Shown: positions 1 to 64,000 of the stretch, one piece after another
Layout of the letters: each line of letters opens with the position of its first letter
Numbering within the stretch: position 1 is the first letter of the stretch
Assembly: GCA_947447265.1 (NCBI GenBank)
Contig: CANFKC010000001.1
Span: forward strand, 62,001-126,000
DNA: 64,000 nucleotides
Direction: 5' to 3'
From: Chitinophagaceae bacterium
GTDB lineage: Bacteria; Bacteroidota; Bacteroidia; Chitinophagales; Chitinophagaceae
Notes under the pieces: generated by a model
What the model was told of the DNA's origin: nothing
The model's input: the letters and a program-made list of their open reading frames with translations, nothing else
Databases searched by the model: none
Position numbers and translations under genes: made by a program

Positions 1-754
1 TAAACAGGTTATAAGCTGGTGCGTTAATGGTTGGTTCATACAACAATATGTTAGCTACAATACCTTCTTTGCCTTCGTGCCAATAGGGCAAGAAAGATAG
101 CGCAAACAGCGTATAAGGAACGACAATAAGAATAGCCTTTTGCGAAATTGTAAGCCGCTTATGCAATAGCAACCAAATAGGAAAAAATATAAACACGTGC
201 TTTATAACCAATGACAAGCCAAGCAAAAAGGCCACCAAGAGGGTTTGCTTCATTGTTAAGCTCCAGCCCTTTACATCGCACTCGTAACAAGGCTTTCGCT
301 CTATATAAAATGCCGCTGCCAGGGCAAAGAGAATCGCGATATTGTCGAATTGGTTGTGATAGCCGGAGATAATGATGCTTATAGGAGACAACAACAATAG
401 GTAGGCTGCTACAACTTTGCTGTTTCTGAAAAACAGAATTGCGATACCAACATCGAATAATGAAATGAATGCCGCCAATGCTGTTCGGAAATGCGAGGCA
501 AATATCATTTTCAACAAATAAAGCATCCACATCCAGAATGGTGAATAATTGTACCTGTGTGTGCCGGCATAAACATTCTTACCATCTTTCATCAGTTTGG
601 CAACAATGTCCCACGACTCAAAATCATAGTTATGGCCAAGCGCACTCAACATCATGCGCCCGGCAAACGCCAGCATTAAAGCCACCACAAAAAACCTGCC
701 ATCTTCTAATAGCCGGTATAATTTTGAAACAGGTGCAGGTGACTGAATTATCAT
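1..754 (-). CDS. GT-C membrane glycosyltransferase, 3' end cut by window edge
   Basis: About 251 codons are visible, read from an ATG at 752-754 down to base 1 with no stop, so the C-terminus lies outside the window. The protein is a polytopic membrane protein. It parallels the complete gene at 818-2017 almost position for position, with the shared motif HNYDFESW near residue 41 and HNQFDN near residue 133. In the GT-C superfamily an acidic residue in the first extracytoplasmic loop is catalytic, and D44 is the obvious candidate. The likely role is transfer of a sugar from a lipid-linked donor at the inner membrane. The acceptor cannot be read from sequence. The two genes are adjacent and on the same strand, so this is a tandem duplication. 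GT-C membership is inferred from topology and motifs. Confidence 0.75.
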   Translation of the reverse strand, partial: MIIQSPAPVSKLYRLLEDGRFFVVALMLAFAGRMMLSALGHNYDFESWDIVAKLMKDGKNVYAGTHRYNYSPFWMWMLYLLKMIFASHFRTALAAFISLFDVGIAILFFRNSKVVAAYLLLLSPISIIISGYHNQFDNIAILFALAAAFYIERKPCYECDVKGWSLTMKQTLLVAFLLGLSLVIKHVFIFFPIWLLLHKRLTISQKAILIVVPYTLFALSFLPYWHEGKEGIVANILLYEPTINAPAYNLF

Positions 755-817
755 TTCGTTAGCAGCTGTGAACACCAAAGTTCATGCAAATATTGGATTC
801 AACAAAAAGACGACACT

Positions 818-2017
818 TTATGCCAACCATCTTCTAATTATTGGCACAATCGTGCTGCGGTGCAGCCACGATGGCCGCAGGAAATCGATAACGGCCAGTA
901 GTAAAATACCAGTGAGGAGGCTGTAACCCCACATTTCTATAAACGAGGCCCACTTAAGAATCTCGCCCGATGACATTTTAATAAAATTCAACTCCAATTC
1001 ATTAAACAACAGAAAAACGCCACCAAGAACATTATACGCCCACCCAAACCTGTTTTTGCTAACCGCTAAAAATACCATGGGAATAACCAGGTATTGATTG
1101 GATATTAAACTTGCGAACATGACCACAAAGGCTGTATACAATAAAATCAGCTCCACCAATGGTTTCCGCCTTAAGAAAAACCCGGAACCGATCATTATAC
1201 TGAAAAAAATAGCCTTGTAGGGCGTAGGAAAGATAAAACACATCATATCGCCTATAAAGCGGCCTAACAGTAAATTATACAAGGGTGCATTTACTCCGGG
1301 GCTGTAAAAAATAACGTTATTCAGTATTCCGTCAATACCCGATAAGTAAGGCAAAAATGAACCAAAAAATATTGCATAGGGCACTAGAACCAGTATCGCC
1401 TTTTGCTTTATCGTAAGCTGTTTATGAAACAGCAACCAAACCGGAAGAAAGATAAATATATGCTTGGCTACCAGGGACGCGCCTATGAGTGCAGCTAACA
1501 AAGTTGTTTCGGTAATACTTAGCCCAAAGCCGCTGACCTCGTTACTGTAATGCCTGCGTTTTTCAGCGTAGCGCAACGCCAGCAACATAAGCAGGATGGC
1601 CATATTGTCCATTTGGTTATGAAAACCGGTAATGATCAGGCAAACAGGAGAAAACAATATAACGTAAGCTGCCGACCTGTTACCCCTACGAAATAACACA
1701 AGTGCTATTGCCACATCTATCAGCGATAAAAATAGAGCAACTGCCGTCCGGAAGTGATTGACGGAGATGTACTTAAGCCCGTACAAAATCCACATCCATA
1801 GCGGGCCATAGTTATAGCGGCAGGTTGCCGCGTATCCATTCTTCCCTTGCGCCTGCAAACTGGCCACTTCCTGCCATGATTCAAAGTCGAAATTGTGGCC
1901 GAGTGTGCTCAAACCCAGGCGTGCTGCAATGGCCAATAAGATGGCTAAGAAAAAAAACAGCTTTTTATTGGCTGGCGCGTTAGTGTATTGCTCCAGTGGC
2001 GGACGAATAAGGTTCAC
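818..2017 (-). CDS. GT-C membrane glycosyltransferase (mannosyltransferase-like)
   Basis: The 399-residue protein has about nine or ten hydrophobic segments. The first runs from roughly residue 20 to 38 and is followed by HNFDFESW at 41-48. D44 in this first loop matches the position of the catalytic acidic residue of GT-C glycosyltransferases, and HNQMDN at 133-138 recalls the ALG6/GT87-like families. The enzyme probably uses a polyprenyl-phosphate sugar and works on the periplasmic face of the inner membrane. It is a tandem paralogue of the partial gene at 1-754, with about 60 bp between them, which suggests co-transcription. There is no other glycan gene nearby to name the product. The superfamily assignment is fairly secure and the substrate is unknown. 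Confidence 0.75.
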   Translation of the reverse strand: MNLIRPPLEQYTNAPANKKLFFFLAILLAIAARLGLSTLGHNFDFESWQEVASLQAQGKNGYAATCRYNYGPLWMWILYGLKYISVNHFRTAVALFLSLIDVAIALVLFRRGNRSAAYVILFSPVCLIITGFHNQMDNMAILLMLLALRYAEKRRHYSNEVSGFGLSITETTLLAALIGASLVAKHIFIFLPVWLLFHKQLTIKQKAILVLVPYAIFFGSFLPYLSGIDGILNNVIFYSPGVNAPLYNLLLGRFIGDMMCFIFPTPYKAIFFSIMIGSGFFLRRKPLVELILLYTAFVVMFASLISNQYLVIPMVFLAVSKNRFGWAYNVLGGVFLLFNELELNFIKMSSGEILKWASFIEMWGYSLLTGILLLAVIDFLRPSWLHRSTIVPIIRRWLA

Positions 2018-2135
2018 AGGCGGGTACTTGATAGGTTAAAACTGCCGAATTATGAAAACACTCGTTTTAATAACCGGAATATCCTATCAAGAATAACGCT
2101 ATAACTATCAGTTTATTGCATGGGGCTAAAGATTG

Positions 2136-2636
2136 CTACTCCCATTCAAAATCGCGCTCCACAACTTTTTTCAGGCGCTCTACCAGTGTAAGTGTGGCCG
2201 GGCAATGCACCAGGTTATTTTTGAAGGTGGTATTGTATTCGTCAAACGGCTTTTTGTCGTGGTGCGGAAACTCTGCACAATCGGCAGGCCTTACTTCATA
2301 AATCGAGCATTTATTATCGACCAGGAACTGGCAAGGTTGCGTTGTATTTACCCATTGCTTGGCATCATCTTTCTTTAACCACTTCGTTTTGAAAGCGGCA
2401 GGCGACATTCTTAAATGGGTGGAAATGCGTGCAATATCTTCGGTAGTAAAAGTTGGCGTCATTGTTTTACAACAATTAGCACAATTGGTGCAATCGATAT
2501 CGCGCCACACGGTAGCATCTACCTCAGCAACAAGCTCCGGCATACCAACAGGTACAATTTCATCCAGCTTATCTAAAAAATCAGATAATATCTTTTTCTT
2601 CCGCTTCGCCCTTGCGGTGAATAACGCTATGTCCAT
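2136..2636 (-). CDS. YkgJ-family cysteine-cluster protein
   Basis: The 166-residue soluble protein has eight cysteines in the pattern of the YkgJ family (putative zinc- or iron-chelating domain). C49, C52, C55 and C56 lie in the stretch DCTNCANCC, followed by C102, C110, C120 and C145 with the typical Y-x-x-R-P-x-x-C segment (YEVRPADC). The ATG at 2634-2636 is preferred. A longer reading frame begins with TTG at 2675 and adds 13 residues, but the ATG has a purine-rich AAGG just upstream. The family is thought to bind a metal cluster, and its exact reaction is not established. The response regulator gene lies 171 bp upstream on the same strand, and nothing in the sequence links their functions. 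Confidence 0.85.
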   Translation of the reverse strand: MDIALFTARAKRKKKILSDFLDKLDEIVPVGMPELVAEVDATVWRDIDCTNCANCCKTMTPTFTTEDIARISTHLRMSPAAFKTKWLKKDDAKQWVNTTQPCQFLVDNKCSIYEVRPADCAEFPHHDKKPFDEYNTTFKNNLVHCPATLTLVERLKKVVERDFEWE

Positions 2637-2807
2637 AATGCCTTGTAAATATATGTCAATTTTGCTGGTGGGCAAACGGTATTACTGGGTACAAATGCAC
2701 GGCGGTCAAAAGCCCGATGTTTGTGGTTTCCCCTAAAAGCACCGTAACATGCTCGTTGCCTGCTATGGCTAAATTTTTGTCAGTGTCCCCATAACGCACT
2801 CGCCCAA

Positions 2808-3518
2808 CTACTTGGCCGTAAACTTATATCCGATTCCCCTTATGGAATGGAAGTGCACAGGGTTGCGGGAATCGCGTTCAAAATACTTTCTGAAATTAAG
2901 AATGAAGTTATCGATCGTCCTGGTAGTCGGATAGACATTATAACCCCATACAATCTGCAATATCTGCTCGCGGGAAACAACCTCTCCTTCATGCTCTATC
3001 AGCAATTTAAGCAAAGCCGCTTCCTTCTTGCTCAGTTCCTGCACTTTACCACTCTTATCAACGCATTCGTGAGCTGAAAAATCTATTCTGTAACCGTCAA
3101 ATTCATAGGTATCGCCTATACTTTGCGGTTCTTTCATCCTTTTATTCTTGGTTATGAGCTTACTTACCCGCAGCAGTAATTCTTCCAGGTTAAACGGCTT
3201 GGTTAGGTAGTCATCGCCGCCCTTCTTCAGCCCCTCAACCCTGTCAGCACCCGAATTGCGCGCACTCAGGAAGAGGATCGGCACATCGTTATGTTGCATA
3301 CGTATGGTTTCACAAACGGTTATACCATCCATTTCAGGCAACATTATATCCAGTATTATCAGGTCGAAATACTCCCCTTTCACCGTTTTAAGCACGCCCG
3401 GACCTGTATCTGTTGTGGTTACTTCGTAACCTTCCAGCTCCAGGTTCAGTTTTAAGGCTTCTCTCAGGCTCTCTTCATCTTCAGCAACCAGTACGGTAGC
3501 TCTGGGCGATTTATTCAT
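2808..3518 (-). CDS. OmpR/PhoB-type response regulator
   Basis: The 236-residue protein has a receiver domain (about 8-120) and an OmpR-type winged-helix DNA-binding domain (about 140-235). Receiver landmarks are present: acidic pair E13/D14, phospho-acceptor D57 in DLIILDIMLP, S85 and K107 in TKPF. The C-terminal part carries the usual RTIDNFILNFRKYFE recognition region and ends GIGYKF. It is expected to act as a phosphorylation-controlled transcription factor. No histidine kinase gene lies on either side, so within this window it is an orphan. The gene is divergent from the four-cysteine membrane protein at 3670 with a roughly 150-bp shared upstream region. Family assignment is secure and targets are unknown. 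Confidence 0.95.
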   Translation of the reverse strand: MNKSPRATVLVAEDEESLREALKLNLELEGYEVTTTDTGPGVLKTVKGEYFDLIILDIMLPEMDGITVCETIRMQHNDVPILFLSARNSGADRVEGLKKGGDDYLTKPFNLEELLLRVSKLITKNKRMKEPQSIGDTYEFDGYRIDFSAHECVDKSGKVQELSKKEAALLKLLIEHEGEVVSREQILQIVWGYNVYPTTRTIDNFILNFRKYFERDSRNPVHFHSIRGIGYKFTAK

Positions 3519-3669
3519 ATAACCTATCTATAGTTGTAACGTAAAAGTAAGAAGAATGGTCAAAATGACGGCATAGGATATGATAAAGAAATGAGAAAAG
3601 TAAAGTTCATTAAAGCTATCGATGCCAATTCCAGATAAAGTACGTATTTTTAATATAGCAACTGCAGCT

Positions 3670-4470
3670 ATGCAAAAACCATTTATCATAAATATACCAC
3701 AGCCCTGTGACGAAGACTGGGCTCAAATGACACCCGATGGTCAAGGCCGTTATTGCAGCCATTGCCAGAAATCTGTTATTGATTTTACGACATGGAGCAA
3801 TGCACACCTGCATAGCTTTTTTAAAGACAGAAAAGCCAAGGTGTGTGGCAAGATGGGACTCACTCAACTTAATGTACCTATACTACCTCCACCAAAACAA
3901 CAAACACATTTGTACCGAATGGCGGTTGCACTGGGCCTTACACTTATATTTTCGGGTGCTGGAAATGTAGTGGCGCACCCACGTGCGCCTTACGCCTTCG
4001 CACCATCAGGCAAACATAAGGAAAAAGAGAAAACAGGGAGCGATACGACAACAGTAAGGGGCGCGGTATACTCCAAACGTATTGGTAATACACCTGTAAA
4101 GGGTGCAAATGTGCAGTTGATGATCGGGAGTGAGTTAATACATAGTTGCTTTACCGATTCAATTGGCGCCTACTCTATTCTGGATGTAGCAAAGGGTAGT
4201 TATAATCTTTGGATAGAATGTTATGGCTACGAACCTTATGTCCGAATTGGTGTACAATTACCTACCAAAATTGAACAATACGATACTTTGGCTGCCGTAA
4301 TACCGGCAATGCCTTCAGAGGATACTATGAACATTCAACTGGGCGGAATAATGATTGTTGATAATTCGGCGGAGTTAGTGTTTGATACACTAGTAGTTGA
4401 AAAAAAAGCTCCGGTAAAAAAAAGTTTGAAAGAGAAAAGTAAAAAGGATGTAAAGCCAAAGCGTAAGTAG
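3670..4470 (+). CDS. Four-cysteine N-terminal domain, one TM helix, carboxypeptidase-like regulatory domain
   Basis: The protein has 266 residues from the ATG at 3670. The longest frame starts 16 codons earlier, but the conserved family start is MQKPFIINIP. Residues 9-60 hold four cysteines (C13, C29, C32, C59) in the pattern P-C...W..M...G-R-Y-C-x2-C...D-F, which recurs at the N-terminus of Bacteroidota membrane proteins including some TonB-like transducers. A hydrophobic helix spans about 82-101. Residues 128-210 form a CarboxypepD_reg-like beta-sandwich (VRGAVYSK...GAYSILDVAKGSY), and the C-terminus is lysine-rich (KKSLKEKSKKDVKPKRK). The inferred topology is a cytoplasmic metal-binding-like knuckle and a periplasmic sandwich. 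The function is unknown. A TonB-like or sensory role is possible, but no TonB C-terminal domain is present. Confidence 0.8.
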   Translation: MQKPFIINIPQPCDEDWAQMTPDGQGRYCSHCQKSVIDFTTWSNAHLHSFFKDRKAKVCGKMGLTQLNVPILPPPKQQTHLYRMAVALGLTLIFSGAGNVVAHPRAPYAFAPSGKHKEKEKTGSDTTTVRGAVYSKRIGNTPVKGANVQLMIGSELIHSCFTDSIGAYSILDVAKGSYNLWIECYGYEPYVRIGVQLPTKIEQYDTLAAVIPAMPSEDTMNIQLGGIMIVDNSAELVFDTLVVEKKAPVKKSLKEKSKKDVKPKRK

Positions 4471-4485
4471 TTCTTAGGACAATAA

Positions 4486-5037
4486 TCAGTTGCTTCCCCC
4501 CTTCCACTCACTCTTCAAAATACCGGCAATAGCAACATCTTCCGGCACACCATTCCTTAGAACGCTTTGCCTGATGATACCTTCTATTTTGCCGCCAAGG
4601 CGCTCAGCAACTTTGCCGCTACGCATATTGGCAGCTGAAAAATGTATCTCAATTTTATTTAGCCCTACTTTATCAAAAAGGAATTGAGAAAAGTGCTTCA
4701 GACATACTGTCACTATGCCTTTGCCTTCATATTCCTTGGCTATCCAATAACCTATCTGTGCCTTCTTTACACTATGGTTCCATTGGTGCATACCTACACC
4801 ACCAATTATTTTATCGTCATAAAAAATACCCAGCGAAAGCGACTCCTGCATCTGCGCCTGGTGTTGCGTATCTTTTATGTAACGGAGCGAATGCTCTTCT
4901 CTGGTGGTATGCCTTACCCATTCCAGCCACTGTATAAGATGTGGCCTTGAATTATTTACCGCGGCAAACAGCATAGCAGCATCATCAGCCGTATAGCTGC
5001 GCAATTGTATGTGCTCGTTTACTGTTATGGTTACCAC
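4486..5037 (-). CDS. GNAT N-acetyltransferase, RimJ/RimL type
   Basis: The 183-residue protein matches the RimJ/RimL/YdaF branch of GNAT acetyltransferases. It begins ITVNEHIQLRSYTADDA, has the IGYWIAKEYEGKGIVT core with the acetyl-CoA pyrophosphate loop EGKG, and the family-typical NMRSGKVAERLGGKIEG. These enzymes acetylate N-terminal or side-chain amino groups of proteins or small molecules with acetyl-CoA. The start codon is GTG at 5035-5037, five bases after the lpxD stop, so the two genes are probably translationally coupled in one minus-strand transcript. The link to lipid A synthesis is positional only. The substrate cannot be predicted. Confidence 0.88.
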   Translation of the reverse strand: MVTITVNEHIQLRSYTADDAAMLFAAVNNSRPHLIQWLEWVRHTTREEHSLRYIKDTQHQAQMQESLSLGIFYDDKIIGGVGMHQWNHSVKKAQIGYWIAKEYEGKGIVTVCLKHFSQFLFDKVGLNKIEIHFSAANMRSGKVAERLGGKIEGIIRQSVLRNGVPEDVAIAGILKSEWKGGSN

Positions 5038-5042
5038 TATGT

Positions 5043-5990
5043 TTATTTATCTGTGCTGTTCAATTTCTGCCATATTTCCGGGATGCGCTTTATCCAGGCC
5101 ATTTCGCGCATTTTTGTTTTGGCTTCTTCCACAGGACTACCAAAATAAGTTTTCCCCGCTTCAAGGCTGGCCGGAACACCACTTTGCGCCAGCACCACCG
5201 CCCCTTTGCCAATGGTAAGATCTTTATTAACACCTACCTGTCCCCAAAGTATTACTTCGTCTTCAATGTGCGCAACACCTGCCACACCTACCTGAGACGC
5301 CATCAGGCAATTACGACCAACTACAGTGTCATGGCCAATTTGTATATGGTTATCCAGCTTGGTGCCACGGCCTATTACTGTATCGTGGCTCACGCCTTTA
5401 TCAACAGTGCAGCATGCACCAATTTCAACATCATCTTCTATAACAACGCGGCCGCAGCTCAACATTTTATCATACTGCACTTCCCTGTCTTTGCGGCGCT
5501 TAAAATAAAATGCGTCAGCGCCAATAACGGTACCCGAATGAATCACTACGTTATTACCAATTACGCTATGATCGTAAATTGTTACGTTAGGATGAATAAT
5601 GCAATCTTTACCTATGGTTACATGGTGACCTATGAAAACACCCGGCTGTATGATGGTTCCCTCGCCAATAGCTCCGGTATTTATCATTTTCGTAGCCGGT
5701 TCAAATGGCCTGAACCGCCTTACAATTTTAGTATACGCATCAAAGGGCTCAGCGGTAACCAAAAGGGTTTTCCCTTCAGGACACGGAACATCTTTATTAA
5801 TGATAATAATGGTAGCCGCTGAATGGAGGCATTTACCATAATATTTTTCAAAATCAACAAACGAAATATCGCCCTGGCTAACTTTATGTATCTCATTAAT
5901 GCCCAATGCCAATTGCTGGTCGTCACCTCTTAATTCAGCGCCTAAAAATTCTGCCAGCCATTGTACCGGTATCGGTTGTTCAAATTGCAT
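5043..5990 (-). CDS. lpxD: UDP-3-O-(3-hydroxyacyl)glucosamine N-acyltransferase (LpxD-like)
   Basis: The 315-residue protein has an N-terminal LpxD uridine-binding-like domain (about 1-100) and a left-handed beta-helix of hexapeptide repeats (about 100-280). H220 in LDNHIQIGH is in the position of the catalytic histidine of LpxD. It transfers a 3-hydroxyacyl chain from acyl-ACP to the 2-amino group of UDP-3-O-acylglucosamine in lipid A synthesis. The loop GADAFYFK differs from the enterobacterial version, and the protein is slightly short of the usual 340 residues. Bacteroidota often carry more than one LpxD-like gene, so this copy may not be the main one. A -7-like promoter element lies just upstream at 6006-6013, and the GNAT gene follows in the same transcript. 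Confidence 0.88.
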   Translation of the reverse strand: MQFEQPIPVQWLAEFLGAELRGDDQQLALGINEIHKVSQGDISFVDFEKYYGKCLHSAATIIIINKDVPCPEGKTLLVTAEPFDAYTKIVRRFRPFEPATKMINTGAIGEGTIIQPGVFIGHHVTIGKDCIIHPNVTIYDHSVIGNNVVIHSGTVIGADAFYFKRRKDREVQYDKMLSCGRVVIEDDVEIGACCTVDKGVSHDTVIGRGTKLDNHIQIGHDTVVGRNCLMASQVGVAGVAHIEDEVILWGQVGVNKDLTIGKGAVVLAQSGVPASLEAGKTYFGSPVEEAKTKMREMAWIKRIPEIWQKLNSTDK

Positions 5991-6005
5991 TCACTAAAAT
6001 TTGTG

Positions 6006-6013
6006 CAAAAGTA
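6006..6013 (-). promoter_or_regulatory. Bacteroidota -7 element upstream of lpxD
   Basis: On the minus strand this reads TACTTTTG, an exact match to TAnnTTTG, about 15 bp before the lpxD start codon. No good -33 TTTG lies at the usual 19-21 bp spacing, so the call rests on the -7 box alone. Confidence 0.4.
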
Positions 6014-6042
6014 CAAATTTGAAAGGGCACTCTTAAAACCAA

Positions 6043-6912
6043 ATGCTATTTCTTTTCAGCTTTAGCCTAATTTCGGGCTATACTAATACACTCGCATTGC
6101 AATACATTAATATAAATGGTAAGCTCACAGCTGCCGACAATAATTTAATTCCGGTTGACAATGGCGCTTTCAGGTATGGATACGGCTTGTTTGAAACCAT
6201 ACTGGTACAAAACGGCTCCCTGCAACTTGCCGACCTGCACATGGAACGGTTATTTTCCGGCTTGCAACAACTCCTGCTTAATACACCAGCCCTGCTAACA
6301 CCAGCAAGGCTAACCGAACAAGTGTTGAAGACCGTTGGCAAAAATAACCTTGAAGAAGCGTGCCGGGTAAGACTACAGTTTTATGCTGGCGGCGGCGGGT
6401 ATTATGGCAATAATGTTGCACAAACCGGTTATATTATAGAATGTTTCCCGCTTACGGAAACGCTTACCGGGCATAATGAGAATGGCCTCGTTTTAGGGGT
6501 TGCAACAGGCGTTAAGAAAAGTGTCGATTCCCTGAGCAATTTAAAAAGCTGCAATGCCCTTATATATGCAATGGCGGCCCGCCAGGCCAAAGCCAACCAC
6601 TGGAACGACGCGCTAATAACCAATACCAATGACCATATAATAGAAACCACTATCGCTAATGTTTTCTGGGTTAAAGATGGCAATATATTCACACCTCCAC
6701 TTGCAGATGGCTGCATAGCCGGAATCATGCGCAGGCACATTATGCAAGTACTAGGCAATGTAACCGAGCAAACACTGACTCATGACATATTAGACGAGGC
6801 CGATGAAGTTTTTACCACCAACGCAGTAAAGCGTATCAAATGGGTGAAACGCATTGGCAATACAACTTATGCTAACGACACAATAAGAAATATCTACAAC
6901 AAGTGCTTTTAA
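6043..6912 (+). CDS. Class IV PLP aminotransferase (branched-chain aminotransferase / aminodeoxychorismate lyase family)
   Basis: The protein has up to 289 residues. The conserved fold starts near YININGKLTAADNNLIPVDN with the family motif GAFRYGYGLFETI. K168 in LSNLKSCN is the Schiff-base lysine for pyridoxal phosphate, and E201 and N206 in ETTIANVFW are the usual PLP contacts. Branched-chain aminotransferase, D-amino-acid aminotransferase and aminodeoxychorismate lyase share this fold and cannot be separated safely by eye. The only in-frame ATG is at 6043, giving an N-terminal hydrophobic stretch not typical of this cytosolic family. A TTG at 6097 is a plausible alternative start. The gene is divergent from lpxD across about 50 bp. 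Confidence 0.85.
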   Translation: MLFLFSFSLISGYTNTLALQYININGKLTAADNNLIPVDNGAFRYGYGLFETILVQNGSLQLADLHMERLFSGLQQLLLNTPALLTPARLTEQVLKTVGKNNLEEACRVRLQFYAGGGGYYGNNVAQTGYIIECFPLTETLTGHNENGLVLGVATGVKKSVDSLSNLKSCNALIYAMAARQAKANHWNDALITNTNDHIIETTIANVFWVKDGNIFTPPLADGCIAGIMRRHIMQVLGNVTEQTLTHDILDEADEVFTTNAVKRIKWVKRIGNTTYANDTIRNIYNKCF

Positions 6913-6926
6913 AATGATGTATTCGC

Positions 6927-6934
6927 TAAATTTG
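6927..6934 (+). promoter_or_regulatory. Possible -7 element for the first beta-barrel gene
   Basis: TAAATTTG matches the Bacteroidota -7 consensus TAnnTTTG and lies about 40 bp before the ATG at 6973. A matching -33 box is not evident. Confidence 0.35.
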
Positions 6935-6972
6935 GCATCAATATTGCTCCAATACATCAACAATCCTGTCCA

Positions 6973-7614
6973 ATGAAAAAAATGCTCACGCTTTTTTGCC
7001 TGATCTTTATAATAGCGCTCCATTTGGGGGCGCAGGTCAGGCTTGGACCGGAAGTGGGTGTGAACCTTGCCCATTATAAACTAAATGCGGGATTTTTTGC
7101 GTTCAGTGCTTCCAGCAAACCTGGCATTATTGCGGGAGCTGTGGTTGACATACCGCTGAGTTCTCACTTTTATTTGCGGCCTGCCGCCAGGTTTGTTTCT
7201 ACCAGCTACGATCTTAATTATACAATTGCGCAACTGCAGGGTACCATAAATAGCGTGCAGGTTCCGGTAAATTTACTGTTTAAAACCGGCCGTGAGGGTA
7301 ATCGTTTAATATTGGGTGCAGGGCCCTATGCAGCCTACAATGTTATAGCAAAAGAGCACATTACCACATCCGGCATACTCTCGCAGTGGGGCGTACCAGA
7401 CAACATTGACTCTATGCGCAATCTTAACGCAGGGGACCTCGGCATTGGTTTTACCGCGGGTTATGAGTTTGCCTCTCACTTTACCGTGCAGGCACACTTG
7501 CAAAGAAGTTACGGGCATCTTTTCTTTGATACACAGGGTATAACCGTAAAAAATTACAATCTGGCAGTTACGCTGGCCTACCTGTTTGGCGGCAGCAATA
7601 ACCACAGATATTGA
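6973..7614 (+). CDS. Outer-membrane beta-barrel protein (PorT/OMP_b-brl_2-like), copy 1
   Basis: The 213-residue protein has a clear signal peptide (about 1-21, MKKMLTLF...LHLGAQ) followed by alternating amphipathic strands typical of an 8-strand barrel. The segments LGPEVGVNLAHYK, HFYLRPAARFVS, VQVPVNLLFKT and LILGAGPYAAYN follow the small-porin pattern widespread in Bacteroidota. It is exported to the outer membrane, and its function is unknown. It is the first of three paralogous same-strand genes (also 7723 and 8531) that share the strand order and the phrase 'PxNLxxKT/KTD...GPY'. A hairpin terminator follows at 7649, so this copy is probably a separate transcript. Confidence 0.8.
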   Translation: MKKMLTLFCLIFIIALHLGAQVRLGPEVGVNLAHYKLNAGFFAFSASSKPGIIAGAVVDIPLSSHFYLRPAARFVSTSYDLNYTIAQLQGTINSVQVPVNLLFKTGREGNRLILGAGPYAAYNVIAKEHITTSGILSQWGVPDNIDSMRNLNAGDLGIGFTAGYEFASHFTVQAHLQRSYGHLFFDTQGITVKNYNLAVTLAYLFGGSNNHRY

Positions 7615-7648
7615 GTATGATGTGTTAAACTACTTTAACCGAATATAG

Positions 7649-7678
7649 AGGAGGCCATCGCGCCTCCTTATTTTTTTA
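7649..7678 (+). terminator. Rho-independent terminator
   Basis: The stem AGGAGGC / GCCTCCT has a six-base loop and is followed by a run of T, 35 bp after the stop of the gene at 6973. Confidence 0.8.
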
Positions 7679-7722
7679 TAATATTGCATTGGGTTTTAAC
7701 CCTGACCAAAACAACTGCTCCA

Positions 7723-8412
7723 ATGAAAAAAATATTATGCTCCCTGTTTTTGCTTGTTAGTGCAATTACATTGAAGGCACAAACCAAATTAAGTATTGAA
7801 GCCGGACTGTTATCGTCTGGCTATACAGGCAAAAGCGGCGGCAAAATGATATATACTGCTGATAAATGGGGAGGCCGCTTCGGTGTAGGTTTCGATTCTA
7901 AAGTGAGTAAGCGTATTTACATGCAAACCGGCTTACTGTACGTTATGAACGGCTATCTGCAGAACACTACAAAAGGCGACCTGAACTGGTCAGTAAACAC
8001 GCTGGAAATACCGCTGAATGTAGTGTACAAAACGGACAGATTAGGTGGCGACAGAATATTTGTGAGCGCAGGCCCATACTTTGGTGTTAACCTTTCCGGC
8101 ACAAAGAAATACAGCCCATTCGACAGTACCTCATATACCCAGACACTCAATGCAGGGAATGACCCACGCGACGACATCAAGTATTTCGACATGGGGCTTG
8201 GCGCCAATGTTGGCTATGAATTTAAGAAAGGACTTTTTGTGCGGCTGCATTACCAGGTAGGGTTAGCTAATCTTAACCAGGTAGGCGACGAGAACAATAA
8301 GCTGAAGAATAAGAATCAGGGTATTTCAATCGGCTACTTATTAGGGTCTAACAAAGCTAAAAGAGACGATCGCAAAATGAGAGCGTTCCGCAACCATGGT
8401 CTTGAAATGTAG
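7723..8412 (+). CDS. Outer-membrane beta-barrel protein, copy 2
   Basis: The protein has 229 residues from the ATG at 7723. The longest frame begins 13 codons earlier, but only this ATG opens a proper signal peptide (MKKILCSLFLLVSAITLKAQ). The mature part repeats the barrel plan of the neighbour at 6973: KLSIEAGLLSSGY, RIYMQTGLLYVMN, VNTLEIPLNVVYKTD and FVSAGPYFGVNLSG. The C-terminus ends in a basic tail after LLGSNKAKRDDRK. It is an outer-membrane protein of unknown role. Tandem duplication with copies 1 and 3 is inferred from order, strand and shared motifs. It could be an accessory to an envelope machine or a structural barrel. Confidence 0.8.
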   Translation: MKKILCSLFLLVSAITLKAQTKLSIEAGLLSSGYTGKSGGKMIYTADKWGGRFGVGFDSKVSKRIYMQTGLLYVMNGYLQNTTKGDLNWSVNTLEIPLNVVYKTDRLGGDRIFVSAGPYFGVNLSGTKKYSPFDSTSYTQTLNAGNDPRDDIKYFDMGLGANVGYEFKKGLFVRLHYQVGLANLNQVGDENNKLKNKNQGISIGYLLGSNKAKRDDRKMRAFRNHGLEM

Positions 8413-8530
8413 GTTGCAAAATTAAAAGTGAAAAAGTAAAAGTAAACGCTCCCGCACTCTGTATATAGCTATACGATGCGCCTGCAACTTTCGCCCCTGC
8501 CATTTGCTACTAATACCCTATTTTTGAAAG

Positions 8531-9244
8531 GTGCTAAAAAAGATATTACTGCTGCTTGCCTGCGCAACTGCCACCTATAATGTAACTGCTCAAATCGGCT
8601 ATGGTTATGAACTGGGGGCGGGCATGAGCAGCATGCGCTTTGCACCGGAGATAGGTTTTACAAAAGCCAGCAAAAAGCCTGTATTTAGTGGCAAGGTGGG
8701 CGGACTAATTGATGCAAGCGTCACGCCACATTTCTACATACAGACGGGAGTATATGCATCCCTGAAGGGGCAGCAGCGTAACTTCTCTTTTTATAGCAGC
8801 GACAGCCTGAATGAACAGGTGGCACAAACCCTGCACCTTGCCTATGCCGACCTACCCATTAACCTTACCCTTAAGACCGGCACTCAGGGCAAGGGCCGCG
8901 TAATTATGGGTATTGGCTGTACGCTTTCTTATGGCATAGGCGGCAGCAACAAACTCAGATCGAGCGGGGTGGACTCAGGGATAGCATTTAATAGGGAAAT
9001 CAACCAGAGTGTACGGCCGAAGGCACCGCTTAAAGCATTCGACATCGGGTTGAATTTATTTGCTGGGTATGAACTGCCTACGGGATGGTTTTTCAGAGCT
9101 TATTACACTGCTGGTACTAACGACCTTGGCCTGAGCACTGAAATAGATAAGAACAGGATGTGGGGCATTGCGGCAGGAAAATTATTTGGCAAAGGCCGGA
9201 ATATAAACCAGGAGAAAGACGACCTGATTGATAAGAGTGAGTAG
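8531..9244 (+). CDS. Outer-membrane beta-barrel protein, copy 3
   Basis: The 237-residue protein starts with GTG at 8531, and the signal peptide MLKKILLLLACATATYNVTAQ begins exactly there. The mature domain matches the two preceding barrels: GYELGAGMSSMRFAPEIGF, HFYIQTGVYASLKG, LADLPINLTLKTG-like strands and VIMGIGCTLSYGIGG. The last strand ends near GIAAGKLFGKG, followed by a charged tail. The function is unknown. About 120 bp separates it from copy 2, and no terminator was seen between them, so the two may be co-transcribed. A 2.2-copy tandem repeat begins right after the stop. Confidence 0.78.
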   Translation: MLKKILLLLACATATYNVTAQIGYGYELGAGMSSMRFAPEIGFTKASKKPVFSGKVGGLIDASVTPHFYIQTGVYASLKGQQRNFSFYSSDSLNEQVAQTLHLAYADLPINLTLKTGTQGKGRVIMGIGCTLSYGIGGSNKLRSSGVDSGIAFNREINQSVRPKAPLKAFDIGLNLFAGYELPTGWFFRAYYTAGTNDLGLSTEIDKNRMWGIAAGKLFGKGRNINQEKDDLIDKSE

Positions 9245-9254
9245 GTTTGTTGAA

Positions 9255-9447
9255 GAGTTTCACGCAAAGGCGCAAAGACGCAAATACCCAGTTGGATTTA
9301 CAATCAAGATTTAAGAGGCGCGGCTTCCCAGTTCGTTGTGAAGGCTCACGCAAAGGCGCAAAGACGCAAATACCCAGTTGGATTTACAATCAAGATTTAA
9401 GAGGCGCGGCTTCCCCCACTTGTTGTGAAGGCTCGGGCAAAGATGCA
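9255..9447. repeat. Tandem repeat, 86-bp unit, about 2.2 copies (family 'CGCAAAGGCGC')
   Basis: The core CACGCAAAGGCGCAAAGACG occurs at 9261 and again at 9347, and the 86 bp between are almost identical. A third, degenerate start (CGGGCAAAGATGCAA) appears near 9434. Each unit also contains AAGATTTAAGAGGCGC. The same family forms the 80-bp array at 47851 and a single copy at 49853. The small frame across it (9247-9489) is repeat-derived and not a gene. Confidence 0.9.
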
Positions 9448-9490
9448 ATTTCTGGATGCAAATCTATCAGGACAAGCAAACTCTCTTGAG

Positions 9491-10045
9491 TTATTGATGC
9501 TCTGTCCTTTCTTTGAGCTTTTCATTCATCAATTTAAAACCGTTTAGTGTCTGCACATCCAGCATCTGCTTCATAAATGGTATGAGGATTCCTCTGAAAT
9601 GCTCGTATTGTATGAAGGTAGTTGTACCATCGCCATTGTCTTTTAATTGGAAGGTATGCTCGCCATCGAAAATTCTACCCACGAACAATTTACCTATCCA
9701 ACGTAATTCTTTGTTTTGCTGATACTGCAATACCAGTGGCTTAAAGGTCATTGGCTTGCCACCAGGCAGGTGTAACAGTACCTCGATATTACCGCCAACA
9801 ACGGGCTTGCCGGAGAATGATTTAATGAACGGATTCCATTGTGGGTAGGCGGCGAAGTCGGTAAATACTTTCCAAACTTTTTCAGGTGTAGCGTTTATAA
9901 CAATTTCGCTGTAAACAAGTTTGCCGTTCTTAATTACCTGGCCTTGTGCCGCTGTATTGTTTTTGTTGTTCATGTTTTTTGCGTTTGTGCCGGTTGCAAT
10001 CATTATTGCGACCACTGCGATGAATTGAATTTTGAAGTGTATCAT
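9491..10045 (-). CDS. SRPBCC (START-like) domain protein with signal peptide
   Basis: The protein has 184 residues from the ATG at 10043-10045. The longest frame reaches 10165, but its extra 40 residues precede the signal peptide MIHFKIQFIAVVAIMIATGTNA. Residues about 40-180 are an SRPBCC/polyketide-cyclase-like fold: EIVINATPEKVWKVFTDFAA, YPQWNPFIKSFSG, the GNIEVLLHLPGGKPMTFKP strand pair and GEHTFQLKDNGDGTTTFIQ. Such folds bind hydrophobic ligands in a deep pocket, and the cargo is unknown. Export is inferred from the leader. No operon partner is evident, with the repeat array on one side and a repeat-bearing gap on the other. Confidence 0.8.
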   Translation of the reverse strand: MIHFKIQFIAVVAIMIATGTNAKNMNNKNNTAAQGQVIKNGKLVYSEIVINATPEKVWKVFTDFAAYPQWNPFIKSFSGKPVVGGNIEVLLHLPGGKPMTFKPLVLQYQQNKELRWIGKLFVGRIFDGEHTFQLKDNGDGTTTFIQYEHFRGILIPFMKQMLDVQTLNGFKLMNEKLKERTEHQ

Positions 10046-10358
10046 TCTTGTTTGTTGATGACACAAAATTCGTTCACCGGGCGTGCTCAAAACGATAACA
10101 AAAGATAAGAAATTACCCCAGTATAAATTATTAATTATACCAACCTGCCACAACATATTATCCACTCATCGTCTTAGCAACCAACGTTCTTATTTTCTTT
10201 TCCTCAGTATGCTTAAAAGCACTTTTTTAGCTACGGCTGAAGTTTAGCGAATTGTCACAATATGCGGTGTCTTCGTGTTGCTTGTCCAGCGTCTTCATTT
10301 ACTTTTTTTATTTCGTGGAGGTCTGTCTTTTATTTGCCTCAATGAAGGCTTCGCCGTT

Positions 10359-10490
10359 GTGCTGCCGCAAAAAAAGTAACAAAAAAAGCGGCACTTTTTT
10401 CTTATCGTTCCGCGAGAAAAAAGAAGCCCCCCGGCGTCTTATGCTGAAGCTTGTTACTCTAATGTCCGCGCCGGGACGGCGTCGCGGGGT
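10359..10490. repeat. Dispersed repeat (family 'GTGCTGCCGCAAAAAGTAAC')
   Basis: This block runs from GTGCTGCCGC followed by AAAAAAGTAAC to GAAGCTTGTTACTCTAATGTC and CGCGCCGGGACGGCGTCGCG. It has a related copy at 53525-53651 with the same order of elements. Both copies lie in gene-free DNA. It sits in the roughly 500-bp gap 10046-10543, where I see no gene. Confidence 0.75.
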
Positions 10491-10543
10491 ATATATGATA
10501 GCTACTATTCAGATTTTTCGTTCCAACAGCGAGAATACCAAAA

Positions 10544-11137
10544 TCATTTGCGCATTACCCGGTTGCGGATGCGGCTAAGGCTAACGGGGGTAATGCCCAG
10601 ATAATTGGCTATAAGGTGTTGTGGTATGCGTTCTATTATTTTCTTTTTGGTGCTTTCTAATAGCTGCACATAGCGCTCTTCGGGGCTCAGGGTAAGCAGG
10701 CCAACCATGCGATCTTCAACGCCAACTAATGCCCATTCTGCAAGCTTTCTGCCAAAGCGTTCCCAATGTATGCTTTTTGTAAAAGCTTCGGCAAGAGCGG
10801 TGTAAGGAAATACAATGAGTACACAATCTGTCATGGCCTCAATAGTCATCTCTGATGGCTTGCCGGTAATGCAGCTTATGTAGGCACCTACAAAGGCATT
10901 TTCAAAATAGAAGTAGGTGGTTTTTTCTTCTCCATCACGGGTATAATAATGGCGCATTGAGCCATCAATTATCATACCGATATCTTTGCCATGCTTCCCT
11001 TCTGGTGTTAGGAAACCATGCCTGGGTATTTTCAGTTGTTTGAGAGACGGAACCAACAGATCCCAGTCTGCATCCGGCATTTTACCGAATTGTTCTACCT
11101 GCCGCCGCAGCACGTTTACCTGTTCTTTAAAATCCAT
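10544..11137 (-). CDS. Crp/Fnr-family transcriptional regulator
   Basis: The 197-residue protein has a cyclic-nucleotide-binding-like beta-roll (about 20-130) and a C-terminal winged helix whose recognition part reads IPQHLIANYLGITPVSLSRIRN. This is the Bacteroidota Crp/Fnr type, which usually lacks the exact cAMP contacts of E. coli CRP and is about 190 residues long. The roll contains KDIGMIIDGSMRHYYTRDGEEKT in two pieces. There is no Fnr-type cysteine cluster at the N-terminus. The effector is unknown. The gene stands alone, with repeat-rich DNA on both sides, so no target can be proposed from context. Confidence 0.9.
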   Translation of the reverse strand: MDFKEQVNVLRRQVEQFGKMPDADWDLLVPSLKQLKIPRHGFLTPEGKHGKDIGMIIDGSMRHYYTRDGEEKTTYFYFENAFVGAYISCITGKPSEMTIEAMTDCVLIVFPYTALAEAFTKSIHWERFGRKLAEWALVGVEDRMVGLLTLSPEERYVQLLESTKKKIIERIPQHLIANYLGITPVSLSRIRNRVMRK

Positions 11138-11604
11138 AGTGCCTGAATTTGGTTGCGAAAATACGCGGTTAACCCGTTGTTAAACAGTGCCTGAAAAATT
11201 GAAAAATAATTCCCGCCTGGGCAGGCGCAATTGTATTGCGGACAATTGGTTTTGTTTCATTTCAGGCAGTTGCATAGTGGTGGTCATTGTAACAAAGTTA
11301 TGCTTGCAGCAATTGCCAAAAAAATTGTGTTGGAACCATTGGTACTAAAGTGCAAATGGTGTGGAGTAAAGTGCAAATAATTTATCTGGTTGCGGCCCAT
11401 CAACTTAAGCGCAAGAAATGGTATAACGGCGATAAGAAGATCTGTTTTTTGCTTTGTCATCCTGAGTTTTTTTTCAGCGCGCTGCAATCAACCTGCAATG
11501 ACAATTATGCATTTACATGGCGCCCTGACTCTCAATAAATGGTCTTTACGATCCCGCTTTTTCTGCCTATCGTGTGGACATATCTTTGCCATCAACACCG
11601 TAAC

Positions 11605-11770
11605 ATGATATGCGCCTTCGGCGCTACCGCTTTGTAGCTAAAACGCCGCCCAATGGGCTATTCCCGCATAGCGGGATACCCTATTTTGCCGGTATTGGGT
11701 AGCACCTACGGTGCATAATCCAAAGAAGATGGTGGTTCTACAGAGCGGTAACCCCTATGGGGCATTACAA
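11605..11770 (+). repeat. Dispersed repeat (family 'CGGTAACCCCTATGGGGCAT'), + orientation
   Basis: The block contains several small palindromes in series: GCGCCTTCGGCGC-like, ATTCCCGCATAGCGGGAT, TAGCACCTACGGTGCATAAT and GTAACCCCTATGGGGCAT. The same series occurs in reverse orientation at 41085-41255 and in direct orientation, shortened, at 50281-50377. Confidence 0.85.
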
Positions 11771-11957
11771 ATTAGTATGATGATAGATGTGTCCACACTA
11801 TAGGCTTTTTCTGCAGGAGAAGCAATCTCAAAATAGCAGGGAAACTTTGTGCACCGATCAGCACTCGTGAGATTGCTTCGCTACGCTCGCAAAGACCAGC
11901 CTTTTTATACCTCTCAATGGCTGGCACGAAGGATTCTTATGTAAGCCGCCGTGGCAT

Positions 11958-12010
11958 GCAAGAACGGCGTGTATAAGTTCCTTCGCTGCGCTCAGGATGA
12001 CAAGTCAGAG
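11958..12010 (+). repeat. 53-bp dispersed repeat copy 1
   Basis: The element runs from GCAAGAACGGCGTGT to CAGGATGACAAGTCAGAG. The copy at 27266-27318 differs at a single base by eye. The core CTTCGCTGCGCTCAGGATGA is a repeat type common between genes in Bacteroidota. Confidence 0.9.
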
Positions 12011-12227
12011 TGGGCTCAGTAAAATCTTTCCTATGCCTCCGTGAGGGAATGACCGTTAGTTCCGAAAAATCAGTCCCGATTTTTCTGCGGGATCGCAAAG
12101 AACGGATATGGTAAACGAGTGGTTGTGGGTTACATCGATTGCGCATAGCCATCAGGGTTAGGTGATTTATAATAAGCTACTATCAATTTTTTTTACTTTA
12201 TCCAGCGATTAACAGACCCAAATATGC

Positions 12228-12251
12228 AGAGACGCAAGATTTTGCGTCTCT
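12228..12251. repeat. Palindromic hairpin AGAGACGCAA / TTGCGTCTCT
   Basis: Perfect 10-bp arms with a 4-base spacer. There is no poly-T tract and no gene end adjacent on the + strand, so it looks like a palindromic repeat element and not a terminator. Confidence 0.7.
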
Positions 12252-12297
12252 ACGTAAAACGTAAAAAAATATTTTGATGACGGTTCATTATTACATA

Positions 12298-12327
12298 CAA
12301 AAACAGCTACCCTTTCGGATAGCTGTT
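12298..12327 (-). terminator. Rho-independent terminator of the efflux operon
   Basis: On the minus strand the stem AACAGCTA / TAGCTGTT closes a short loop and runs into TTTTTG. It lies about 30 bp after the RND gene stop. Confidence 0.8.
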
Positions 12328-12353
12328 CTACTTTTTATTATTAATCACAATGC

Positions 12354-15300
12354 TTATGCGGTTGGGTCTGCGTCCATTACTGGCATATCAATATCATCAA
12401 CTTTATCGTTACCACGAATGCGCTTTATCCAGGCTTTAAACCTGAAAGCGAGTAAGCACATTACCGGCACGGCTATCAATGTAAGGAAGGTTGCGAATAA
12501 CAAACCATAGATCATTGTCCATGCAAGGGATGCCCAGAATGCCGCACTGTCACCACCAAAATAAATGTGTGGGTTCAGCTCAGTAAGTAATGTACCGAAG
12601 TCGATATTCAGACCTACTGCCAAAGGTACAAGACCGAGGATAGCCGCAGTTGCTGTAAGCAATACAGGCGTCATACGGGTACGGCCTGCCTCAACAATGG
12701 CATCGTATGGCTGCATGCCTTCATGTAGCATCAGGTCCATAAACTCTACGAGGAGAATACCATTCCGGACCACTATACCTGCAAGGGCAACAATACCAAT
12801 ACCACTCATTACCATAGAGAATGTAGTACGGAACATAGCATAGCCCAGCATAACACCGGTAATACTAAACAATACCTCACTCATAATAATAACCGTGCGG
12901 CTCAGCGAGTTGAACTGTAAGATAAGGATCAGGAATATCAGCATCATTGCTATACCCATTGCGCCACCGAGGAAGGCACCTGTTTCAGCTTGCTCTTCTT
13001 GCTGGCCACCCATTTTAACTGTAATAGAACCCGGCACATGGAATTCGTCTATTTCGCGTTGCACAGCAGCCACAACATCGTTATCATTAAAACCTGAAAT
13101 AACGTTCGATGAAAGGGAGATAATACGCTTCTGGTTCTTACGCTTTATACCACCGTAGGTAGAGCCATAATGCACATTTGCGAAAGAGCTTATCGGCACG
13201 GTACGCACCATGCCACCCATACCCATATCGCGATATACAATTGGTAAGTTCCTCACCGCATCAATATCAGCACGCTGTTCTTTCATCAGGCGCAGATTGA
13301 TAGGGTAATCATCATTCGCATCTCTGAAGCGCGATACTTCTTTACCAAAAATAGCAGTACGTAAGTTCATCGCCACGGCGTATGTGGATATGCTTTCGCT
13401 GTTCATCCTTTCCCTGTCGATATCAAAAACAATTTCCGGTTTGTGTGCATCGAAATCGCTGCGCAATTCTTCTACACCAGGCACTTGTTTTTGCTTGAGG
13501 AAGCGTTTCAGTTTTTCCGATGTGCTTACCAGAGTATCCAGGTTATCGCCGGTAATATCAATTACAATCGGCTTAGGCAATGGCGGTCCGCCACCTTCTT
13601 TATCTACGGTGACTTCAGCACCAGGGTAAGACCTTACGGCAGCGCGTATCTTTTCAAGATACACAGCGGTTGATACCCCATTTCTTTTTTCAAAACCTTC
13701 AAAGGCAACCGTAATTTTACCCTTGTTCGGGAAGTCACCAATTTCGCCACCGTTAGGGTCAACGGCATCGACAGTAACGTTTGCAATAACAGATTTAACT
13801 ATCGGGTTTTTCTTGCCTGTAGCAGGGTCGTTACCCAATACATCATTCACTTTCTTTTCCATTCCGCGCAATACTTCACTGGTATAGGCCTGGTCAGTAC
13901 CCACGGGTAGGTTCAGGTATACATAGGCAAAGTTAGGGTCAGCAGACGGGAAGAATACAAACGGCACATTACGCGACACGTAGAAGAATATAGAGATCGG
14001 CAACAACAAGAAAGTAACGACAAAAACTTTTATAGGGTGTGCCAAAGCCTTCTTCAACCAGCGGGTATACCAATCACGGAATGCAGGCCATGCTCTTTCC
14101 TGGAAGGCAAATATCCATTTAGAGAACACAAATTTTTCTAACAGGATAAACAGGTAGATAAACACAACAAAGTTTGCCATGCCAAAGGTTTTTGTTGCGT
14201 AGAAAATGAGCGCAATAGCAGCAAATACGATGGCAACGATCTTCTCTTTTTTAGAGAAAGAACGCCTGTTCGGTGCATTGTGGTCATCTGGCTTCATGAA
14301 GCTAACCGCGAATACCGGGTTAATGATATAGGCTACCAATAATGAAGCAACCAATGTAATGATCAATGTAATAGGCAGGAAGAACATGAAGCTACCAATA
14401 ACACCTTTCCAGAACGCGAGCGGAATGAATGGCATTAATGTAGTTGCAGTACCTGAAAGCACGGGCAGGAACACCTCGCCGGTCGCCAGCTTGGCGGCCT
14501 TTTTGATATCCATCTTTCCATTGTCGTAAATACGGTGGGTATTTTCAATTACCACAATAGCATCATCGACCACAATACCCAGTGCGAGCAGGAAGGAGAA
14601 CAACACAATCATGTTCAACGTAAACCCAATAGTAGGTAAAACAAGGAACGCAATAGCGCAAGACAATGGCACTGACAGCGCCACAAACAATGCGTTGGTA
14701 ACACCCATGAAGAACATGAGGATAATGGTAACCAGCAAGAAGCCAATAATAATGGTATTGATAAGATCGTGCAAGGTATTACGGGTAGTCTGCGATTGGT
14801 CGCCGGTAGTAACTACAGTAAGGTCTTTAGGAATTTCATCCTTCGCCTGCATCCTGTGTACCAAACCTTGTATGGTATCAGAAGCTTCAATCAGGTTGGC
14901 ACCTTTTGCCTTAATAACGTTCAGCGTAATTACATTCTTATTGTCAAGGCGCGCGTAACTTTTCTGGTCAGCAAAACTATCAACAACGTAAGCTACGTTT
15001 TTCAGGTAAATGCTTTGCCCCTGCGGGTTTTTAACAATGATATCACCAATCTGTTCAGCGGTCTTGAATTCATTTCTGAGGCTCAATACGCGCTTCTGGT
15101 TATTCATGGAAACTTCACCGGCAGTGGTAGAAACATTCTCTGAAGCAATAGCACGATCAATGTCATCGAAGGTAAGGCCGGCGGCCTGCATCTTGTACAT
15201 GTCTACGTTTATCTGTATTTCACGGTCAAGCGCACCTACCCTGTTTACCTGCTTAATCTGCTTCAGGGCTTCAATATTGTCTTTTACTTTATCAGCATAT

Positions 15301-15785
15301 TTCTTAAGCCTCTTCAAGTCATAGTTACCCGAAATATTCACTGACATTATCGGCAATTCCGAAAGGTCGATATCCTTTACTTCCGGCTGGAACGGCAGAT
15401 TCTTAGGTAAGTCCTGCTTGGCCTTATCCACTCCATCCTTTACGTCCTGCTTGGCTTTAGGGATTTTGATGTCCGTGTTAAATTCAACAATAACAACAGA
15501 ATAATCCTGAAACGAGCTACTGGTTACCTTCTTAACACCTGTAAGGTTTTTAACCTGCTTCTCAATTGGCTTGGTAACCAGGTTTTCCATGTTCTCCGGT
15601 GATGTACCCGGGTATACCGTCTGAACAATTATCTGCGGAATTTTAATTTCGGGAAATTGTTCCTTAGGCAAATTGAGGTATGCCATAAGACCGGTAAGCG
15701 TAATGATAATGGTAATTATATACACAGCGGTGCGATTGTCGATCGCCCAGCTGGATGGTTTAAACTCTTTAAATACGTCCTTCAT
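12354..15785 (-). CDS. RND efflux pump inner-membrane transporter (AcrB/HAE1 family)
   Basis: The 1143-residue protein has the RND plan of two repeats, each with a membrane bundle and a large periplasmic porter/docking loop. TM1 begins near residue 20. D407 and D408 in GIVVDDAIVVIEN match the proton-relay aspartates of AcrB. In the second half the relay lysine of AcrB (K940) is replaced by arginine in GIVVRNGILLVEF. Residues about 510-570 add an extra hydrophobic and basic stretch (SFSKKEKIVAIVFAAIALIF), making it longer than AcrB. It exports drugs, dyes or lipophilic compounds using the proton gradient, with the adaptor at 15886 and the TolC-type duct at 17029. It is the last gene of the tetR-tolC-adaptor-pump cluster and is followed by a terminator. 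Confidence 0.95.
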   Translation of the reverse strand: MKDVFKEFKPSSWAIDNRTAVYIITIIITLTGLMAYLNLPKEQFPEIKIPQIIVQTVYPGTSPENMENLVTKPIEKQVKNLTGVKKVTSSSFQDYSVVIVEFNTDIKIPKAKQDVKDGVDKAKQDLPKNLPFQPEVKDIDLSELPIMSVNISGNYDLKRLKKYADKVKDNIEALKQIKQVNRVGALDREIQINVDMYKMQAAGLTFDDIDRAIASENVSTTAGEVSMNNQKRVLSLRNEFKTAEQIGDIIVKNPQGQSIYLKNVAYVVDSFADQKSYARLDNKNVITLNVIKAKGANLIEASDTIQGLVHRMQAKDEIPKDLTVVTTGDQSQTTRNTLHDLINTIIIGFLLVTIILMFFMGVTNALFVALSVPLSCAIAFLVLPTIGFTLNMIVLFSFLLALGIVVDDAIVVIENTHRIYDNGKMDIKKAAKLATGEVFLPVLSGTATTLMPFIPLAFWKGVIGSFMFFLPITLIITLVASLLVAYIINPVFAVSFMKPDDHNAPNRRSFSKKEKIVAIVFAAIALIFYATKTFGMANFVVFIYLFILLEKFVFSKWIFAFQERAWPAFRDWYTRWLKKALAHPIKVFVVTFLLLPISIFFYVSRNVPFVFFPSADPNFAYVYLNLPVGTDQAYTSEVLRGMEKKVNDVLGNDPATGKKNPIVKSVIANVTVDAVDPNGGEIGDFPNKGKITVAFEGFEKRNGVSTAVYLEKIRAAVRSYPGAEVTVDKEGGGPPLPKPIVIDITGDNLDTLVSTSEKLKRFLKQKQVPGVEELRSDFDAHKPEIVFDIDRERMNSESISTYAVAMNLRTAIFGKEVSRFRDANDDYPINLRLMKEQRADIDAVRNLPIVYRDMGMGGMVRTVPISSFANVHYGSTYGGIKRKNQKRIISLSSNVISGFNDNDVVAAVQREIDEFHVPGSITVKMGGQQEEQAETGAFLGGAMGIAMMLIFLILILQFNSLSRTVIIMSEVLFSITGVMLGYAMFRTTFSMVMSGIGIVALAGIVVRNGILLVEFMDLMLHEGMQPYDAIVEAGRTRMTPVLLTATAAILGLVPLAVGLNIDFGTLLTELNPHIYFGGDSAAFWASLAWTMIYGLLFATFLTLIAVPVMCLLAFRFKAWIKRIRGNDKVDDIDMPVMDADPTA

Positions 15786-15885
15786 TTTAAATATTGTTGA
15801 GGCAATAATTATTGGAATATGCGCAGCTTATACCGTAGGTGCAGCAGTGCAGAATGATTGTTTTATGGTGTAATGCAAGCCGGTA

Positions 15886-16977
15886 TTACTGAACAATAAT
15901 ACGCTGTCCGTTTTCCATTTCTTCGAAGCCCGCAGTAATAACTTTATCACCAGGGTTAAGGCCACTCATTATTTCTACAAGGCCATTTGAATTGCGGCCT
16001 ATAGTTACGTTTACTGCCTTTGCTTTCTCGCCATCGGCAATGTATACCATTGGTCCTTCTGAAGTTTTCTGGATGATAGAAACAGGAACTACCAATGCAT
16101 TGTTGTTGGTGTAGTTCGCTATCTTCATAATGCAAGACATATTAGGGTGCAGCTTGTTGCTGTTATTCATGTGCACGATTACCTTGAACGATCTTGAAGC
16201 CGGATCAACTGATTGTGCAACATAGCCGATCTTTGCCTTAATAGAGTCGCCGATATTAGGTAGTACAATAGTTACAGCATCTCCTTCTTTAACTTTACCC
16301 AGGTAGTTTTCACCCAACATCGCTTCTGCATTCAGCTTATCATAGCTAACTATCTGTATACCTGTCTGTCCGGGAGCGGAAGGTCCACCAACTTTAAGAT
16401 CCACCCTATCAACTGTACCGCTTATAGGCGCTACAACCCTGTACATGTCTCTATTCGCTTTTGCTGCAGCAACCTGCTTTTGCACGCCTTCATAATTTGT
16501 TTTAGCACTCATTAACTGTACTTCCGTACCAATGTTCTGAGAAAATAAATTTTGCTGCTTTTCATAGAGTGATTTAGTAAGTGCCAAACTTGGTGCGAGA
16601 CCTTCTATCTGGCGATCAAATACTGCCGCATCGAGTGTAGCCAATACCTGGCCCTGACTTACCTTCTGCCCTACCTTCACTGAAATGCTTTTTACTGTGC
16701 CCGGAGCTTGTGAACCAGCAAGTACATTCGCATCGCCTACAATTGCAGACTGCACCTCAATGTTACCTTTAAATTCGGTTGGCTGCACTTCCATTACCAT
16801 TACTGGCGTTGCCTTGGTCACATCTTTTTTACCTGCTTCGAGCACCTTTATTTTAGCATCGATTTCTGAGCGTTGCTTTTTAAGTTTTGCCAATTCTTCA
16901 GCACTATTGCCTTTGCTGCCATCGCCGCATGATGCAAAAATTATTGCCGGTAGTATTAAATAGATTAAACGTTTCAT
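15886..16977 (-). CDS. RND efflux periplasmic adaptor (membrane fusion protein), lipoprotein
   Basis: The 363-residue protein begins with a lipoprotein signal, with lipobox IFASC and C17 as the lipidated cysteine. After a short coiled stretch (about 25-50) come the biotinyl-lipoyl-like halves (PGTVKSISVKVGQKVSQGQV... and YRVVAPISGTVDRVDL...), an alpha-helical hairpin between them (about 120-170), then the beta-barrel and membrane-proximal domains (INAKIGYVAQSVDP-like segment; GRNSNGLVEIMSGLNPGDKV). It links the inner-membrane pump to the outer-membrane duct. It lies 51 bp after the tolC-like gene and 100 bp before the pump gene on the same strand. Confidence 0.95.
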   Translation of the reverse strand: MKRLIYLILPAIIFASCGDGSKGNSAEELAKLKKQRSEIDAKIKVLEAGKKDVTKATPVMVMEVQPTEFKGNIEVQSAIVGDANVLAGSQAPGTVKSISVKVGQKVSQGQVLATLDAAVFDRQIEGLAPSLALTKSLYEKQQNLFSQNIGTEVQLMSAKTNYEGVQKQVAAAKANRDMYRVVAPISGTVDRVDLKVGGPSAPGQTGIQIVSYDKLNAEAMLGENYLGKVKEGDAVTIVLPNIGDSIKAKIGYVAQSVDPASRSFKVIVHMNNSNKLHPNMSCIMKIANYTNNNALVVPVSIIQKTSEGPMVYIADGEKAKAVNVTIGRNSNGLVEIMSGLNPGDKVITAGFEEMENGQRIIVQ

Positions 16978-17028
16978 TATTATAGTGTGTATTTAGTTTT
17001 AGAAAATTGTTTAGGTTTTGGTGATTAT

Positions 17029-18372
17029 TTAGTCAATTAGTCCGAGGGCTTTTTTAAGGTCAACCTCTGCATTTATCAGATTAAGCAATGTAGAAAAATA
17101 GGAATTTTGTGCAACCAGCAATTGTGTCTGCGCCGTGGTTACTTCAAGGTTGCTGCCTACACCGGCTTTATATTTCCTTTGGGCCAGATCTACAACGTCG
17201 TTGGCTAATTTCAGGTTCTCTGTCTGGCTCTTTAATTGAATCAGCGAGTTTTTTAAGGTACCTCTTGCCTGGGCCGCCATAAAATCGATGCCTGATTTCA
17301 GGTTTTCAATATTGTTGTTTGTTTTGTCGACATTCAGTTTTGCTTCCTTCAACTGGTTCGTCCTCATGAAGCCTGAAAAAATCGGCACATTCAATTGCAA
17401 TCCTATTACAGAATTTGATTCATAATGCCTGAATTTCCAGATGTCAGCGAATTTATCAGAGCCGTAATTTGTACCTAAAGAACCAAAAGCTGCTAAAGAA
17501 GGCAGCGCCGCCAATTTAAACCTGCGCACATTGTATTCCTGCAGTGTTTTAACTGTATTCAATACTGCATATTCAGGCACCTTGTCGTAGTTGTCAGCCT
17601 CGGTTAACAGGCTTGCAGCAGTTGACGCGTGTTCTGTAACTGCGGTATCGGTAATAACTATAGGTTGGGTGATGTTCATACCTATGCCGTACTTCAGTGC
17701 ATATTCCAATAGCTGTACATTGTTTTCCAATGAGGCGCTATCATTCTGCAAATTGTTTATTTGCACCCTGGTGCGGTCAAGGTCGATTTTCTCAACAAAG
17801 CCCTCTTTACCGGTAGCTTCTAATTCCTTAAACATACTTTTTGCAGTGGCTAGCGACTTTGCTACAATTTCGCGTTGCCTGTAAGCCACGGCCAGTATGT
17901 TGTAAGATTTGATGATGCCGTATTTAATACTCACCACTGATGCGCGTTCGTTTCTGCGCGCGAGTTCCATAGCCATCTTCCTTGCCTGTAATGCTACCAA
18001 TGCACTACCATCGAAAATGAGCTGTGATGCGGTAAGACCAACCGATGCCGCATACGGCACGGAAAACGCGAAACCTACAATTACATCTGGCGCGGTTGCC
18101 CCACCAAATGTGCGGGCGTTAAGGAATTGGCTTTGTGGCCTTGCAAAATAATCGAATTCAGCTTTACCCGAAACTTTAGGTAGCGCGACAGATGCTGTCT
18201 GCGCGTTTTGCGCAGCCTGTATCAAAATATCCAGCTGGGCATTCTTAATGGTGTAATTATGCTGCATGGCATAATCCATGCAATCTTTCAGGCTTAGCTT
18301 TTGGGGCTCCTGTGCTTTCGCAAAGGTTGCCGTTATTAGTAAGGTGATGAGTGTGGTGTAGATCCTGTTCAT
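17029..18372 (-). CDS. TolC-family outer-membrane efflux protein
   Basis: The 447-residue protein has a signal peptide (MNRIYTTLITLLITATFAKA, cleaved before Q21) and the two-fold TolC repeat. The first half opens LSLKDCMDYAMQHNYTIKNA, and the second has FSGFMRTNQLKEAKLNVDKT with long helical segments. The last helix ends GSNLEVTTAQTQLLVAQNSYF...EVDLKKALG, a hallmark of the family. It forms the trimeric outer-membrane and periplasmic tunnel of the pump. It starts 18 bp after the tetR stop, so regulator and pump parts share a transcript. Confidence 0.95.
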   Translation of the reverse strand: MNRIYTTLITLLITATFAKAQEPQKLSLKDCMDYAMQHNYTIKNAQLDILIQAAQNAQTASVALPKVSGKAEFDYFARPQSQFLNARTFGGATAPDVIVGFAFSVPYAASVGLTASQLIFDGSALVALQARKMAMELARRNERASVVSIKYGIIKSYNILAVAYRQREIVAKSLATAKSMFKELEATGKEGFVEKIDLDRTRVQINNLQNDSASLENNVQLLEYALKYGIGMNITQPIVITDTAVTEHASTAASLLTEADNYDKVPEYAVLNTVKTLQEYNVRRFKLAALPSLAAFGSLGTNYGSDKFADIWKFRHYESNSVIGLQLNVPIFSGFMRTNQLKEAKLNVDKTNNNIENLKSGIDFMAAQARGTLKNSLIQLKSQTENLKLANDVVDLAQRKYKAGVGSNLEVTTAQTQLLVAQNSYFSTLLNLINAEVDLKKALGLID

Positions 18373-18390
18373 ATATAATTGTGCTTGTTG

Positions 18391-19014
18391 TTATGCTTTT
18401 GCTTGTTTTAAATATTTCTCTTTGTAATTAATGTAGAGTTGCTCGCCTTTGGGGGTCATTATTCCGTACATAAAATGCTCGCCCAATTCCATCGCAACTT
18501 CCATCAGGCTATTCCGGTCATTCACCATCAGATTAGGCTGAAAAATGAGGAGCGAAGTTTCTATACGAAGGCGCGCCAGGATGTCAGCATTAATGTTTTC
18601 GCGGTACAAACCTTCTTTTATTCCCTGCAGAATATTTTCCCGCATCATGCTTACGTCTCTGTCTTGCAACAGATCGCGGAATGTTTTGTAGGCAACCGGA
18701 TAGTAACGCTGCATTTCGAATAACGCCATCGGGTTAATTCGCTTATTCATGGTATCAAAGAATGCCAGAATTTTCACCATGGCATCTACTGCGTTATCGG
18801 CATTCTCTAGAGCCTGAGCACAACTCGCGGTAGTATTATTCTTATACCATATCATGGACTCGTTCACTACTTCTTCCTTATTGGCAAAATGCAGGTAGAG
18901 TGTTTTTTTAGATATACCGGCCCTCCGGGCTATGTCGTCCATGGTTATTGTCTTAAAACCATATTGGGAAAACAACTCCCCAGACACAACAAGTATTTTT
19001 TCTAATTGTTCCAT
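18391..19014 (-). CDS. TetR/AcrR-family repressor of the efflux operon
   Basis: The 207-residue protein has an N-terminal TetR helix-turn-helix (about 8-52): LFSQYGFKTITMDDIARRAG followed by ISKKTLYLHFANKEE. The C-terminal ligand-binding helices are unspecific, as usual for the family. As the first gene of the cluster it probably represses its own transcript, and with it the tolC-adaptor-pump genes, until an exported compound binds. That regulatory link is inference from position. A -7-like element overlaps the short leader at 19029-19036, where an operator would be expected, although no clear palindromic operator was identified. Confidence 0.92.
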   Translation of the reverse strand: MEQLEKILVVSGELFSQYGFKTITMDDIARRAGISKKTLYLHFANKEEVVNESMIWYKNNTTASCAQALENADNAVDAMVKILAFFDTMNKRINPMALFEMQRYYPVAYKTFRDLLQDRDVSMMRENILQGIKEGLYRENINADILARLRIETSLLIFQPNLMVNDRNSLMEVAMELGEHFMYGIMTPKGEQLYINYKEKYLKQAKA

Positions 19015-19028
19015 AATAAATTCGAGGG

Positions 19029-19036
19029 CAAAACTA
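19029..19036 (-). promoter_or_regulatory. Possible -7 element of the efflux operon
   Basis: On the minus strand this reads TAGTTTTG (TAnnTTTG), 15 bp before the tetR start. The leader would be very short, and the -33 region is only T-rich. Confidence 0.4.
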
Positions 19037-19141
19037 AGGAAACGTTTTTGATAAAAAGAGTTTCCGCAGTTTTTATATTTTCTTTAACGGTATAGAGAAA
19101 GCCTATATTGTTAGTGGGGCGTTGCCGGTAGCGGGGCAAAA

Positions 19142-19149
19142 TATCTTTG
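19142..19149 (+). promoter_or_regulatory. Possible -7 element for the lipoprotein gene
   Basis: TATCTTTG matches TAnnTTTG. A TTG lies 17 bp upstream, slightly closer than the usual 19-21 bp. It favours the ATG at 19197 over the longer frame, which would begin at 19122 upstream of this element. Confidence 0.4.
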
Positions 19150-19196
19150 CATTTTATATTGCAAATCCTGCTTATTTTGCCGGCGAATTCAAAAAC

Positions 19197-20072
19197 ATGT
19201 ATCTGAAACCGTCATTTATCATCTTCTCTTCGTGCTGCCTGCTGCTTTCAGCATGCGGTTCATCCAAAAAGGCCGTAAAAACGCAAAACCTGATGCCGGG
19301 CACCTGGCAGGCTACCACCATAAATATTGACGGAGACAGCAAAGACTGGCCATCGCCTTACCCTAATTATGACAGTAAGGGAAAGGTGGGTTATGCAACA
19401 TCTAATGACGCTAAATTCCTTTATATAACCGTTGAAAGCGGTGACGAACTTACTCAACTTAAGATATTAAAGGCGGGTATGACGATTTCAATCGATACCA
19501 GCGGCGGCAAAAATCCGGGCTTCAGTATTAAGTATCCGCTTGAAAATGAGAATACTGAAATTGAAATACCCCGGCCCGATAATGGCAGTAAGGATGCAGC
19601 CATGCATGCGGCCAAACAGTTGACACAGAACATACGCAAGGCGATAGAAGTAACCAACCAATACTCGCTGCAGGGCTTTACGGGCTGCGATGGCGGCTAT
19701 ATGGTGCCACAGGTGCCACCTTGCGGCATTAAGGTAAGAATGCGCCTGGATGAGTACAAAGAGATAGTATGGGAGGCTGCGATACCGGTAAAGTTGCTCT
19801 ATGGCAAAGAAAAACTAACTGCCGAGGATGCCGGAAGGCCCATATCGGTATGTTATGCAGTAAATGGCGTGAAGAAACCGAAATCAGAGGGATCGGACAA
19901 TGTGAATAATAATATGGGTGCGGATATGAATGGCACACCGGGCACCCAGCACAACAGTGCACAGCGTGGCACAGGTGGCGGCAGGCGGCCGGGTATTGAT
20001 AACCCAATGGAGCACCTTTACACCGGCACAAAAACCTGGAAACAGTTCCGCCTGGCTGCTGAGCCGAAGTAA
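19197..20072 (+). CDS. Lipoprotein with CBM9/DOMON-like sugar-binding domain
   Basis: The protein has 291 residues from the ATG at 19197. The upstream part of the open frame is rejected because this ATG opens a lipoprotein signal with lipobox LLSAC (C20). The mature part begins with TINIDGDSKDWPSPYPNYDS, the opening of CBM9-like domains that bind carbohydrate ends or haem-like ligands. A middle region (about 120-160) is hydrophilic. The C-terminal 60 residues are low complexity (Asn, Gly and Thr-rich) before MEHLYTGTKTWKQFRLA. It is likely anchored in the outer membrane. The ligand is unknown. The gene is divergent from the efflux cluster. Confidence 0.75.
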   Translation: MYLKPSFIIFSSCCLLLSACGSSKKAVKTQNLMPGTWQATTINIDGDSKDWPSPYPNYDSKGKVGYATSNDAKFLYITVESGDELTQLKILKAGMTISIDTSGGKNPGFSIKYPLENENTEIEIPRPDNGSKDAAMHAAKQLTQNIRKAIEVTNQYSLQGFTGCDGGYMVPQVPPCGIKVRMRLDEYKEIVWEAAIPVKLLYGKEKLTAEDAGRPISVCYAVNGVKKPKSEGSDNVNNNMGADMNGTPGTQHNSAQRGTGGGRRPGIDNPMEHLYTGTKTWKQFRLAAEPK

Positions 20073-20292
20073 TTTTCCTACCCACGACTGCTTGCAGGCC
20101 ATATAAGCGAATGTCATTTATATAACCGTAAATTAATTATTTGCCCTATCCTAACGTTTTTAGTAAATAATCCGTCTTATTATGCTGTGAGCTGATATTT
20201 TTTTGAGCGGCATATTTTTTCGCCGCCGGCCCCTGTAAATTTTACTATTCACTACACATAACACCCCGTCAACCTTATTATCAAGTTTACGT

Positions 20293-20323
20293 AGCATGTC
20301 TTTTTCCAGAGACATGCTTTTTT
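20293..20323 (+). terminator. Strong + strand terminator, 220 bp from the nearest stop
   Basis: The stem AGCATGTCT / AGACATGCT has an 8-base loop followed by TTTTTT. The preceding 220 bp carry no ORF I can support, so this ends either a long 3' UTR of the lipoprotein gene or a small RNA. The rest of the gap 20073-20518 holds a GCGGC-TTTTTT-GCCGC hairpin (about 20200-20226) and a repeat-like palindrome near 20352. Confidence 0.75.
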
Positions 20324-20460
20324 GTGTTTGGGAACGTGCGGGGAACTTCAAACCACGGTTTGCAACCGCGGCTATTCGTGTGTAAGTTCTCCGACTTATT
20401 CCATTTTTAATAATAAACAGGTATAAGTCTTCAACGCCCTAATTCATCTCACCAGGGTAA

Positions 20461-20493
20461 AAAACAAAACGGGCACCGATGTGGCGCCCGTTT
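20461..20493 (-). terminator. Rho-independent terminator of the Ig-like T9SS gene
   Basis: On the minus strand the stem AAACGGGC / GCCCGTTT runs into TTGTTTTTT. It lies about 25 bp after the stop of the gene ending at 20519. Confidence 0.8.
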
Positions 20494-20518
20494 CAATTTA
20501 AAAATATGGTAAGTAAAC

Positions 20519-22981
20519 TTATTGTTTTACGAATTTCCTGATAGCAACCCTGTTGCCTGTTTCGTCGAATAGAGATACCATGTAGATACCATCAGTTAAG
20601 TTACTGATGTCGATAGATTTTACGTTCTTTTCGTCTATCACCAGGCGACCATCAAGGCTGCTGATAACAGCGCGCAGGCTTACCGGTGCATCGATATTCA
20701 GAACTGTAGAAGCAGGGTTTGGACCCACTTTCACCTGACCATCAAGGTTTACTGAATTAACAGCAAGATTGCTGATAACGTAATTAGCAGCGTCATTTTC
20801 GCAACCGAATGAATCTTTAACATGAACTCGGTAAGTACCATTCAATGCCGCTGAGAATGTGTTAATGGTTGCGCCGGTTACAGCAGTACCATCTTCGTAC
20901 CACTGGTAAGAAACATAATAGTTAGGCACGGAGAAGGTATTGGTATACCAGTCGAAAGTGATAACCGGTACCGGTAGCGGATGTACTACTAACGATCTTG
21001 AAATAGAACAACCTGTAGGTAATGTGTAGGTAACGTTAACCGTACCACCCGCAACACCATGCAACACACCTGTGCCGCTGATGGTAGCTACTGATGAAGG
21101 AGTTGCCGTCCATGCACCACCTGCCATGTAATTACTTAATGAATCGTCAGTTGTAGCGCAGAAAGCCGGGCTACCAACAATAAACGGAGGAGCAGGGTTC
21201 ACCGTCATAGGCGCTGTAACGTAGCAACCTGTTGATGGGAAGGTATACGATATTGTCGCAGAACCGGCAGCTATACCTTTAACCGCACCAGCGCCAACAA
21301 GTTTTGCCTTGAAGGTATCAGAAGAACTCCAAACACCACCAACTGAGGTATCAGAAAGTACCCTTGTTGCACCAGGGCACACATTAAATGTACCGGTAAT
21401 TGGCGCAGGTATGCGATTCACCGTCATAGTGCGGAAAGTAGCGCAACCTGAAGGTGGCGTATAAGTAATGGTAACAGTTCCTGCAGTAACACCTGTTACC
21501 GTACCCAAACCTGCTGCTGCAACCGCAATAGCACTGTTGCTGCTGGTCCATAAACCTGAAGGTACAGAGTCAGTAAGCGTAACAGAAGAGTTAACGCATA
21601 CCGCTGCAGGGCCAACGATTGCCGGAGGGAAAGTTGAAATAGTTAACGATGTAGATACAGAGAAAGAACCACAGGCACTGCTCAGGCTATAGCTGATAGT
21701 AACTGTGCCCGGAGCGACGCCGTACACTACGCCTGAAGTCGGGTTGATTGTAGCAATGGCCGTATTGCTACTGCTCCATGTGCCGCCGCCACCGCCGGAG
21801 GTCCTCACCATAGTGCCGGTAGCACCAGGGCAAATTGACGATGGGCCTGAAATAGTACCTGCCGACACCGTATTCACTACTGTGTCGCGATAAGTGGATA
21901 TACCCGTACCGCAAGCACCTGTTTTGGAATAAGAAATAGTAGCTGTACCTATGGCAACGCCATACGCAACACCGGTTGATGCATTAATGCTGACAACACC
22001 GGGTGCTGAAGAGCTCCAGGTACCACCTGTTACTGTTGTAGAAAGTGTTGAAGATGTGCTCAGGCAAATCTGGCTTGCACCCGAAATAGTACCGGCAGAT
22101 GGCGGACCATTTACTGTAATAGTATCGTAGGCAGTACCTGAATAAGGAGTTGAGTAAGTTATAACTGCTGTACCGGCACTGTTACCACGTACCACACCAG
22201 TAGCTGTTACTGATGCAATTGCCGGGCTCATTGAGCCCCAGGTGCCACCTGGTGTAGAATCGGTTAAGGTGATGTTAGCACCAACGCAAACTGAAGAAGG
22301 GCCCATTATCCTGGATACCGGTGGAATGTATTCGCGAATCTGGGTAGAGTCATTATTCCATTTGTCACCGGCATCGGCAGTACCAGCGCCATTAACCATG
22401 TTAATAACACCATACAGCGCTACAGTACCAGAACCTACTGCAGCTGGTGCTGTCCATGGAATAACCATACGATAGGTTGTACCATAGCCACCAGAACCTG
22501 TTGCAGCCGCCAAAGAACCGGCAGAATGTTCTGTAAGCAGGAACGAGCCTGCAAAAATTGCATGGGTGGCTGTTCCTGATGGCAGGCCAGAAGTCGCTAA
22601 CGTACCTGCATTCAAGGCACCACCAGTGCCGGCATAATGCCATGCACTCGTAAATATTGCGTTGTAAACAGCAGTCAGCTGAAAGCCGAAACGTGGCAAA
22701 GTCAATGATGTAGACAGATTCTTACCAACAAGTACAATGTTGTAACTGCGACCTGCAACATAATGATCGACTGGTGTGCCGGCTGAATCCAGGTAAACAG
22801 CTACGCTATCTGTTGAAGTGGCACCACTGCTGTGGCACGCACTACCACTGCAACCATTCACACCTGTAGCGCCCGTGCCATTTATGGCAGACGTTGAGGC
22901 GCCAGGGCTGGAACTATTACTAGACAGGGTTAGGTAAAACAAGCCGGCGATAAGTGGCAATAGTAAAAGTTTCTTTTTCAT
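20519..22981 (-). CDS. T9SS cargo: choice-of-anchor-V-like domain, six BIG2-type Ig repeats, type A sorting domain
   Basis: The protein has 820 residues from the ATG at 22979-22981, which opens the signal peptide MKKKLLLLPLIAGLFYLTL. An N-terminal domain (about 25-220) begins with GVNGCSGSACHSSG and resembles the Reeler-like choice-of-anchor-V module. Six repeats of about 65-75 residues follow, each opening G-P-x-x-[VI]-C and containing G-G-T/V-W-x-S-S and a Y.[LP]..GC cysteine, as in bacterial Ig (BIG2) folds. Next comes one Ig-like unit (YQWYEDGTAVTGAT), and the last 75 residues are a T9SS sorting domain (VGPNPASTVLNID...GIYMVSLFD...IRKFVKQ). It is secreted and probably surface-attached, and may act as an adhesin. 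Confidence 0.88.
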   Translation of the reverse strand: MKKKLLLLPLIAGLFYLTLSSNSSSPGASTSAINGTGATGVNGCSGSACHSSGATSTDSVAVYLDSAGTPVDHYVAGRSYNIVLVGKNLSTSLTLPRFGFQLTAVYNAIFTSAWHYAGTGGALNAGTLATSGLPSGTATHAIFAGSFLLTEHSAGSLAAATGSGGYGTTYRMVIPWTAPAAVGSGTVALYGVINMVNGAGTADAGDKWNNDSTQIREYIPPVSRIMGPSSVCVGANITLTDSTPGGTWGSMSPAIASVTATGVVRGNSAGTAVITYSTPYSGTAYDTITVNGPPSAGTISGASQICLSTSSTLSTTVTGGTWSSSAPGVVSINASTGVAYGVAIGTATISYSKTGACGTGISTYRDTVVNTVSAGTISGPSSICPGATGTMVRTSGGGGGTWSSSNTAIATINPTSGVVYGVAPGTVTISYSLSSACGSFSVSTSLTISTFPPAIVGPAAVCVNSSVTLTDSVPSGLWTSSNSAIAVAAAGLGTVTGVTAGTVTITYTPPSGCATFRTMTVNRIPAPITGTFNVCPGATRVLSDTSVGGVWSSSDTFKAKLVGAGAVKGIAAGSATISYTFPSTGCYVTAPMTVNPAPPFIVGSPAFCATTDDSLSNYMAGGAWTATPSSVATISGTGVLHGVAGGTVNVTYTLPTGCSISRSLVVHPLPVPVITFDWYTNTFSVPNYYVSYQWYEDGTAVTGATINTFSAALNGTYRVHVKDSFGCENDAANYVISNLAVNSVNLDGQVKVGPNPASTVLNIDAPVSLRAVISSLDGRLVIDEKNVKSIDISNLTDGIYMVSLFDETGNRVAIRKFVKQ

Positions 22982-23126
22982 AGAATTTTTTGGAATTATC
23001 ATTATTGACCGGGCACAAAAATCCCCGGACCTAAACAAGCATTAAAGATATAAAAATGAACTTGAAATATCAAAAATAATTAAAAGTGCGTTATGTTTTA
23101 AGCCTTATACGAACAATATTTTCATA

Positions 23127-23158
23127 GTAAAGGGTTGCCAAAAGCGGCAACCCTTTAC
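23127..23158 (-). terminator. Perfect 13-bp stem-loop after an Ig-like T9SS gene
   Basis: The arms are GTAAAGGGTTGCC and GGCAACCCTTTAC with a 6-base loop. It lies just after the stop at 23180 on the minus strand. It has no T-run on that side, so it may terminate poorly or protect the 3' end. Confidence 0.6.
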
Positions 23159-23179
23159 ATTATTAGCTACTAATTAATA

Positions 23180-25258
23180 TTATCGTTTTATCAATTTTTC
23201 AACCCTAAGCCTGTTGCCCTTGGTGTCGTAGACAGTAAGTATGTACAAACCATCAGCGAGGTTCGAAATATCAATATCCCTGTTGGTAGTGTTCGCAATT
23301 ACAACTTTACCTTCTATACCGGTAACCGTAGCTGAAATCTCAGCGGCTGTTTCTATGTGCACGATATCGGTAGCAGGATTAGGGAAAATGCTGATTGCAG
23401 CCGTTTCGCCAACATTGCCAACAGCAAGGTTATACAGGCCATAAGGGTCAGAAAGCCTTACACAACCGAAAGTATCGGTAACCATAACCCTATAGCTGCC
23501 GTTTACATAACCGGTAGTTGTGCGGTTGGTAGCACCTGCAATAGTAACAGTATTCAGGTACCACTGGTAACGGGTATAGTAGCTGAACGTGCTGAACAAA
23601 TTGGTAGTGTGGTTAAATGTAATAACCGGTGCAGGCAGCGGATGTACGTTTAATACTATCTGGTTAGTTGTTACCGTACAACTGCCCGGTATATTAACGA
23701 AACATGTGTAAATGCCGCTTGTGGTGGCTGCATACGTGGTGTTTGTAGCACCGGGAATATTTATAGAATTCTTCTTCCATTGATATAGAACACCGGTTGC
23801 TGCAGCAGAAATGTTTACCCTCAGGGTTGCATTGCCACCCTCGCAAAATGCGGTAGTATCGGTTGTATAAATGGAAGGTAAGGCTACTTCCACAACATTG
23901 TAAGTGGCCGAAGTAGTAACACAACCTGTAGGAACCGTCACTTTGAGTGAATAACTTCCCGTTGCTGTCGCGACATAAGATACATTGGTGGCCCCGGTAA
24001 TTGCGGTGGCCCCATTATACCATTGATACGTGTACCCCGTTCCTGAAGCGCCGGTCAACGTTACGCTACCACCGGTACAAAAAGAAAGTGAACCTGAAGT
24101 AGTAACAGTGCCCGATGCGGAAGGATTTACAATAACAGTTGTTGGTGGAGTACCCCTTGTAGTGCAACCAAAACTATTGGTTACTTCAACCCTATATGTG
24201 TTAGATGTACGTGCGGTATAAGTGACATTTGTAGCTCCCGGAATAGCAGCTCCACCTGCAAAAGACCCTGTTCTCCACTGGTAAGTGTATCCTGATGGCG
24301 CTGTAAGCACCACACTATCGTACGAGCAGACAGTAACAGTACCCGATGGTGTAGCAACAGGTGTTGGAGGCGCTGGATTCACTGTAAGCATTGTAGTATC
24401 GGTAGCAGAACAGCCCCATGCATCTGTAGCAGTAAAGGTATAAATACCAGTAGCTGTAACTGGTGCGCCAAATATTTGCGGGTTGCGCGATGCAGTGGTT
24501 ACGAGTGCACCAGGACCTGCCCATGCATAAGTATAAGTGCCAGTTCCGCCTGAACGGCTACCTGTAAAAGCAACATTTGTACCAGCACATACGGTGTTTG
24601 GTGTAATAGATGCAACTACCGCTACTGCAGTAAGGAAGCTATCATTCATTCCGGTATTATCATTTATGCGCAATGTTCCGGCAGCAGTTGTAGCACCCCA
24701 GCCGAATAACTTAAATGTTACGGTCTTTCCGGCACAAATGCGTAAAGGTGTAGCCGGAGAAAATGCTATTGTAATTGGCGAGGCAGTTGCATAACCTGTT
24801 GCAGTTGCACCGTAATTAATATCACCAGCGCCCATGTTATAAGTAAGCTGGCAGCTGCTTGGGCCGGTTGCACTTACCTGCGACTGCAACACCACGTTCC
24901 TTACTATAACTTCGGTGGCAGAATTGGTAGAGAGTGTAAAATAGATGTATTTGTTGTTGGTTTGAGCGGATGCCAATGTGCCACCCATCTCCCAGTTACT
25001 AGTGTTGTAACAGGTTGCAGCAGCAGTACCGGTCATTGCGGCGCTACGATGCCACTGAGAAACGAAGATAGTCGCAGAACCAGGCGTAATCATTGCTGGC
25101 CAAGCAGTGGTGAAGGAACTGGAATCGGCAGTTATCGTTGTTGATGCGCCTGAACCAGTCCACACAAAGGGATTGATAGCCGTTTGTGCGTTCGACGAAG
25201 TTGTGCAGAACAGTACCGACAGGAATAAGCATACTGAACTAAGTAAAACTTTCTTCAT
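23180..25258 (-). CDS. T9SS cargo: Ig-like repeat protein with type A sorting domain
   Basis: The 692-residue protein has a signal peptide (MKKVLLSSVCLFLSVLFCTT). Residues 25-210 form an unassigned beta-rich N-terminal domain rich in Ser, Thr and Ala. About five Ig/PKD-like modules follow, with a YQW-x-n-GAT-N signature in most (TYQWYNGATAITGATN; LYQWKKNSINIPGATN; RYQWYLNTVTIAGATN) and paired cysteines. The last module and the roughly 75-residue sorting domain (ISIFPNPATDIVHIE...GLYILTVYD...VEKLIKR) are closely related to those of the next gene downstream, so the pair shares a duplicated C-terminus. It is secreted by T9SS and likely anchored at the surface. The ligand is unknown. Confidence 0.88.
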   Translation of the reverse strand: MKKVLLSSVCLFLSVLFCTTSSNAQTAINPFVWTGSGASTTITADSSSFTTAWPAMITPGSATIFVSQWHRSAAMTGTAAATCYNTSNWEMGGTLASAQTNNKYIYFTLSTNSATEVIVRNVVLQSQVSATGPSSCQLTYNMGAGDINYGATATGYATASPITIAFSPATPLRICAGKTVTFKLFGWGATTAAGTLRINDNTGMNDSFLTAVAVVASITPNTVCAGTNVAFTGSRSGGTGTYTYAWAGPGALVTTASRNPQIFGAPVTATGIYTFTATDAWGCSATDTTMLTVNPAPPTPVATPSGTVTVCSYDSVVLTAPSGYTYQWRTGSFAGGAAIPGATNVTYTARTSNTYRVEVTNSFGCTTRGTPPTTVIVNPSASGTVTTSGSLSFCTGGSVTLTGASGTGYTYQWYNGATAITGATNVSYVATATGSYSLKVTVPTGCVTTSATYNVVEVALPSIYTTDTTAFCEGGNATLRVNISAAATGVLYQWKKNSINIPGATNTTYAATTSGIYTCFVNIPGSCTVTTNQIVLNVHPLPAPVITFNHTTNLFSTFSYYTRYQWYLNTVTIAGATNRTTTGYVNGSYRVMVTDTFGCVRLSDPYGLYNLAVGNVGETAAISIFPNPATDIVHIETAAEISATVTGIEGKVVIANTTNRDIDISNLADGLYILTVYDTKGNRLRVEKLIKR

Positions 25259-25589
25259 AAATATTATTTAATTTCAACTTACAAATTAGGGTGTTATCCT
25301 TAAGCTAGTAAAGATAGTGCGTAAAAATAATAAAAATCCCATGTCATAGGTATATTATTTTTTTTGCCCCTCTAACGGTAATATTAGTTTAACCGACGAT
25401 TAAAATCCCGCACCAATTTTACAGTTGCTTAATTTCCAGAAACTTGCGGATTCTGGAAGTATTATTGGTACAACTTAGTGCTGCTTCTACTACCCTTGTA
25501 TTTTTTTCCCCATGTATTAAAAAGAGATTAGCCGGGGCAAATAGTATCACAATAAACACCACATTTGCATTTGCAAGACTTACGATACC
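25259..25589. other. Divergent intergenic region between Ig-like cargo and nuclease genes
   Basis: The 331 bp are A/T-rich. I see no gene, repeat or terminator. It must hold the promoters of both divergent genes. A minus-strand TATCTTTA about 50 bp before the gene at 25258 is a partial -7 match. Confidence 0.5.
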
Positions 25590-26978
25590 ATGATCAAAAA
25601 TAGCATTTCCCTATTATATATATTATTCTCTTTATCTGCTACTGCCTGTAAACCCGGCGCAAGTAAAGAAAGCTACCAGCAAACTGAGCAGCAACAGGCA
25701 GGGGCTGCACAACAAGAATCCCGCGCTTTTACCGAAACTTTTGAAAAAGGATCAAAAGGAGGGTATGCGTTGGCGGCAGTCACGCTGGCATCGGGCATAT
25801 GGGTTTTCGATAATGCACTGGTAGGCAGCGCTGATAAAGATAGCAGGCATGGCAGCCGGGCAGCCCGGCTTCAGAGCAAGGGTACTATTACCATGAATTT
25901 TGATATCAGCACCCCTGTAAAAGAAGTAAGCATCGCCTCAGGTACTTTCGGCACAGATGCACCCGCCACCTGGGGCTTGTCGTATTCTACCGATGCCGGA
26001 AACAACTGGCAACAGGCAGGGAGCGATGTAACCACTACTTCGCATATATTAAATACGGTAAGGTTCGCGGTAAATGCTTCCACTGCTTGCAGGTTTCAGG
26101 TGCGCCACATAAGCGGGGGCCGGCTCGATATTGATGATTTCAGCATTGATGGTGCCAGCGAAGGCGATGCCCAACCGGCAAATACGTCGAATGTAGCCAA
26201 TACCCCAATTGCAGGGGGCCGCGACGACAATATGGCCCCCGGTAACCCTAGCGCAGCTACTGCGAAAACTACAAACCCCAATAACTACCTGCTGGTTAAA
26301 ACCCAGTACACCCTTTCTTATAATAACAGCAAGGGCATGGCGAATTGGGTTAGCTGGCACCTGAGCAGCGCCTGGAAGGGCGATGCAAAACGTTGTAATT
26401 GCTTTGAGCCGGATAACGAATTACCGGCTGGCTTTTTTAGAGCCACGACGCACGACTATACTGCAACAGGCTTCGACCGCGGCCACCTTTGCCCATCTGA
26501 CGATCGTGATGCCACCGCTTCTGACAATGCGGCAACCTTCTTCATGACGAATATGTCGCCGCAGGCACCACACCTTAACCAGCAGACCTGGGAAGGTCTG
26601 GAGGCTTATTGCCGCAAGTTGGTGCAGCAAGGCAATGAATTATATATTGTGGCGGGCGGCTATGGTAGTGGCGGGGAAGGCAGTGCCGGGCGCGTTACCA
26701 CTATTGCCAACGGGCGCATAACAGTTCCAGCTCACTTTTGGAAAATTGTAATTGTTTTGCCGGAAGGCAGTAACGACATAAGCCGCATAGGTCCAGATAC
26801 CCGTATTATAGCCGTGGATATGCCCAATACACAAAGTGTGAACCAATACAAGTGGGACTATTACCGCACTACCGTCGATGCCATTGAAGCCGCAACCGGC
26901 TATGATTTCTTAAGCAATGTTTCTACCACAATTCAAAAATCAGTTGAGGGAAAAACTGATGCCGGGCCTAGCCGGTAG
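25590..26978 (+). CDS. Lipoprotein DNA/RNA non-specific endonuclease, copy 1
   Basis: The 462-residue protein has a lipoprotein signal (lipobox TAC, C20). Residues 48-190 are a beta-sandwich with a motif often fused to Bacteroidota nucleases (ETFEKGSKGGYA, then RLDIDDFSI). From about 230 on is an NUC1-type ββα-metal nuclease with TGFDRGHLCPSDDRD (H299 general base) and NMSPQAPHLNQQTWEGLE (metal-ligand N330, E338). It should cleave DNA and RNA without sequence preference outside the cell, probably from an outer-membrane anchor, for nucleic-acid scavenging. A paralogue of nearly equal length follows at 27671. Low-complexity residues separate the two domains. Confidence 0.92.
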   Translation: MIKNSISLLYILFSLSATACKPGASKESYQQTEQQQAGAAQQESRAFTETFEKGSKGGYALAAVTLASGIWVFDNALVGSADKDSRHGSRAARLQSKGTITMNFDISTPVKEVSIASGTFGTDAPATWGLSYSTDAGNNWQQAGSDVTTTSHILNTVRFAVNASTACRFQVRHISGGRLDIDDFSIDGASEGDAQPANTSNVANTPIAGGRDDNMAPGNPSAATAKTTNPNNYLLVKTQYTLSYNNSKGMANWVSWHLSSAWKGDAKRCNCFEPDNELPAGFFRATTHDYTATGFDRGHLCPSDDRDATASDNAATFFMTNMSPQAPHLNQQTWEGLEAYCRKLVQQGNELYIVAGGYGSGGEGSAGRVTTIANGRITVPAHFWKIVIVLPEGSNDISRIGPDTRIIAVDMPNTQSVNQYKWDYYRTTVDAIEAATGYDFLSNVSTTIQKSVEGKTDAGPSR

Positions 26979-27028
26979 GGGAATCTCTTTTGGTTAACGC
27001 GTAAATATCACGCGAAGGCTAAAAGCCG

Positions 27029-27187
27029 CACTAGTCCAAACGTCCCGCTTGGTCTTACAATTTGCAAGCGTCCCGCTTGCGAGTTATTTATATCGGAAGC
27101 CGAACGCATTGACCGGTGTGGTCTTGTGTTTTCGGAAGCAAATGCTTCCTGAATGGGTGGACGAAGCGAATGCTTCGACAAGTAGGG
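27029..27187 (+). repeat. 159-bp direct repeat, copy A
   Basis: Copy A is near-identical to copy B at 27363-27521, 334 bp downstream. It carries the nested palindromes GGAAGCAAATGCTTCC and CGAAGCGAATGCTTCG and the near-palindrome GCAAGCGTCCCGCTTGC. Confidence 0.9.
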
Positions 27188-27265
27188 GATTTAAGAGGCG
27201 CGGATTTGTTATTTTGCTTTGCCATCCTGAGGTACGAAGTATCTCTATGTAAGCAATTGCGTCGT

Positions 27266-27318
27266 GCAAGAACGGCGTGTGTAAGTTCCTTCGCTGCGCT
27301 CAGGATGACAAGTCAGAG
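27266..27318 (+). repeat. 53-bp dispersed repeat copy 2
   Basis: This differs from the copy at 11958-12010 at one base. It is sandwiched between the two 159-bp repeats. Confidence 0.9.
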
Positions 27319-27362
27319 CGAAGGTTTGAGTTAGTATTTTTATTAAGACAATTTTATTGCCC

Positions 27363-27521
27363 CACTAGTCCGAGCGTCCCGCTTGGTCTTACAATTTGCA
27401 AGCGTCCCGTTTGCGAGTTATTTATTTCGGAAGCCGGACGCATTGACCGGTGTGGGCTTGTGTTTTCGGAAGCAAATGCTTCCTGAATAGGTGGACGAAG
27501 CGAATGCTTCGACCAGTAGGG
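27363..27521 (+). repeat. 159-bp direct repeat, copy B
   Basis: This is the second copy of the element at 27029. It differs at a handful of positions, for example GCTTGCGAG versus TTTGCGAG and GAATGGG versus GAATAGG. Confidence 0.9.
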
Positions 27522-27670
27522 AACCGTTATACACAACTTGTAGTCAGATTAGCCCGTGCAGCACAGTTATAACCGCTTAAGCGGCAACATTTTGTTCATG
27601 ATAACATAATATCATACTTCATAGTTAGTAACATAGCGATATTAGTATTGCGGCAACAAACAACACATAC

Positions 27671-29053
27671 ATGAAGAAAATTGTTCTCATGCTGTCTATG
27701 ACGGCAATGGTGCTGTCATTCAGCAATTGTAAAAAAGAAGCAAAGCCAACGGTGGCTGCGGTTTCAACTGCTGTAACACCGGCCACAACAACTGGCAGTG
27801 GCCTGCAGGCGGCTATTTATACCGGCTTCCCGGAAACATTTGAAAGTGGTACCAAGGGCGCTTATGCTGCGGGAGACGTTACCCTTACTACGGGGTCGTG
27901 GAACCTGAGCGATGCATTGATTGGCAACCTCACCGGCGACCATAAAAACGGTTCGCAGGCTGTTCGTATCCAGAATACAGGGATGTTAACCATGAACTTC
28001 AACAAAACAGCAGGCGCTACACAGGTTACCGTAGCCCACGCTATTTATGGCACTGATGCTGCCAGCACCTGGACCTTGTGGTATTCTACCAATTCCGGCT
28101 CTACCTGGACGCAAACTGGTGGCACCGTTACCACTTCTTCTGCAACAGTAAGCACCGCCACCTTTACTATGGCTGTTACTGGCAATATCCGTTTCCAGCT
28201 TCGCAAATTGACTGGCGGCCGTTTAAACATTGACGATTTCAGCATTACCGACAATACCACAGGTGGTGGCGGAACCGGTGGCACTGCCACCAGGGACGAT
28301 AATATGGGTATGGGTAACCCAAGTGGTGCAACTACCAGCACAACTAACACCACTAACTACCTGATGGTAAAAACACAGTATGCGCTTTCTTACAACAATT
28401 CAAAAGGAATGGCGAACTGGGTAAGCTGGCATCTGAGCACTGCCTGGAAGGGCACGGCAACCCGTTGCGATTGTTTTACACAAGATGCAACATTACCAAC
28501 AGGCTATTACAGGGCTTCAACATCTAACTACACCGGCACAGGCTTTGACCGTGGCCACCTTTGCCCGTCTGACGACCGTGATGGCAGCGCTACCGACATT
28601 GCTGCTACCTTCCTTATGACGAATATGTCGCCACAGGCGCCAATGCTTAACCAGCAGCCATGGGAAGCACTGGAAGCTTATTGCCGCACGCTGATTACTG
28701 CCGGCAATGAATTATACATTATTGCAGGTGGTTATGGCTCAGGCGGCACAGGCAGCAATGGCGGCACAACCACCAGCATCGCCAGCGGCAACATTAATGT
28801 GCCATCGCACTTCTGGAAAGTAATTGTAGTGTTGCCTATCGGCACGAGCGACGCAAGCAGGGTATCTACATCAACCCGCGTTATTGCTATTGATATGCCT
28901 AACGTACAAACCGTTAACGCTCATACATGGGATTACTATCGTACCAGTGTAGATGCTATTGAATCTGCTACCGGATATGATTTTTTAAACAATGTATCAA
29001 CTACCATACAGAGCACGATTGAGGCAAGTGTTGATGCAGGCGCAACGCACTAG
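27671..29053 (+). CDS. Lipoprotein DNA/RNA non-specific endonuclease, copy 2
   Basis: The 460-residue protein has a lipoprotein signal (MKKIVLMLSMTAMVLSFSNC, C20). The layout equals the gene at 25590: a beta-sandwich at 54-192 (ETFESGTKGAYAAGDVTL; RLNIDDFSIT), a Gly/Thr linker (about 195-230), then the NUC1-type nuclease with TGFDRGHLCPSDDRD (H296) and MSPQAPMLNQQPWEALE (N327, E335). Two cysteines (CDC near 266-268) and one after the active site are conserved with copy 1 and may form disulfides. The catalytic set is complete in both copies, so both are expected to be active. A bidirectional hairpin follows at 29121. Confidence 0.92.
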   Translation: MKKIVLMLSMTAMVLSFSNCKKEAKPTVAAVSTAVTPATTTGSGLQAAIYTGFPETFESGTKGAYAAGDVTLTTGSWNLSDALIGNLTGDHKNGSQAVRIQNTGMLTMNFNKTAGATQVTVAHAIYGTDAASTWTLWYSTNSGSTWTQTGGTVTTSSATVSTATFTMAVTGNIRFQLRKLTGGRLNIDDFSITDNTTGGGGTGGTATRDDNMGMGNPSGATTSTTNTTNYLMVKTQYALSYNNSKGMANWVSWHLSTAWKGTATRCDCFTQDATLPTGYYRASTSNYTGTGFDRGHLCPSDDRDGSATDIAATFLMTNMSPQAPMLNQQPWEALEAYCRTLITAGNELYIIAGGYGSGGTGSNGGTTTSIASGNINVPSHFWKVIVVLPIGTSDASRVSTSTRVIAIDMPNVQTVNAHTWDYYRTSVDAIESATGYDFLNNVSTTIQSTIEASVDAGATH

Positions 29054-29120
29054 TTTCCCATGGGAAGTCGAAAGTCGAAAGTCAAAACCTAAAAGTGTGT
29101 AATACATTTTTCAAATAAAC

Positions 29121-29156
29121 AGAAAAGCTCCACCCTACAGAAGGCGGAGCTTTTCT
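29121..29156 (+). terminator. Hairpin terminator, usable by both strands
   Basis: The arms AGAAAAGCTCC / GGAGCTTTTCT flank a 14-base loop. It sits between the convergent nuclease gene and the small ORF at 29192. Confidence 0.75.
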
Positions 29157-29191
29157 ATTACATATAGTTAACGGTAAGGAACCGCACGAAA

Positions 29192-29383
29192 TCAGGCTAC
29201 CTGCTTATGGGGTAATACAGTATAAGTATACGTTCCATTTTCATCTTCTCCTTCATCAAATGTCACTTCTACCTCTTCAGGCTGAAAGTATACAGACATT
29301 TTTTTCCGGATGATGGTCAGGAAAGAAGCAAGGGCATTTTTCATAGCGGGGTGATCGGTTGGTTGTGTCAGTTCGGGTTTCAT
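29192..29383 (-). CDS. Small protein of unknown function, 63 residues
   Basis: The protein has a helical, basic N-terminal half (HPAMKNALASFLTIIRKKMS) and an acidic, beta-prone C-terminal half (PEEVEVTFDEGEDENGTYTY). It has a normal ATG start, with an AAGGAGG about 25 bp upstream, a little far for a ribosome-binding site. No signal peptide, membrane segment or known motif. It is convergent with the nuclease gene, sharing the hairpin at 29121. Composition looks like a genuine short protein, but the evidence is limited. It could also be chance coding. Confidence 0.5.
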   Translation of the reverse strand: MKPELTQPTDHPAMKNALASFLTIIRKKMSVYFQPEEVEVTFDEGEDENGTYTYTVLPHKQVA

Positions 29384-29553
29384 AATCGGGTTGTTTAGTA
29401 AAATAAACCTCCTTCACAATTCAGCAATACTAAAATAACGCAAAGTTGTTATTAATATTGTACTTACGAAGTTAACGATTAATCGGTTTTCGGTGCGCAA
29501 GGGCTATGTTAATTTTACCAACAGCTTTTTAAGATTTCCTCCCATATAATTTA

Positions 29554-29585
29554 TTTGGACTACAAAAATATTTTATTTACTTTTG
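29554..29585 (+). promoter_or_regulatory. Bacteroidota housekeeping promoter of rpsF-rpsR-rplI
   Basis: The -33 box TTTG (29554-29557) and -7 box TACTTTTG (29578-29585) are separated by exactly 20 bp, matching the Bacteroidota consensus TTTG-N19-21-TAnnTTTG. The 5' leader to the rpsF start would be about 85 bases. Confidence 0.75.
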
Positions 29586-29674
29586 CAGTCCCAAATTTTT
29601 CCCCGCTATTTCTCACAAGGAAATATCCGCAGTTGCAGCAGGGAAAGTTGGTATTTTTTAACTTAAAACAAATT

Positions 29675-30040
29675 ATGGCAACAGAAAACAACCTTCAGGA
29701 TTACGAGCTGATGGTCATTTTTACTCCGGTGCTATCGGATGATGACTACAAGAACGCTCAGAAGAAATTTACAGATCTTATCATCGCCGAAGGCGGTGAA
29801 CTTGGCAACCAAAATGCATGGGGTCTTCGCTCACTTGCTTATCCAATAGCTAAAAAGACTACAGGTCTTTATTATGTATTGGAATATAAAGCGCCGCCAA
29901 CTACCAACGCAAAGCTGGAAATTCAGATGAACCGTGATGAAAGCATCATGCGTCATATGATTACCCGCCTTGACAAATATGCGGTTATTTATAACAACAG
30001 GAAGCGTACCAAAAACACTGCTGAAGAAGCTGTATCTTAA
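29675..30040 (+). CDS. rpsF: 30S ribosomal protein S6
   Basis: The protein has 121 residues from the ATG at 29675. The open frame runs 40 codons further upstream, through the promoter and leader, so that extension is not translated. The S6 signatures are [39 protein letters not shown] and [19 protein letters not shown]. It is a ferredoxin-like fold that pairs with S18 on the 30S platform. It is the first gene of an rpsF-rpsR-rplI operon, 17 bp before rpsR. Confidence 0.97.
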
Positions 30041-30057
30041 AATCAATCCCACACAAA

Positions 30058-30324
30058 ATGGCAAAGCAAAACGAAATAAAATTTTTGACATCAACCCGTG
30101 TTGAAAAGCGCCAGAAGAAATACTGTCGTTTCAAGAAAATGGGCATCCGTTATATAGATTATAAAGACGGAGAATTTTTGAAGAAGTTCCTGAACGAACA
30201 AGGCCGTATGTTGCCACGTCGTATTTCAGGTAACTCACTGAAATTCCAGCGCAAAGTAGCGCAGGCTATCAAGAAAGCCCGCCAGATGGCACTTTTACCA
30301 TACGTTACTGACCTTTTAAAGTAA
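30058..30324 (+). CDS. rpsR: 30S ribosomal protein S18
   Basis: The 88-residue basic protein matches S18 throughout: [55 protein letters not shown]. It binds S6 at the platform of the small subunit. It lies 17 bp after rpsF and 7 bp before rplI, in the conserved order of this operon. The N-terminus lacks the extra zinc-binding cysteines of some S18 proteins and has a single cysteine, in KYCRF. Confidence 0.97.
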
Positions 30325-30331
30325 AACAATC

Positions 30332-30778
30332 ATGAACATCATTCTTATAAAAGACGTTGATAATTTGGGTTCAGCCCACGAAATGGTGGAAGTAAAGCCG
30401 GGATATGCCCGCAACTATTTAATTCCACAAAAATTTGCAATTGAAGCTAGCGGTTCTAACAAGAAGATAATGGAAGAGCGCCGCAAGCAATTGCAGAAGA
30501 AAGAAGATAAATTAATGGCACAAATTGCCAGTGTTACTGAAGTACTGAAATCATCACCAATTAAAATTGGTGCTAAGATCGGTGTTAGTGGCAAAATCTT
30601 CGGTTCTGTTACCGCTATCCAGATTGCCCGCGCTATCCGCGAGCAAAAAGGTTACGAAATTGACCGTCGCCGTATCACTATCCTTGACGATGTTAAGGAA
30701 GCTGGTTTGCACAAAGCAAGCATTGATTTCGGTAAGGAAAATGTAGTAGAAATTGAATTTGAAGTAGTAGGCGAATAA
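30332..30778 (+). CDS. rplI: 50S ribosomal protein L9
   Basis: The 148-residue protein begins MNIILIKDVDNLGSAHEMVE and VKPGYARNYLIPQKFAIEA, the rRNA-binding N-terminal L9 domain. A long connecting helix (about 45-75, rich in Lys, Glu and Gln) leads to the C-terminal domain (GKIFGSVTAIQIARAIREQK, IDRRRITILDDVKEAGLH). It binds 23S rRNA and helps keep the reading frame. It is the last gene of the operon, followed by a strong terminator at 30801. Confidence 0.97.
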   Translation: MNIILIKDVDNLGSAHEMVEVKPGYARNYLIPQKFAIEASGSNKKIMEERRKQLQKKEDKLMAQIASVTEVLKSSPIKIGAKIGVSGKIFGSVTAIQIARAIREQKGYEIDRRRITILDDVKEAGLHKASIDFGKENVVEIEFEVVGE

Positions 30779-30800
30779 TTACCTCCAACTTATAATACTG

Positions 30801-30831
30801 AACCGTCCCGCGAAAGTGGGACGGTTTTTTT
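30801..30831 (+). terminator. Rho-independent terminator of the ribosomal operon
   Basis: The stem AACCGTCCCGC / GTGGGACGGTT has a GAAA loop and runs into a poly-T tract, 22 bp after the rplI stop. Confidence 0.92.
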
Positions 30832-30858
30832 GTGTAGTGGGGGTGCTGAAAGCGGTTA

Positions 30859-30917
30859 GGTTTCGCCGGACGGAATCCGGCAACCGCTAACGCCGTAGGA
30901 ACATCCTGCGGCGAACC
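30859..30917 (+). repeat. Dispersed palindromic repeat (family 'GGAATCCGGCAACC'), copy 1
   Basis: The element contains CGGACGGAATCCGGCAACCG and CGCCGTAGGAACATCCTGCG, both imperfect palindromes. The matching copy is at 34290-34352. Confidence 0.85.
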
Positions 30918-30969
30918 TGGGTTTTACCTGTTACACAACATTGAAACGTTCTCTTTACATTTGATACTG

Positions 30970-31653
30970 ATGACCTTTGAAGAATTTAAGCGCGAATTCG
31001 AGATATTTTCGAAAATTGATACTCCTGAAAAACTGGCAGCTTGCGAACGACAGTTTCAACAACGGCTGGTACAAATGGAAGATGCTGATTACTTCGAACC
31101 ATTTGAAGATAAGACAAATGGGGATGACGTTGTTGCCGGGTACGAAAAGAACCTTAATGCCATTTTCGAGTCCTATCAATTAGCGGAAGACCAGATCCAC
31201 TTTTTTATACAACCATCGTTTAGTGCAGAACGGCTTTTGATAATTAAAAAATCGATTGACTCCTATGAGATAACCCTGGTTGGCCTGGAAGAAAGTTACT
31301 GGAGCAGGTTTTATCGCGATAATGCTGTGGTAACCGGAGCAACAAAGCTTTCCCGCGGGTTTATTACGAAAGCAACGGGCGATATGCTTTTCGAATTGCT
31401 GGAACGTTCCTTCCGCGCTGCAAGGAAGCCTCAGATACCCATGTGGGTTTTAGATGGCACAAAGTATAAGCTTTCCATGATTATTGATGGTAGCAGGAAA
31501 GATGTAAGCAAACACTCGCCCGATGGCGATTCGAAAACCGGCAAAATAATCAACGTATTGGAAGCGATAATGGAGCACACTTTAACGGCTACCTTAGTCG
31601 GAGCAGAGCAAAACATAGCGGATAACATTAGCCTTTGTTTACAAGGTCAATAA
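30970..31653 (+). CDS. Conserved-looking cytosolic protein of unknown function
   Basis: The protein has 227 residues from the ATG at 30970. A TTG three codons earlier opens the longest frame. It is acidic, helix-rich and without signal peptide or membrane segment. Recognisable stretches are AACERQFQQRLVQMEDADYF, AGYEKNLNAIFESYQLAEDQ and ESYWSRFYRDNAVVTGATKL. I do not recognise the family. The even codon usage and good flanking structure (a repeat upstream, the TonB receptor 170 bp downstream) support a real gene. It could encode an intracellular regulatory or structural protein. Confidence 0.65.
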   Translation: MTFEEFKREFEIFSKIDTPEKLAACERQFQQRLVQMEDADYFEPFEDKTNGDDVVAGYEKNLNAIFESYQLAEDQIHFFIQPSFSAERLLIIKKSIDSYEITLVGLEESYWSRFYRDNAVVTGATKLSRGFITKATGDMLFELLERSFRAARKPQIPMWVLDGTKYKLSMIIDGSRKDVSKHSPDGDSKTGKIINVLEAIMEHTLTATLVGAEQNIADNISLCLQGQ

Positions 31654-31759
31654 TGACCGCATCCTAAACGGTAATATCGCGGCCCTACGTCATCTATATA
31701 AATATTGAGAAAGACGTATCCATTTTAACCGCACAAACATAGGGCGATGTAATTATTAT

Positions 31760-31826
31760 ATGGCATAATGAAAGGATGTTTCGGAATCCATCGTCTAACC
31801 CCGTAAAAACGGAATTATTATGCCAT
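31760..31826 (+). ncRNA. Possible structured 5' RNA over the TonB receptor start codon
   Basis: A perfect 10-bp helix ATGGCATAAT (31760-31769) / ATTATGCCAT (31817-31826) encloses two short hairpins, GGAT/ATCC (31774-31789) and CCGT-AAAA-ACGG (31801-31812). This is a three-way-junction outline. The AUG at 31820 lies inside the closing helix, so the structure could hide the start codon. It does not match a riboswitch class I know. Base pairing is seen in the sequence and function is inference. Confidence 0.4.
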
Positions 31827-34231
31827 CAATGTGGGTTCGTAAAGAATGTAGAAATTCAACATCAAAGAAACAAAATAACTACTGGCCCTTCTTGTTGCTG
31901 CTTCTCGCAATAATTCCTTTATCTGTTTTCGCACAAAACAACAAACAGAATATAAGGGGCGTAGTAATAGATAAGCTATCGCTGATACCCATAAGCGGAG
32001 CCTCTGTGCAGATTCTGATAGACAGTACCAGGCAAACAGTTTTTTCTGATTCGGCGGGCAAGTATCTGCTGGCTAACATTGCACCCGGCAGGTACGAGAT
32101 CAGGGCCACCAATACCGGTTACAAAGATGTGTATGTCCTCAATATTGTTGTTACCTCAGGTAAAGAAGCAATTCTGGACATAACCATGGAGGAAACCTTT
32201 AAAAGCCTGAAAGAAGCTGCTGTAAAAGCATCGGGTAAAGCAGGCGCCATAAACAAACTCGCTACCGTTAGCGCGCGTGCGTTTTCGATGGAAGAAGTAA
32301 ACAGGTATGCCGGAGGGCGCAGCGACCCTGCCCGGCTTGTCGCGAATTTTGCGGGAGTGAGCGCCCCGGACGATTCCAGGAACGACATTGTGATACGAGG
32401 GAACTCACCAGTGGGAGTATCGTGGCGGATAGACGGCATGAACGTTACCAATCCAAACCACTTTGCTACTGTTGGCACCACTGGTGGCGCAGTAAGCGCC
32501 CTCAACACCAATATGCTCAAGAACTCTGATTTTTTCACTTCTGCTTTTCCGGCTGAATATGGGAATGCGATAGCCGGCGTGTTCGACCTTGGTTTTAGAA
32601 ATGGGAATACGGAGAAGCGGGAACATACGTTTCAGTTGGGCCTGGTCACCGGTCTTGAGGGCATGACCGAAGGCCCCATAGCCAAGGGCAGCGACGCATC
32701 TTACCTGGTAGCCTACCGCCAGTCTGGGGCCTTTCTTGCATCCACGTTTGGCATCAACATCGGTACGTCATCTACCCCGGCTTACAAAGACCTTTCATTT
32801 AAAGTTACCAGTGGCAAAACCAAATTCGGCACCTTCAGCCTTTTCGGTATCATGGCCAATAGCAGCATTGCCATTACAGGAGGAAAACCAGGCAGCCTGT
32901 ATGCCCCACCAGATAATACCGACCTCTACAGCGCTATTGGTATAGTTGGCCTGAAGCATATAAAAATACTCAACATCCGATCGAATATCACATCGTCAAT
33001 AGGCGTGAACTACGCAAAAAATACCCAGACACAATCGACAGCGGATACCAATAATACCAGCCGCAGCATTGAAGATGAGAAAGTGATACAGACATCCTAT
33101 GTTGCATCAATAGCCTATAGCAACAAAATCAACTCCCGGTTGTTTTTAAAAACAGGCATACAAGATCAGCTTATTAACCTGGACCTCTATTACCGCACCC
33201 GCCGCAACATGCCGGACTGGTTGCAAATATGGGATAATAACAGCAACACACACCTGGCGCAGGCCTATGCGCACCTGAAGTATAACGTTACCGAAAAGCT
33301 GACTGCCAATGTGGGACTGCACACGCAAAAGCTATTTCTGAACACCAAGTCGGTATCGGTGGAGCCAAGGATAGGTTTGAAGTATGATGTGGGAAGCAAG
33401 AGCAGCTTTAGCGCCGGGTTCGGATTGCATTCGCAAATGCAACCCGTGAATATGTATTACAACCAGTTTCAGAACGCGACCACTACTAACTCTAATAAAG
33501 ACATGGGCTTTACAAAAAGCCAGCATTACGTATTAGGTTACGACTGGCAACCCCTGAAAGATTGGCGGTTAAAAGCCGAGGTATACTACCAGCACTTGTA
33601 TGACGTTCCGGTAGATTCCTTCTCCAGCAGTTATTCCATGCTCAATACCGGTTCCAGCTTTAAGCCGGACCTGTCGCTGAACCTTAAAAATAATGGCACC
33701 GGAACCAATTACGGCGCTGAATTAACCATAGAGAAATTCTTTAGCAGGAGCTATTATGGCCTTTTTACTGCGTCGGTATATGAATCGAAATATAAAGGGA
33801 GTGATGGTGTGGAACACAATACCGCGTTTAATGGAAAATACGTGTACAACGTTCTTGTGGGTAAAGAATTTAAAGTTGGTTCCGGTAAGCGCAATAAGTT
33901 GAGCACAGACTTAAAATATACCAATGCAGGCGGTCGCTTCCATACCCCGATTGACCTCGCAGCATCGCAACTGGCCGGTAATACGGTGCTGAAAAATGAT
34001 ACTTATGCCAACAGCGAGCAGTATGATAACTACTTCAGGTTAGATTTTAAGACCAGCTTCGTGCTCAATAGTAAATCGCGCAAACTGTCGCAAACCTTCT
34101 CGCTTGATCTGCAGAATGTGACCAACCACAAAAATGTCTTCTCCCAGTCTTACGACAATGGCAGTAAAACGCTCATGACCAGTTATCAATTGGGTTTCTT
34201 TCCGAATTTTATTTATAAGCTCCAGTTTTAG
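31820..34231 (+). CDS. TonB-dependent receptor with N-terminal carboxypeptidase-like domain
   Basis: The 803-residue outer-membrane protein has a signal peptide with a long n-region (hydrophobic core WPFLLLLLAIIPLSVFAQ near 25-42). A CarboxypepD_reg-like domain (about 46-130, IRGVVIDKLSLIPISGASVQ and PGRYEIRATNTGYKDVYVLN) is followed by a plug domain (about 150-270, with NDIVIRGNSPVGVSWRIDG) and a beta-barrel ending KLQF. It imports an unknown solute using TonB. No SusD partner is adjacent, so it need not be a polysaccharide system. A second in-frame ATG at 31829 is also possible. The start codon lies in the possible RNA structure described above. Confidence 0.9.
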   Translation: MPSMWVRKECRNSTSKKQNNYWPFLLLLLAIIPLSVFAQNNKQNIRGVVIDKLSLIPISGASVQILIDSTRQTVFSDSAGKYLLANIAPGRYEIRATNTGYKDVYVLNIVVTSGKEAILDITMEETFKSLKEAAVKASGKAGAINKLATVSARAFSMEEVNRYAGGRSDPARLVANFAGVSAPDDSRNDIVIRGNSPVGVSWRIDGMNVTNPNHFATVGTTGGAVSALNTNMLKNSDFFTSAFPAEYGNAIAGVFDLGFRNGNTEKREHTFQLGLVTGLEGMTEGPIAKGSDASYLVAYRQSGAFLASTFGINIGTSSTPAYKDLSFKVTSGKTKFGTFSLFGIMANSSIAITGGKPGSLYAPPDNTDLYSAIGIVGLKHIKILNIRSNITSSIGVNYAKNTQTQSTADTNNTSRSIEDEKVIQTSYVASIAYSNKINSRLFLKTGIQDQLINLDLYYRTRRNMPDWLQIWDNNSNTHLAQAYAHLKYNVTEKLTANVGLHTQKLFLNTKSVSVEPRIGLKYDVGSKSSFSAGFGLHSQMQPVNMYYNQFQNATTTNSNKDMGFTKSQHYVLGYDWQPLKDWRLKAEVYYQHLYDVPVDSFSSSYSMLNTGSSFKPDLSLNLKNNGTGTNYGAELTIEKFFSRSYYGLFTASVYESKYKGSDGVEHNTAFNGKYVYNVLVGKEFKVGSGKRNKLSTDLKYTNAGGRFHTPIDLAASQLAGNTVLKNDTYANSEQYDNYFRLDFKTSFVLNSKSRKLSQTFSLDLQNVTNHKNVFSQSYDNGSKTLMTSYQLGFFPNFIYKLQF

Positions 34232-34289
34232 GGTAAACGCGGGTTTGCAGATTGCAAAAATGTGGCAGGAATTAAATGTGAGGTAGCAG

Positions 34290-34352
34290 GGTTTCGCGGG
34301 GCGGAATCCGGCAACCACGTTCGCCGTAGGAGCATCCTACGGCGAACGTGGG
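34290..34352 (+). repeat. Dispersed palindromic repeat (family 'GGAATCCGGCAACC'), copy 2
   Basis: Same element as 30859-30917. It contains CGCCGTAGGAGCATCCTACGGCG, a 9-bp perfect palindrome around a short loop, and lies between the TonB receptor and the thiolase gene. Confidence 0.85.
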
Positions 34353-34488
34353 AACGTTGGTAACTTTTAGTTATAAGTTACAGTTTTAGAATAATTTACC
34401 ATACATCCGCAACATTGCCATTTACCAATAAATATATGTATTTCGTAACGTTGTTTAGCCGTAACTTGCGGCTCTTAAAAACACTCAA

Positions 34489-35667
34489 ATGAAAGAAGTA
34501 GTTATAGTAGCCGCTGTACGTACACCAATTGGTATGTGGGGTGGTGCTTTAAAAGACTTTTCAGCGACCAAGCTGGGAGCAATTGCTATAAAAGGCGCAC
34601 TGGAAAGAGCTGGTGTAAATCCTTCGGAAGTGAACGAAGTACTTATGGGCTGCGTAATGCAGGCTAACCTGGGCCAGGCGCCTGCAAGGCAGGCTGCGCG
34701 TTTTGCTGGTATTCCCGATAATGTGCCATGTACTACCATAAACAAAGTGTGCGCAAGCGGTATGAAAGCCGTTATGCAGGGTGCACAATCTATTATGCTG
34801 GGTGATAACGATGTAGTTATAGCTGGTGGTATGGAAAGCATGAGCAACGTGCCTTTCTATAGCGAAAATATGCGCTGGGGCAACAAATATGGCAACGTAA
34901 CACTGAACGACGGTATTATTAAAGACGGTCTGCTGGACGTATACCACAACTACCCTATGGGCAATGCAGCTGAACTGTGCGCTAAAGAGTGCAACATCAG
35001 CCGCGAAGACCAGGATGCTTTTGCAGTAGAAAGCTACAAACGCAGCCAGACAGCTATTGAAGCGGGCCTGTTCACCAACGAAATAGTTCCGGTTGAAGTG
35101 CCACAGAAAAAAGGCGACCCGATACTGGTTACTAAAGATGAAGAAGCCTACAACGTAAAATTTGATAAAATATCAGGCCTGAAATCAGCATTCGTGAAGG
35201 ATGGTTCTGTTACTGCAGCCAATTCAAGCACCATGAACGATGGCGCTACTGCGCTTATTTTAATGAGCAAGGAAAAAGCTGAAGCACTTGGTTTGAAACC
35301 ATTGGCAAAACTGATCGGTTATGCTGATGCAGAACAAGCGCCGGAGTGGTTTACCACAACACCTTCTATTGCAGTGCCTAAGGCAGTTGCAAAAGCAGGT
35401 TTGAAAATGGAAGACATTGAGTACTTTGAACTGAACGAAGCGTTTAGTGTTGTAGGTCTGGTTAACTGCCGCAACATGAACCTGAGCGCAGACAAGGTAA
35501 ACGTAAATGGCGGTGCTGTTGCATTAGGTCATCCTTTGGGCTCAAGCGGAGCGCGTATTATTACTACCCTCATAAATGTACTGAACCAGAAAGGCGCTAA
35601 ATATGGTGCTGCCGGTATCTGCAATGGTGGCGGTGGTGCAAGCGCTGTAGTTATTGAGCGTATGTAA
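34489..35667 (+). CDS. Acetyl-CoA C-acetyltransferase (thiolase)
   Basis: The 392-residue protein has the full thiolase set: C88 in TINKVCASGMKA as the acyl-accepting nucleophile, the NEAFSVV segment (about 325-331), GGAVALGHPLGSSGAR (histidine near 350), and CNGGGGASA (second catalytic cysteine near 379). It condenses two acetyl-CoA to acetoacetyl-CoA or performs the reverse thiolysis, in fatty-acid or isoprenoid/ketone metabolism. No beta-oxidation gene is beside it. A terminator follows directly at 35689, so it is a single-gene transcript. Confidence 0.95.
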   Translation: MKEVVIVAAVRTPIGMWGGALKDFSATKLGAIAIKGALERAGVNPSEVNEVLMGCVMQANLGQAPARQAARFAGIPDNVPCTTINKVCASGMKAVMQGAQSIMLGDNDVVIAGGMESMSNVPFYSENMRWGNKYGNVTLNDGIIKDGLLDVYHNYPMGNAAELCAKECNISREDQDAFAVESYKRSQTAIEAGLFTNEIVPVEVPQKKGDPILVTKDEEAYNVKFDKISGLKSAFVKDGSVTAANSSTMNDGATALILMSKEKAEALGLKPLAKLIGYADAEQAPEWFTTTPSIAVPKAVAKAGLKMEDIEYFELNEAFSVVGLVNCRNMNLSADKVNVNGGAVALGHPLGSSGARIITTLINVLNQKGAKYGAAGICNGGGGASAVVIERM

Positions 35668-35688
35668 TTTTTAAATTAATTATTCCAG

Positions 35689-35722
35689 AAGGGGTTCCAC
35701 TATTTAAAGTGGAACCCTTTTT
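35689..35722 (+). terminator. Rho-independent terminator of the thiolase gene
   Basis: The 12-13-bp stem AAGGGGTTCCACT / AGTGGAACCCTT is followed by a run of T. Confidence 0.92.
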
Positions 35723-35818
35723 TATTTGGGGCTTTTGCGAAGTTGATAAAAACGTTTCACCTCTCTGTTACTACTTTGTTTTTATTTTTAACTTTTAATT
35801 TTTGATTTTGCCATCCCT

Positions 35819-35826
35819 TATATTTG
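35819..35826 (+). promoter_or_regulatory. Possible -7 element of galE
   Basis: TATATTTG matches TAnnTTTG, 18 bp before the galE start. The nearest TTTG is only 14-15 bp upstream, closer than the usual spacing. Confidence 0.4.
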
Positions 35827-35844
35827 CAAGACAAACTTCATTAA

Positions 35845-36882
35845 ATGAATAAGATACTGGTTACTGGTGGCTGCGGATATATTGGTGGTCATACAATTGT
35901 TGACCTGATTGAAAATGGATTTGACGTGATATCTGTCGATGATCTTTCCAGGGGTTCTTTAAAAATGTTGCAGGGCATTGAAAAGGCTGTTGGCCGCCCA
36001 ATTAAAAACTACAAGGTTGACCTTTGCAACCTGGATGATACCGATGCTATTTTTCTTGAAAACCCGGACATTGTAGGCGTAATACATTTTGCTGCATTCA
36101 AGTCGGTACCTGAATCGGTTGATGACCCGATACTTTATTTCAGGAATAATTTCAACTCGCTTATAAACATACTGCAGTGCGCTGAAGCCTACAACGTAAA
36201 TAATTTCGTGTTTTCTTCTTCCTGTTCAGTATATGGCAACCCCGCCAAGCTACCGGTTGCAGAAGAGGACCCGTTCACTGAGCCAGAATCGCCTTATGCA
36301 CGCACCAAACAGGTTGGCGAGGCTATCTGCCGCGACTTCAGCCGCGTAAAACAGCATTTTAACACCATTTTACTGCGCTATTTTAACCCTGCAGGAGCAC
36401 ACCCCTCAGGCATGCTCGGCGAGTTTATGGAAAAGCCTGAAAACGTAGTTCCGGTTATCACGCAAACTGCTATCGGTAAGCGAAGCGAAATGACCGTTTT
36501 CGGTACTGACTACGATACCCGTGATGGTTCGTGCATCCGCGACTATATACATGTGTGCGATATAGCGCATGCACACACCCGCGCCCTTCAGTATATTATT
36601 GAAGACCGCAACAAGTTGAACTGCGAGGTATTTAACCTGGGCAGCGGCAATGGCGTTTCGGTATTAGAACTGATTCAGGCTTTTGAAAAAGTTTCCGGCT
36701 TACAACTGAATTATAAAGTTGGTCCACGCAGGCTCGGCGATGTTATTTCTGTTTATGCTGATAACACCCGTGCTAAAAAAGTATTGGGCTGGGAAACCAA
36801 GTATGACCTTGATGCGATGATGGACACTTCCTGGAAATGGGAGCAACACCTGGCTACGCTGAAGAAAGAAACAGCGGTGTAA
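35845..36882 (+). CDS. galE: UDP-glucose 4-epimerase
   Basis: The 345-residue extended SDR protein has the NAD-binding start KILVTGGCGYIGGHT, catalytic S126 in SSSCSVYG, and Y151 and K155 of the YxxxK pair in PYARTKQ. The C-terminal half carries the GalE-typical YFNPAGAHPSGMLGE and DGSCIRDYIHVCDIAHAH. It interconverts UDP-glucose and UDP-galactose for the Leloir pathway and surface glycans. It is preceded by a -7-like element and followed by a hairpin terminator at 36911. Confidence 0.95.
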   Translation: MNKILVTGGCGYIGGHTIVDLIENGFDVISVDDLSRGSLKMLQGIEKAVGRPIKNYKVDLCNLDDTDAIFLENPDIVGVIHFAAFKSVPESVDDPILYFRNNFNSLINILQCAEAYNVNNFVFSSSCSVYGNPAKLPVAEEDPFTEPESPYARTKQVGEAICRDFSRVKQHFNTILLRYFNPAGAHPSGMLGEFMEKPENVVPVITQTAIGKRSEMTVFGTDYDTRDGSCIRDYIHVCDIAHAHTRALQYIIEDRNKLNCEVFNLGSGNGVSVLELIQAFEKVSGLQLNYKVGPRRLGDVISVYADNTRAKKVLGWETKYDLDAMMDTSWKWEQHLATLKKETAV

Positions 36883-36910
36883 AAAAATTAAAAAGTAAAA
36901 GTAAAAAATT

Positions 36911-36945
36911 AAAAGCCCGTGCAGTTGCGCGGGTTTTGCTTTTTG
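36911..36945 (+). terminator. Rho-independent terminator of galE
   Basis: The stem AAAGCCCGTGC / GCGCGGGTTTT encloses a GTT-containing loop and leads into a T-rich tail, about 30 bp after the stop. Confidence 0.75.
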
Positions 36946-37119
36946 CGGGTTGGTGTCAAGTCAAAAAGAAAAAGTCAAAACCCAAAAGTGCAGAACGTAT
37001 TCATTTAACAGACAATTTCGGCTTAACGCAAAAAGAGGATAGTAGCGTTAATGAGTGCCGCTCCGATTATTGATAATACCGCTTTATTAATTAACTTTAT
37101 ATTCAAAATATGCGTCGCT

Positions 37120-39015
37120 ATGAAAAATTGTTCCTCTCGTCTGCACCAGTTATTTCTTTTCTGCATTTTATTACTCCTGGGCGCAGTTAATGGTAAAGCT
37201 CAAATAATAACCACAATTGCAGGCACGCCGACGTCGATGGGCTATACCGGCGACGGAGGACCCGCAACAGCGGCGACATGTGGGCGTCCGTGCGGACTAC
37301 ATCTAGATAAAAAGGGAAACCTATATATTGGCTTTCCCAACAATTTACGGCTACGGATGGTAGATTCAACAGGAATCATTGACTATATTGCTGGAACAGG
37401 TGCCATGGGAGCGGTTGGTGATGGAGGTCCGGCTACGGCGGCAACGGTAGATCCGTTCGATGTATTTACCGACAAAAATGGGAATATTTACATTGCGGAT
37501 GGCAACCGCCTCAGGAAGATTGATACTGCCCATATCATACATACAGTAGCGGGCAATGGATCAACCGGCTATAGTGGCGACGGAGGGCCTGCAACGGCGG
37601 CAAGCACCTCACCCTCCTCTGCCGCGATCGACACGCTTGGAAATTTATATTTGGCAGACGGAGCATGTGTTTGTATCAGGAAGGTTGATATATCGGGGAT
37701 AATTACTACCATTGCAGGCAATGGCACAAGTGGATATTCCGGCGATGGAGGACCTGCTACAGCAGCCCTTCTGTCTGGACCAGCGGGCATAAAAACTGAT
37801 AAACAAGGTAATATATTTATTGCTGACGTCAATAGTGCCGTAATTCGAAAAATAAATAGCAGCGGGATTATTTCTACAATCGCCGGTATTGGGACAAGTG
37901 GCTTCAGTGGGGATGGAGGGCCTGCAACAGCGGCCAAATTTAATGGTCCGCAAGGTCTTGCAGTTGATGATATCGGAAACATTTTCATAGCCGATTTTTC
38001 CAATAATAGAGTGAGAAAAGTTGATCGGGCAGGCATCATAACCAAAATTGCAGGATCAGGTGGCGCTGTCAGCTTCAGCGGAGATGGAGGACCGGCCACA
38101 GCAGCAAGAATGCACAACCCTTTGGGTGTTACGCTGGATGGCTGGGGCAACATGTATATCAGCGACTATGGTAACTACTGCATACGCTATGTAGGGTTCA
38201 ATAAAAAACCGCTTTTTGTAGGCGGCCATGTACTGGAAATAGGTGCATGTATGAATACACCTGCATCGCTCAATACTACCCTCGCAGCCCTTGAAACTGA
38301 CAGCACACAAAGGGTAACCTGGAGCGCTGTGACCAGTCCGCTGCATGGCACCTGCAGCGTTGCATATAGTGCTATTTCATTGGGTGCGCCACTGGTGCCT
38401 TCGGGCCTTAGTTATACGCCCTACGCCGGTTATGTGGGAGCAGATACATTTATGGTAAGGGTAACCGATGGGCAGCTATCTGATACGGCCGCAGTATATG
38501 TTACAGTTACCAATTTAATGCCTTATGCAGGCGCAATCAGCGGCACAGATAGCGTTTGTATTGGCGATACTATAAGGCTTTCAGATACCACTACCGGCGG
38601 CGCATGGAGCAGCAGTAATGCTGCACTCGCTACGGTGAGCACCACTGGCCTGGTAAAAGGTGTTGCCAACGGCAGCGTTAATATCCGCTATATTGTAACA
38701 AACCCATGCGGCGCTGATACTGCTTTCCACCCTGTTTATGTGCGACGCTGGGCCGATTGCCCGAATAGCATAGCCAGCACAACAACCGCGACCAAAAAAG
38801 TAAGCATCTACCCTAACCCCAATACCAATTTATTACGCATTAATGCAGCAATTGACGTTCGGCTGGTGTTATGTTTTTTAGACGGTAAAACCGCAATGGA
38901 ATTCAACCATGTAAAGGAGGCTGATATCTCTGCCTTAGCCAGTGGTGTTTATTTGGCCATGGTTTACGATATGCAGGGCAACAGGCTGCTTGTAGAGAAG
39001 GTAATTAAACAGTAG
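37120..39015 (+). CDS. T9SS cargo: NHL-repeat protein with a BIG2 module and type A sorting domain
   Basis: The protein has 631 residues from the ATG at 37120, where the signal peptide (MKNCSSRLHQLFLFCILLLL) begins. The longer frame from 37051 adds 23 residues without leader features. Residues about 30-375 form a propeller-like array with six copies of GDGGPATAA, and NHL-type strands such as ITTIAGNGTSGYSGDGG and KGNLYIGFPNN. A linker with cysteines, a BIG2-type module (about 480-555, SGTDSVCIGDTIRLSDTTTG) and a sorting domain (VSIYPNPNTNLLRINAA...VYLAMVYD...VEKVIKQ) follow. NHL repeats bind proteins or ligands. The protein is surface-located. A second gene of this type begins at 63915. Confidence 0.9.
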   Translation: MKNCSSRLHQLFLFCILLLLGAVNGKAQIITTIAGTPTSMGYTGDGGPATAATCGRPCGLHLDKKGNLYIGFPNNLRLRMVDSTGIIDYIAGTGAMGAVGDGGPATAATVDPFDVFTDKNGNIYIADGNRLRKIDTAHIIHTVAGNGSTGYSGDGGPATAASTSPSSAAIDTLGNLYLADGACVCIRKVDISGIITTIAGNGTSGYSGDGGPATAALLSGPAGIKTDKQGNIFIADVNSAVIRKINSSGIISTIAGIGTSGFSGDGGPATAAKFNGPQGLAVDDIGNIFIADFSNNRVRKVDRAGIITKIAGSGGAVSFSGDGGPATAARMHNPLGVTLDGWGNMYISDYGNYCIRYVGFNKKPLFVGGHVLEIGACMNTPASLNTTLAALETDSTQRVTWSAVTSPLHGTCSVAYSAISLGAPLVPSGLSYTPYAGYVGADTFMVRVTDGQLSDTAAVYVTVTNLMPYAGAISGTDSVCIGDTIRLSDTTTGGAWSSSNAALATVSTTGLVKGVANGSVNIRYIVTNPCGADTAFHPVYVRRWADCPNSIASTTTATKKVSIYPNPNTNLLRINAAIDVRLVLCFLDGKTAMEFNHVKEADISALASGVYLAMVYDMQGNRLLVEKVIKQ

Positions 39016-39042
39016 GGGAATTTGGGACGGTTCTATGCGACC

Positions 39043-40059
39043 TTATTCCTTTCGGAATAATCTCACGGCTTCATTGTTTATGCGCGCAGCATATATCCCG
39101 GGGATCAAATTCGCAACATCAATGGTAACCTCATTGGCATTGCTATCTGCCATGTAGACCAGCTGACCCAGGCAATTGATAATAGCTATTGAAGTCAGGC
39201 GGTAGTTACCCGAAATAATAAATTCATTGGTTGCGGGGTTTGGATAGAGGTTCAACACTTTTGCTACACCAATTTGAGGAATGCCTGTAGTACAGGTATC
39301 GACAATCAGTGGCACAGCAGTCGTATCGCGGCATCCATAGGTATTAATACCAGCTACAAAGTAATTGGTGCTTGCTGTGCCGGTTGCTGTGGGGTTGGGA
39401 CATGATGTACAAGAAAGACCCGATGCCGGGAACCAGGTATAGGAAGCAGCCCCGCTCGCAACAAGTTGTATTGTGGAATCTTTACAAACTATAGCAGGTG
39501 ATGGTGAAACGGAGATAAGATGAATCGGGAAAACGTTTAATGTAAAATTAGTCGAGTCGCTACAGCCGTAAGTATTGGTACCGTAAACCGAGTAGATAAC
39601 AGTTGAATGAATAACGACAATGTTAGTATCGCATATGTAACAACTCAGACCTCCACCATGCCATACAAATGCCATATATCCCGACAGACTATCATGTGCT
39701 GCAAGTGTATCCATAACACCCGGGCATATTGTATCGCGACCGGTAATACTTATAACGGGGGTCGGGTATACCGTCAAAATTGCTGTATCAAAAGATGCCC
39801 CGATAGTGTAGGTAATTACGGCAGTGCCGGCTGCAAGGCCAGTGATATTTGCACCTCCGGATGTTGATACAATTGAAATGATAGAAGAAGTAGTGCTCCA
39901 GGTGCCACCTGAAGCAGTATCCGTAAAATAGCCTGTTTCATGGCGACAAATGGTTGACGGACCAGTAATAGGCCCCATACAGTAGGCCGACGTTGAAACC
40001 AACAACAGCAATACCAGCAACCTTATGTAAAGGATAAATATCGGGGTTCGTTTTCTCAT
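39043..40059 (-). CDS. T9SS cargo: BIG2-type Ig protein with type A sorting domain
   Basis: The 338-residue protein has a signal peptide (about 1-27, with core FILYIRLLVLLLLVSTSAYC). One BIG2-type module opens the mature part (ITGPSTICRHETGYFTDTAS, GGTWSTTSSIISIVS), the same module used repeatedly in the protein at 20519. Two shorter cysteine-containing units follow (SCYICDTN; SCTSCPNPTATG). The end is a T9SS sorting domain (LNLYPNPATNEFIISGN...GIYAARINN...LFRKE). It converges with the NHL-repeat gene, 27 bp apart. Secreted, function unknown. Confidence 0.85.
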   Translation of the reverse strand: MRKRTPIFILYIRLLVLLLLVSTSAYCMGPITGPSTICRHETGYFTDTASGGTWSTTSSIISIVSTSGGANITGLAAGTAVITYTIGASFDTAILTVYPTPVISITGRDTICPGVMDTLAAHDSLSGYMAFVWHGGGLSCYICDTNIVVIHSTVIYSVYGTNTYGCSDSTNFTLNVFPIHLISVSPSPAIVCKDSTIQLVASGAASYTWFPASGLSCTSCPNPTATGTASTNYFVAGINTYGCRDTTAVPLIVDTCTTGIPQIGVAKVLNLYPNPATNEFIISGNYRLTSIAIINCLGQLVYMADSNANEVTIDVANLIPGIYAARINNEAVRLFRKE

Positions 40060-40113
40060 AGTTCAAAGACAATTAAATCGGGCTAAGCTATTTATTGCGA
40101 TAGCATCCTTATT

Positions 40114-40338
40114 TTATTCTTCCTTCCTGCCCATTAGAAACAGCACGAGAAAAACCAATAAAAATACTATAAAAGAAATACCTACAAACGATAAATAGAT
40201 CTGTGCGGACTGGGCGCTGAATAAGGGGATGTGGCGCGAATGCGTATGTTTCCATACAAACGGGATGCTGATGATTGCTGCAAATAATAAACAGTTCAGG
40301 ATAGTCTGCTTGTTGAAAAAACCTTTGATGCCAGCCAT
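40114..40338 (-). CDS. Small membrane protein, 74 residues
   Basis: The ATG at 40336-40338 gives MAGIKGFFNKQTILNC; a longer frame adds 20 residues from a non-conserved leader. Two hydrophobic helices span about 13-28 (ILNCLLFAAIISIPFVW) and 48-70 (IYLSFVGISFIVFLLVFLV), with a polar connection (KHTHSRHIPLFSAQSA) and a charged tail GRKEE. It is an inner-membrane protein of unknown role. It sits about 50 bp before the start of the T9SS cargo gene on the other side of a short spacer, on the same strand, and has no family that I recognise. Confidence 0.65.
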   Translation of the reverse strand: MAGIKGFFNKQTILNCLLFAAIISIPFVWKHTHSRHIPLFSAQSAQIYLSFVGISFIVFLLVFLVLFLMGRKEE

Positions 40339-40547
40339 AGTTTTGAATTTATTTGCACTGCAATTTAGGATGGAATTACGATAAAAACAGGATTGCAAAA
40401 TTGTTCTGTTGTAATTTATAGGCCCTGCCTTTAGCCATATCGTGCACCTGCGTTAGTTGATGCGTATTGCGTTGTGTGAAATGCGGTATAAGCGCTATTC
40501 TTGCTAGTATTAAGAAGACGCAATGGAATTTGTGCCTGATGCTGTTG

Positions 40548-40628
40548 TTCAACACCTTCGGCGTTGGTGTTTTATTTTTATTACCGCCGGTTTCACCGGC
40601 GGCTATTGTTATTTAAGCCCTTCGGGCT
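40548..40628 (+). repeat. Dispersed repeat (family 'TTCAACACCTTCGGCGTTGG'), copy 1
   Basis: Palindromic halves CAACACC-TTCGGC-GTTGG and GCCGGTTTCACCGGC with a GAAGCCC-like tail. Other copies are at 45611, 50153 and 50543. Confidence 0.85.
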
Positions 40629-41001
40629 ATGCCGATTTTAAGTGATCAAAATATTATACCATTTGCCAGTAGGTAGGAAAACTAGAAACCAGAGTCTAAC
40701 TTATGAGTTAGATAGATTAGACGGCAAATTTCGGCATGCAGATTTAAACGCTAAGGGCGCGGAGTGTGCGCAAAGAAAACGCTAAGTCAACGAGATTTAT
40801 GCCTAGTTTTGGTATTCACTTCGTCTTACATAACATCGTTTGGCTAAAGCCGTGCTTCTTGTTATTATACCCCGGTCTAAAGACCTACCGTATACCGACA
40901 TCTATCGTCATTATAGTTGTTATCCCAATTAGACATTAAATCTGCACTAAATGGCTTGTAAAATTAACCACCTCCCCCGAATGAACGCAGCTGAAGGAGC
41001 C

Positions 41002-41054
41002 GCGCTAATTACACAGTCTCCTCCTTCAAAAGGAGGAGACTGTGTAATTAGCGC
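41002..41054. repeat. Perfect palindrome with 25-bp arms and a 3-base loop
   Basis: The left arm starts GCGCTAATTACACAG and ends TCCTCCTT; the right arm is its exact complement. It is flanked by CCACCTCCCCC. It has no poly-T tract and lies in gene-free DNA, so it looks like a mobile palindromic element. Confidence 0.92.
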
Positions 41055-41084
41055 AAGGTGTTATTTAAATGTCTAATTGGTATT

Positions 41085-41255
41085 AATACCCCGTAGGGGT
41101 TACCGCTCTGTAGAACCGCTATCTTCTTATGATTATGCGCCGTAGGTGCTACCCGATACAGGCAAAAATAGGGTATCCCGCTATGCGGGAATAGCACAAT
41201 TGCCTGGCTTCTATAGCTAAAGAGCGATAGCGCCTAAGGCGCATATCATGTAACT
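41085..41255 (-). repeat. Dispersed repeat, reverse copy of 11605-11770
   Basis: This contains GGGGTTACCGCTCTGTAGAA, TATGCGCCGTAGGTGCTACC and ATCCCGCTATGCGGGAAT. They are the reverse complements of the elements at 11605-11770, in reverse order. Confidence 0.85.
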
Positions 41256-41333
41256 CATCTTGCTGGAAAAAATGTGGTGCACGCCTGGCTAACGTCCGAG
41301 CTTATTGGTGATAATAAATGCTTGCCCACCGCA

Positions 41334-41370
41334 TAAAAAAACTGTCCCACACTTTGGAAGTGTGGGACAG
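41334..41370 (-). terminator. Rho-independent terminator of rho
   Basis: The perfect 13-bp stem CTGTCCCACACTT / AAGTGTGGGACAG leads into TTTTTTT on the minus strand, about 30 bp after the rho stop. Confidence 0.95.
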
Positions 41371-41402
41371 CTGGAGTAATACCTTATTTATTGAAACCTG
41401 TT

Positions 41403-43472
41403 TTATTTATTCATTGTAGCCAGGAACTCTTCATTGCTTCTTGTTCCTTTCATTTGTTTAAGCAGGAAGTTCATTGCTTCGTCAACGTTCATATCGGCTA
41501 TGTGGTTGCGTAATAGCCACATCTTGTTCTGCACATCTTTATCCAGCAACAAATCATCGCGACGTGTTGAAGAAGAAGTGATATCGATAGCCGGGAAGAT
41601 ACGTTTGTTAGATAGCTTACGATCGAGCTGCAACTCCATATTACCCGTACCCTTGAACTCTTCAAAGATCACCTCATCCATTTTAGAACCGGTATCAATA
41701 AGGGCTGTAGCGAGTATGGTTAGTGATCCGCCATTTTCAATTTTACGGGCAGCACCAAAGAATTGTTTTGGCTTCTGCATTGCATTAGCTTCCACACCAC
41801 CACTTAATACTTTACCACTTGCAGGGGCCACTGTATTGTGTGCACGCGCAAGACGGGTAATAGAATCTAGCAGTATCACTACATCATGTCCAACTTCAAC
41901 CAAGCGCTTTGCTTTTTGTAAAGCGATAGTTGAAACTTTTACGTGCTTATCAGCGGGCTCATCAAAGGTTGAAGCAATTACTTCAGCCCTTACGCTGCGC
42001 TGCATGTCGGTAACTTCCTCAGGACGTTCATCAACCAACACAATCATCAGGTAGCACTCAGGGTGGTTAGCAGCAATTGCGTTAGCCACTTCCTTAAGCA
42101 ACATGGTTTTACCTGTCTTCGGCTGAGATACTATCAGTCCGCGCTGGCCTTTACCTATAGGGGTAAAGAGGTCCATAATACGGGTGCTGTAGTTGTTGCC
42201 AGTAGTGGTAAGGTTCAGTTTTTCAAACGGGAATAAGGGAGTCAGATAATCGAATGGCACACGGTCGCGAATTTCATCGGGCAGGCGGCCATTAATGGTT
42301 TCCACTTTAAGTAATGCGAAATATTTTTCGCCTTCCTTTGGTGGGCGCACATTACCCTTTACGGTATCGCCGGTTTTTAAACCGAACAATTTTATTTGTG
42401 ATGGTGATACATAAATATCATCCGGAGAACTTAAATAGTTGTAATCGCTGCTGCGTAAAAAACCATAACCATCCGGCATCATTTCCAATACACCTTCGCT
42501 GGCAACTACGCCATCAAAATCGAGATTGAAATTTGGTTGCTGCTGCTGCTGGCGGTTATTGCGGTTATTTTGCTGCTGCGTTGGTTGCTGTGCCGGCCTT
42601 TCTGTTTCAGCGGCCTGTGGCGGCTGCACTTCATTGTTATCGGCAGTTGGCATTGTAATACCTGTATTTTCCTTTTCTTCAGCTGGTGCAGCTTCGGCAG
42701 GTGCTACCTGGGGCGCTTCCGCTACCGGTGCAGGAATATTAGTATTGGCGTTATTGAAGTTTTGTTTTTCAATCCGCTCCGGCCTTTCAGGGCGCTCTTG
42801 CCTTTCAGGGCCGCTGCGTTCGCCTATAGGGCGTGGAACAAAAGGCTTTTGGTTCTGCCTTGGATTATTGCCCTGGTTTGGGTTGTTGTGCCTTGGGCGT
42901 TGTTGTTGCGAGCCAACCATGTGGTGCGCAACGGGTGGTATTTCTGTTGGCGGTTTCGGTTGTGTTATTTCCGGATTAGTATCCGGCGTTATTTCCGGTA
43001 TAGCAGGCTGAGGTATTTCTACAGGAGGTTCAGGACGTGTTATTTCCGGCTCTGGCTTTGGCTCAGGTTTTGCATCTGCGACATCCTTCGTTTTGCGGCC
43101 TCTTTTCTTTTTGTCTGCAGGTTCAGCTTCTGCTATTGGTTCCGGCTTTGAATCAGCAGCAATAGCAGCTTTGGGTGCAGGTGCAGGTTGTGCTGCTTCC
43201 TCTACTTTTTCCGGCATACTCATTGCAACCGGTGCAGGTGTTGGTGTTGGCTTGTTAGGTATAATTGATGCGGTTTCTTCCTTTGGTTTTCTTCCGCGTT
43301 TTTTCTTTGATGCATCATCAACAGGAATGGCATTAATGGCCTGCTGATCTAGTATTTTGTAAATTAAAGATTGTTTGTCAAGCGAGCGGGCGTTATCTAA
43401 TTTGAGGTTGTCGGCTACGTCTAATAGCTCAGGTATGAGCATATCATTTAATTGCAAGATGTCGTAAGGCAT
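41403..43472 (-). CDS. rho: Transcription termination factor Rho, long Bacteroidota form
   Basis: The 689-residue protein is much longer than E. coli Rho (419). A Rho_N domain (about 1-48) is followed by a 270-residue low-complexity insertion (about 50-317). This is rich in Pro, Lys, Glu, Gln and Asn, with two AT-hook-like KKKRGRK stretches (57-62, 121-127). Then come the RNA-binding cold-shock domain (318-395) and the hexameric ATPase (about 400-689), with Walker A QPKTGKT (450-456), the [16 protein letters not shown] segment, and the Walker B region [16 protein letters not shown]. It ends transcription by translocating along RNA. Insertion-bearing Rho is known in Bacteroidota, and its role is thought to concern RNA binding or phase behaviour. 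Confidence 0.95.
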
Positions 43473-43658
43473 GCCTTGTATTTTTCTGATTGAAATGATT
43501 TAAATAAAATTAATAACACGATAGATGATACTGTGAATGAGTTCTTCTGAAAATAGGTATCCTGGGAATTCCCGGCAACCGGATTAAGAATGGAACAAAA
43601 GTCTAATTGATTCCGTACTGCAAGTTTACGGATGTTTTTTATAAAAAAGAAAAAAGAT

Positions 43659-44642
43659 TTAATTTTTGTGATTTGTTGCAGAAAACGCGTCAGCCATGCG
43701 TTCTATGGTCTTTTCGAGGGGGGTATAGCTGAATGCCGGCAGTGCGGCAAGCAGCTTTTTATTGTCGTAATGGTTCTGTGTATTCGCATTACGCGCGGTT
43801 TCGCGGGTAATAACAGGCTTTTTGCCAAACAAAGCCATAAGCTTTCCCAACCGCCATGCAAGGCCGGTTATCAGTGCATTAGCGTAGAAACGGGGCGGCC
43901 TTTTATTCAGCGACTGCGCCATCAACGTAAAAACATCGCGGAACGAACGGTTACCATTGCTCAATATATAGCGTTCGGCCTCGTAACCAGACGCCATAAG
44001 CGCCTGCATAGCACTGGCTACATCTTTTACATCGACCCATGCCGTAATGCCATTAGTATAAAAAGGGAATTCCTTCCACGCCAGCTTCGTTAATTCGGTT
44101 GAACCGTCAACAAAATCGCCTTCGCCCAATATAATTCCGGGGTTTACAATTACCGCATTCAGCCCTTCGCCAATGCCGCGCCACACTTCTGTTTCAGCAA
44201 GATACTTACTCATTCCGTAAGCGGAAGAATAGTCATTTTCGCCCCACTGCTCTTCTTCAGTTATTTGTGGTTTTTCGGCTGTTGCCTTACCCAGCGCGGC
44301 TATCGAGCTAACGTAAACCATTTTGGTTATGCCTTGCTCCAGTGCCTGGTTTACAATGTTGGCTGTGCTTTCCGGGTTAAAATGCAGCATCATTTGCTGT
44401 CCTGCGGGCTGGAAGGAAATAATTGCCGCGCAATGGTAAACATGCGTTATGCCTTCCATCACAGTAGCTACGTCATAAACATCGAGCAGGTCGGCATATT
44501 GCCACGTAACACCTTTTAAGGCGAGCAATTTTGCGCCCGGTTTATTTTTATAGTATAAGGCGCGAACAAGCTCCCCCTTTGCCGATAACGACTGCACCAG
44601 GTGTTGCCCCAAAAAACCGCTTGCGCCGGTAACTAAAATCAT
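43659..44642 (-). CDS. NAD-dependent epimerase/dehydratase (extended SDR)
   Basis: The protein has 327 residues from the ATG at 44640-44642. The longer frame adds 19 non-conserved residues. It opens MILVTGASGFLGQHLVQSL, the dinucleotide-binding glycine motif, and has the active-site run YVSSIAALG and Y-x-x-x-K in YGMSKYLAE. It resembles the dihydroflavonol-4-reductase/HpnA branch of extended SDRs. The C-terminal 60 residues include a hydrophobic stretch (ANALITGLAWRLGKLMALFG) that may touch the membrane. The substrate is probably a nucleotide sugar or a sterol/terpenoid-like molecule, but this cannot be settled from sequence. It is convergent-independent: rho lies 186 bp downstream on the same strand. 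Confidence 0.85.
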   Translation of the reverse strand: MILVTGASGFLGQHLVQSLSAKGELVRALYYKNKPGAKLLALKGVTWQYADLLDVYDVATVMEGITHVYHCAAIISFQPAGQQMMLHFNPESTANIVNQALEQGITKMVYVSSIAALGKATAEKPQITEEEQWGENDYSSAYGMSKYLAETEVWRGIGEGLNAVIVNPGIILGEGDFVDGSTELTKLAWKEFPFYTNGITAWVDVKDVASAMQALMASGYEAERYILSNGNRSFRDVFTLMAQSLNKRPPRFYANALITGLAWRLGKLMALFGKKPVITRETARNANTQNHYDNKKLLAALPAFSYTPLEKTIERMADAFSATNHKN

Positions 44643-44739
44643 AACACGCCAAAAGTAAGGCAATTTGCGAAAACATTGTTTTAAAGCGTTCCTAAGCACT
44701 GTAATCTGCCATAAAAATACCCATTACAACAATGTTGCT

Positions 44740-44747
44740 TAGCTTTG
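44740..44747 (+). promoter_or_regulatory. Possible -7 element for the gene at 44765
   Basis: TAGCTTTG matches TAnnTTTG. Its position argues for the ATG at 44765 over the longer frame opening at 44732, which would start upstream of the promoter. Confidence 0.4.
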
Positions 44748-44764
44748 TTGCAATTTCACAATTT

Positions 44765-45454
44765 ATGCGGAGCCGTTTTTTTATTATGATTGCTGCCTTG
44801 CTGTTACTCGTATGGCAGGACAGTGTCGCCCAGACTCCGCAGGAGTTTAGCAAGAAGATTGAAGCCTCTACCACCGACCTGTATTCGAAGGCCGCTTTGT
44901 GGGGCACAACCTTTATTAGCCAGTATAATGGCGATGCTAATTACGGCGAGCTGAAGGCCGTGCGGGTTGATATACAGGAATATATTGACGAACAACTTTC
45001 TTATTTTAAAGAAGCCGAAAATGTTGGTGGCTCAGAAAAACTTAAGGCAGCAGTTATTTCGTTCTATGAATACGAAAAATCGTTGGTGCAGGATGGTTTT
45101 GGCCCGTTTGATAAGCTGAATAAATCATCGGGCGACGAACAGGTGAATAACTGCCGCGCTACACTGAAAGAGCTTTCCAGAAAGGAATATGATTTTACAC
45201 AGGCGCTGAACAAAGAGCGTCGTGAATACGCTGCAAAGAATGGTTTTTCGCTTGACCCACCTCCCCCGGCTCCAAAGCCTGCGCCAAAGCCTGTCGCAAA
45301 AAAACCATTGCCACCAAAACCTGTTGCCAACCGCGCACCGGCGCCGGCTGCAAGCCCTCAGCCACCTGCAGAACTGCCAAGAGGCAGAGGTGAACCACCA
45401 AGAAAACCTGTGGTTAAAGAAGACGACGAAGATAAAGATGACGACAAGGAATAA
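44765..45454 (+). CDS. Exported protein with Pro/Ala/Lys-rich and acidic C-terminus
   Basis: The protein has 229 residues from the ATG at 44765, with a signal peptide (about 1-23, MRSRFFIMIAALLLLVWQDS). A helical domain (about 25-150) includes STTDLYSKAALWGTTFISQ, KAAVISFYEYEKSLVQDG and FTQALNKERREYAAKNG. The rest is low complexity, with PAPKPAPKPVAKKPLPPKPV-type repeats, then RGRGEPPRKP and an acidic tail EDDEDKDDDKE. Such tails can span the periplasm or stay unfolded. I do not recognise the family. The gene is divergent from the SDR gene. Confidence 0.7.
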   Translation: MRSRFFIMIAALLLLVWQDSVAQTPQEFSKKIEASTTDLYSKAALWGTTFISQYNGDANYGELKAVRVDIQEYIDEQLSYFKEAENVGGSEKLKAAVISFYEYEKSLVQDGFGPFDKLNKSSGDEQVNNCRATLKELSRKEYDFTQALNKERREYAAKNGFSLDPPPPAPKPAPKPVAKKPLPPKPVANRAPAPAASPQPPAELPRGRGEPPRKPVVKEDDEDKDDDKE

Positions 45455-45931
45455 TGGCCGTCAGCCAAACGAGTGAAGAACAAAATGGTTCCGCGCAAAG
45501 CCGCATCTGATACCGCAGGGTGGAAGACCGAAAAGGGCTTTCTCCGCTATTAAAGGGAGATGTACGTCTTATACTTTATTGACTCAGTTCTTTATTTCCC
45601 GATGATGCTATTCAACACCTTCGGTGTTGGTGTTTTGCTTTTGGCACCACCGGTTTCACCACCAGTGTACGAGACACTGTTTCGCGAACATTTACCTACC
45701 AGAAATTGGATACTCCCTAATGAGACATGAACCCTCTATTGTTACATTTTTCTACAAAGCGGTAGTCCCTAGCGGGACATTTTCAACTGCAATGACGGGA
45801 TTCGAACACTTGTGGCTTTTACCAGCACTTATTCATATTGAAGCCCTTCAGGCTCCCTTGAGTTAATCATATTTGCCAACAGGGCGCTTTTCACCTTCAA
45901 GCCTGCCGCGTTATCACCGCACATCTGCCGC
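45455..45931. other. Gene-free gap with repeat fragments
   Basis: About 480 bp. It holds a truncated 'TTCAACACCTTCGG' block (45611-45669), a 'GCGGTAGTCCCTAGCGGGAC' palindrome (about 45759) and a GAAGCCCTTCAGGC fragment (about 45841). No gene is supported. Confidence 0.65.
45611..45669 (+). repeat. Dispersed repeat (family 'TTCAACACCTTCGGCGTTGG'), partial copy
   Basis: Reads TTCAACACCTTCGGTGTTGG followed by CACCACCGGTTTCACCACC. The tail is replaced by unrelated sequence, so the copy is degenerate. Confidence 0.8.
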
Positions 45932-45962
45932 AAAAAAAATGCGCCCTTTCAGTGGCGCATTT
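45932..45962 (-). terminator. Rho-independent terminator of the lipoprotein gene at 45984
   Basis: On the minus strand the stem AAATGCGCC / GGCGCATTT runs into a poly-T tract, about 20 bp after the stop. Confidence 0.85.
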
Positions 45963-45983
45963 CAAAGTACTGTATTGGAAAGT

Positions 45984-46505
45984 TTATTTGTAGATAGTAA
46001 CTGCGATTGTGGTATCAACACCTTTTATCGCTGCACCAACTGTAGCGTAGGTTATTGGGGTGCCGATCCTCATATAAAAAGTATCGATAACCAGGTAGTC
46101 ATGTAACAGGAAGCTATTGGTGCTTCCGCCCATTGGCGCATACTTAGTGTAAACGTAACCAACTGAAGATGCATAATAGTTAGGATCAGTAAACTGGTGC
46201 TCAGAATATGATGCTCCCAATGTATAGGTGACACTATCGTTCAGGTGCAGACCAAACGTATCCGTGCTTACTTTGTATTCAGTGATGCCACCCGTTTTTG
46301 ATGTGAACCTTACCGCAACGCTAGAATCAAGCACATTGTTACCCCTTTTAAGTACCAGGCGGTAGAACGTATTGGTCTGTAGTTTAAAACTGTCAAATGC
46401 CTGCGAAGCATTATAGTTCGTATCAGGTAATGTGATCTCCGGCCTTTTGGTAGAACAAGAGAACATTACAAGCGAAATAGCCAGTACACAGAGTATTTGT
46501 TTCAT
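45984..46505 (-). CDS. Lipoprotein of unknown function
   Basis: The 173-residue protein has a lipoprotein signal (MKQILCVLAISLVMFSC, lipobox MFSC). The mature part is beta-rich, with stretches DSFKLQTNTFYRLVLKRGNN, TSKTGGITEYKVSTDTFGLH and AIKGVDTTIAVTIYK. I do not recognise the family. It may be an outer-membrane-attached or surface beta-protein. It is followed by its own terminator and lies about 100 bp before the nitroreductase stop on the same strand. Confidence 0.75.
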   Translation of the reverse strand: MKQILCVLAISLVMFSCSTKRPEITLPDTNYNASQAFDSFKLQTNTFYRLVLKRGNNVLDSSVAVRFTSKTGGITEYKVSTDTFGLHLNDSVTYTLGASYSEHQFTDPNYYASSVGYVYTKYAPMGGSTNSFLLHDYLVIDTFYMRIGTPITYATVGAAIKGVDTTIAVTIYK

Positions 46506-46610
46506 TTTTTAAACTTTTTGTAAAAATAGCAATAAATGGTAGAATCCAAAAGTAATGCAATTTAGCCCTTAATACAAGTGCGCAACCACTTTAAAAGCCG
46601 AACTGCTCCC

Positions 46611-47219
46611 CTATTTACCGTTAATAGCCTCATTATTCCAGGTAATCTTCTCGCTTACGTGGGTGGCTCTGCTGCCTTCTCGGGCCGGTTCGTCAGTATA
46701 ACCAAGAAATAGCAAGCCCATCACCATATCGTCTTTACCAAGGCCGAGGTATTGGGCAAGTGCCGGCTTGTGTACCATACCGCCCGTACTCCACAAGGCG
46801 GCAATATCCAGCGCGGCGGCGCCCAGCAGTATGTTCTGCACTGCGGCCGAGGCTGCAGCTATTTCTTCTACCTGAGGTATTTTTTCATTATTGCCGCGCT
46901 TCATTACGGCTATAATTAAATGAGAGGCCTTGTCTGTATTGCGCGCCAACTTCTCCCGGGTGCCTTCCATGCGCTTATCTTCGGGTGTGTTATTCCAGTA
47001 GAGGTCGGCATGGTCTGCAGCAAACTGCTTCATGGCGGCCCCTGAATACACAAAAAACTGCCACGGCTCGGTTTTGCCATGTGTTGGCGCCCAGTGTGCC
47101 AGTTCCAGCAACTCCATTATGGTTTCGTCAGGAATTAATTTGCCGTTCATTTTTGCCCAGCTTACGGTGCGCCGGCTTTTTATAATGTGCTTTATACTAT
47201 TAAACTGTTCGTTATTCAT
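46611..47219 (-). CDS. Nitroreductase-family flavoenzyme (YdjA-like)
   Basis: The protein has 202 residues from the ATG at 47217-47219. The frame extends about 95 codons upstream, but that part lies inside the divergent YceI gene. FMN-binding pieces are SRRTVSWAKM (phosphate-binding arginines), WAPTHGKTEPWQFFVYS and the C-terminal GLGKDDMVMGLLFLGYTDE. It resembles the small YdjA nitroreductases. It reduces nitro compounds, quinones or related substrates with NAD(P)H as donor; the natural substrate is unknown. It is divergent from the YceI-family gene with only about 45 bp between the starts. Confidence 0.9.
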   Translation of the reverse strand: MNNEQFNSIKHIIKSRRTVSWAKMNGKLIPDETIMELLELAHWAPTHGKTEPWQFFVYSGAAMKQFAADHADLYWNNTPEDKRMEGTREKLARNTDKASHLIIAVMKRGNNEKIPQVEEIAAASAAVQNILLGAAALDIAALWSTGGMVHKPALAQYLGLGKDDMVMGLLFLGYTDEPAREGSRATHVSEKITWNNEAINGK

Positions 47220-47225
47220 TGCGTG

Positions 47226-47254
47226 CAAATATAAACCGGACTTTCTTAAATTTG
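47226..47254. promoter_or_regulatory. Back-to-back -7 elements, nitroreductase and YceI
   Basis: On the minus strand 47226-47233 reads TATATTTG, and on the plus strand 47247-47254 reads TAAATTTG; both match TAnnTTTG. The two lie within 30 bp, so the promoters face away from each other. No clear -33 boxes are seen. Confidence 0.45.
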
Positions 47255-47265
47255 CTTTTACTATT

Positions 47266-47835
47266 ATGAAATACACAGGCGCGGTAAAGGCATTAGTATT
47301 GATGGGTTTAATGGTTTTTAGTTTTGCCGCATGGGCACAAACGTATAAGCCGGTTGACAAGGGCTCGCAGGTAGAATTTACTTTTAAGAAAGGCAAGGGT
47401 GATGACCTGGTGCAGACCAAGGCTAGTTTCAGCAAGCTCTTCGGCATGGTGCAATTCGACCCGAATATGCTGCAACATGCATTGTTCGATATTTCTTTAA
47501 CCACTTCGGGGCTCAGAGCTGCCGGTAAAGAAAACGAAGCCCACCTGAGGAACTTTGAGTTTTTTGATGTGTCGGACTATCCCGCAATCGTAATTAAATC
47601 GACTTCGGTAACGCAGGACAGGCCGGGTAGCATAGTTTACCTTGTTAATGCCAACCTCACTATTAAAGGGATTACACGGCCCGTTAAAATACAATTCACG
47701 ACGACGCCCTCGGGCACCGGCTATATGTTTCACGGCCTGCTGCAATTCAGTCGCAAGGCCTATGGCCTGGGTACTCCTGAAGAATTTGACGACATGGTTA
47801 CTGTGTATTTGCAGGTCAATACTGCAAAAAAATAG
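47266..47835 (+). CDS. YceI-family periplasmic lipid-binding-like protein
   Basis: The protein has 189 residues from the ATG at 47266. The reading frame continues upstream into the nitroreductase gene and is not used. A signal peptide (about 1-25, ALVLMGLMVFSFAAWAQ) precedes the YceI beta-barrel: YKPVDKGSQVEFTFKK, DPNMLQHALFDISLTTSGL, RNFEFFDVSDYPAIVIKSTS, LTIKGITRPVKIQF. YceI proteins bind isoprenoid or fatty chains in the barrel. It is divergent from the nitroreductase gene and may share its promoter region. Confidence 0.9.
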   Translation: MKYTGAVKALVLMGLMVFSFAAWAQTYKPVDKGSQVEFTFKKGKGDDLVQTKASFSKLFGMVQFDPNMLQHALFDISLTTSGLRAAGKENEAHLRNFEFFDVSDYPAIVIKSTSVTQDRPGSIVYLVNANLTIKGITRPVKIQFTTTPSGTGYMFHGLLQFSRKAYGLGTPEEFDDMVTVYLQVNTAKK

Positions 47836-47850
47836 GCTTGGCTTTCGCTC

Positions 47851-48195
47851 TTTAGTTTCACGCAAAGGCGCGAAGGCGCTATGACCGTGTCCTTATTCAA
47901 GATTTAAGAGGCGCAATCAGGATGGGTAATTTTAGCTTCGCGCAAAGGCGCAGAGACGCAATGACCGTCTGATTATTCAAGAGTTAAGAGGCACAAACAC
48001 TTGTGGTAATTTTAGGCTCACGCAAAGGCGCGGAGAAGCAATGACCGTGTGATTATTCAAGATTTAAGAGGCCCAATTGGGATGGGTAATTTTAGTTTCG
48101 CGCAAAGGCGCTAAGACGCAATGACCATTTACTTATTCAAGATTTAAGAGGCGCAAACGGTATGGGTAAATTTAGTTTCGCGCTAAGGCACGAAT
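47851..48195. repeat. Tandem array, exact 80-bp unit, four full copies plus a partial
   Basis: Units start at 47851, 47931, 48011, 48091 and 48171 (partial), exactly 80 bp apart. Each reads TTTAG(T/C/G)TTC-GCGCAAAGGCGC, then GACGCAATGACC, TTATTCAAGATTTAAGAGGC and GGTAATTTTAG. The units differ by point changes. The same family appears at 9255 and 49853. Confidence 0.97.
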
Positions 48196-48211
48196 AAATG
48201 GAAAGTGAACG

Positions 48212-48736
48212 TCAATCGTCGAAGCCGAGGTCTTTTTTATAGAGGTCTAAAGCCATTTTTCCCTGGAAGATCATTGCCTTTGTTTTGGGGTCGTAACAGG
48301 TAACAAATGAGGTTGTATCTCCCCGCTCGGCAACTTCAATATCCACAATTATTTCGGGCAACACTTTGTGCTTTTTATTGATGATGTGTGCATGCCCTGC
48401 TGTAAGTAAAAACGCAGCTACTGCGTTTTGTAATATTGGCTGCATGGGGTAACGAAATTCGGTATGCAATCCGGGAAAAAGTTCGTATATATAGTTGAGC
48501 GATGTATCGAGTCCACATTTTGCATCGAAACTACTATCGCCTATCTCGCGAAGAAAACCGAGGGTCTTATCTATGTCGCGGATTTTGAAAGAAAGGGTGT
48601 ACTCATTAAAAATAACGTGCACCTGCGGCCTGTCCCACAGGTTGCGCATGGTAACAGGATGTTGCGCGTACAACATACATGACTGAAGTAGCGCTAACAA
48701 AAGAACCAGTGAACTTTTAATTTGCGGTAATTTCAT
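48212..48736 (-). CDS. Exported protein of unknown function
   Basis: The 174-residue protein has a signal peptide (about 1-25, IKSSLVLLLALLQSCMLYAQ). The mature domain includes FNEYTLSFKIRDIDKTLGFL, GLDTSLNYIYELFPGLHTEF, QPILQNAVAAFLLTAGHAHI and KTKAMIFQGKMALDLYKKDL. It is periplasmic or outer-membrane associated. There is a lipobox-like SCMLYAQ, but the cysteine lies too far inside for a clear lipoprotein call. I do not recognise the family. It lies between the 80-bp tandem array and the threonine aldolase gene, divergent from the latter. Confidence 0.7.
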   Translation of the reverse strand: MKLPQIKSSLVLLLALLQSCMLYAQHPVTMRNLWDRPQVHVIFNEYTLSFKIRDIDKTLGFLREIGDSSFDAKCGLDTSLNYIYELFPGLHTEFRYPMQPILQNAVAAFLLTAGHAHIINKKHKVLPEIIVDIEVAERGDTTSFVTCYDPKTKAMIFQGKMALDLYKKDLGFDD

Positions 48737-48804
48737 GTCACTAAAATACGAAAAACAATAAAAGCAGCACTACATTCCCTACTTTTAACGTCAAATTATA
48801 ATTG

Positions 48805-49830
48805 ATGAAAAGTTTTGCGAGCGATAACTATGCCGGAGTATTGCCAGAAGTAATGGATGCCCTGCATGCCGCCAATACAGCCCATGCCCGCTCTTACGGA
48901 GCTGACGATATTACCGCGAGGGTAAACAGCCTGTTTAAAGAAGTATTTAATGCCAATACCTCGGTATATTTTGTGTTTAACGGCACGGGCGCCAATGTGC
49001 TGAGCATCAGCAGTGCCACCCAATCTTACAACGCTATTTTGTGTTCTGATACTTCTCATATCTATTGCGATGAATCTTCAGCACCGGAGACATTTACCGG
49101 TTGCCGCTTTTTTGCAATTGCTGCTGATGCCAACGGCAAGCTTACCCCAGATGCGATAAAGGAACGGCTGATACGCAAGGGCGATGTGCACTATGCACAA
49201 ACCGCAATGGTATCGATAACGCAAAGCACAGAGTATGGTACGATCTATACTGCGGCCGAAATTAAGGCCATTGCTGATGTAGCGCACGATTTTGGTTTGT
49301 ACCTGCATGTAGATGGATCGCGCTTCTTTAATGCAGCGGCATCTTTGCAATGCAATTTGCGCGATATCAGTTGCGATGCAGGGGTCGATATATTATCGCT
49401 CGGCGGCACAAAGGCCGGCATGATGTATGGCGAAGCCGTTGTAGTGTTCAATAACGAGCTGAATAAGCATATTGCATACAAACACAAGCAGGTAATGCAA
49501 TTAGCCTCTAAAACACGCTTTATTGCCGCGCAATTTGAAGCTATGCTGAAGGATGAACTGTGGCGTAAAGTTGGCACACATGCCAATGCTATGGCCCAGC
49601 AACTACACATGGCGCTTTCCGGGCACCCGGAAGTAAAATTTACGCGCCCGGTGCAGGCCAATGCGGTATTTGCGGAAATTCCGCGCCACTGGTATGAACC
49701 GCTGCAGGAGCATTTCCCGTTTTATGTTTGGAAAGACAGCACGCACGAAGTGCGGCTGATGTGTTCCTGGGATACCAGGGCAGATGATATTACCCGCTTC
49801 AGTGAAGCGATTTTGAGGGTAAAGGGTTAA
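48805..49830 (+). CDS. ltaE: Low-specificity L-threonine aldolase
   Basis: The protein has 341 residues from the ATG at 48805. A TTG one codon earlier opens the longest frame but is not needed. This is the fold-type I PLP family: FASDNYAGVLPEVMDAL (N-terminal substrate region), VYFVFNGTGANVLSI, D170 (LYLHVDGSR) and K203 in SLGGTKAGMMYG as the Schiff-base lysine. It cleaves L-threonine or L-allo-threonine to glycine and acetaldehyde. A repeat-rich region follows. Confidence 0.92.
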   Translation: MKSFASDNYAGVLPEVMDALHAANTAHARSYGADDITARVNSLFKEVFNANTSVYFVFNGTGANVLSISSATQSYNAILCSDTSHIYCDESSAPETFTGCRFFAIAADANGKLTPDAIKERLIRKGDVHYAQTAMVSITQSTEYGTIYTAAEIKAIADVAHDFGLYLHVDGSRFFNAAASLQCNLRDISCDAGVDILSLGGTKAGMMYGEAVVVFNNELNKHIAYKHKQVMQLASKTRFIAAQFEAMLKDELWRKVGTHANAMAQQLHMALSGHPEVKFTRPVQANAVFAEIPRHWYEPLQEHFPFYVWKDSTHEVRLMCSWDTRADDITRFSEAILRVKG

Positions 49831-49852
49831 GGTTATTATCGCGGCAAAAAAC

Positions 49853-49913
49853 AGTTTCGCGCAAAGTCGCAAAGGCGCGAACTAAAACCCATTCAAGATT
49901 TAAAAGGCGCAAC
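49853..49913 (+). repeat. Dispersed repeat (family 'CGCAAAGGCGC'), single copy
   Basis: Reads TTTCGCGCAAAGTCGCAAAGGCGC and then TTCAAGATTTAAAAGGCGC, the two halves of the 80-bp unit at 47851. Confidence 0.8.
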
Positions 49914-50152
49914 TAAAAACGCTGAAATGCCATTAAGTCAATGACATTGGGGTAAAGGGATAAGGTTAATTTCGCCAACACTTCAAAAATATATGCGTTC
50001 GACCCTTATCAGGTTTTGAGCGGTAACAGATAAATCACCGCGGCTTCACCTGCGGTGATTTATATTGAAGCCCGTCGTACTATGCCGATTGTTGACAGTT
50101 AAAATGGGGTAATACTATTGACTATAGTTTTTGGTTCTCCCCGATGTCATAG

Positions 50153-50513
50153 TTCAACACCTTCGGCGTTGGTGGTTTGCTTCTGGCACCGCCGGTTTCA
50201 CCGGCGGCTATTTTTGTTGAAGCCCTTCAGGCTTCTGTAAGACGTTCACATCTCGTCCTCGTTTGCAACGAGGATGAGTGAGGATACCCTATTTTTGCCG
50301 CTATCGGGTAGCTCCTAACGGAGCATTATCCTAAAAAAATTGCTTTACTACAGATCGGTAGCCCCTAAGGGGCAATTCCCATATCGTCCTCGTTTGCAAC
50401 GAGGATGCAACAGAACGGCGTTTGCAACGCCTGTAAAAAACCAAAGCACTACTTGCTATGACACGCGTTACAAACGCTCTGCTATAGCATCCTCGTTGCA
50501 AACGAGGACGAGT
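50153..50513 (+). repeat. Compound repeat block, copy 1
   Basis: Order: 'TTCAACACC' element (50153-50235), 'CGTCCTCGTTTGCAACGAGG' palindrome (50253), 'GGTAGCTCCTAACGGAGCAT' element (50281-50377), palindrome (50384), GGCGTTTGCAACGCC hairpin and the reversed palindrome (50488-50512). The first element and the 50384 part recur about 390 and 257 bp downstream. Confidence 0.85.
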
Positions 50514-50542
50514 AAGGTTTCCCCCCTACCCGGGTGTCACTG

Positions 50543-50765
50543 TTCAACACCTTCGGCGTTGGTGGTTTCCTTTAGGTACCGCCGGTCTCACCGGCGGCTA
50601 TTTTTGTTGAAGCCCTTCAGGCTTCCGTAAGACGTCATATCTCGTCCTCGTTTGCAACGAGGATGTAACGGAACGGCGTTTGCAACGCCTGTAAAAAACT
50701 GAAACACTTATTGCTATGACGTGCGTTACAAACGCATTACCATAGCATCCTTGTCGCAAACGAGG
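50543..50765 (+). repeat. Compound repeat block, copy 2
   Basis: This is a near-repeat of copy 1: 'TTCAACACC' element (50543-50625), palindrome (50641-50665), GGCGTTTGCAACGCC hairpin, ending in the decayed palindrome CATCCTTGTCGCAAACGAGG (50746-50765). It lacks the 'GTAGCTCC' element. Confidence 0.85.
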
Positions 50766-50808
50766 TTGGGTGAGGGCTATAAAAGATGCTGGCTAAATCG
50801 CTAAACTG

Positions 50809-52101
50809 TTAATGCGCTACAACGACCTGTCGCGTGGTTACATTGTTTTGGGTAGCTACCTTTAGCAGGTAATTACCTGCAGGGAAATTCCGGGTGGGAA
50901 TGCGGATGATATACCTGTCGCATAAGGGCACATAAGTATTGTAAACCTCTTTGCCGGTCATATCGTACATAGCAACAATAAAGGCCATTGCATCCTTCAT
51001 ATTTACCCGTAGTGTGAAAATATTGCCGGCGGGATTAGGGAAAATATTAACGTCTGCAACCTCGTCTATGGTGGCAACCTCTGAAGGCGTATAAGGCGAG
51101 TAATAATAATTCCACAAGTAAGGGCCTGTAACCCATGCAGAACCCGTCCATGTTTCGGCAAGCTTTGTTGTTACCTGGTTAAAGGTGTTATACGTATAGG
51201 TATACCGCATTGCATTAACCCATGCTGAGCCATTCCACTTTTGGTCTATCTCTGTAAGCGGCATGCCAGCAGCGGTAAAGTTACTGTAAAGGCTAAGGGA
51301 ATCGTTAAAGCTTCCACTAGCGCTAAATTTTATAAGTGTTTTAGATGTGAGCAAATGCGAGGTTGAATCGTATCTATAGAAAAACTTGCTGGTAACATTG
51401 CTAAAACCAGTTCCATCCCATAAAAAGCGAGTACTGGTTTGCAAATTATTACCACTCCTGTAAGAGTAGTCAAAATCATCGGTGGAGTAAAATGTGCCTT
51501 CTGTATAATCATAGTCTATCTGCTGGCAAAAATTTGAACGGAGGGTATCATAGGCAAATTCCCGCCTTGAAGTGTTAGCCCATGTGCTTCCAGTGCCAAC
51601 CTGGCTCACCATATAGCCAACATTGGTATCTGCATTGATATGAAAATAACTATCGCGCCAAAAAATATCCCAAGCACCACTTGTATTCATGTGCATGGCG
51701 GTTACTGATTGGGGTTTGCCGGTTGCATAGTAGTCTACTATGTATTTATATGCTCCGTTTAAACCGGTGATGCCGGTTAGCCAGTAATCGGCATCAGCAA
51801 CTAACAGGTGGAATTGTGTTCCCGGCACACCAGAACTATCATAGTGTTTTACAATGCGGTGATGCAGCGTAAGGCCGCTGCCGGTAACTGTGCGTGTTAT
51901 TGCGGAATCGTAGTTGAGCGGGTGCACAAGATCGCCACCACGGGGATTGGAATAGAAGTATGTAGTGGTATCTGTTAGTGTAAAAGCGGAGCCCGAATAG
52001 GCGCGTGTAGCCTTTGCTACCAGCCTTGATTGCTGCGCATCAGCGGTGCTGTGCAATAGCAGCAGGGCAATTGTAGCAATAGTGGATAATGTGCTTTTCA
52101 T
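50809..52101 (-). CDS. T9SS cargo protein with type A sorting domain, tandem copy 1
   Basis: The 430-residue protein has a signal peptide (about 1-22, TLSTIATIALLLLHSTADAQ). The body carries repeated W.GS.W / Y.Y.. strand units (TWANTSRREFAYDTLRSNFC, KWNGSAWVNAMRYTYTYNTF, TWTGSAWVTGPYLWNYYYSP), similar in layout to the two neighbours. The last 80 residues are a T9SS sorting domain (VNIFPNPAGNIFTLRVNMKD, GNYLLKVATQNNVTTRQVVV). It is secreted and surface-associated, and its role is unknown. It lies 22 bp after the neighbour at 52124 on the same strand, so a transcript with copies 2 and 3 is possible. Confidence 0.82.
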   Translation of the reverse strand: MKSTLSTIATIALLLLHSTADAQQSRLVAKATRAYSGSAFTLTDTTTYFYSNPRGGDLVHPLNYDSAITRTVTGSGLTLHHRIVKHYDSSGVPGTQFHLLVADADYWLTGITGLNGAYKYIVDYYATGKPQSVTAMHMNTSGAWDIFWRDSYFHINADTNVGYMVSQVGTGSTWANTSRREFAYDTLRSNFCQQIDYDYTEGTFYSTDDFDYSYRSGNNLQTSTRFLWDGTGFSNVTSKFFYRYDSTSHLLTSKTLIKFSASGSFNDSLSLYSNFTAAGMPLTEIDQKWNGSAWVNAMRYTYTYNTFNQVTTKLAETWTGSAWVTGPYLWNYYYSPYTPSEVATIDEVADVNIFPNPAGNIFTLRVNMKDAMAFIVAMYDMTGKEVYNTYVPLCDRYIIRIPTRNFPAGNYLLKVATQNNVTTRQVVVAH

Positions 52102-52123
52102 AAAATATTTTTTCCGGGTTTAA

Positions 52124-53404
52124 TTACTGATGGGAAATAATTACCTTTTCGCTACGTGCACTGTCTCTTCCTGTAACTTTTACCACATAGTTGCCGGCTG
52201 GTAAATGAGTTGTATGGATGTTGGTTTCAGTCTTTGACTTTGCGGCTATATTGGCCTCAAAAACCTCCCGGCCAGCCATATCATACAATGCTATAGTCAG
52301 CGCTGCCGGTTCGGTTTGTTGAATACTGATATGCAACACATCTTTTGCCGGGTTAGGGAAGATACTCAGCTGCATAGTTTCGTCCTTCGACGCTACCGCA
52401 AGCGGGTTATACCCCTCGTAGTAATAATAGCTTAACGACTGCCCCAATGCATATGCCCATGCTGAACCAGACCAGGCATAACCTGTACGAGATGTCATTT
52501 GGTTAAAGCTATTGTAGGTGTAATCAAATTTTTCATAGTTGTACCAAAAACCGGCCCCTGTTGTGTCCCATTGCATGTCTATCTCCAGTAATGGCATATG
52601 GCCGGTTGTAAAAGAGCTATAAGTAAAAAGCCTCTTATTATCCCACGCCCCGGTCGTTGCATTATATACCTGGAATGTTTTGGTAATCAAATTACCCGAG
52701 CCATCATAATTGTAGTTATATCTGAAGCAATATACAATGGTACTACCGCTCCAGTAACCATGGGTACTTGTCGCAAACAGCTCCCTATTGGGTACAGTAT
52801 AGGAGTAATCATTAGTGTTATAAAAAGTGCCTTGCTCATAATCAAAGTCGTACTGCTGGCCCTGGCTATTTGTGGTTCCGGCGCCGTATGTAAATACCCG
52901 CTCACTATCAAGCACAAAACCCGAACTGGTATAGGCATAACGCTTTACATTAAGAATATCGCCCGAGGTAACGTAGGTAAATACTTTCTTATAAGCTGAA
53001 TCCCAGCTTGTACCGCTCCACGTTTCGCATAGCAGTGGTGATGTAAGGTGACCGCCAGATGATGTCATGCTGTGCCTGCATGAATCTCGCCATGTACTTG
53101 CATTCCAGGTACTGGTTGTAGCACGGGTTAATGAACCGGAACCGGTATATGTTTTGAGGATGCGCTTATAGTTGGTAAGCGACGAGCCATAAACCTTTGT
53201 TATTGCTGAGTCGAAATTAAGTGGGTGGCAAAGGTCGCCGCCACGGTGGGTTGCATAGAAGTAGCCTGTGGTATCAATAGGTACGTATGCCGAACCCGTC
53301 CATACATAATTGGCGCGGCCAATGAGGCGCGAGCCTTGTGCATTGGCCTTTTCATGCGATAAAACGATGATGTGCAGCAATAGTATAAGGGCTATATTGT
53401 TCAT
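52124..53404 (-). CDS. T9SS cargo protein with type A sorting domain, tandem copy 2
   Basis: The protein has 426 residues from the ATG at 53402-53404, where the signal peptide (MNNIALILLLHIIVLSHEKA) begins. The longer frame adds 25 residues with no leader. Shared with copies 1 and 3: GSRLIGRANYVWTGSAYVPI, GGDLCHPLNFDSAITKV, the repeated Y.YN...F.Y..W strands (KFDYTYNSFNQMTSRTGYAW), and the sorting domain (LSIFPNPAKDVLHISIQ, AGNYVVKVTGRDSARSEKVI). The repeats resemble RHS/YD-type strand units. Surface-located, function unknown. A repeat-rich gap separates it from copy 3. Confidence 0.82.
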   Translation of the reverse strand: MNNIALILLLHIIVLSHEKANAQGSRLIGRANYVWTGSAYVPIDTTGYFYATHRGGDLCHPLNFDSAITKVYGSSLTNYKRILKTYTGSGSLTRATTSTWNASTWRDSCRHSMTSSGGHLTSPLLCETWSGTSWDSAYKKVFTYVTSGDILNVKRYAYTSSGFVLDSERVFTYGAGTTNSQGQQYDFDYEQGTFYNTNDYSYTVPNRELFATSTHGYWSGSTIVYCFRYNYNYDGSGNLITKTFQVYNATTGAWDNKRLFTYSSFTTGHMPLLEIDMQWDTTGAGFWYNYEKFDYTYNSFNQMTSRTGYAWSGSAWAYALGQSLSYYYYEGYNPLAVASKDETMQLSIFPNPAKDVLHISIQQTEPAALTIALYDMAGREVFEANIAAKSKTETNIHTTHLPAGNYVVKVTGRDSARSEKVIISHQ

Positions 53405-53524
53405 GAGTTTTGATGAGTTTATAAAGTGGAAATTAAATATACGTAAATGTTTTGTGATGTACAAATAGTCTTCCCTCAAAAGTACTAAGTGCGATTGAGT
53501 TGCAGCTTAAACATGTTACTTTTT

Positions 53525-53651
53525 GTGCTGCCGCAAAAAGTAACCAAAAACCGGAATCTTTGGCCTATCGCTACCGCGGGCCAAAGGAGCTAAGCTGCGT
53601 GTTTTGTTGAAGCTTGTTATTCTATTTGTCTGCGCCGGAACGGCGGCGCAG
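53525..53651. repeat. Dispersed repeat (family 'GTGCTGCCGCAAAAAGTAAC'), copy 2
   Basis: It shares both ends with 10359-10490: the GTGCTGCCGCAAAA start and the GAAGCTTGTTATTCTA plus GCGCCGGAACGGCGGCGC end. The middle differs. Confidence 0.75.
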
Positions 53652-53740
53652 GTGTTATGTAGCCAGTTTGTAAGAGCATATGTATATCCCCCAGACAAAA
53701 ATTGTTGTAAATGGTTTTTACACACGTAAAAAGCACATAT

Positions 53741-53763
53741 CGCCCTCGTTTGCAACGAGGATG
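53741..53763. repeat. Palindromic repeat CCCTCGTTTGCAACGAGG
   Basis: Near-perfect palindrome of the family found five times at 50253-50765. Confidence 0.85.
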
Positions 53764-53816
53764 AGTAGAGCCTTTCGTCTAACACCCAAAAAATACTGCC
53801 TGTGATAACTACACGT

Positions 53817-53849
53817 TAAAAGCCCCCGACATATGTCAGGGGCTTTTAA
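53817..53849 (-). terminator. Rho-independent terminator of tandem copy 3
   Basis: The 11-bp stem TTAAAAGCCCC / GGGGCTTTTAA closes around CGACATATGTCA. T-runs stand on both sides. It lies about 20 bp after the stop at 53867. Confidence 0.85.
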
Positions 53850-53866
53850 AACTGTCTTGAAAAATA

Positions 53867-55153
53867 TTAGTGAGCTACTACTATTTCTTTAGTGATCTGT
53901 CCTTTTGAACCAGCTACTTTTACAATGTAGTTGCCAGCTGGGTAGTTATCAGTTGCGAAGCTTGTAGTGTAAGCTGCAGTTGATGGAACGCTCCAAGAGT
54001 TAACTACTTTACCAGTGATATCGAAGATAGAAACTGTGAAAGCCTGAGCTTCGTTCCATTTCAGGTCGATAGAAACTGTGTTCTGAACTGGTACCGGGAA
54101 GATGTTTACAACGCCATTCTCGCGGCTGATAGTGCTAACTGCAGTACCGAAAGAAGAACCATAACGATACATTGCCATTGGATCTCCGTTTACATGCTGC
54201 CAAAAACCAGCAGTGTTCCAAGAGATACCCATCAATGAAGTCAACTGTTCGTGAGTGTTGTAAGTGTAATCATACTGCATCCAGTTGTACCAGAAACCAC
54301 CACCTGTTGTATCCCATTTCTGGTCAATTTCGTTGGTTGGGTTATGGCCCGCTGTGAAACCGCTGTATGTTTTAAGTGTTGTATTATCCCACGCACCGGT
54401 TGAAGAATTGTAAACCTGGTAAGTAGAAGTGATGCGGTTGCCAGCTGCATCGTATGCATAGCTGTAACGAGATGAATTTACAAAGCTAGAACCATTCCAT
54501 ACAGTGTAAGTTGAAGTAGCCAACCTGTTGGCTGTATCATAGTCATAAGCATATTGCTGTGTGTATGTTAAACCAGCAGAACCGTTGTTTGCATCGGTTT
54601 CGAGGGTCATCATACCAGTACCACCATCATATTGATAAACTTTCTGAGAAACGAAGGTTGAAAAGTCAACTCCGGTCCACATATAATATTTATCAGTGAT
54701 CAGGTGACCACCAGAATAGCCATAAACGTTCTTAGAATAGTTATTCCAAACGCTGCCGCTACCAGTTTGGTATACCATGTTGCTGGTTGTACCATCGCCA
54801 TTGTAGAAGTAGTTGAAACGGTTAACGTTGTCCCAACCGCCAATGCTGTTCATAGACAGGTTTGAAGTATTTTTAACAGCGTTGTTGCTGTAAAATTCTT
54901 GTACTGATTTCTTAGATGCAACTGAATCAGTTACCAACCATGTGTTGGATTCATCATATTTCAACTGATGAGTCAGATCTCCGCCCCTTGCCATGTCATC
55001 ATACCTGTAAGCGGTTGAATCAACAGGTACAAAAAATGTACTGTTATTAGACCAATGGGACTGTGATATTAACCTTGAGCCGGTTTGAGCCTGTGCGTTC
55101 TGTAGTAGGAGTACAGGTAATGCAAGTGTGAAGAGTAGCTTCATTCTTTTCAT
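53867..55153 (-). CDS. T9SS cargo protein with type A sorting domain, tandem copy 3
   Basis: The protein has 428 residues from the ATG at 55151-55153. The longer frame begins with TTG and adds three residues; the ATG opens the signal peptide MKRMKLLFTLALPVLLLQNA. The mature part parallels copies 1 and 2 (SRLISQSHWSNNSTFFVPVD, GGDLTHQLKYDE), with strong Y.YD..NR/AGNR strand repeats (YAYDYDTANRLATSTYTVWN; YSYAYDAAGNRITSTYQVYN) like RHS/YD repeats. The sorting domain follows (VNIFPVPVQNTVSIDLKWNE, AGNYIVKVAGSKGQITKEIV), with VPV in place of the usual NPA. Secreted, function unknown. Confidence 0.85.
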   Translation of the reverse strand: MKRMKLLFTLALPVLLLQNAQAQTGSRLISQSHWSNNSTFFVPVDSTAYRYDDMARGGDLTHQLKYDESNTWLVTDSVASKKSVQEFYSNNAVKNTSNLSMNSIGGWDNVNRFNYFYNGDGTTSNMVYQTGSGSVWNNYSKNVYGYSGGHLITDKYYMWTGVDFSTFVSQKVYQYDGGTGMMTLETDANNGSAGLTYTQQYAYDYDTANRLATSTYTVWNGSSFVNSSRYSYAYDAAGNRITSTYQVYNSSTGAWDNTTLKTYSGFTAGHNPTNEIDQKWDTTGGGFWYNWMQYDYTYNTHEQLTSLMGISWNTAGFWQHVNGDPMAMYRYGSSFGTAVSTISRENGVVNIFPVPVQNTVSIDLKWNEAQAFTVSIFDITGKVVNSWSVPSTAAYTTSFATDNYPAGNYIVKVAGSKGQITKEIVVAH

Positions 55154-55162
55154 AATTGGCAA

Positions 55163-55608
55163 TTTAATTAGAAAAATTTTGGACAGTTCGAAAAACGATA
55201 CAATGATAGTAATATTTTTTTATAAAGTGCAAGTTTTTTTGAAAAATAGTGGCATAGTGCCCATTTTTGAGGGTAATTACCTCTCCTCACCCTGCAAATA
55301 TTTAATAAATGTAATTTAGTTTTCCGCTAGCCACAACAAATATATCGAAGCATGCGAATATTATATTATTGATAATTGACAGCATGTTAGTACGATATCT
55401 TTTTTTACGCACTTATATAATAAATCCACCGGTTTTTTCGTTTGACAATTTTTCAAAATGGCCTTATTAGCGAAATTAAGGGTGAACCCTTATGTGTAGT
55501 TAACTCTGTTTAATTGCCCGGCGGATTGTTTTACCAATGCCGCATTCAGAAAATGGTATCGGAATTGCAATTGACAGTGTGATCGAGATAACCAGTTATT
55601 CCACACAT
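55163..55608. other. AT-rich intergenic region
   Basis: Just under 450 bp between the T9SS cargo gene and the RelA/SpoT-like gene. It should hold the promoter of the former. I see no gene, repeat or clear promoter. Confidence 0.5.
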
Positions 55609-55638
55609 AAAAAAACATTGCCCACAGGGAGCAATGTT
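55609..55638 (-). terminator. Rho-independent terminator of the RelA/SpoT-like gene
   Basis: The 8-bp stem AACATTGC / GCAATGTT runs into a T tract on the minus strand, about 37 bp after the stop at 55675. Confidence 0.85.
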
Positions 55639-55674
55639 CAAATATTTTCAAAAAACCCTTTTAAGTATTAGCGG

Positions 55675-57528
55675 TTATTTCAGTGTGAGATTAGCACCAA
55701 TCGTCTGGCCGTTCTTGCTGATGGAGTTGTAAGTTGGTATAATGAAGCGCGCACTGTAGTCGTTATCAGAGATGAACTTCAATACATACTCTACTGCAAA
55801 CGCGGGGTCGTTCTTCTTACCCACCAACAGGTATTCAAGGTAGAACAGGCAAATACCAGAATCAAAAGATCCGCCATTGTCAGAGCCTATCCATTTTTCA
55901 GCAAAGGCAACGATGTCGTTCTTGTTGTCCTGTATCCTTTCGTGCAACTGCTTTATTGAAAATACCTTCAGGAATTTCAACCTTTCCACATCACCTTCTA
56001 CATCCACATCATTATTAAGCGTAGCACCACTGCGGCGCGCCACTTCGGCATCAACTTCTTTTACCAGTTTGCTTTTTAACACATAATCTTTTAACGTATC
56101 TTCCGTCATCTGGGCGTTTTCATCGAACACTGCAGGTTTTGCCGGCTTTTCTACGCGCTCATAGAATGGTATGTGTGAATCATCTTCGTCCTTGTTACTA
56201 TCCCTTACCACTTCAGTTCTTCTTTCCACCATGCCATTCACATTCATATTGAAGGTTTCTACCTTGTCAATATTCAATGCTACAGATTCTTCGGCTGGTG
56301 CACTGGCTGATGCCGGGGTTACAACAGCAGGCATTACTGGCTGTGCTGTTTGCTCCCGCACCAGGTTATTAACCTGTGCTGCGCCTGCAAAAGTATTATC
56401 GGCTACATCGTTAATATTCACCGCCAAATTTGATGGATGATTTACACTCATATCCATCACATCCATTTGCGGAATGTGCTGTATTTGTGGTATGGTATTC
56501 GCAATGTGGTTTATGTTATTAACCGCTGGCTGCGCCTGCTGTGGCGTAAAATGCTGCGGTATAGCCTGCTGTAAGTTAGGCTCCCCGTTGTGCGAAAGAT
56601 AATTATTATCAGTGCCTGGACGCTGCATTTCGTTAGCGGCTGGCGGCTGGTATACCTGCTGTTGGGCAGGTTGCTGCACCGGCTGCGGAATTACTTTATT
56701 TATATAGTCATTTACATACTGTTGCGGCTGTTGTACTGGCTGCTGCGGTATAAATTCTTCCGCTACCGGCGGCGCAGGGATATACTGCTGCTGCGGAGGC
56801 GGCGGAGGTGCAACATATTGCTGTTGCGGTGGCGCAGGCTGCTGTACCGGTATGGCTGGCTGCTGCTGGGCTTGTACCGGCGCGGCAACTTGCTGCACGG
56901 GTGGCGCAGGTATTGCTGCCGGTGCAGGCTCATTTAAGGTTTTATGCGCGTCCTGGCCCTGGTCTATCCAGCCGTATTGCGAACTGAGGGTACTTCTTAT
57001 TTTTAGAAATTCAAGATCGGCCATTTCTAATAAAGCGCCTACGCGGTAGAAGTCGCGCTTCATTTCTTCCGGGAAAGTAGCGCTGTCATAACCCAGTTCT
57101 TTTTCAATACCAGACCATGCATCCTGCAGCATAGAGCATACCTGTATCTCAAATTTGGTAGTGCCCAGTCGTTTGTATTCCGTAAGTTCCTGCCTTGCCG
57201 GTTTCAGCGAAGCTACATACTGCACTTGCTTATATGATAAATTATCGGAGCGTAACTTTTTCTTATCTATTGAGCGCTCTTTGTTTACATCAAACTCTGA
57301 ACTGAGCACTTCTGATATTTTGGTTACCGTATCTTCGAAGTAAGTAATTACACGAATTGCAGGTATGTATAGGTATTCGCCGGTTTTGGTCTGCTGCTGA
57401 TCCATTCTGGATTCGATGCGATAATAAGGGATATTATTTTGTATAATAATTTCCTTCACCAGATCTTCCATTTTAACCATGAAAGCGCTGTTAGACTCCA
57501 TGGCTGTTTGATGCTTTTTAGATGGCAT
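55675..57528 (-). CDS. RelA/SpoT-fold protein, probably inactive, with Pro/Gln-rich linker and unknown C-terminal domain
   Basis: The protein has 617 residues. Residues about 20-195 follow the (p)ppGpp synthetase fold. R59 with IPAIRV matches the DLxAIR strand, YKQVQYV matches the GYxSxH segment, and [20 protein letters not shown] is the EIQ helix with E127 kept. Three key positions look changed: the lysine of RxK is E39, the catalytic aspartate is Y54, and the histidine of GYxSxH is Q102. Residues about 200-330 are a Pro/Gln/Ala linker ([20 protein letters not shown]), 330-450 are Asn/Gln/Ala-rich, and 460-617 form an unrecognised domain ([26 protein letters not shown]-type helices). The start is an ATG with a normal leader. 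Confidence 0.75.
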
Positions 57529-57829
57529 AAGCGTGCAATTTGAAGTACAATAATAGGCAATAAACTTTAGTTATCGACATATTCACGCCCCCGATTAACA
57601 AACGATTAAGATATCGAGACGTAAAAACGCCGAATGGTAATGGGTTGATTTAGTACCGTACGACGGTGCGGAGCTGCTCTTATTTTACGGGAGCGTGATT
57701 ATTGCCTTACTTCCGCCAATGATGCTCTATGCTAATGACACCAGGAAGCATGACAGGGCTCATTGCGGCACACCTGAAAAAGTAGTAACTTCATGTAGTT
57801 AAAGAATTAAAAAGTAACTATTAGTTAAT
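57529..57829. other. Divergent intergenic region
   Basis: About 300 bp between the RelA/SpoT-like gene and the small gene at 57830. No repeat or gene is seen. It should contain promoters of both, but I cannot place them with confidence. Confidence 0.5.
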
Positions 57830-58144
57830 ATGGAATTGCAACAAACCGCTATTGCGCTGCACGACGAATGGGGAATGGAAATGCCGCAACTGATTTCAGA
57901 AGCCACTATCCTTAAAATGCTTGCGGAGCGGGTAATAACATTGGTCGGGAGGGATTCCGGGCAATTTTTCCAATTAATGTACCAGCTGGATATTTCAGAA
58001 AAAAAATTGCAGGGCGTTATGCATAACGAAGATTTTGCCGACCAGATTGCCCGCCTCATTTACGACCGGCAATTACAAAAGATGGTATCGCGGCAGCAAT
58101 ATAAAAGCCAGGACACTACTACTGACCCAGACTTAAAATGGTAA
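57830..58144 (+). CDS. Small helical protein of unknown function
   Basis: The 104-residue protein is all-helical by composition: QQTAIALHDEWGMEMPQLIS, EATILKMLAERVITLVGRDS, QFFQLMYQLDISEKKLQGVM, DFADQIARLIYDRQLQKMVS. It is soluble, with no leader. It lies next to and divergent from the RelA/SpoT-like gene and about 150 bp before the DUF5686 gene. The clean start and dense helical periodicity favour a real gene. I do not recognise the family. Confidence 0.7.
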   Translation: MELQQTAIALHDEWGMEMPQLISEATILKMLAERVITLVGRDSGQFFQLMYQLDISEKKLQGVMHNEDFADQIARLIYDRQLQKMVSRQQYKSQDTTTDPDLKW

Positions 58145-58313
58145 ACCGCACTTACCAATCAGACCGCTGCAATTCTGCGCCGGTCCGTACAAGTCTACGC
58201 TTGATATCTAATTGAGCCGGGATTATGTTACATAAATTCCATTCTTTTATTTCTGGCACGATATTTTCGTTATTTTTAGCCAATTAGATTATTAGTCCGT
58301 GCGCTTGAGTAAA

Positions 58314-60896
58314 ATGCTGAAAGGGGTTCTTATATTCCTTACCCTATTCCTTATTGGTTTGCCCCTGTTAGCGCAAACGACCGATAGTATGTCCCATGCC
58401 GATAGCATGAAGGCCATGCCATTGGCAAAAGATACCACAAAGGCGCAGCACACGGAAAAGATTACCATCAGCGGCAAGGTTGCGGATATGAACACCAGTG
58501 AGGGCATACCCTTTGCCAATGTTTATTTTAAACGCGCCCTGCTGGGTACCACTGCCGATATTGATGGTAATTTCGCGATGTCTTTAGACACACTGCCTTC
58601 CGATACCCTGCACATAGAGGCTATGGGTTATACGGCACTAGACAAACTCTTACAACCAAAGGGAGCACACAATTTTACTTTCGTAGCCGAACTGGAACGC
58701 GCCAATAATTCGCTCAAAGAAGTTACGGTAAAGGGTGTATATGAAGATCCGGGCGTAATACTGATGCGCAAAATAATAGCCCACAAACCTTTCAATAACC
58801 CTGACCGCCTCAGCAACTACAGCTATGAGGCATACAACAGGCTAGAGGCCGACCTGCAGCGGCTGAGCCGGTCGCAGTTCCAGAAAATACCGCTGCTTAA
58901 AAACTACACTTTTATTTTTGACAATCTTGATTCGGTTTCAGAAACGAAGCCCTACCTGCCACTTTACCTTACTGAAACATTGTCAGACTTCTATTTTTCC
59001 AGCGACCCTAAAAAGCAACGGGAATATATAAAGGCCAGCATGGTAAGGGGCGTTAACAACGAAAATATAGTGAAGTACCTGGGTACCCTCTACCAGAACG
59101 TGAACATCTACAAAAACTACATCCCTGTATTCGACAAGAAGTTTATAAGCCCTATAAGCAATGACGGCATTTTCTACTACCGCTATAAAATAAAAGATAC
59201 CCAGATGGCTTACGGGCACCGCATTATACTGGTGCAGTTTTACCCCAAGCGCGCAGGCGAAAGTTGCTTTACCGGAGACTTTTGGGTGGCTGATACATCG
59301 TATGCCATTCAGCGCATCAGCATGGATGTTTCCAAACTTGCCAACATAAACTGGGTGGACCGGATAAGCCTCTACCAGGAGTTTGCGCCGGTTGATACCA
59401 CCTGGTTTTGTACGAAAGATAAATTTGTAGCTAATTTTACCATCTACAATTCTAAGAAACTACCGGGCTTTATTGGCCGGAAAACGACGACGTATCACAA
59501 AATCAAAATCAACGAACCCTCTGTAATTAATGCGTTGAATAACCCAGAGTGGAAAACCGATGTAATTAAGGCTGATTCTGCCAAGGGTGCTACCGATGAG
59601 TGGTGGCTGCACCACCGGCCAGATTCCCTTTCGAAGAACGAAAAGGCTATTTACAAAATGGTAGATACCATCAACAACATGCCTATTACCACTGTTTATA
59701 AAAACACCATAACGTTTCTGGCCAGTGGCACCAAAGATGTGGGTTGGCTGCAGTTGGGGCCTTATTACTACCTGTATAGCACCAATCCCGTGGAAGGCAA
59801 CAGGGTGCGTATTTCGCTCGGCACTTCCCGGAGGCTGAAGAACATGCACTTTGACGGTTTTGTTGCCTATGGCGATAAAGACAATCGCTTTAAATATGGC
59901 GGCAGCGGCCTCTGGATAATAAACCGCAAGCCCCGTATGACACTGTATGGTTACTATGCGCATGATGTTAACCAGGCTACCAATTATTACGACCAGGTGG
60001 GCAGCGATAACATATTCAGTACCTTCTTCCGTAAAAAAGGCATACCGTGGAAACTGGCCTTTTCTGATGACGAGCGCATACAGTGGTATAACGAATATTA
60101 CAACGGCTTCAGCCACCGGCTTATTTTGCAGCACAGGGTATTCACACCCTATTCACCGCTGCCCGGCAGTTCTATTTTTGTTGATAAAAATGGTAACCCT
60201 TCCAACTCCGTAATCAGTAGTGAGGCAGGCGTGGAACTGCGCTATGCGTTTAAAGATAAATACCTGGAAGGCCTTTATAAAAGGGTGCGGATGGCCAACA
60301 AATTCCCGGTGCTTAAATTTGAGTTCACCGCCGGGCTGAAGGGTGTGCTGAACAGCAGCTATAAGTATCAGAAAATGCGCTTTACTGTTACGGAAAGCAT
60401 TAACATACCACCACTGGGCCATTTGTATTACAACCTCTTTGCCGGTAAGTATTTCGGCACGCTACCTTACTCGCTTTTAGAAATACATCCCGGCAACGAA
60501 TATTACTACTACAACAGGTATGCGTTCCAGATGATGAATAACTATGAATTCCTGAGCGATAATTATGTGGGCTTTAATATTGAGCACAATATTGGCGGTG
60601 GCATTTTTAACCGCATACCGGTAATTAAGAAACTCAAGTGGCGCCAGTTCTGGACGGCCAAAGGCGTTGTGGGCACGCTGAGTGATGCCAACCAAAAGCT
60701 AAACCTGGATAATAGCGGCGAACATCTTTTCCGCACGCTGAAGGGGTCGCCATACCTGGAATTAGGCACAGGTGTATCTAACATCCTGCACGTATTCCGT
60801 ATCGATTTTGTGTGGCGAGTGAACCCCAAGCCTATTTCCACAGAGGTTAAATCGAAATATTTCGGCATTTTTGGCAGCGCTAATTTTGAGTTTTAG
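58314..60896 (+). CDS. DUF5686-like outer-membrane protein with N-terminal carboxypeptidase-like domain
   Basis: The protein has 860 residues from the ATG at 58314. GTG (58299) and TTG (58305) in the same frame are also possible; the signal peptide MLKGVLIFLTLFLIGLPLLA fits all three. A CarboxypepD_reg-like sandwich (about 45-130, ISGKVADMNTSEGIPFANVY) is followed by the DUF5686 domain (about 140-400: DPGVILMRKIIAHKPFNNPD, YSYEAYNRLEADLQRLSR, FTGDFWVADTSYAIQRISM) and a large beta-barrel whose last strand is ANFEF. It is an outer-membrane protein of unconfirmed function, common in Bacteroidota. It stands alone between two short genes. Confidence 0.85.
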   Translation: MLKGVLIFLTLFLIGLPLLAQTTDSMSHADSMKAMPLAKDTTKAQHTEKITISGKVADMNTSEGIPFANVYFKRALLGTTADIDGNFAMSLDTLPSDTLHIEAMGYTALDKLLQPKGAHNFTFVAELERANNSLKEVTVKGVYEDPGVILMRKIIAHKPFNNPDRLSNYSYEAYNRLEADLQRLSRSQFQKIPLLKNYTFIFDNLDSVSETKPYLPLYLTETLSDFYFSSDPKKQREYIKASMVRGVNNENIVKYLGTLYQNVNIYKNYIPVFDKKFISPISNDGIFYYRYKIKDTQMAYGHRIILVQFYPKRAGESCFTGDFWVADTSYAIQRISMDVSKLANINWVDRISLYQEFAPVDTTWFCTKDKFVANFTIYNSKKLPGFIGRKTTTYHKIKINEPSVINALNNPEWKTDVIKADSAKGATDEWWLHHRPDSLSKNEKAIYKMVDTINNMPITTVYKNTITFLASGTKDVGWLQLGPYYYLYSTNPVEGNRVRISLGTSRRLKNMHFDGFVAYGDKDNRFKYGGSGLWIINRKPRMTLYGYYAHDVNQATNYYDQVGSDNIFSTFFRKKGIPWKLAFSDDERIQWYNEYYNGFSHRLILQHRVFTPYSPLPGSSIFVDKNGNPSNSVISSEAGVELRYAFKDKYLEGLYKRVRMANKFPVLKFEFTAGLKGVLNSSYKYQKMRFTVTESINIPPLGHLYYNLFAGKYFGTLPYSLLEIHPGNEYYYYNRYAFQMMNNYEFLSDNYVGFNIEHNIGGGIFNRIPVIKKLKWRQFWTAKGVVGTLSDANQKLNLDNSGEHLFRTLKGSPYLELGTGVSNILHVFRIDFVWRVNPKPISTEVKSKYFGIFGSANFEF

Positions 60897-60937
60897 TGCT
60901 GTTACTGCCGGTTACTGGTAAATACCGCAACGTTTCT

Positions 60938-60945
60938 TAAATTTG
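60938..60945 (+). promoter_or_regulatory. Possible -7 element of the GGGP synthase gene
   Basis: TAAATTTG matches TAnnTTTG, about 90 bp before the TTG start at 61036. The -33 region at the right distance reads ACTGG, a partial match. Confidence 0.4.
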
Positions 60946-61035
60946 CACTGATTTTAAGTTACTTATCTGGGTAAAAGCCGGGTAAAGTAGTCTTTACTTG
61001 CGCCTGCGCGCAAAACGCATTTAAACAAATAAAGG

Positions 61036-61782
61036 TTGGCAACAGGAAGAATTTACGAACAATTACGTGCATTGAAGGCGCAAAACAAAAGTGGTTTTGC
61101 AGTGCTTGCCGACCCCGATAAAATTGCAGCGGCCGATGTGCCCTACCTGGCTAAGTTGTGCAATGATGCCGGAGTTGATTATTTGTTTATTGGTGGCAGC
61201 CTGCTTATGGCTCACCAGATGGAAGAATGTATAACGCGCTTCAAAGCTGAAAGCGATATCCCGGTAGTACTTTTCCCAGGTAGCCCCAGCCAGGTAACGC
61301 CGCTGGCAGATTCCTTGTTATATCTTTCCCTGATCTCCGGCCGGAATGCAGACTTACTTATAGGCCAGCATGTGGTGTCTGCGCCATTGGTTAAGGCCAG
61401 CGGACTGGAAGTAATATCCACAGGTTATATTTTAATAGATGGCGGTGTGCAAACCACCGTCTCGTATATGAGTAATTCAATGCCGATACCTGCCGATAAG
61501 CCTGAAATAGCCCTATGCACTGCATGGGCGGGCGAACTTCAGGGTAACCACGTTATTTATATGGATGCAGGCAGCGGTGCCCGCAACCCTATAAGCACCG
61601 ACATGATAACCAAGGTGAGCAGCCATATCGATATTCCCCTCTTCGTAGGTGGTGGCATAAGCACCCCACAAAAGGTATATGACAATTGTAAAGCTGGCGC
61701 CAACATAATAGTGGTAGGCAACGCAATTGAACGCGACCCTCTTTTAATAAAGGACCTGGCACAGGCAAGCAAGGGTGTTTAG
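61036..61782 (+). CDS. Geranylgeranylglyceryl phosphate synthase-like protein (PcrB/GGGPS family)
   Basis: The 248-residue protein uses a TTG start at 61036 because no in-frame ATG lies near the conserved N-terminus; AAAGG stands just before it. The TIM-barrel opens SGFAVLADPDKIAAADVPYL (the PDK phosphate site), continues VDYLFIGGSLLM and VVLFPGSPSQVTPLADSL, and ends IPLFVGGGISTPQKVYD (phosphate-binding GGGIS) and ANIIVVGNAIE. It joins a polyprenyl diphosphate to glycerol-1-phosphate, the first ether-lipid step in archaea; bacterial relatives use shorter or longer prenyl chains. The product here cannot be fixed by sequence. A heptanucleotide array starts at the stop codon. Confidence 0.92.
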   Translation: MATGRIYEQLRALKAQNKSGFAVLADPDKIAAADVPYLAKLCNDAGVDYLFIGGSLLMAHQMEECITRFKAESDIPVVLFPGSPSQVTPLADSLLYLSLISGRNADLLIGQHVVSAPLVKASGLEVISTGYILIDGGVQTTVSYMSNSMPIPADKPEIALCTAWAGELQGNHVIYMDAGSGARNPISTDMITKVSSHIDIPLFVGGGISTPQKVYDNCKAGANIIVVGNAIERDPLLIKDLAQASKGV

Positions 61783-61858
61783 TAGTTAGTAGATAGTAGT
61801 TAGTAGATAGTACATAGTAGATAGTAGTGAGTAGATAGTAGTGAGTAGAAAGTAGAAA
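61780..61858 (+). repeat. Heptanucleotide tandem repeat TAGTAGN, about 11 units
   Basis: Units TAGTAGT, TAGTAGA, TAGTACA and GAGTAGA follow each other at 7-bp spacing, often alternating to give a 14-bp period. The array begins at the TAG stop codon of the GGGP synthase gene. The rest of the gap to 62365 has no gene I can support. Confidence 0.92.
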
Positions 61859-62365
61859 GCTGTTGGGTATTATACTAGAAAGTCTACAGTAGAAAGTAGA
61901 TAGCTGTTGGGAATGTTGGCTTGTGCTGATTTTGGCAGACAAGAGCGTACCATTTCGCCTGTTCAAAATCGACATAACTCTAATTGACTTTGCGCCTTCT
62001 TTGCGAACGCACTACGTTCTTCACGTTAAAATCCTTTGCTCAAATTTCCTGTCTAACCGCTATGGTTTGGCATTATGAGTCTATTGCTTCAGCACTTTTT
62101 CTATCAGCAAACAACTACCACCTATAATTGCATAAAGTGGTACAAACCGCGATATATAGACCGAATGTATTGCTGGTATTGGCTTTACAAGTTTCTTTTT
62201 TATAGGTACAGAAGTGCTGTGTTTTGGGTGACGCAGCTAGCAAAAAGTTGCCGGGTGACGCTCCATTAATGCCGAAATGCTAAAAAAATTAAAAAATGTC
62301 CATTTTTTTTGGTGGTTTTATTTTTTATACGCACTTTTGTGGTGGGTATATTTTTCATAAGGTGT

Positions 62366-62408
62366 AAATAAGGCTGCTGCTTCTCTAAGCTATAGCCTTA
62401 TTTTTTTT
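62366..62408 (+). terminator. + strand terminator with no gene directly upstream
   Basis: The 10-bp stem AAATAAGGCT / AGCCTTATTT has an 18-base loop and is followed by a poly-T run. The nearest + strand stop is 584 bp upstream, so it may end a small RNA starting near 62300 or a long 3' UTR. Confidence 0.7.
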
Positions 62409-62482
62409 GTGCCTACTTTACTGAGCAGCATTTGTTAGGTGTGGTAAGGCAATTATCCTGAACTGGTTCAGCACACACCCAT

Positions 62483-62508
62483 AAAAAAGGCACCAAAACT
62501 GGTACCTC
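62483..62508 (-). terminator. Rho-independent terminator of the PaaE-like gene
   Basis: On the minus strand the stem GGTACC / GGTGCC (one G-U pair) encloses AGTTTT and leads into TTTTTT, about 40 bp after the stop at 62548. Confidence 0.65.
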
Positions 62509-62547
62509 TAACAAAATTCAACTTTATATTTTTTCGGTTGCTTATTT

Positions 62548-63636
62548 CTAGCGTTCGTCAAAATCTATCACTACCCTTTCGGTTCTGGGGTGGGCCTGGC
62601 AAGTGAGTACAAAGCCTTTGGCTACCTCATCGTGTTCCAAGGCATAGTTTACCTCCATTTCAACTTCGCCTTCCATTACACGGGCACGGCAGGTGCAACA
62701 CACCCCACCCTTGCAGGCATAAGGCAAGTCAGCACCATTGCGCAATGCAGCATCTAATATACTCTCTCCAACGAAGGGAATATCCATTGTAAACGTAGTT
62801 CCGTCAAGCCTTATGCTTACGCTGCTGCTGGCACCTTTATTTACGTTGTGACTAGTCACCCATTTTTCATGTGTAGCTTTAGGCTGGTCGGGGCTGGTAA
62901 ACAGCTCTATATGTATTTTACCTGATGGTAAACCAAGATCAATCAATTGCTGCTTTACCGAAAGTATCATCTCCTCCGGGCCGCAAATAAAAGTTTCATC
63001 AATGGTATCCAGGTCTATCAAACTGTCGCAGAACTCCTTGCATTTTGCTGCGTCTATGCGGCCTGTAAAGAGTGGCATTTCAATGTACTCGCGGCTGAGC
63101 AGGTTATATACCCTTACGCGCTGCATGTACTTATTTTTCAACGCTTCAATCGCTTCCCTGAAAATAATGGAGCTCTTCGACCTGTTGCCATAAATAAGTG
63201 TAAAATGGCTGTTAGGTTCATTTTCAAGCACCGTTTTCATAATGCTCATTACCGGGGTAATGCCACTACCCGAAACAAAGGCCAGGTAGTTTTTGTACTT
63301 GCCTTCTGATTTGCCCGGGGTGAATTTACCCATTGGCGGCATCACCTCTAAAATATCGCCGGCTTTAATACCACCATTGGCGTAAGTCGAAAATTTACCA
63401 CCTTCAACCTTCTTAATTGCTACGCGCAACTCCCCATCATTCGGGCTGCTGCAAATAGAGTAAGAACGACGCACTTCTGCACCATCAATAATTGTTTTGA
63501 AGGTAAGGTACTGCCCCGGCAGAAACCCGAACAGTTCAGCCTGTTGCTGGGGAATATCGAATGCTATGGAAACACAATCAGATGTCTCTGACCGAACATC
63601 CTTAACCTTTAACGCATGAAATTTGAAGCTTGACAT
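62548..63636 (-). CDS. PaaE-like FAD/NAD(P)H and 2Fe-2S reductase
   Basis: The protein has 362 residues from the ATG at 63634-63636. The longer frame adds 12 residues encoded by the heptanucleotide repeat. An FAD-binding domain (about 1-105) has the flavin motif RRSYSICSS; an NAD(P)-binding domain (about 110-240) has GSGITPVMSIMKTVL and CGPEEM; a C-terminal ferredoxin (about 270-362) has CKGGVCCTC (C-x4-C-x2-C) and the fourth cysteine in LTCQAHP. This is the domain order of the phenylacetyl-CoA epoxidase reductase PaaE. No paaA-D genes lie nearby, so a general electron-donor role is equally possible. Confidence 0.9.
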   Translation of the reverse strand: MSSFKFHALKVKDVRSETSDCVSIAFDIPQQQAELFGFLPGQYLTFKTIIDGAEVRRSYSICSSPNDGELRVAIKKVEGGKFSTYANGGIKAGDILEVMPPMGKFTPGKSEGKYKNYLAFVSGSGITPVMSIMKTVLENEPNSHFTLIYGNRSKSSIIFREAIEALKNKYMQRVRVYNLLSREYIEMPLFTGRIDAAKCKEFCDSLIDLDTIDETFICGPEEMILSVKQQLIDLGLPSGKIHIELFTSPDQPKATHEKWVTSHNVNKGASSSVSIRLDGTTFTMDIPFVGESILDAALRNGADLPYACKGGVCCTCRARVMEGEVEMEVNYALEHDEVAKGFVLTCQAHPRTERVVIDFDER

Positions 63637-63642
63637 ATGGAT

Positions 63643-63808
63643 AGTTGACAGTTGGCAATTCGCAGTCGGCAATATTCAACTAAATAAGTTGGCCGTTGAA
63701 TGCGGCGCAAAGATAACAGTTTACAGTTAACAGTTTATAGTTGGCAATTGGCAGTGGGCAGTCCACAATTCAGTTGGCAGTTGGCAGTCAGCAGTGGGCA
63801 GTCAGCAG
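63643..63808. repeat. Heptanucleotide tandem repeats CAGTTGG-like, two stretches
   Basis: Two stretches (63643-63677 and 63717-63808) are built of 7-bp units such as CAGTTGG, CAATTGG, CAGTGGG and CAGTCAG with point changes. The spacer between them has no clear unit. The frame 63700-63882 is repeat-derived and is not called as a gene. Confidence 0.88.
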
Positions 63809-63883
63809 CTAAATTAAATGACCGTTACTTTTACGACATAATTAGCGTTTTCTGGAGGGAGCCTAGATTTGACCACAATTAGT

Positions 63884-63891
63884 TATATTTG
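63884..63891 (+). promoter_or_regulatory. Possible -7 element of the second NHL-repeat gene
   Basis: TATATTTG matches TAnnTTTG, 23 bp before the ATG at 63915. A TTTG at 63868 is only 12 bp away, too close for the usual -33. Confidence 0.4.
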
Positions 63892-63914
63892 CAATATCTC
63901 AACACTACGCCAAA

Positions 63915-64000
63915 ATGAAACACCTACTCATTGGTTTGCTTATTTTATTGCCTCTTTTTACAACTGCGCAACCGGGTATAATCAATACTATAGCAGGTAC
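63915..64000 (+). CDS. NHL-repeat T9SS cargo protein, 5' end only
   Basis: The ATG at 63915 opens a signal peptide (MKHLLIGLLILLPLFTTAQ), and the mature start PGIINTIAGT matches the NHL-repeat protein at 37120 (IITTIAGTPTS). Only about 28 codons are in the window, so length, repeats and sorting domain cannot be seen. The strong likeness at the leader junction suggests a paralogue. A -7-like element is upstream. Confidence 0.75.
   Translation, partial: MKHLLIGLLILLPLFTTAQPGIINTIAG

Follow-up and report, generated by a model that had tools for sequence, protein, structure and literature searches.

The gene at positions 55675-57528 on the reverse strand of the window, by which we mean the whole 64,000-nucleotide stretch that was analysed, is an uninterrupted frame of 617 codons for a 617-residue protein that belongs to the RSH superfamily by its sequence and predicted fold, that its residues mark as carrying a pseudo-SYNTH (synthetase) domain, and that has the domain order of the "long" small alarmone synthetases (SAS) of phages. 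Residue comparisons indicate that most of the active site has been lost across the protein family to which it belongs, and that the synthetase is probably inactive, whereas substitution patterns indicate purifying selection on both of its folded domains. The explanation that we favour, with a probability that we put slightly below one half, is that the protein is a domesticated pseudoenzyme whose dead SYNTH domain would form an oligomer and so act as a scaffold, from which the C-terminal domain would be offered to a partner in the cell.

Domain organisation and the catalytic site

Pfam matches RelA_SpoT (PF04607) to residues 36-149 with 31.4 bits (cut-off 27; E 2.4e-7), and this is the only Pfam family found at E <= 1 over the 617 residues, no hydrolase domain being among the matches; the NCBIfam YjbM model scores 18.8 bits, far under its cut-off of 320. 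An AlphaFold2 model of the whole protein, computed as a monomer from 54 sequences (the window protein, 22 relatives from genome contigs and 31 viral relatives), has two confident domains flanking a disordered middle, with ten-residue mean pLDDT values of 84-97 for residues 11-180 (except residues 81-100, at 55-61), 33-51 for residues 191-450, and 87-97 for residues 471-600. The SYNTH part of this model resembles RelQ (5dec_B) with a Z score of 14.8 and an rmsd of 3.3 Å over 170 residues, which identifies it as a SAS fold, and its top Foldseek match is 2be3_B (E 2.4e-6). A Pfam score above the curated cut-off, together with the SYNTH fold, places the protein in the RelA/SpoT superfamily. The synthetase-like fold that a sequence-only reading of this DNA had proposed is therefore present in the predicted structure, and the long Pro/Gln-rich disordered linker of the same reading is equally evident, with 15% P, 15% Q and pLDDT values of 33-51. 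The features of the gene are collected in Table 1.

Table 1. Coordinates within the window of the pseudo-synthetase gene, its parts and the divergent neighbouring gene.
Feature	Positions	Strand	Evidence
Whole gene: pseudo-SAS domain, linker and C-terminal domain	55675..57528	-	Open frame; 11/11 genus genomes
SYNTH (RelA_SpoT) fold, catalytically degenerate, residues 10-185	56974..57501	-	Pfam 31.4 bits; RelQ Z 14.8; catalytic-residue table
Alpha-2 deletion point, residues 43-52; Lys80/K243 site is Asp43	57373..57402	-	Gap in 29/29 family rows; AlphaFold2 model
Degenerate G-loop LSYKQVQYV, residues 97-105 (L064: FGYRSLHYV)	57214..57240	-	Alignments
Pro/Gln-rich disordered linker, residues 196-469	56122..56943	-	Composition; AlphaFold2 pLDDT
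Short linear motif of 24 residues, linker residues 416-439	56212..56283	-	E < 1e-9 in 16/29 family rows
C-terminal domain, residues 470-617, most conserved part	55678..56121	-	pLDDT 90.8; hhalign 97.6%; phrog_9640 E 4.1e-9
Divergent 104-aa gene	57830..58144	+	10/11 genus genomes; adjacent in G000 and G202 only

In SaRelP (PMC5794853), the adenine is stacked between Arg78 and Arg112, the phosphates are contacted by Lys80, Ser84, Lys88 and Arg91 and the ribose by His190, while Asp107 and Glu174 are the Mg ligands and the G-loop residue Tyr151 serves the guanosine nucleotide. Our alignment comprises 29 family rows, 22 other RelA_SpoT proteins (two of which mislead, L067 because the wrong stretch is aligned and L083 because it is partial), the Rel of the same genome, and 58 viral-contig relatives, these being the distinct proteins from 77 loci with phmmer E <= 1e-5 to L064, an intact-site relative of the family; L011, which has an in-frame stop, was left out of both the alignment and the tree described below. 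The SaRelP sites were placed on the family by motif spacing and not by aligning SaRelP itself, K243 being equated with Lys80 and, by the same spacing, D264 with Asp107. K243 and D264 are RelSeq numbers for these two sites, with H312 for the His of the G-loop, and the Ser and His of the G-loop count likewise as sites of active SAS. Counts among the viral rows are given over 57 or 56 because the catalytic region is absent from the short row L133, and L099 stops before EIQIR.

The losses run through the whole family. Lys is found at the Lys80 site in 0/29 rows (Glu 16, Asp 12, Val 1, and hence acidic in 28), and Lys88 is absent from all 29 with the deletion of the alpha-2 helix. Asp107 is retained in a single row and the G-loop His in two, the Arg that follows EIQ has been replaced throughout (Cys 18, Ser 11), and the His190 site holds Lys (25), Arg (3) or Ala (1) but never His. 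The Arg112 type survives in all 29 rows and Glu174 in 27; 18 rows keep the G-loop Tyr, and 10 the Arg78 type. In the readable viral rows, by comparison, Lys80, Lys88, Asp107, the Tyr, the His, His190 and both arginines are intact in 57/57, and Glu174 and the Arg that follows EIQ are intact in 56/56; the Arg91 site (Lys or Arg in 42/57) and Ser84 (48/57) are poor markers in these rows. Eight family rows (L047, L050, L051, L053, L057, L037, L060 and L008) form a subclade in which SYNTH is more eroded and the G-loop Tyr is missing.

In the window protein the lost sites are occupied by Asp43 (K243/Lys80), Tyr54 (D264/Asp107), Gln103 (H312) and Lys143 (His190). The Gly, Ser and His of the G-loop are gone, the Ser having given way to Gln101 and the His to Gln103, Cys131 replaces the Arg of EIQIR, and in the AlphaFold2 model strand 37-46 runs to strand 52-62 with the alpha-2 helix, the bearer of phosphate-binding residues, missing between them. 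Arg41 (Arg78 site), Arg59 (Arg112 site), Tyr99 (G-loop Tyr) and Glu127 are retained. As a result, the residue set of an active SAS (Lys80, Lys88, Asp107, Glu174 and the G-loop Tyr) is reduced to Glu127 and Tyr99, and the same losses leave no intact pyrophosphokinase active site of the CapRel/toxSAS type. Three altered catalytic sites had been described from the sequence alone, with Glu, Tyr and Gln at the Lys, Asp and His sites next to a kept EIQ helix. The alterations prove to be family-wide in the 29 rows, against intact viral sites; Tyr54 and Gln103 stand, but the multiple alignment puts Asp43 at the Lys site, the Glu having been a register error, and EIQ is kept within a motif that now reads EIQVC. 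The loss of alpha-2 with the second Lys, of the Arg after EIQ and of the His190 site goes beyond that earlier list. The alternative that a proper alignment restores the catalytic residues was rejected, the 29-row table giving the opposite for both Lys, the Asp and the His.

The linker varies from 153 to 444 residues among the 28 rows that have both domains. Because the model of its 24-residue motif was built from 12 of the 16 rows in which the motif is found, four of these are independent finds; of the 28 rows whose linker is complete, 12 do not have the motif, and it is present in all eight rows of the eroded subclade, in which the C-terminal domain also stays conserved. Folded alone, the C-terminal domain (pLDDT 90.8, pTM 0.85) is predicted to have two short strands and seven helices, of which one is 23 residues long. 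Against 350,542 PDB chains Foldseek gives it no match at E <= 0.001 (best E 1.9), and none in BFVD (best E 0.53), and its best VIA Z score is 3.6. The Foldseek and VIA searches therefore do not recognise in it the pseudo-zinc-finger antitoxin domain with YXXY motif of CapRel, although a missing match is no proof that the two folds differ. Pfam names no family for the domain (one sub-threshold hit, E 0.092) and NCBIfam matches the SYNTH part alone. The predicted fold is thus unrecognised and may be new, the lack of a PDB match being no proof of novelty.

The C-terminal domain does, however, have relatives. When 27 family C-termini were compared by hhalign with nine from other long proteins, the match had a probability of 97.6% and an identity of 11%, both alignments being thin (Neff 1.6 and 3.8). 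The phage family phrog_9640, of 365 residues and with no described function, spans both the SYNTH and the C-terminal parts; it matches the whole window protein at E 5.8e-46 in two stretches, and the C-terminal domain alone at E 4.1e-9, domain residues 8-116 aligning with profile positions 227-342. This profile match over both domains makes the window protein a member of phrog_9640. By eye, IVAFAEKWI of the window protein corresponds to IVAFAKHWI of L064, and a second stretch of 10 residues aligns with LFYLCYVLIG of L064. The description of this domain as unrecognised consequently stands with respect to the PDB and does not stand with respect to phage-borne long SAS, to whose C-terminus it is homologous.

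Relatives, spread and genomic setting

In a tree of 107 SYNTH domains (107 of 110 rows; L067, L083 and L133 were left out), the 29 family rows form one clade with 100/100 support. This clade adjoins L064 (97/75) within a 100/98 clade that also contains L063, L010, L079, which is a protein of Bacteroides finegoldii plasmid 44, and three viral proteins, and all of these relatives have intact sites. The tree is midpoint-rooted with long branches (L001, L077, L074, L002 and others), and the placement of L064 has an SH-aLRT value of 75 only; the family is nested among intact relatives only if the root lies outside the 100/98 clade. On this phylogeny the nearest relatives are phage/plasmid-type long SAS, with a SYNTH domain, a short linker, a C-terminal domain and intact sites, and the catalytic residues would most simply have been lost once. 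Long SAS with intact sites are common on viral contigs (60 IMG/VR loci, L084-L143), and those tested match phrog_9640. Similar proteins are encoded by a filamentous phage, by a 3.5-kb Klebsiella plasmid, and by a Bacteroides plasmid with phage genes, where the gene lies between the terminase region and an HNH endonuclease gene. Two pattern scans, which find close relatives only, detected no member of the family on viral contigs.

The gene is present in 11/11 genomes of the window's genus, in matches without stops, and its distribution beyond the genus, surveyed in Bacteroidota as had been suggested from the sequence alone, is narrow. Searched with the C-terminal domain, it appears in 10 of the 294 genomes of the taxonomic family, which represent 3/101 genera, and when 395 genomes sampled across the class were searched, the window's own was the only one with a hit. 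Both searches used a single sequence as query and so overlook distant relatives, the C-termini of L064 and of the viral proteins not being recovered. Nine of the ten hits lie in open frames of 501-788 residues and the tenth, in G046, is a 119-residue fragment at a contig edge in a genome with a SYNTH match on another contig, and the idea that the C-terminal domain occurs alone or in other architectures was rejected on these searches. In the collection of genome contigs there are 24 loci, all titled Bacteroidota or groups within it and 23 of them metagenome-assembled; the family member L043 is the orthologue in Flavipsychrobacter stenotrophus RB1R16.

Mean pairwise identity is 56% in SYNTH compared to 78% in the C-terminal domain, which has long invariant stretches. 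NG86 estimates of dN/dS are 0.007-0.084 in 13 of 20 tests (10 pairs, two domains each), the other seven being saturated or undefined. Nine of the 13 defined values rest on dS > 1, and to these belong the weak values of the pair with the window protein, for which dS is 3.0 and 1.1. The four tests with dS < 1 (three for SYNTH, one for the C-terminal domain) give 0.012-0.052. The densest conserved segment of SYNTH is an 18-residue stretch that we take for alpha-5 from its position in the model, and alpha-1 has four invariant residues.

The divergent 104-aa gene upstream, which has no family above cut-off in Pfam or NCBIfam, had been remarked on as a pairing of interest. Both genes are real and divergent, but among the ten genus genomes that carry the 104-aa gene the two are neighbours in only two and lie on different contigs in the other eight, and in L043 and L044, which have full flanks, other genes are found upstream of the pseudo-synthetase; a conserved gene pair was therefore rejected. 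Of 25 loci sampled, 23 of which have readable upstream DNA, 12 have genes of a single cluster directly upstream, in the same direction and at a distance of 101-292 bases between open frames, and Pfam assigns this gene to TruB in the three cases checked (L048, L054 and L056). A TruB-type neighbour, which is a weak pointer to translation or tRNA, is seen in 0/10 genus loci compared (one without upstream DNA), and a gap of this size is long for an operon. The same genome has genes for Rel (a frame of 760 aa) and for another SAS (380 aa); each has the key Lys, Asp, Tyr, His and Glu residues, so that the cell should not depend on the pseudo-synthetase for (p)ppGpp. In L002 (100-2352) this other SAS gene stands head to head with one whose product resembles an IS1595-type transposase.

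Several other genes of the window were observed in passing. At 50809-55162 (reverse strand) there are three proteins of 430-451 residues from one cluster; the one at 53867-55162 matches DUF3836 and carries a Por secretion tail (PF18962). In several loci of the genus the gene after the pseudo-synthetase belongs to this cluster too. A member of the geranylgeranylglyceryl/heptaprenylglyceryl phosphate synthase family, an archaeal-lipid type of enzyme that is here found in a bacterium, is encoded at 61036-61782 on the forward strand (NF003198, 264 bits; cut-off 247), and a PaaE-like reductase subunit of phenylacetyl-CoA epoxidase at 62548-63672 on the reverse strand (TIGR02160, 475 bits).

Possible functions of the pseudo-synthetase

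In the domesticated scaffold that we favour, a phage/plasmid-type long SAS would have lost catalysis, and its linker is now hundreds of disordered residues long. The dead SYNTH domain would then serve for oligomerisation, and the long linker would tether several C-terminal domains, perhaps along with several linker motifs, all of which would bind a constant housekeeping partner. RelP and RelQ tetramers form via alpha-1 and alpha-5/6 (PMC5794853), and we think that SYNTH still oligomerises because the putative alpha-5 is its densest conserved segment and alpha-1 has four invariant residues. The conserved C-terminal surface, in turn, argues for a constant cellular partner. Support for the plausibility of a scaffold is provided by Acinetobacter baumannii SpoT, in which a dead SYNTH domain is kept in a regulatory role (PMC9974481), and which also means that a pseudo-SYNTH as such is not new. 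Against the scaffold, residues of the Arg112, Glu174, Tyr and Arg78 types remain, all four of them in the window protein, although a pure scaffold would have no need of them, and the linker motif is gone in 12/28 rows. A (p)ppGpp- or nucleotide-binding scaffold made of an inactive synthetase, a linker and a C-terminal domain had been proposed in the sequence-only reading; its anatomy is supported by Pfam and AlphaFold2, the catalytic-residue table and pLDDT, its binding role is conjectural, and its C-terminal domain belongs with the SYNTH domain, as the phage-borne long SAS show. The fuller history, in which a mobile-element long SAS was domesticated once, was stripped of catalysis and is now a core scaffold of a Bacteroidota clade whose C-terminal domain, of unrecognised fold, binds a conserved partner, is one that we put forward tentatively. 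If it is true, the partner of the domesticated scaffold might show what the phage enzymes came to sense through their C-terminal domain.

Retention of Arg41, Arg59, Tyr99 and Glu127 in the window protein makes a nucleotide or alarmone sensor the main rival, in which the dead SYNTH domain would have kept the ability to bind a nucleotide such as ATP, GTP or (p)ppGpp, either in the former active site or in a central cleft like that of RelQ, and would signal the binding to the C-terminal domain. The adenine-stacking types (roles from PMC5794853) persist at Arg112 in every family row and at Arg78 in about a third of them, both in the window protein, the G-loop Tyr and the Glu are kept in 18/29 and 27/29 rows, and alarmones should be present in a cell that encodes its own Rel and another SAS with key residues. 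This has to be weighed against the loss of the phosphate lysines, the Mg aspartate, the Gly and His of the G-loop and the ribose His, against the eight-row subclade that lacks the G-loop Tyr, and against A. baumannii SpoT, which has a degenerate SYNTH site and does not bind GDP (PMC9974481). We consider a sensor rather unlikely.

A decoy or antitoxin, in which the dead homologue neutralises the active long SAS of incoming phages and plasmids through mixed oligomers or the C-terminal domain, seems more doubtful still. Sequestration of toxic SAS by other proteins has been described (PMC11782079), and intact-site relatives, some of which group with the family, are found on phage, plasmid and viral contigs. 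Nevertheless, a C-terminal domain with 78% mean identity across genera is unlike an arms-race surface. In addition, PADLOC returned nothing at E <= 1, PDC-S33 included, for the window protein and its 104-aa neighbour, the two proteins searched, whereas PDC-S33 matches 6/6 intact-site relatives over the SYNTH part (2e-15 to 2e-19).

Pseudoenzymes at times prove active, and Glu127 (27/29) and Cys/Ser131 (29/29) in the old active-site strand might belong to a new residue set for some other nucleotidyl- or pyrophosphoryl-transfer chemistry. Such a rewired enzyme is nevertheless highly improbable given that the Lys80 site is acidic in 28/29 rows and that the Asp264 and His312 sites differ among members. 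A decaying gene or pseudogene without function, to which the lost catalytic residues might point, was rejected as the least credible reading of all, given dN/dS values well below 1 where defined in both domains of other family members (the window's own pair being weak), the stop-free matches in 11/11 genus genomes and the confident folds.

Comparison with known systems

As far as we know, every dead SYNTH domain described so far lies within a long RSH enzyme. No subgroup named like this family appears among the 30 RSH subgroups tabulated by Atkinson 2011, in the part of that survey available (PMC3153485), and no description of the family was found in the titles and abstract beginnings of the open-licence PMC literature among the matches listed. 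A pseudo-SAS that is under selection and has a conserved C-terminal domain offers a handle on a domain common to many phage SAS (phrog_9640), and would show that a mobile enzyme of alarmone or toxin type has been domesticated into a core gene.

The window protein shares the SYNTH fold of RelQ/SAS1 (YjbM) and RelP/SAS2 (YwaC) over residues 10-185, with Z 14.8 to RelQ. Unlike these enzymes, it lacks the phosphate-, Mg- and ribose-binding residues and alpha-2, and it has a long linker and an additional C-terminal domain. SpoT[Hs] of Moraxellaceae likewise keeps a dead SYNTH domain in a non-catalytic role, although it is a long RSH enzyme with an active hydrolase domain (PMC9974481), a domain that was not found in the window protein. 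CapRel, a fused toxSAS, also joins SYNTH and a C-terminal regulatory domain in one chain and gives Z 10.0 over SYNTH; however, it pyrophosphorylates tRNA as an active enzyme, and its most variable part is the C-terminal pseudo-zinc-finger domain (PMC9712102), whereas in the present family it is SYNTH that has degenerated and the C-terminal domain that is least variable. The phrog_9640 long SAS of phages and plasmids (L064, L079 and the IMG/VR loci) have the same domain order as the window protein, are homologous to it in both domains and fall in the same clade. These proteins keep their catalytic residues and, by inspection, have a short linker.
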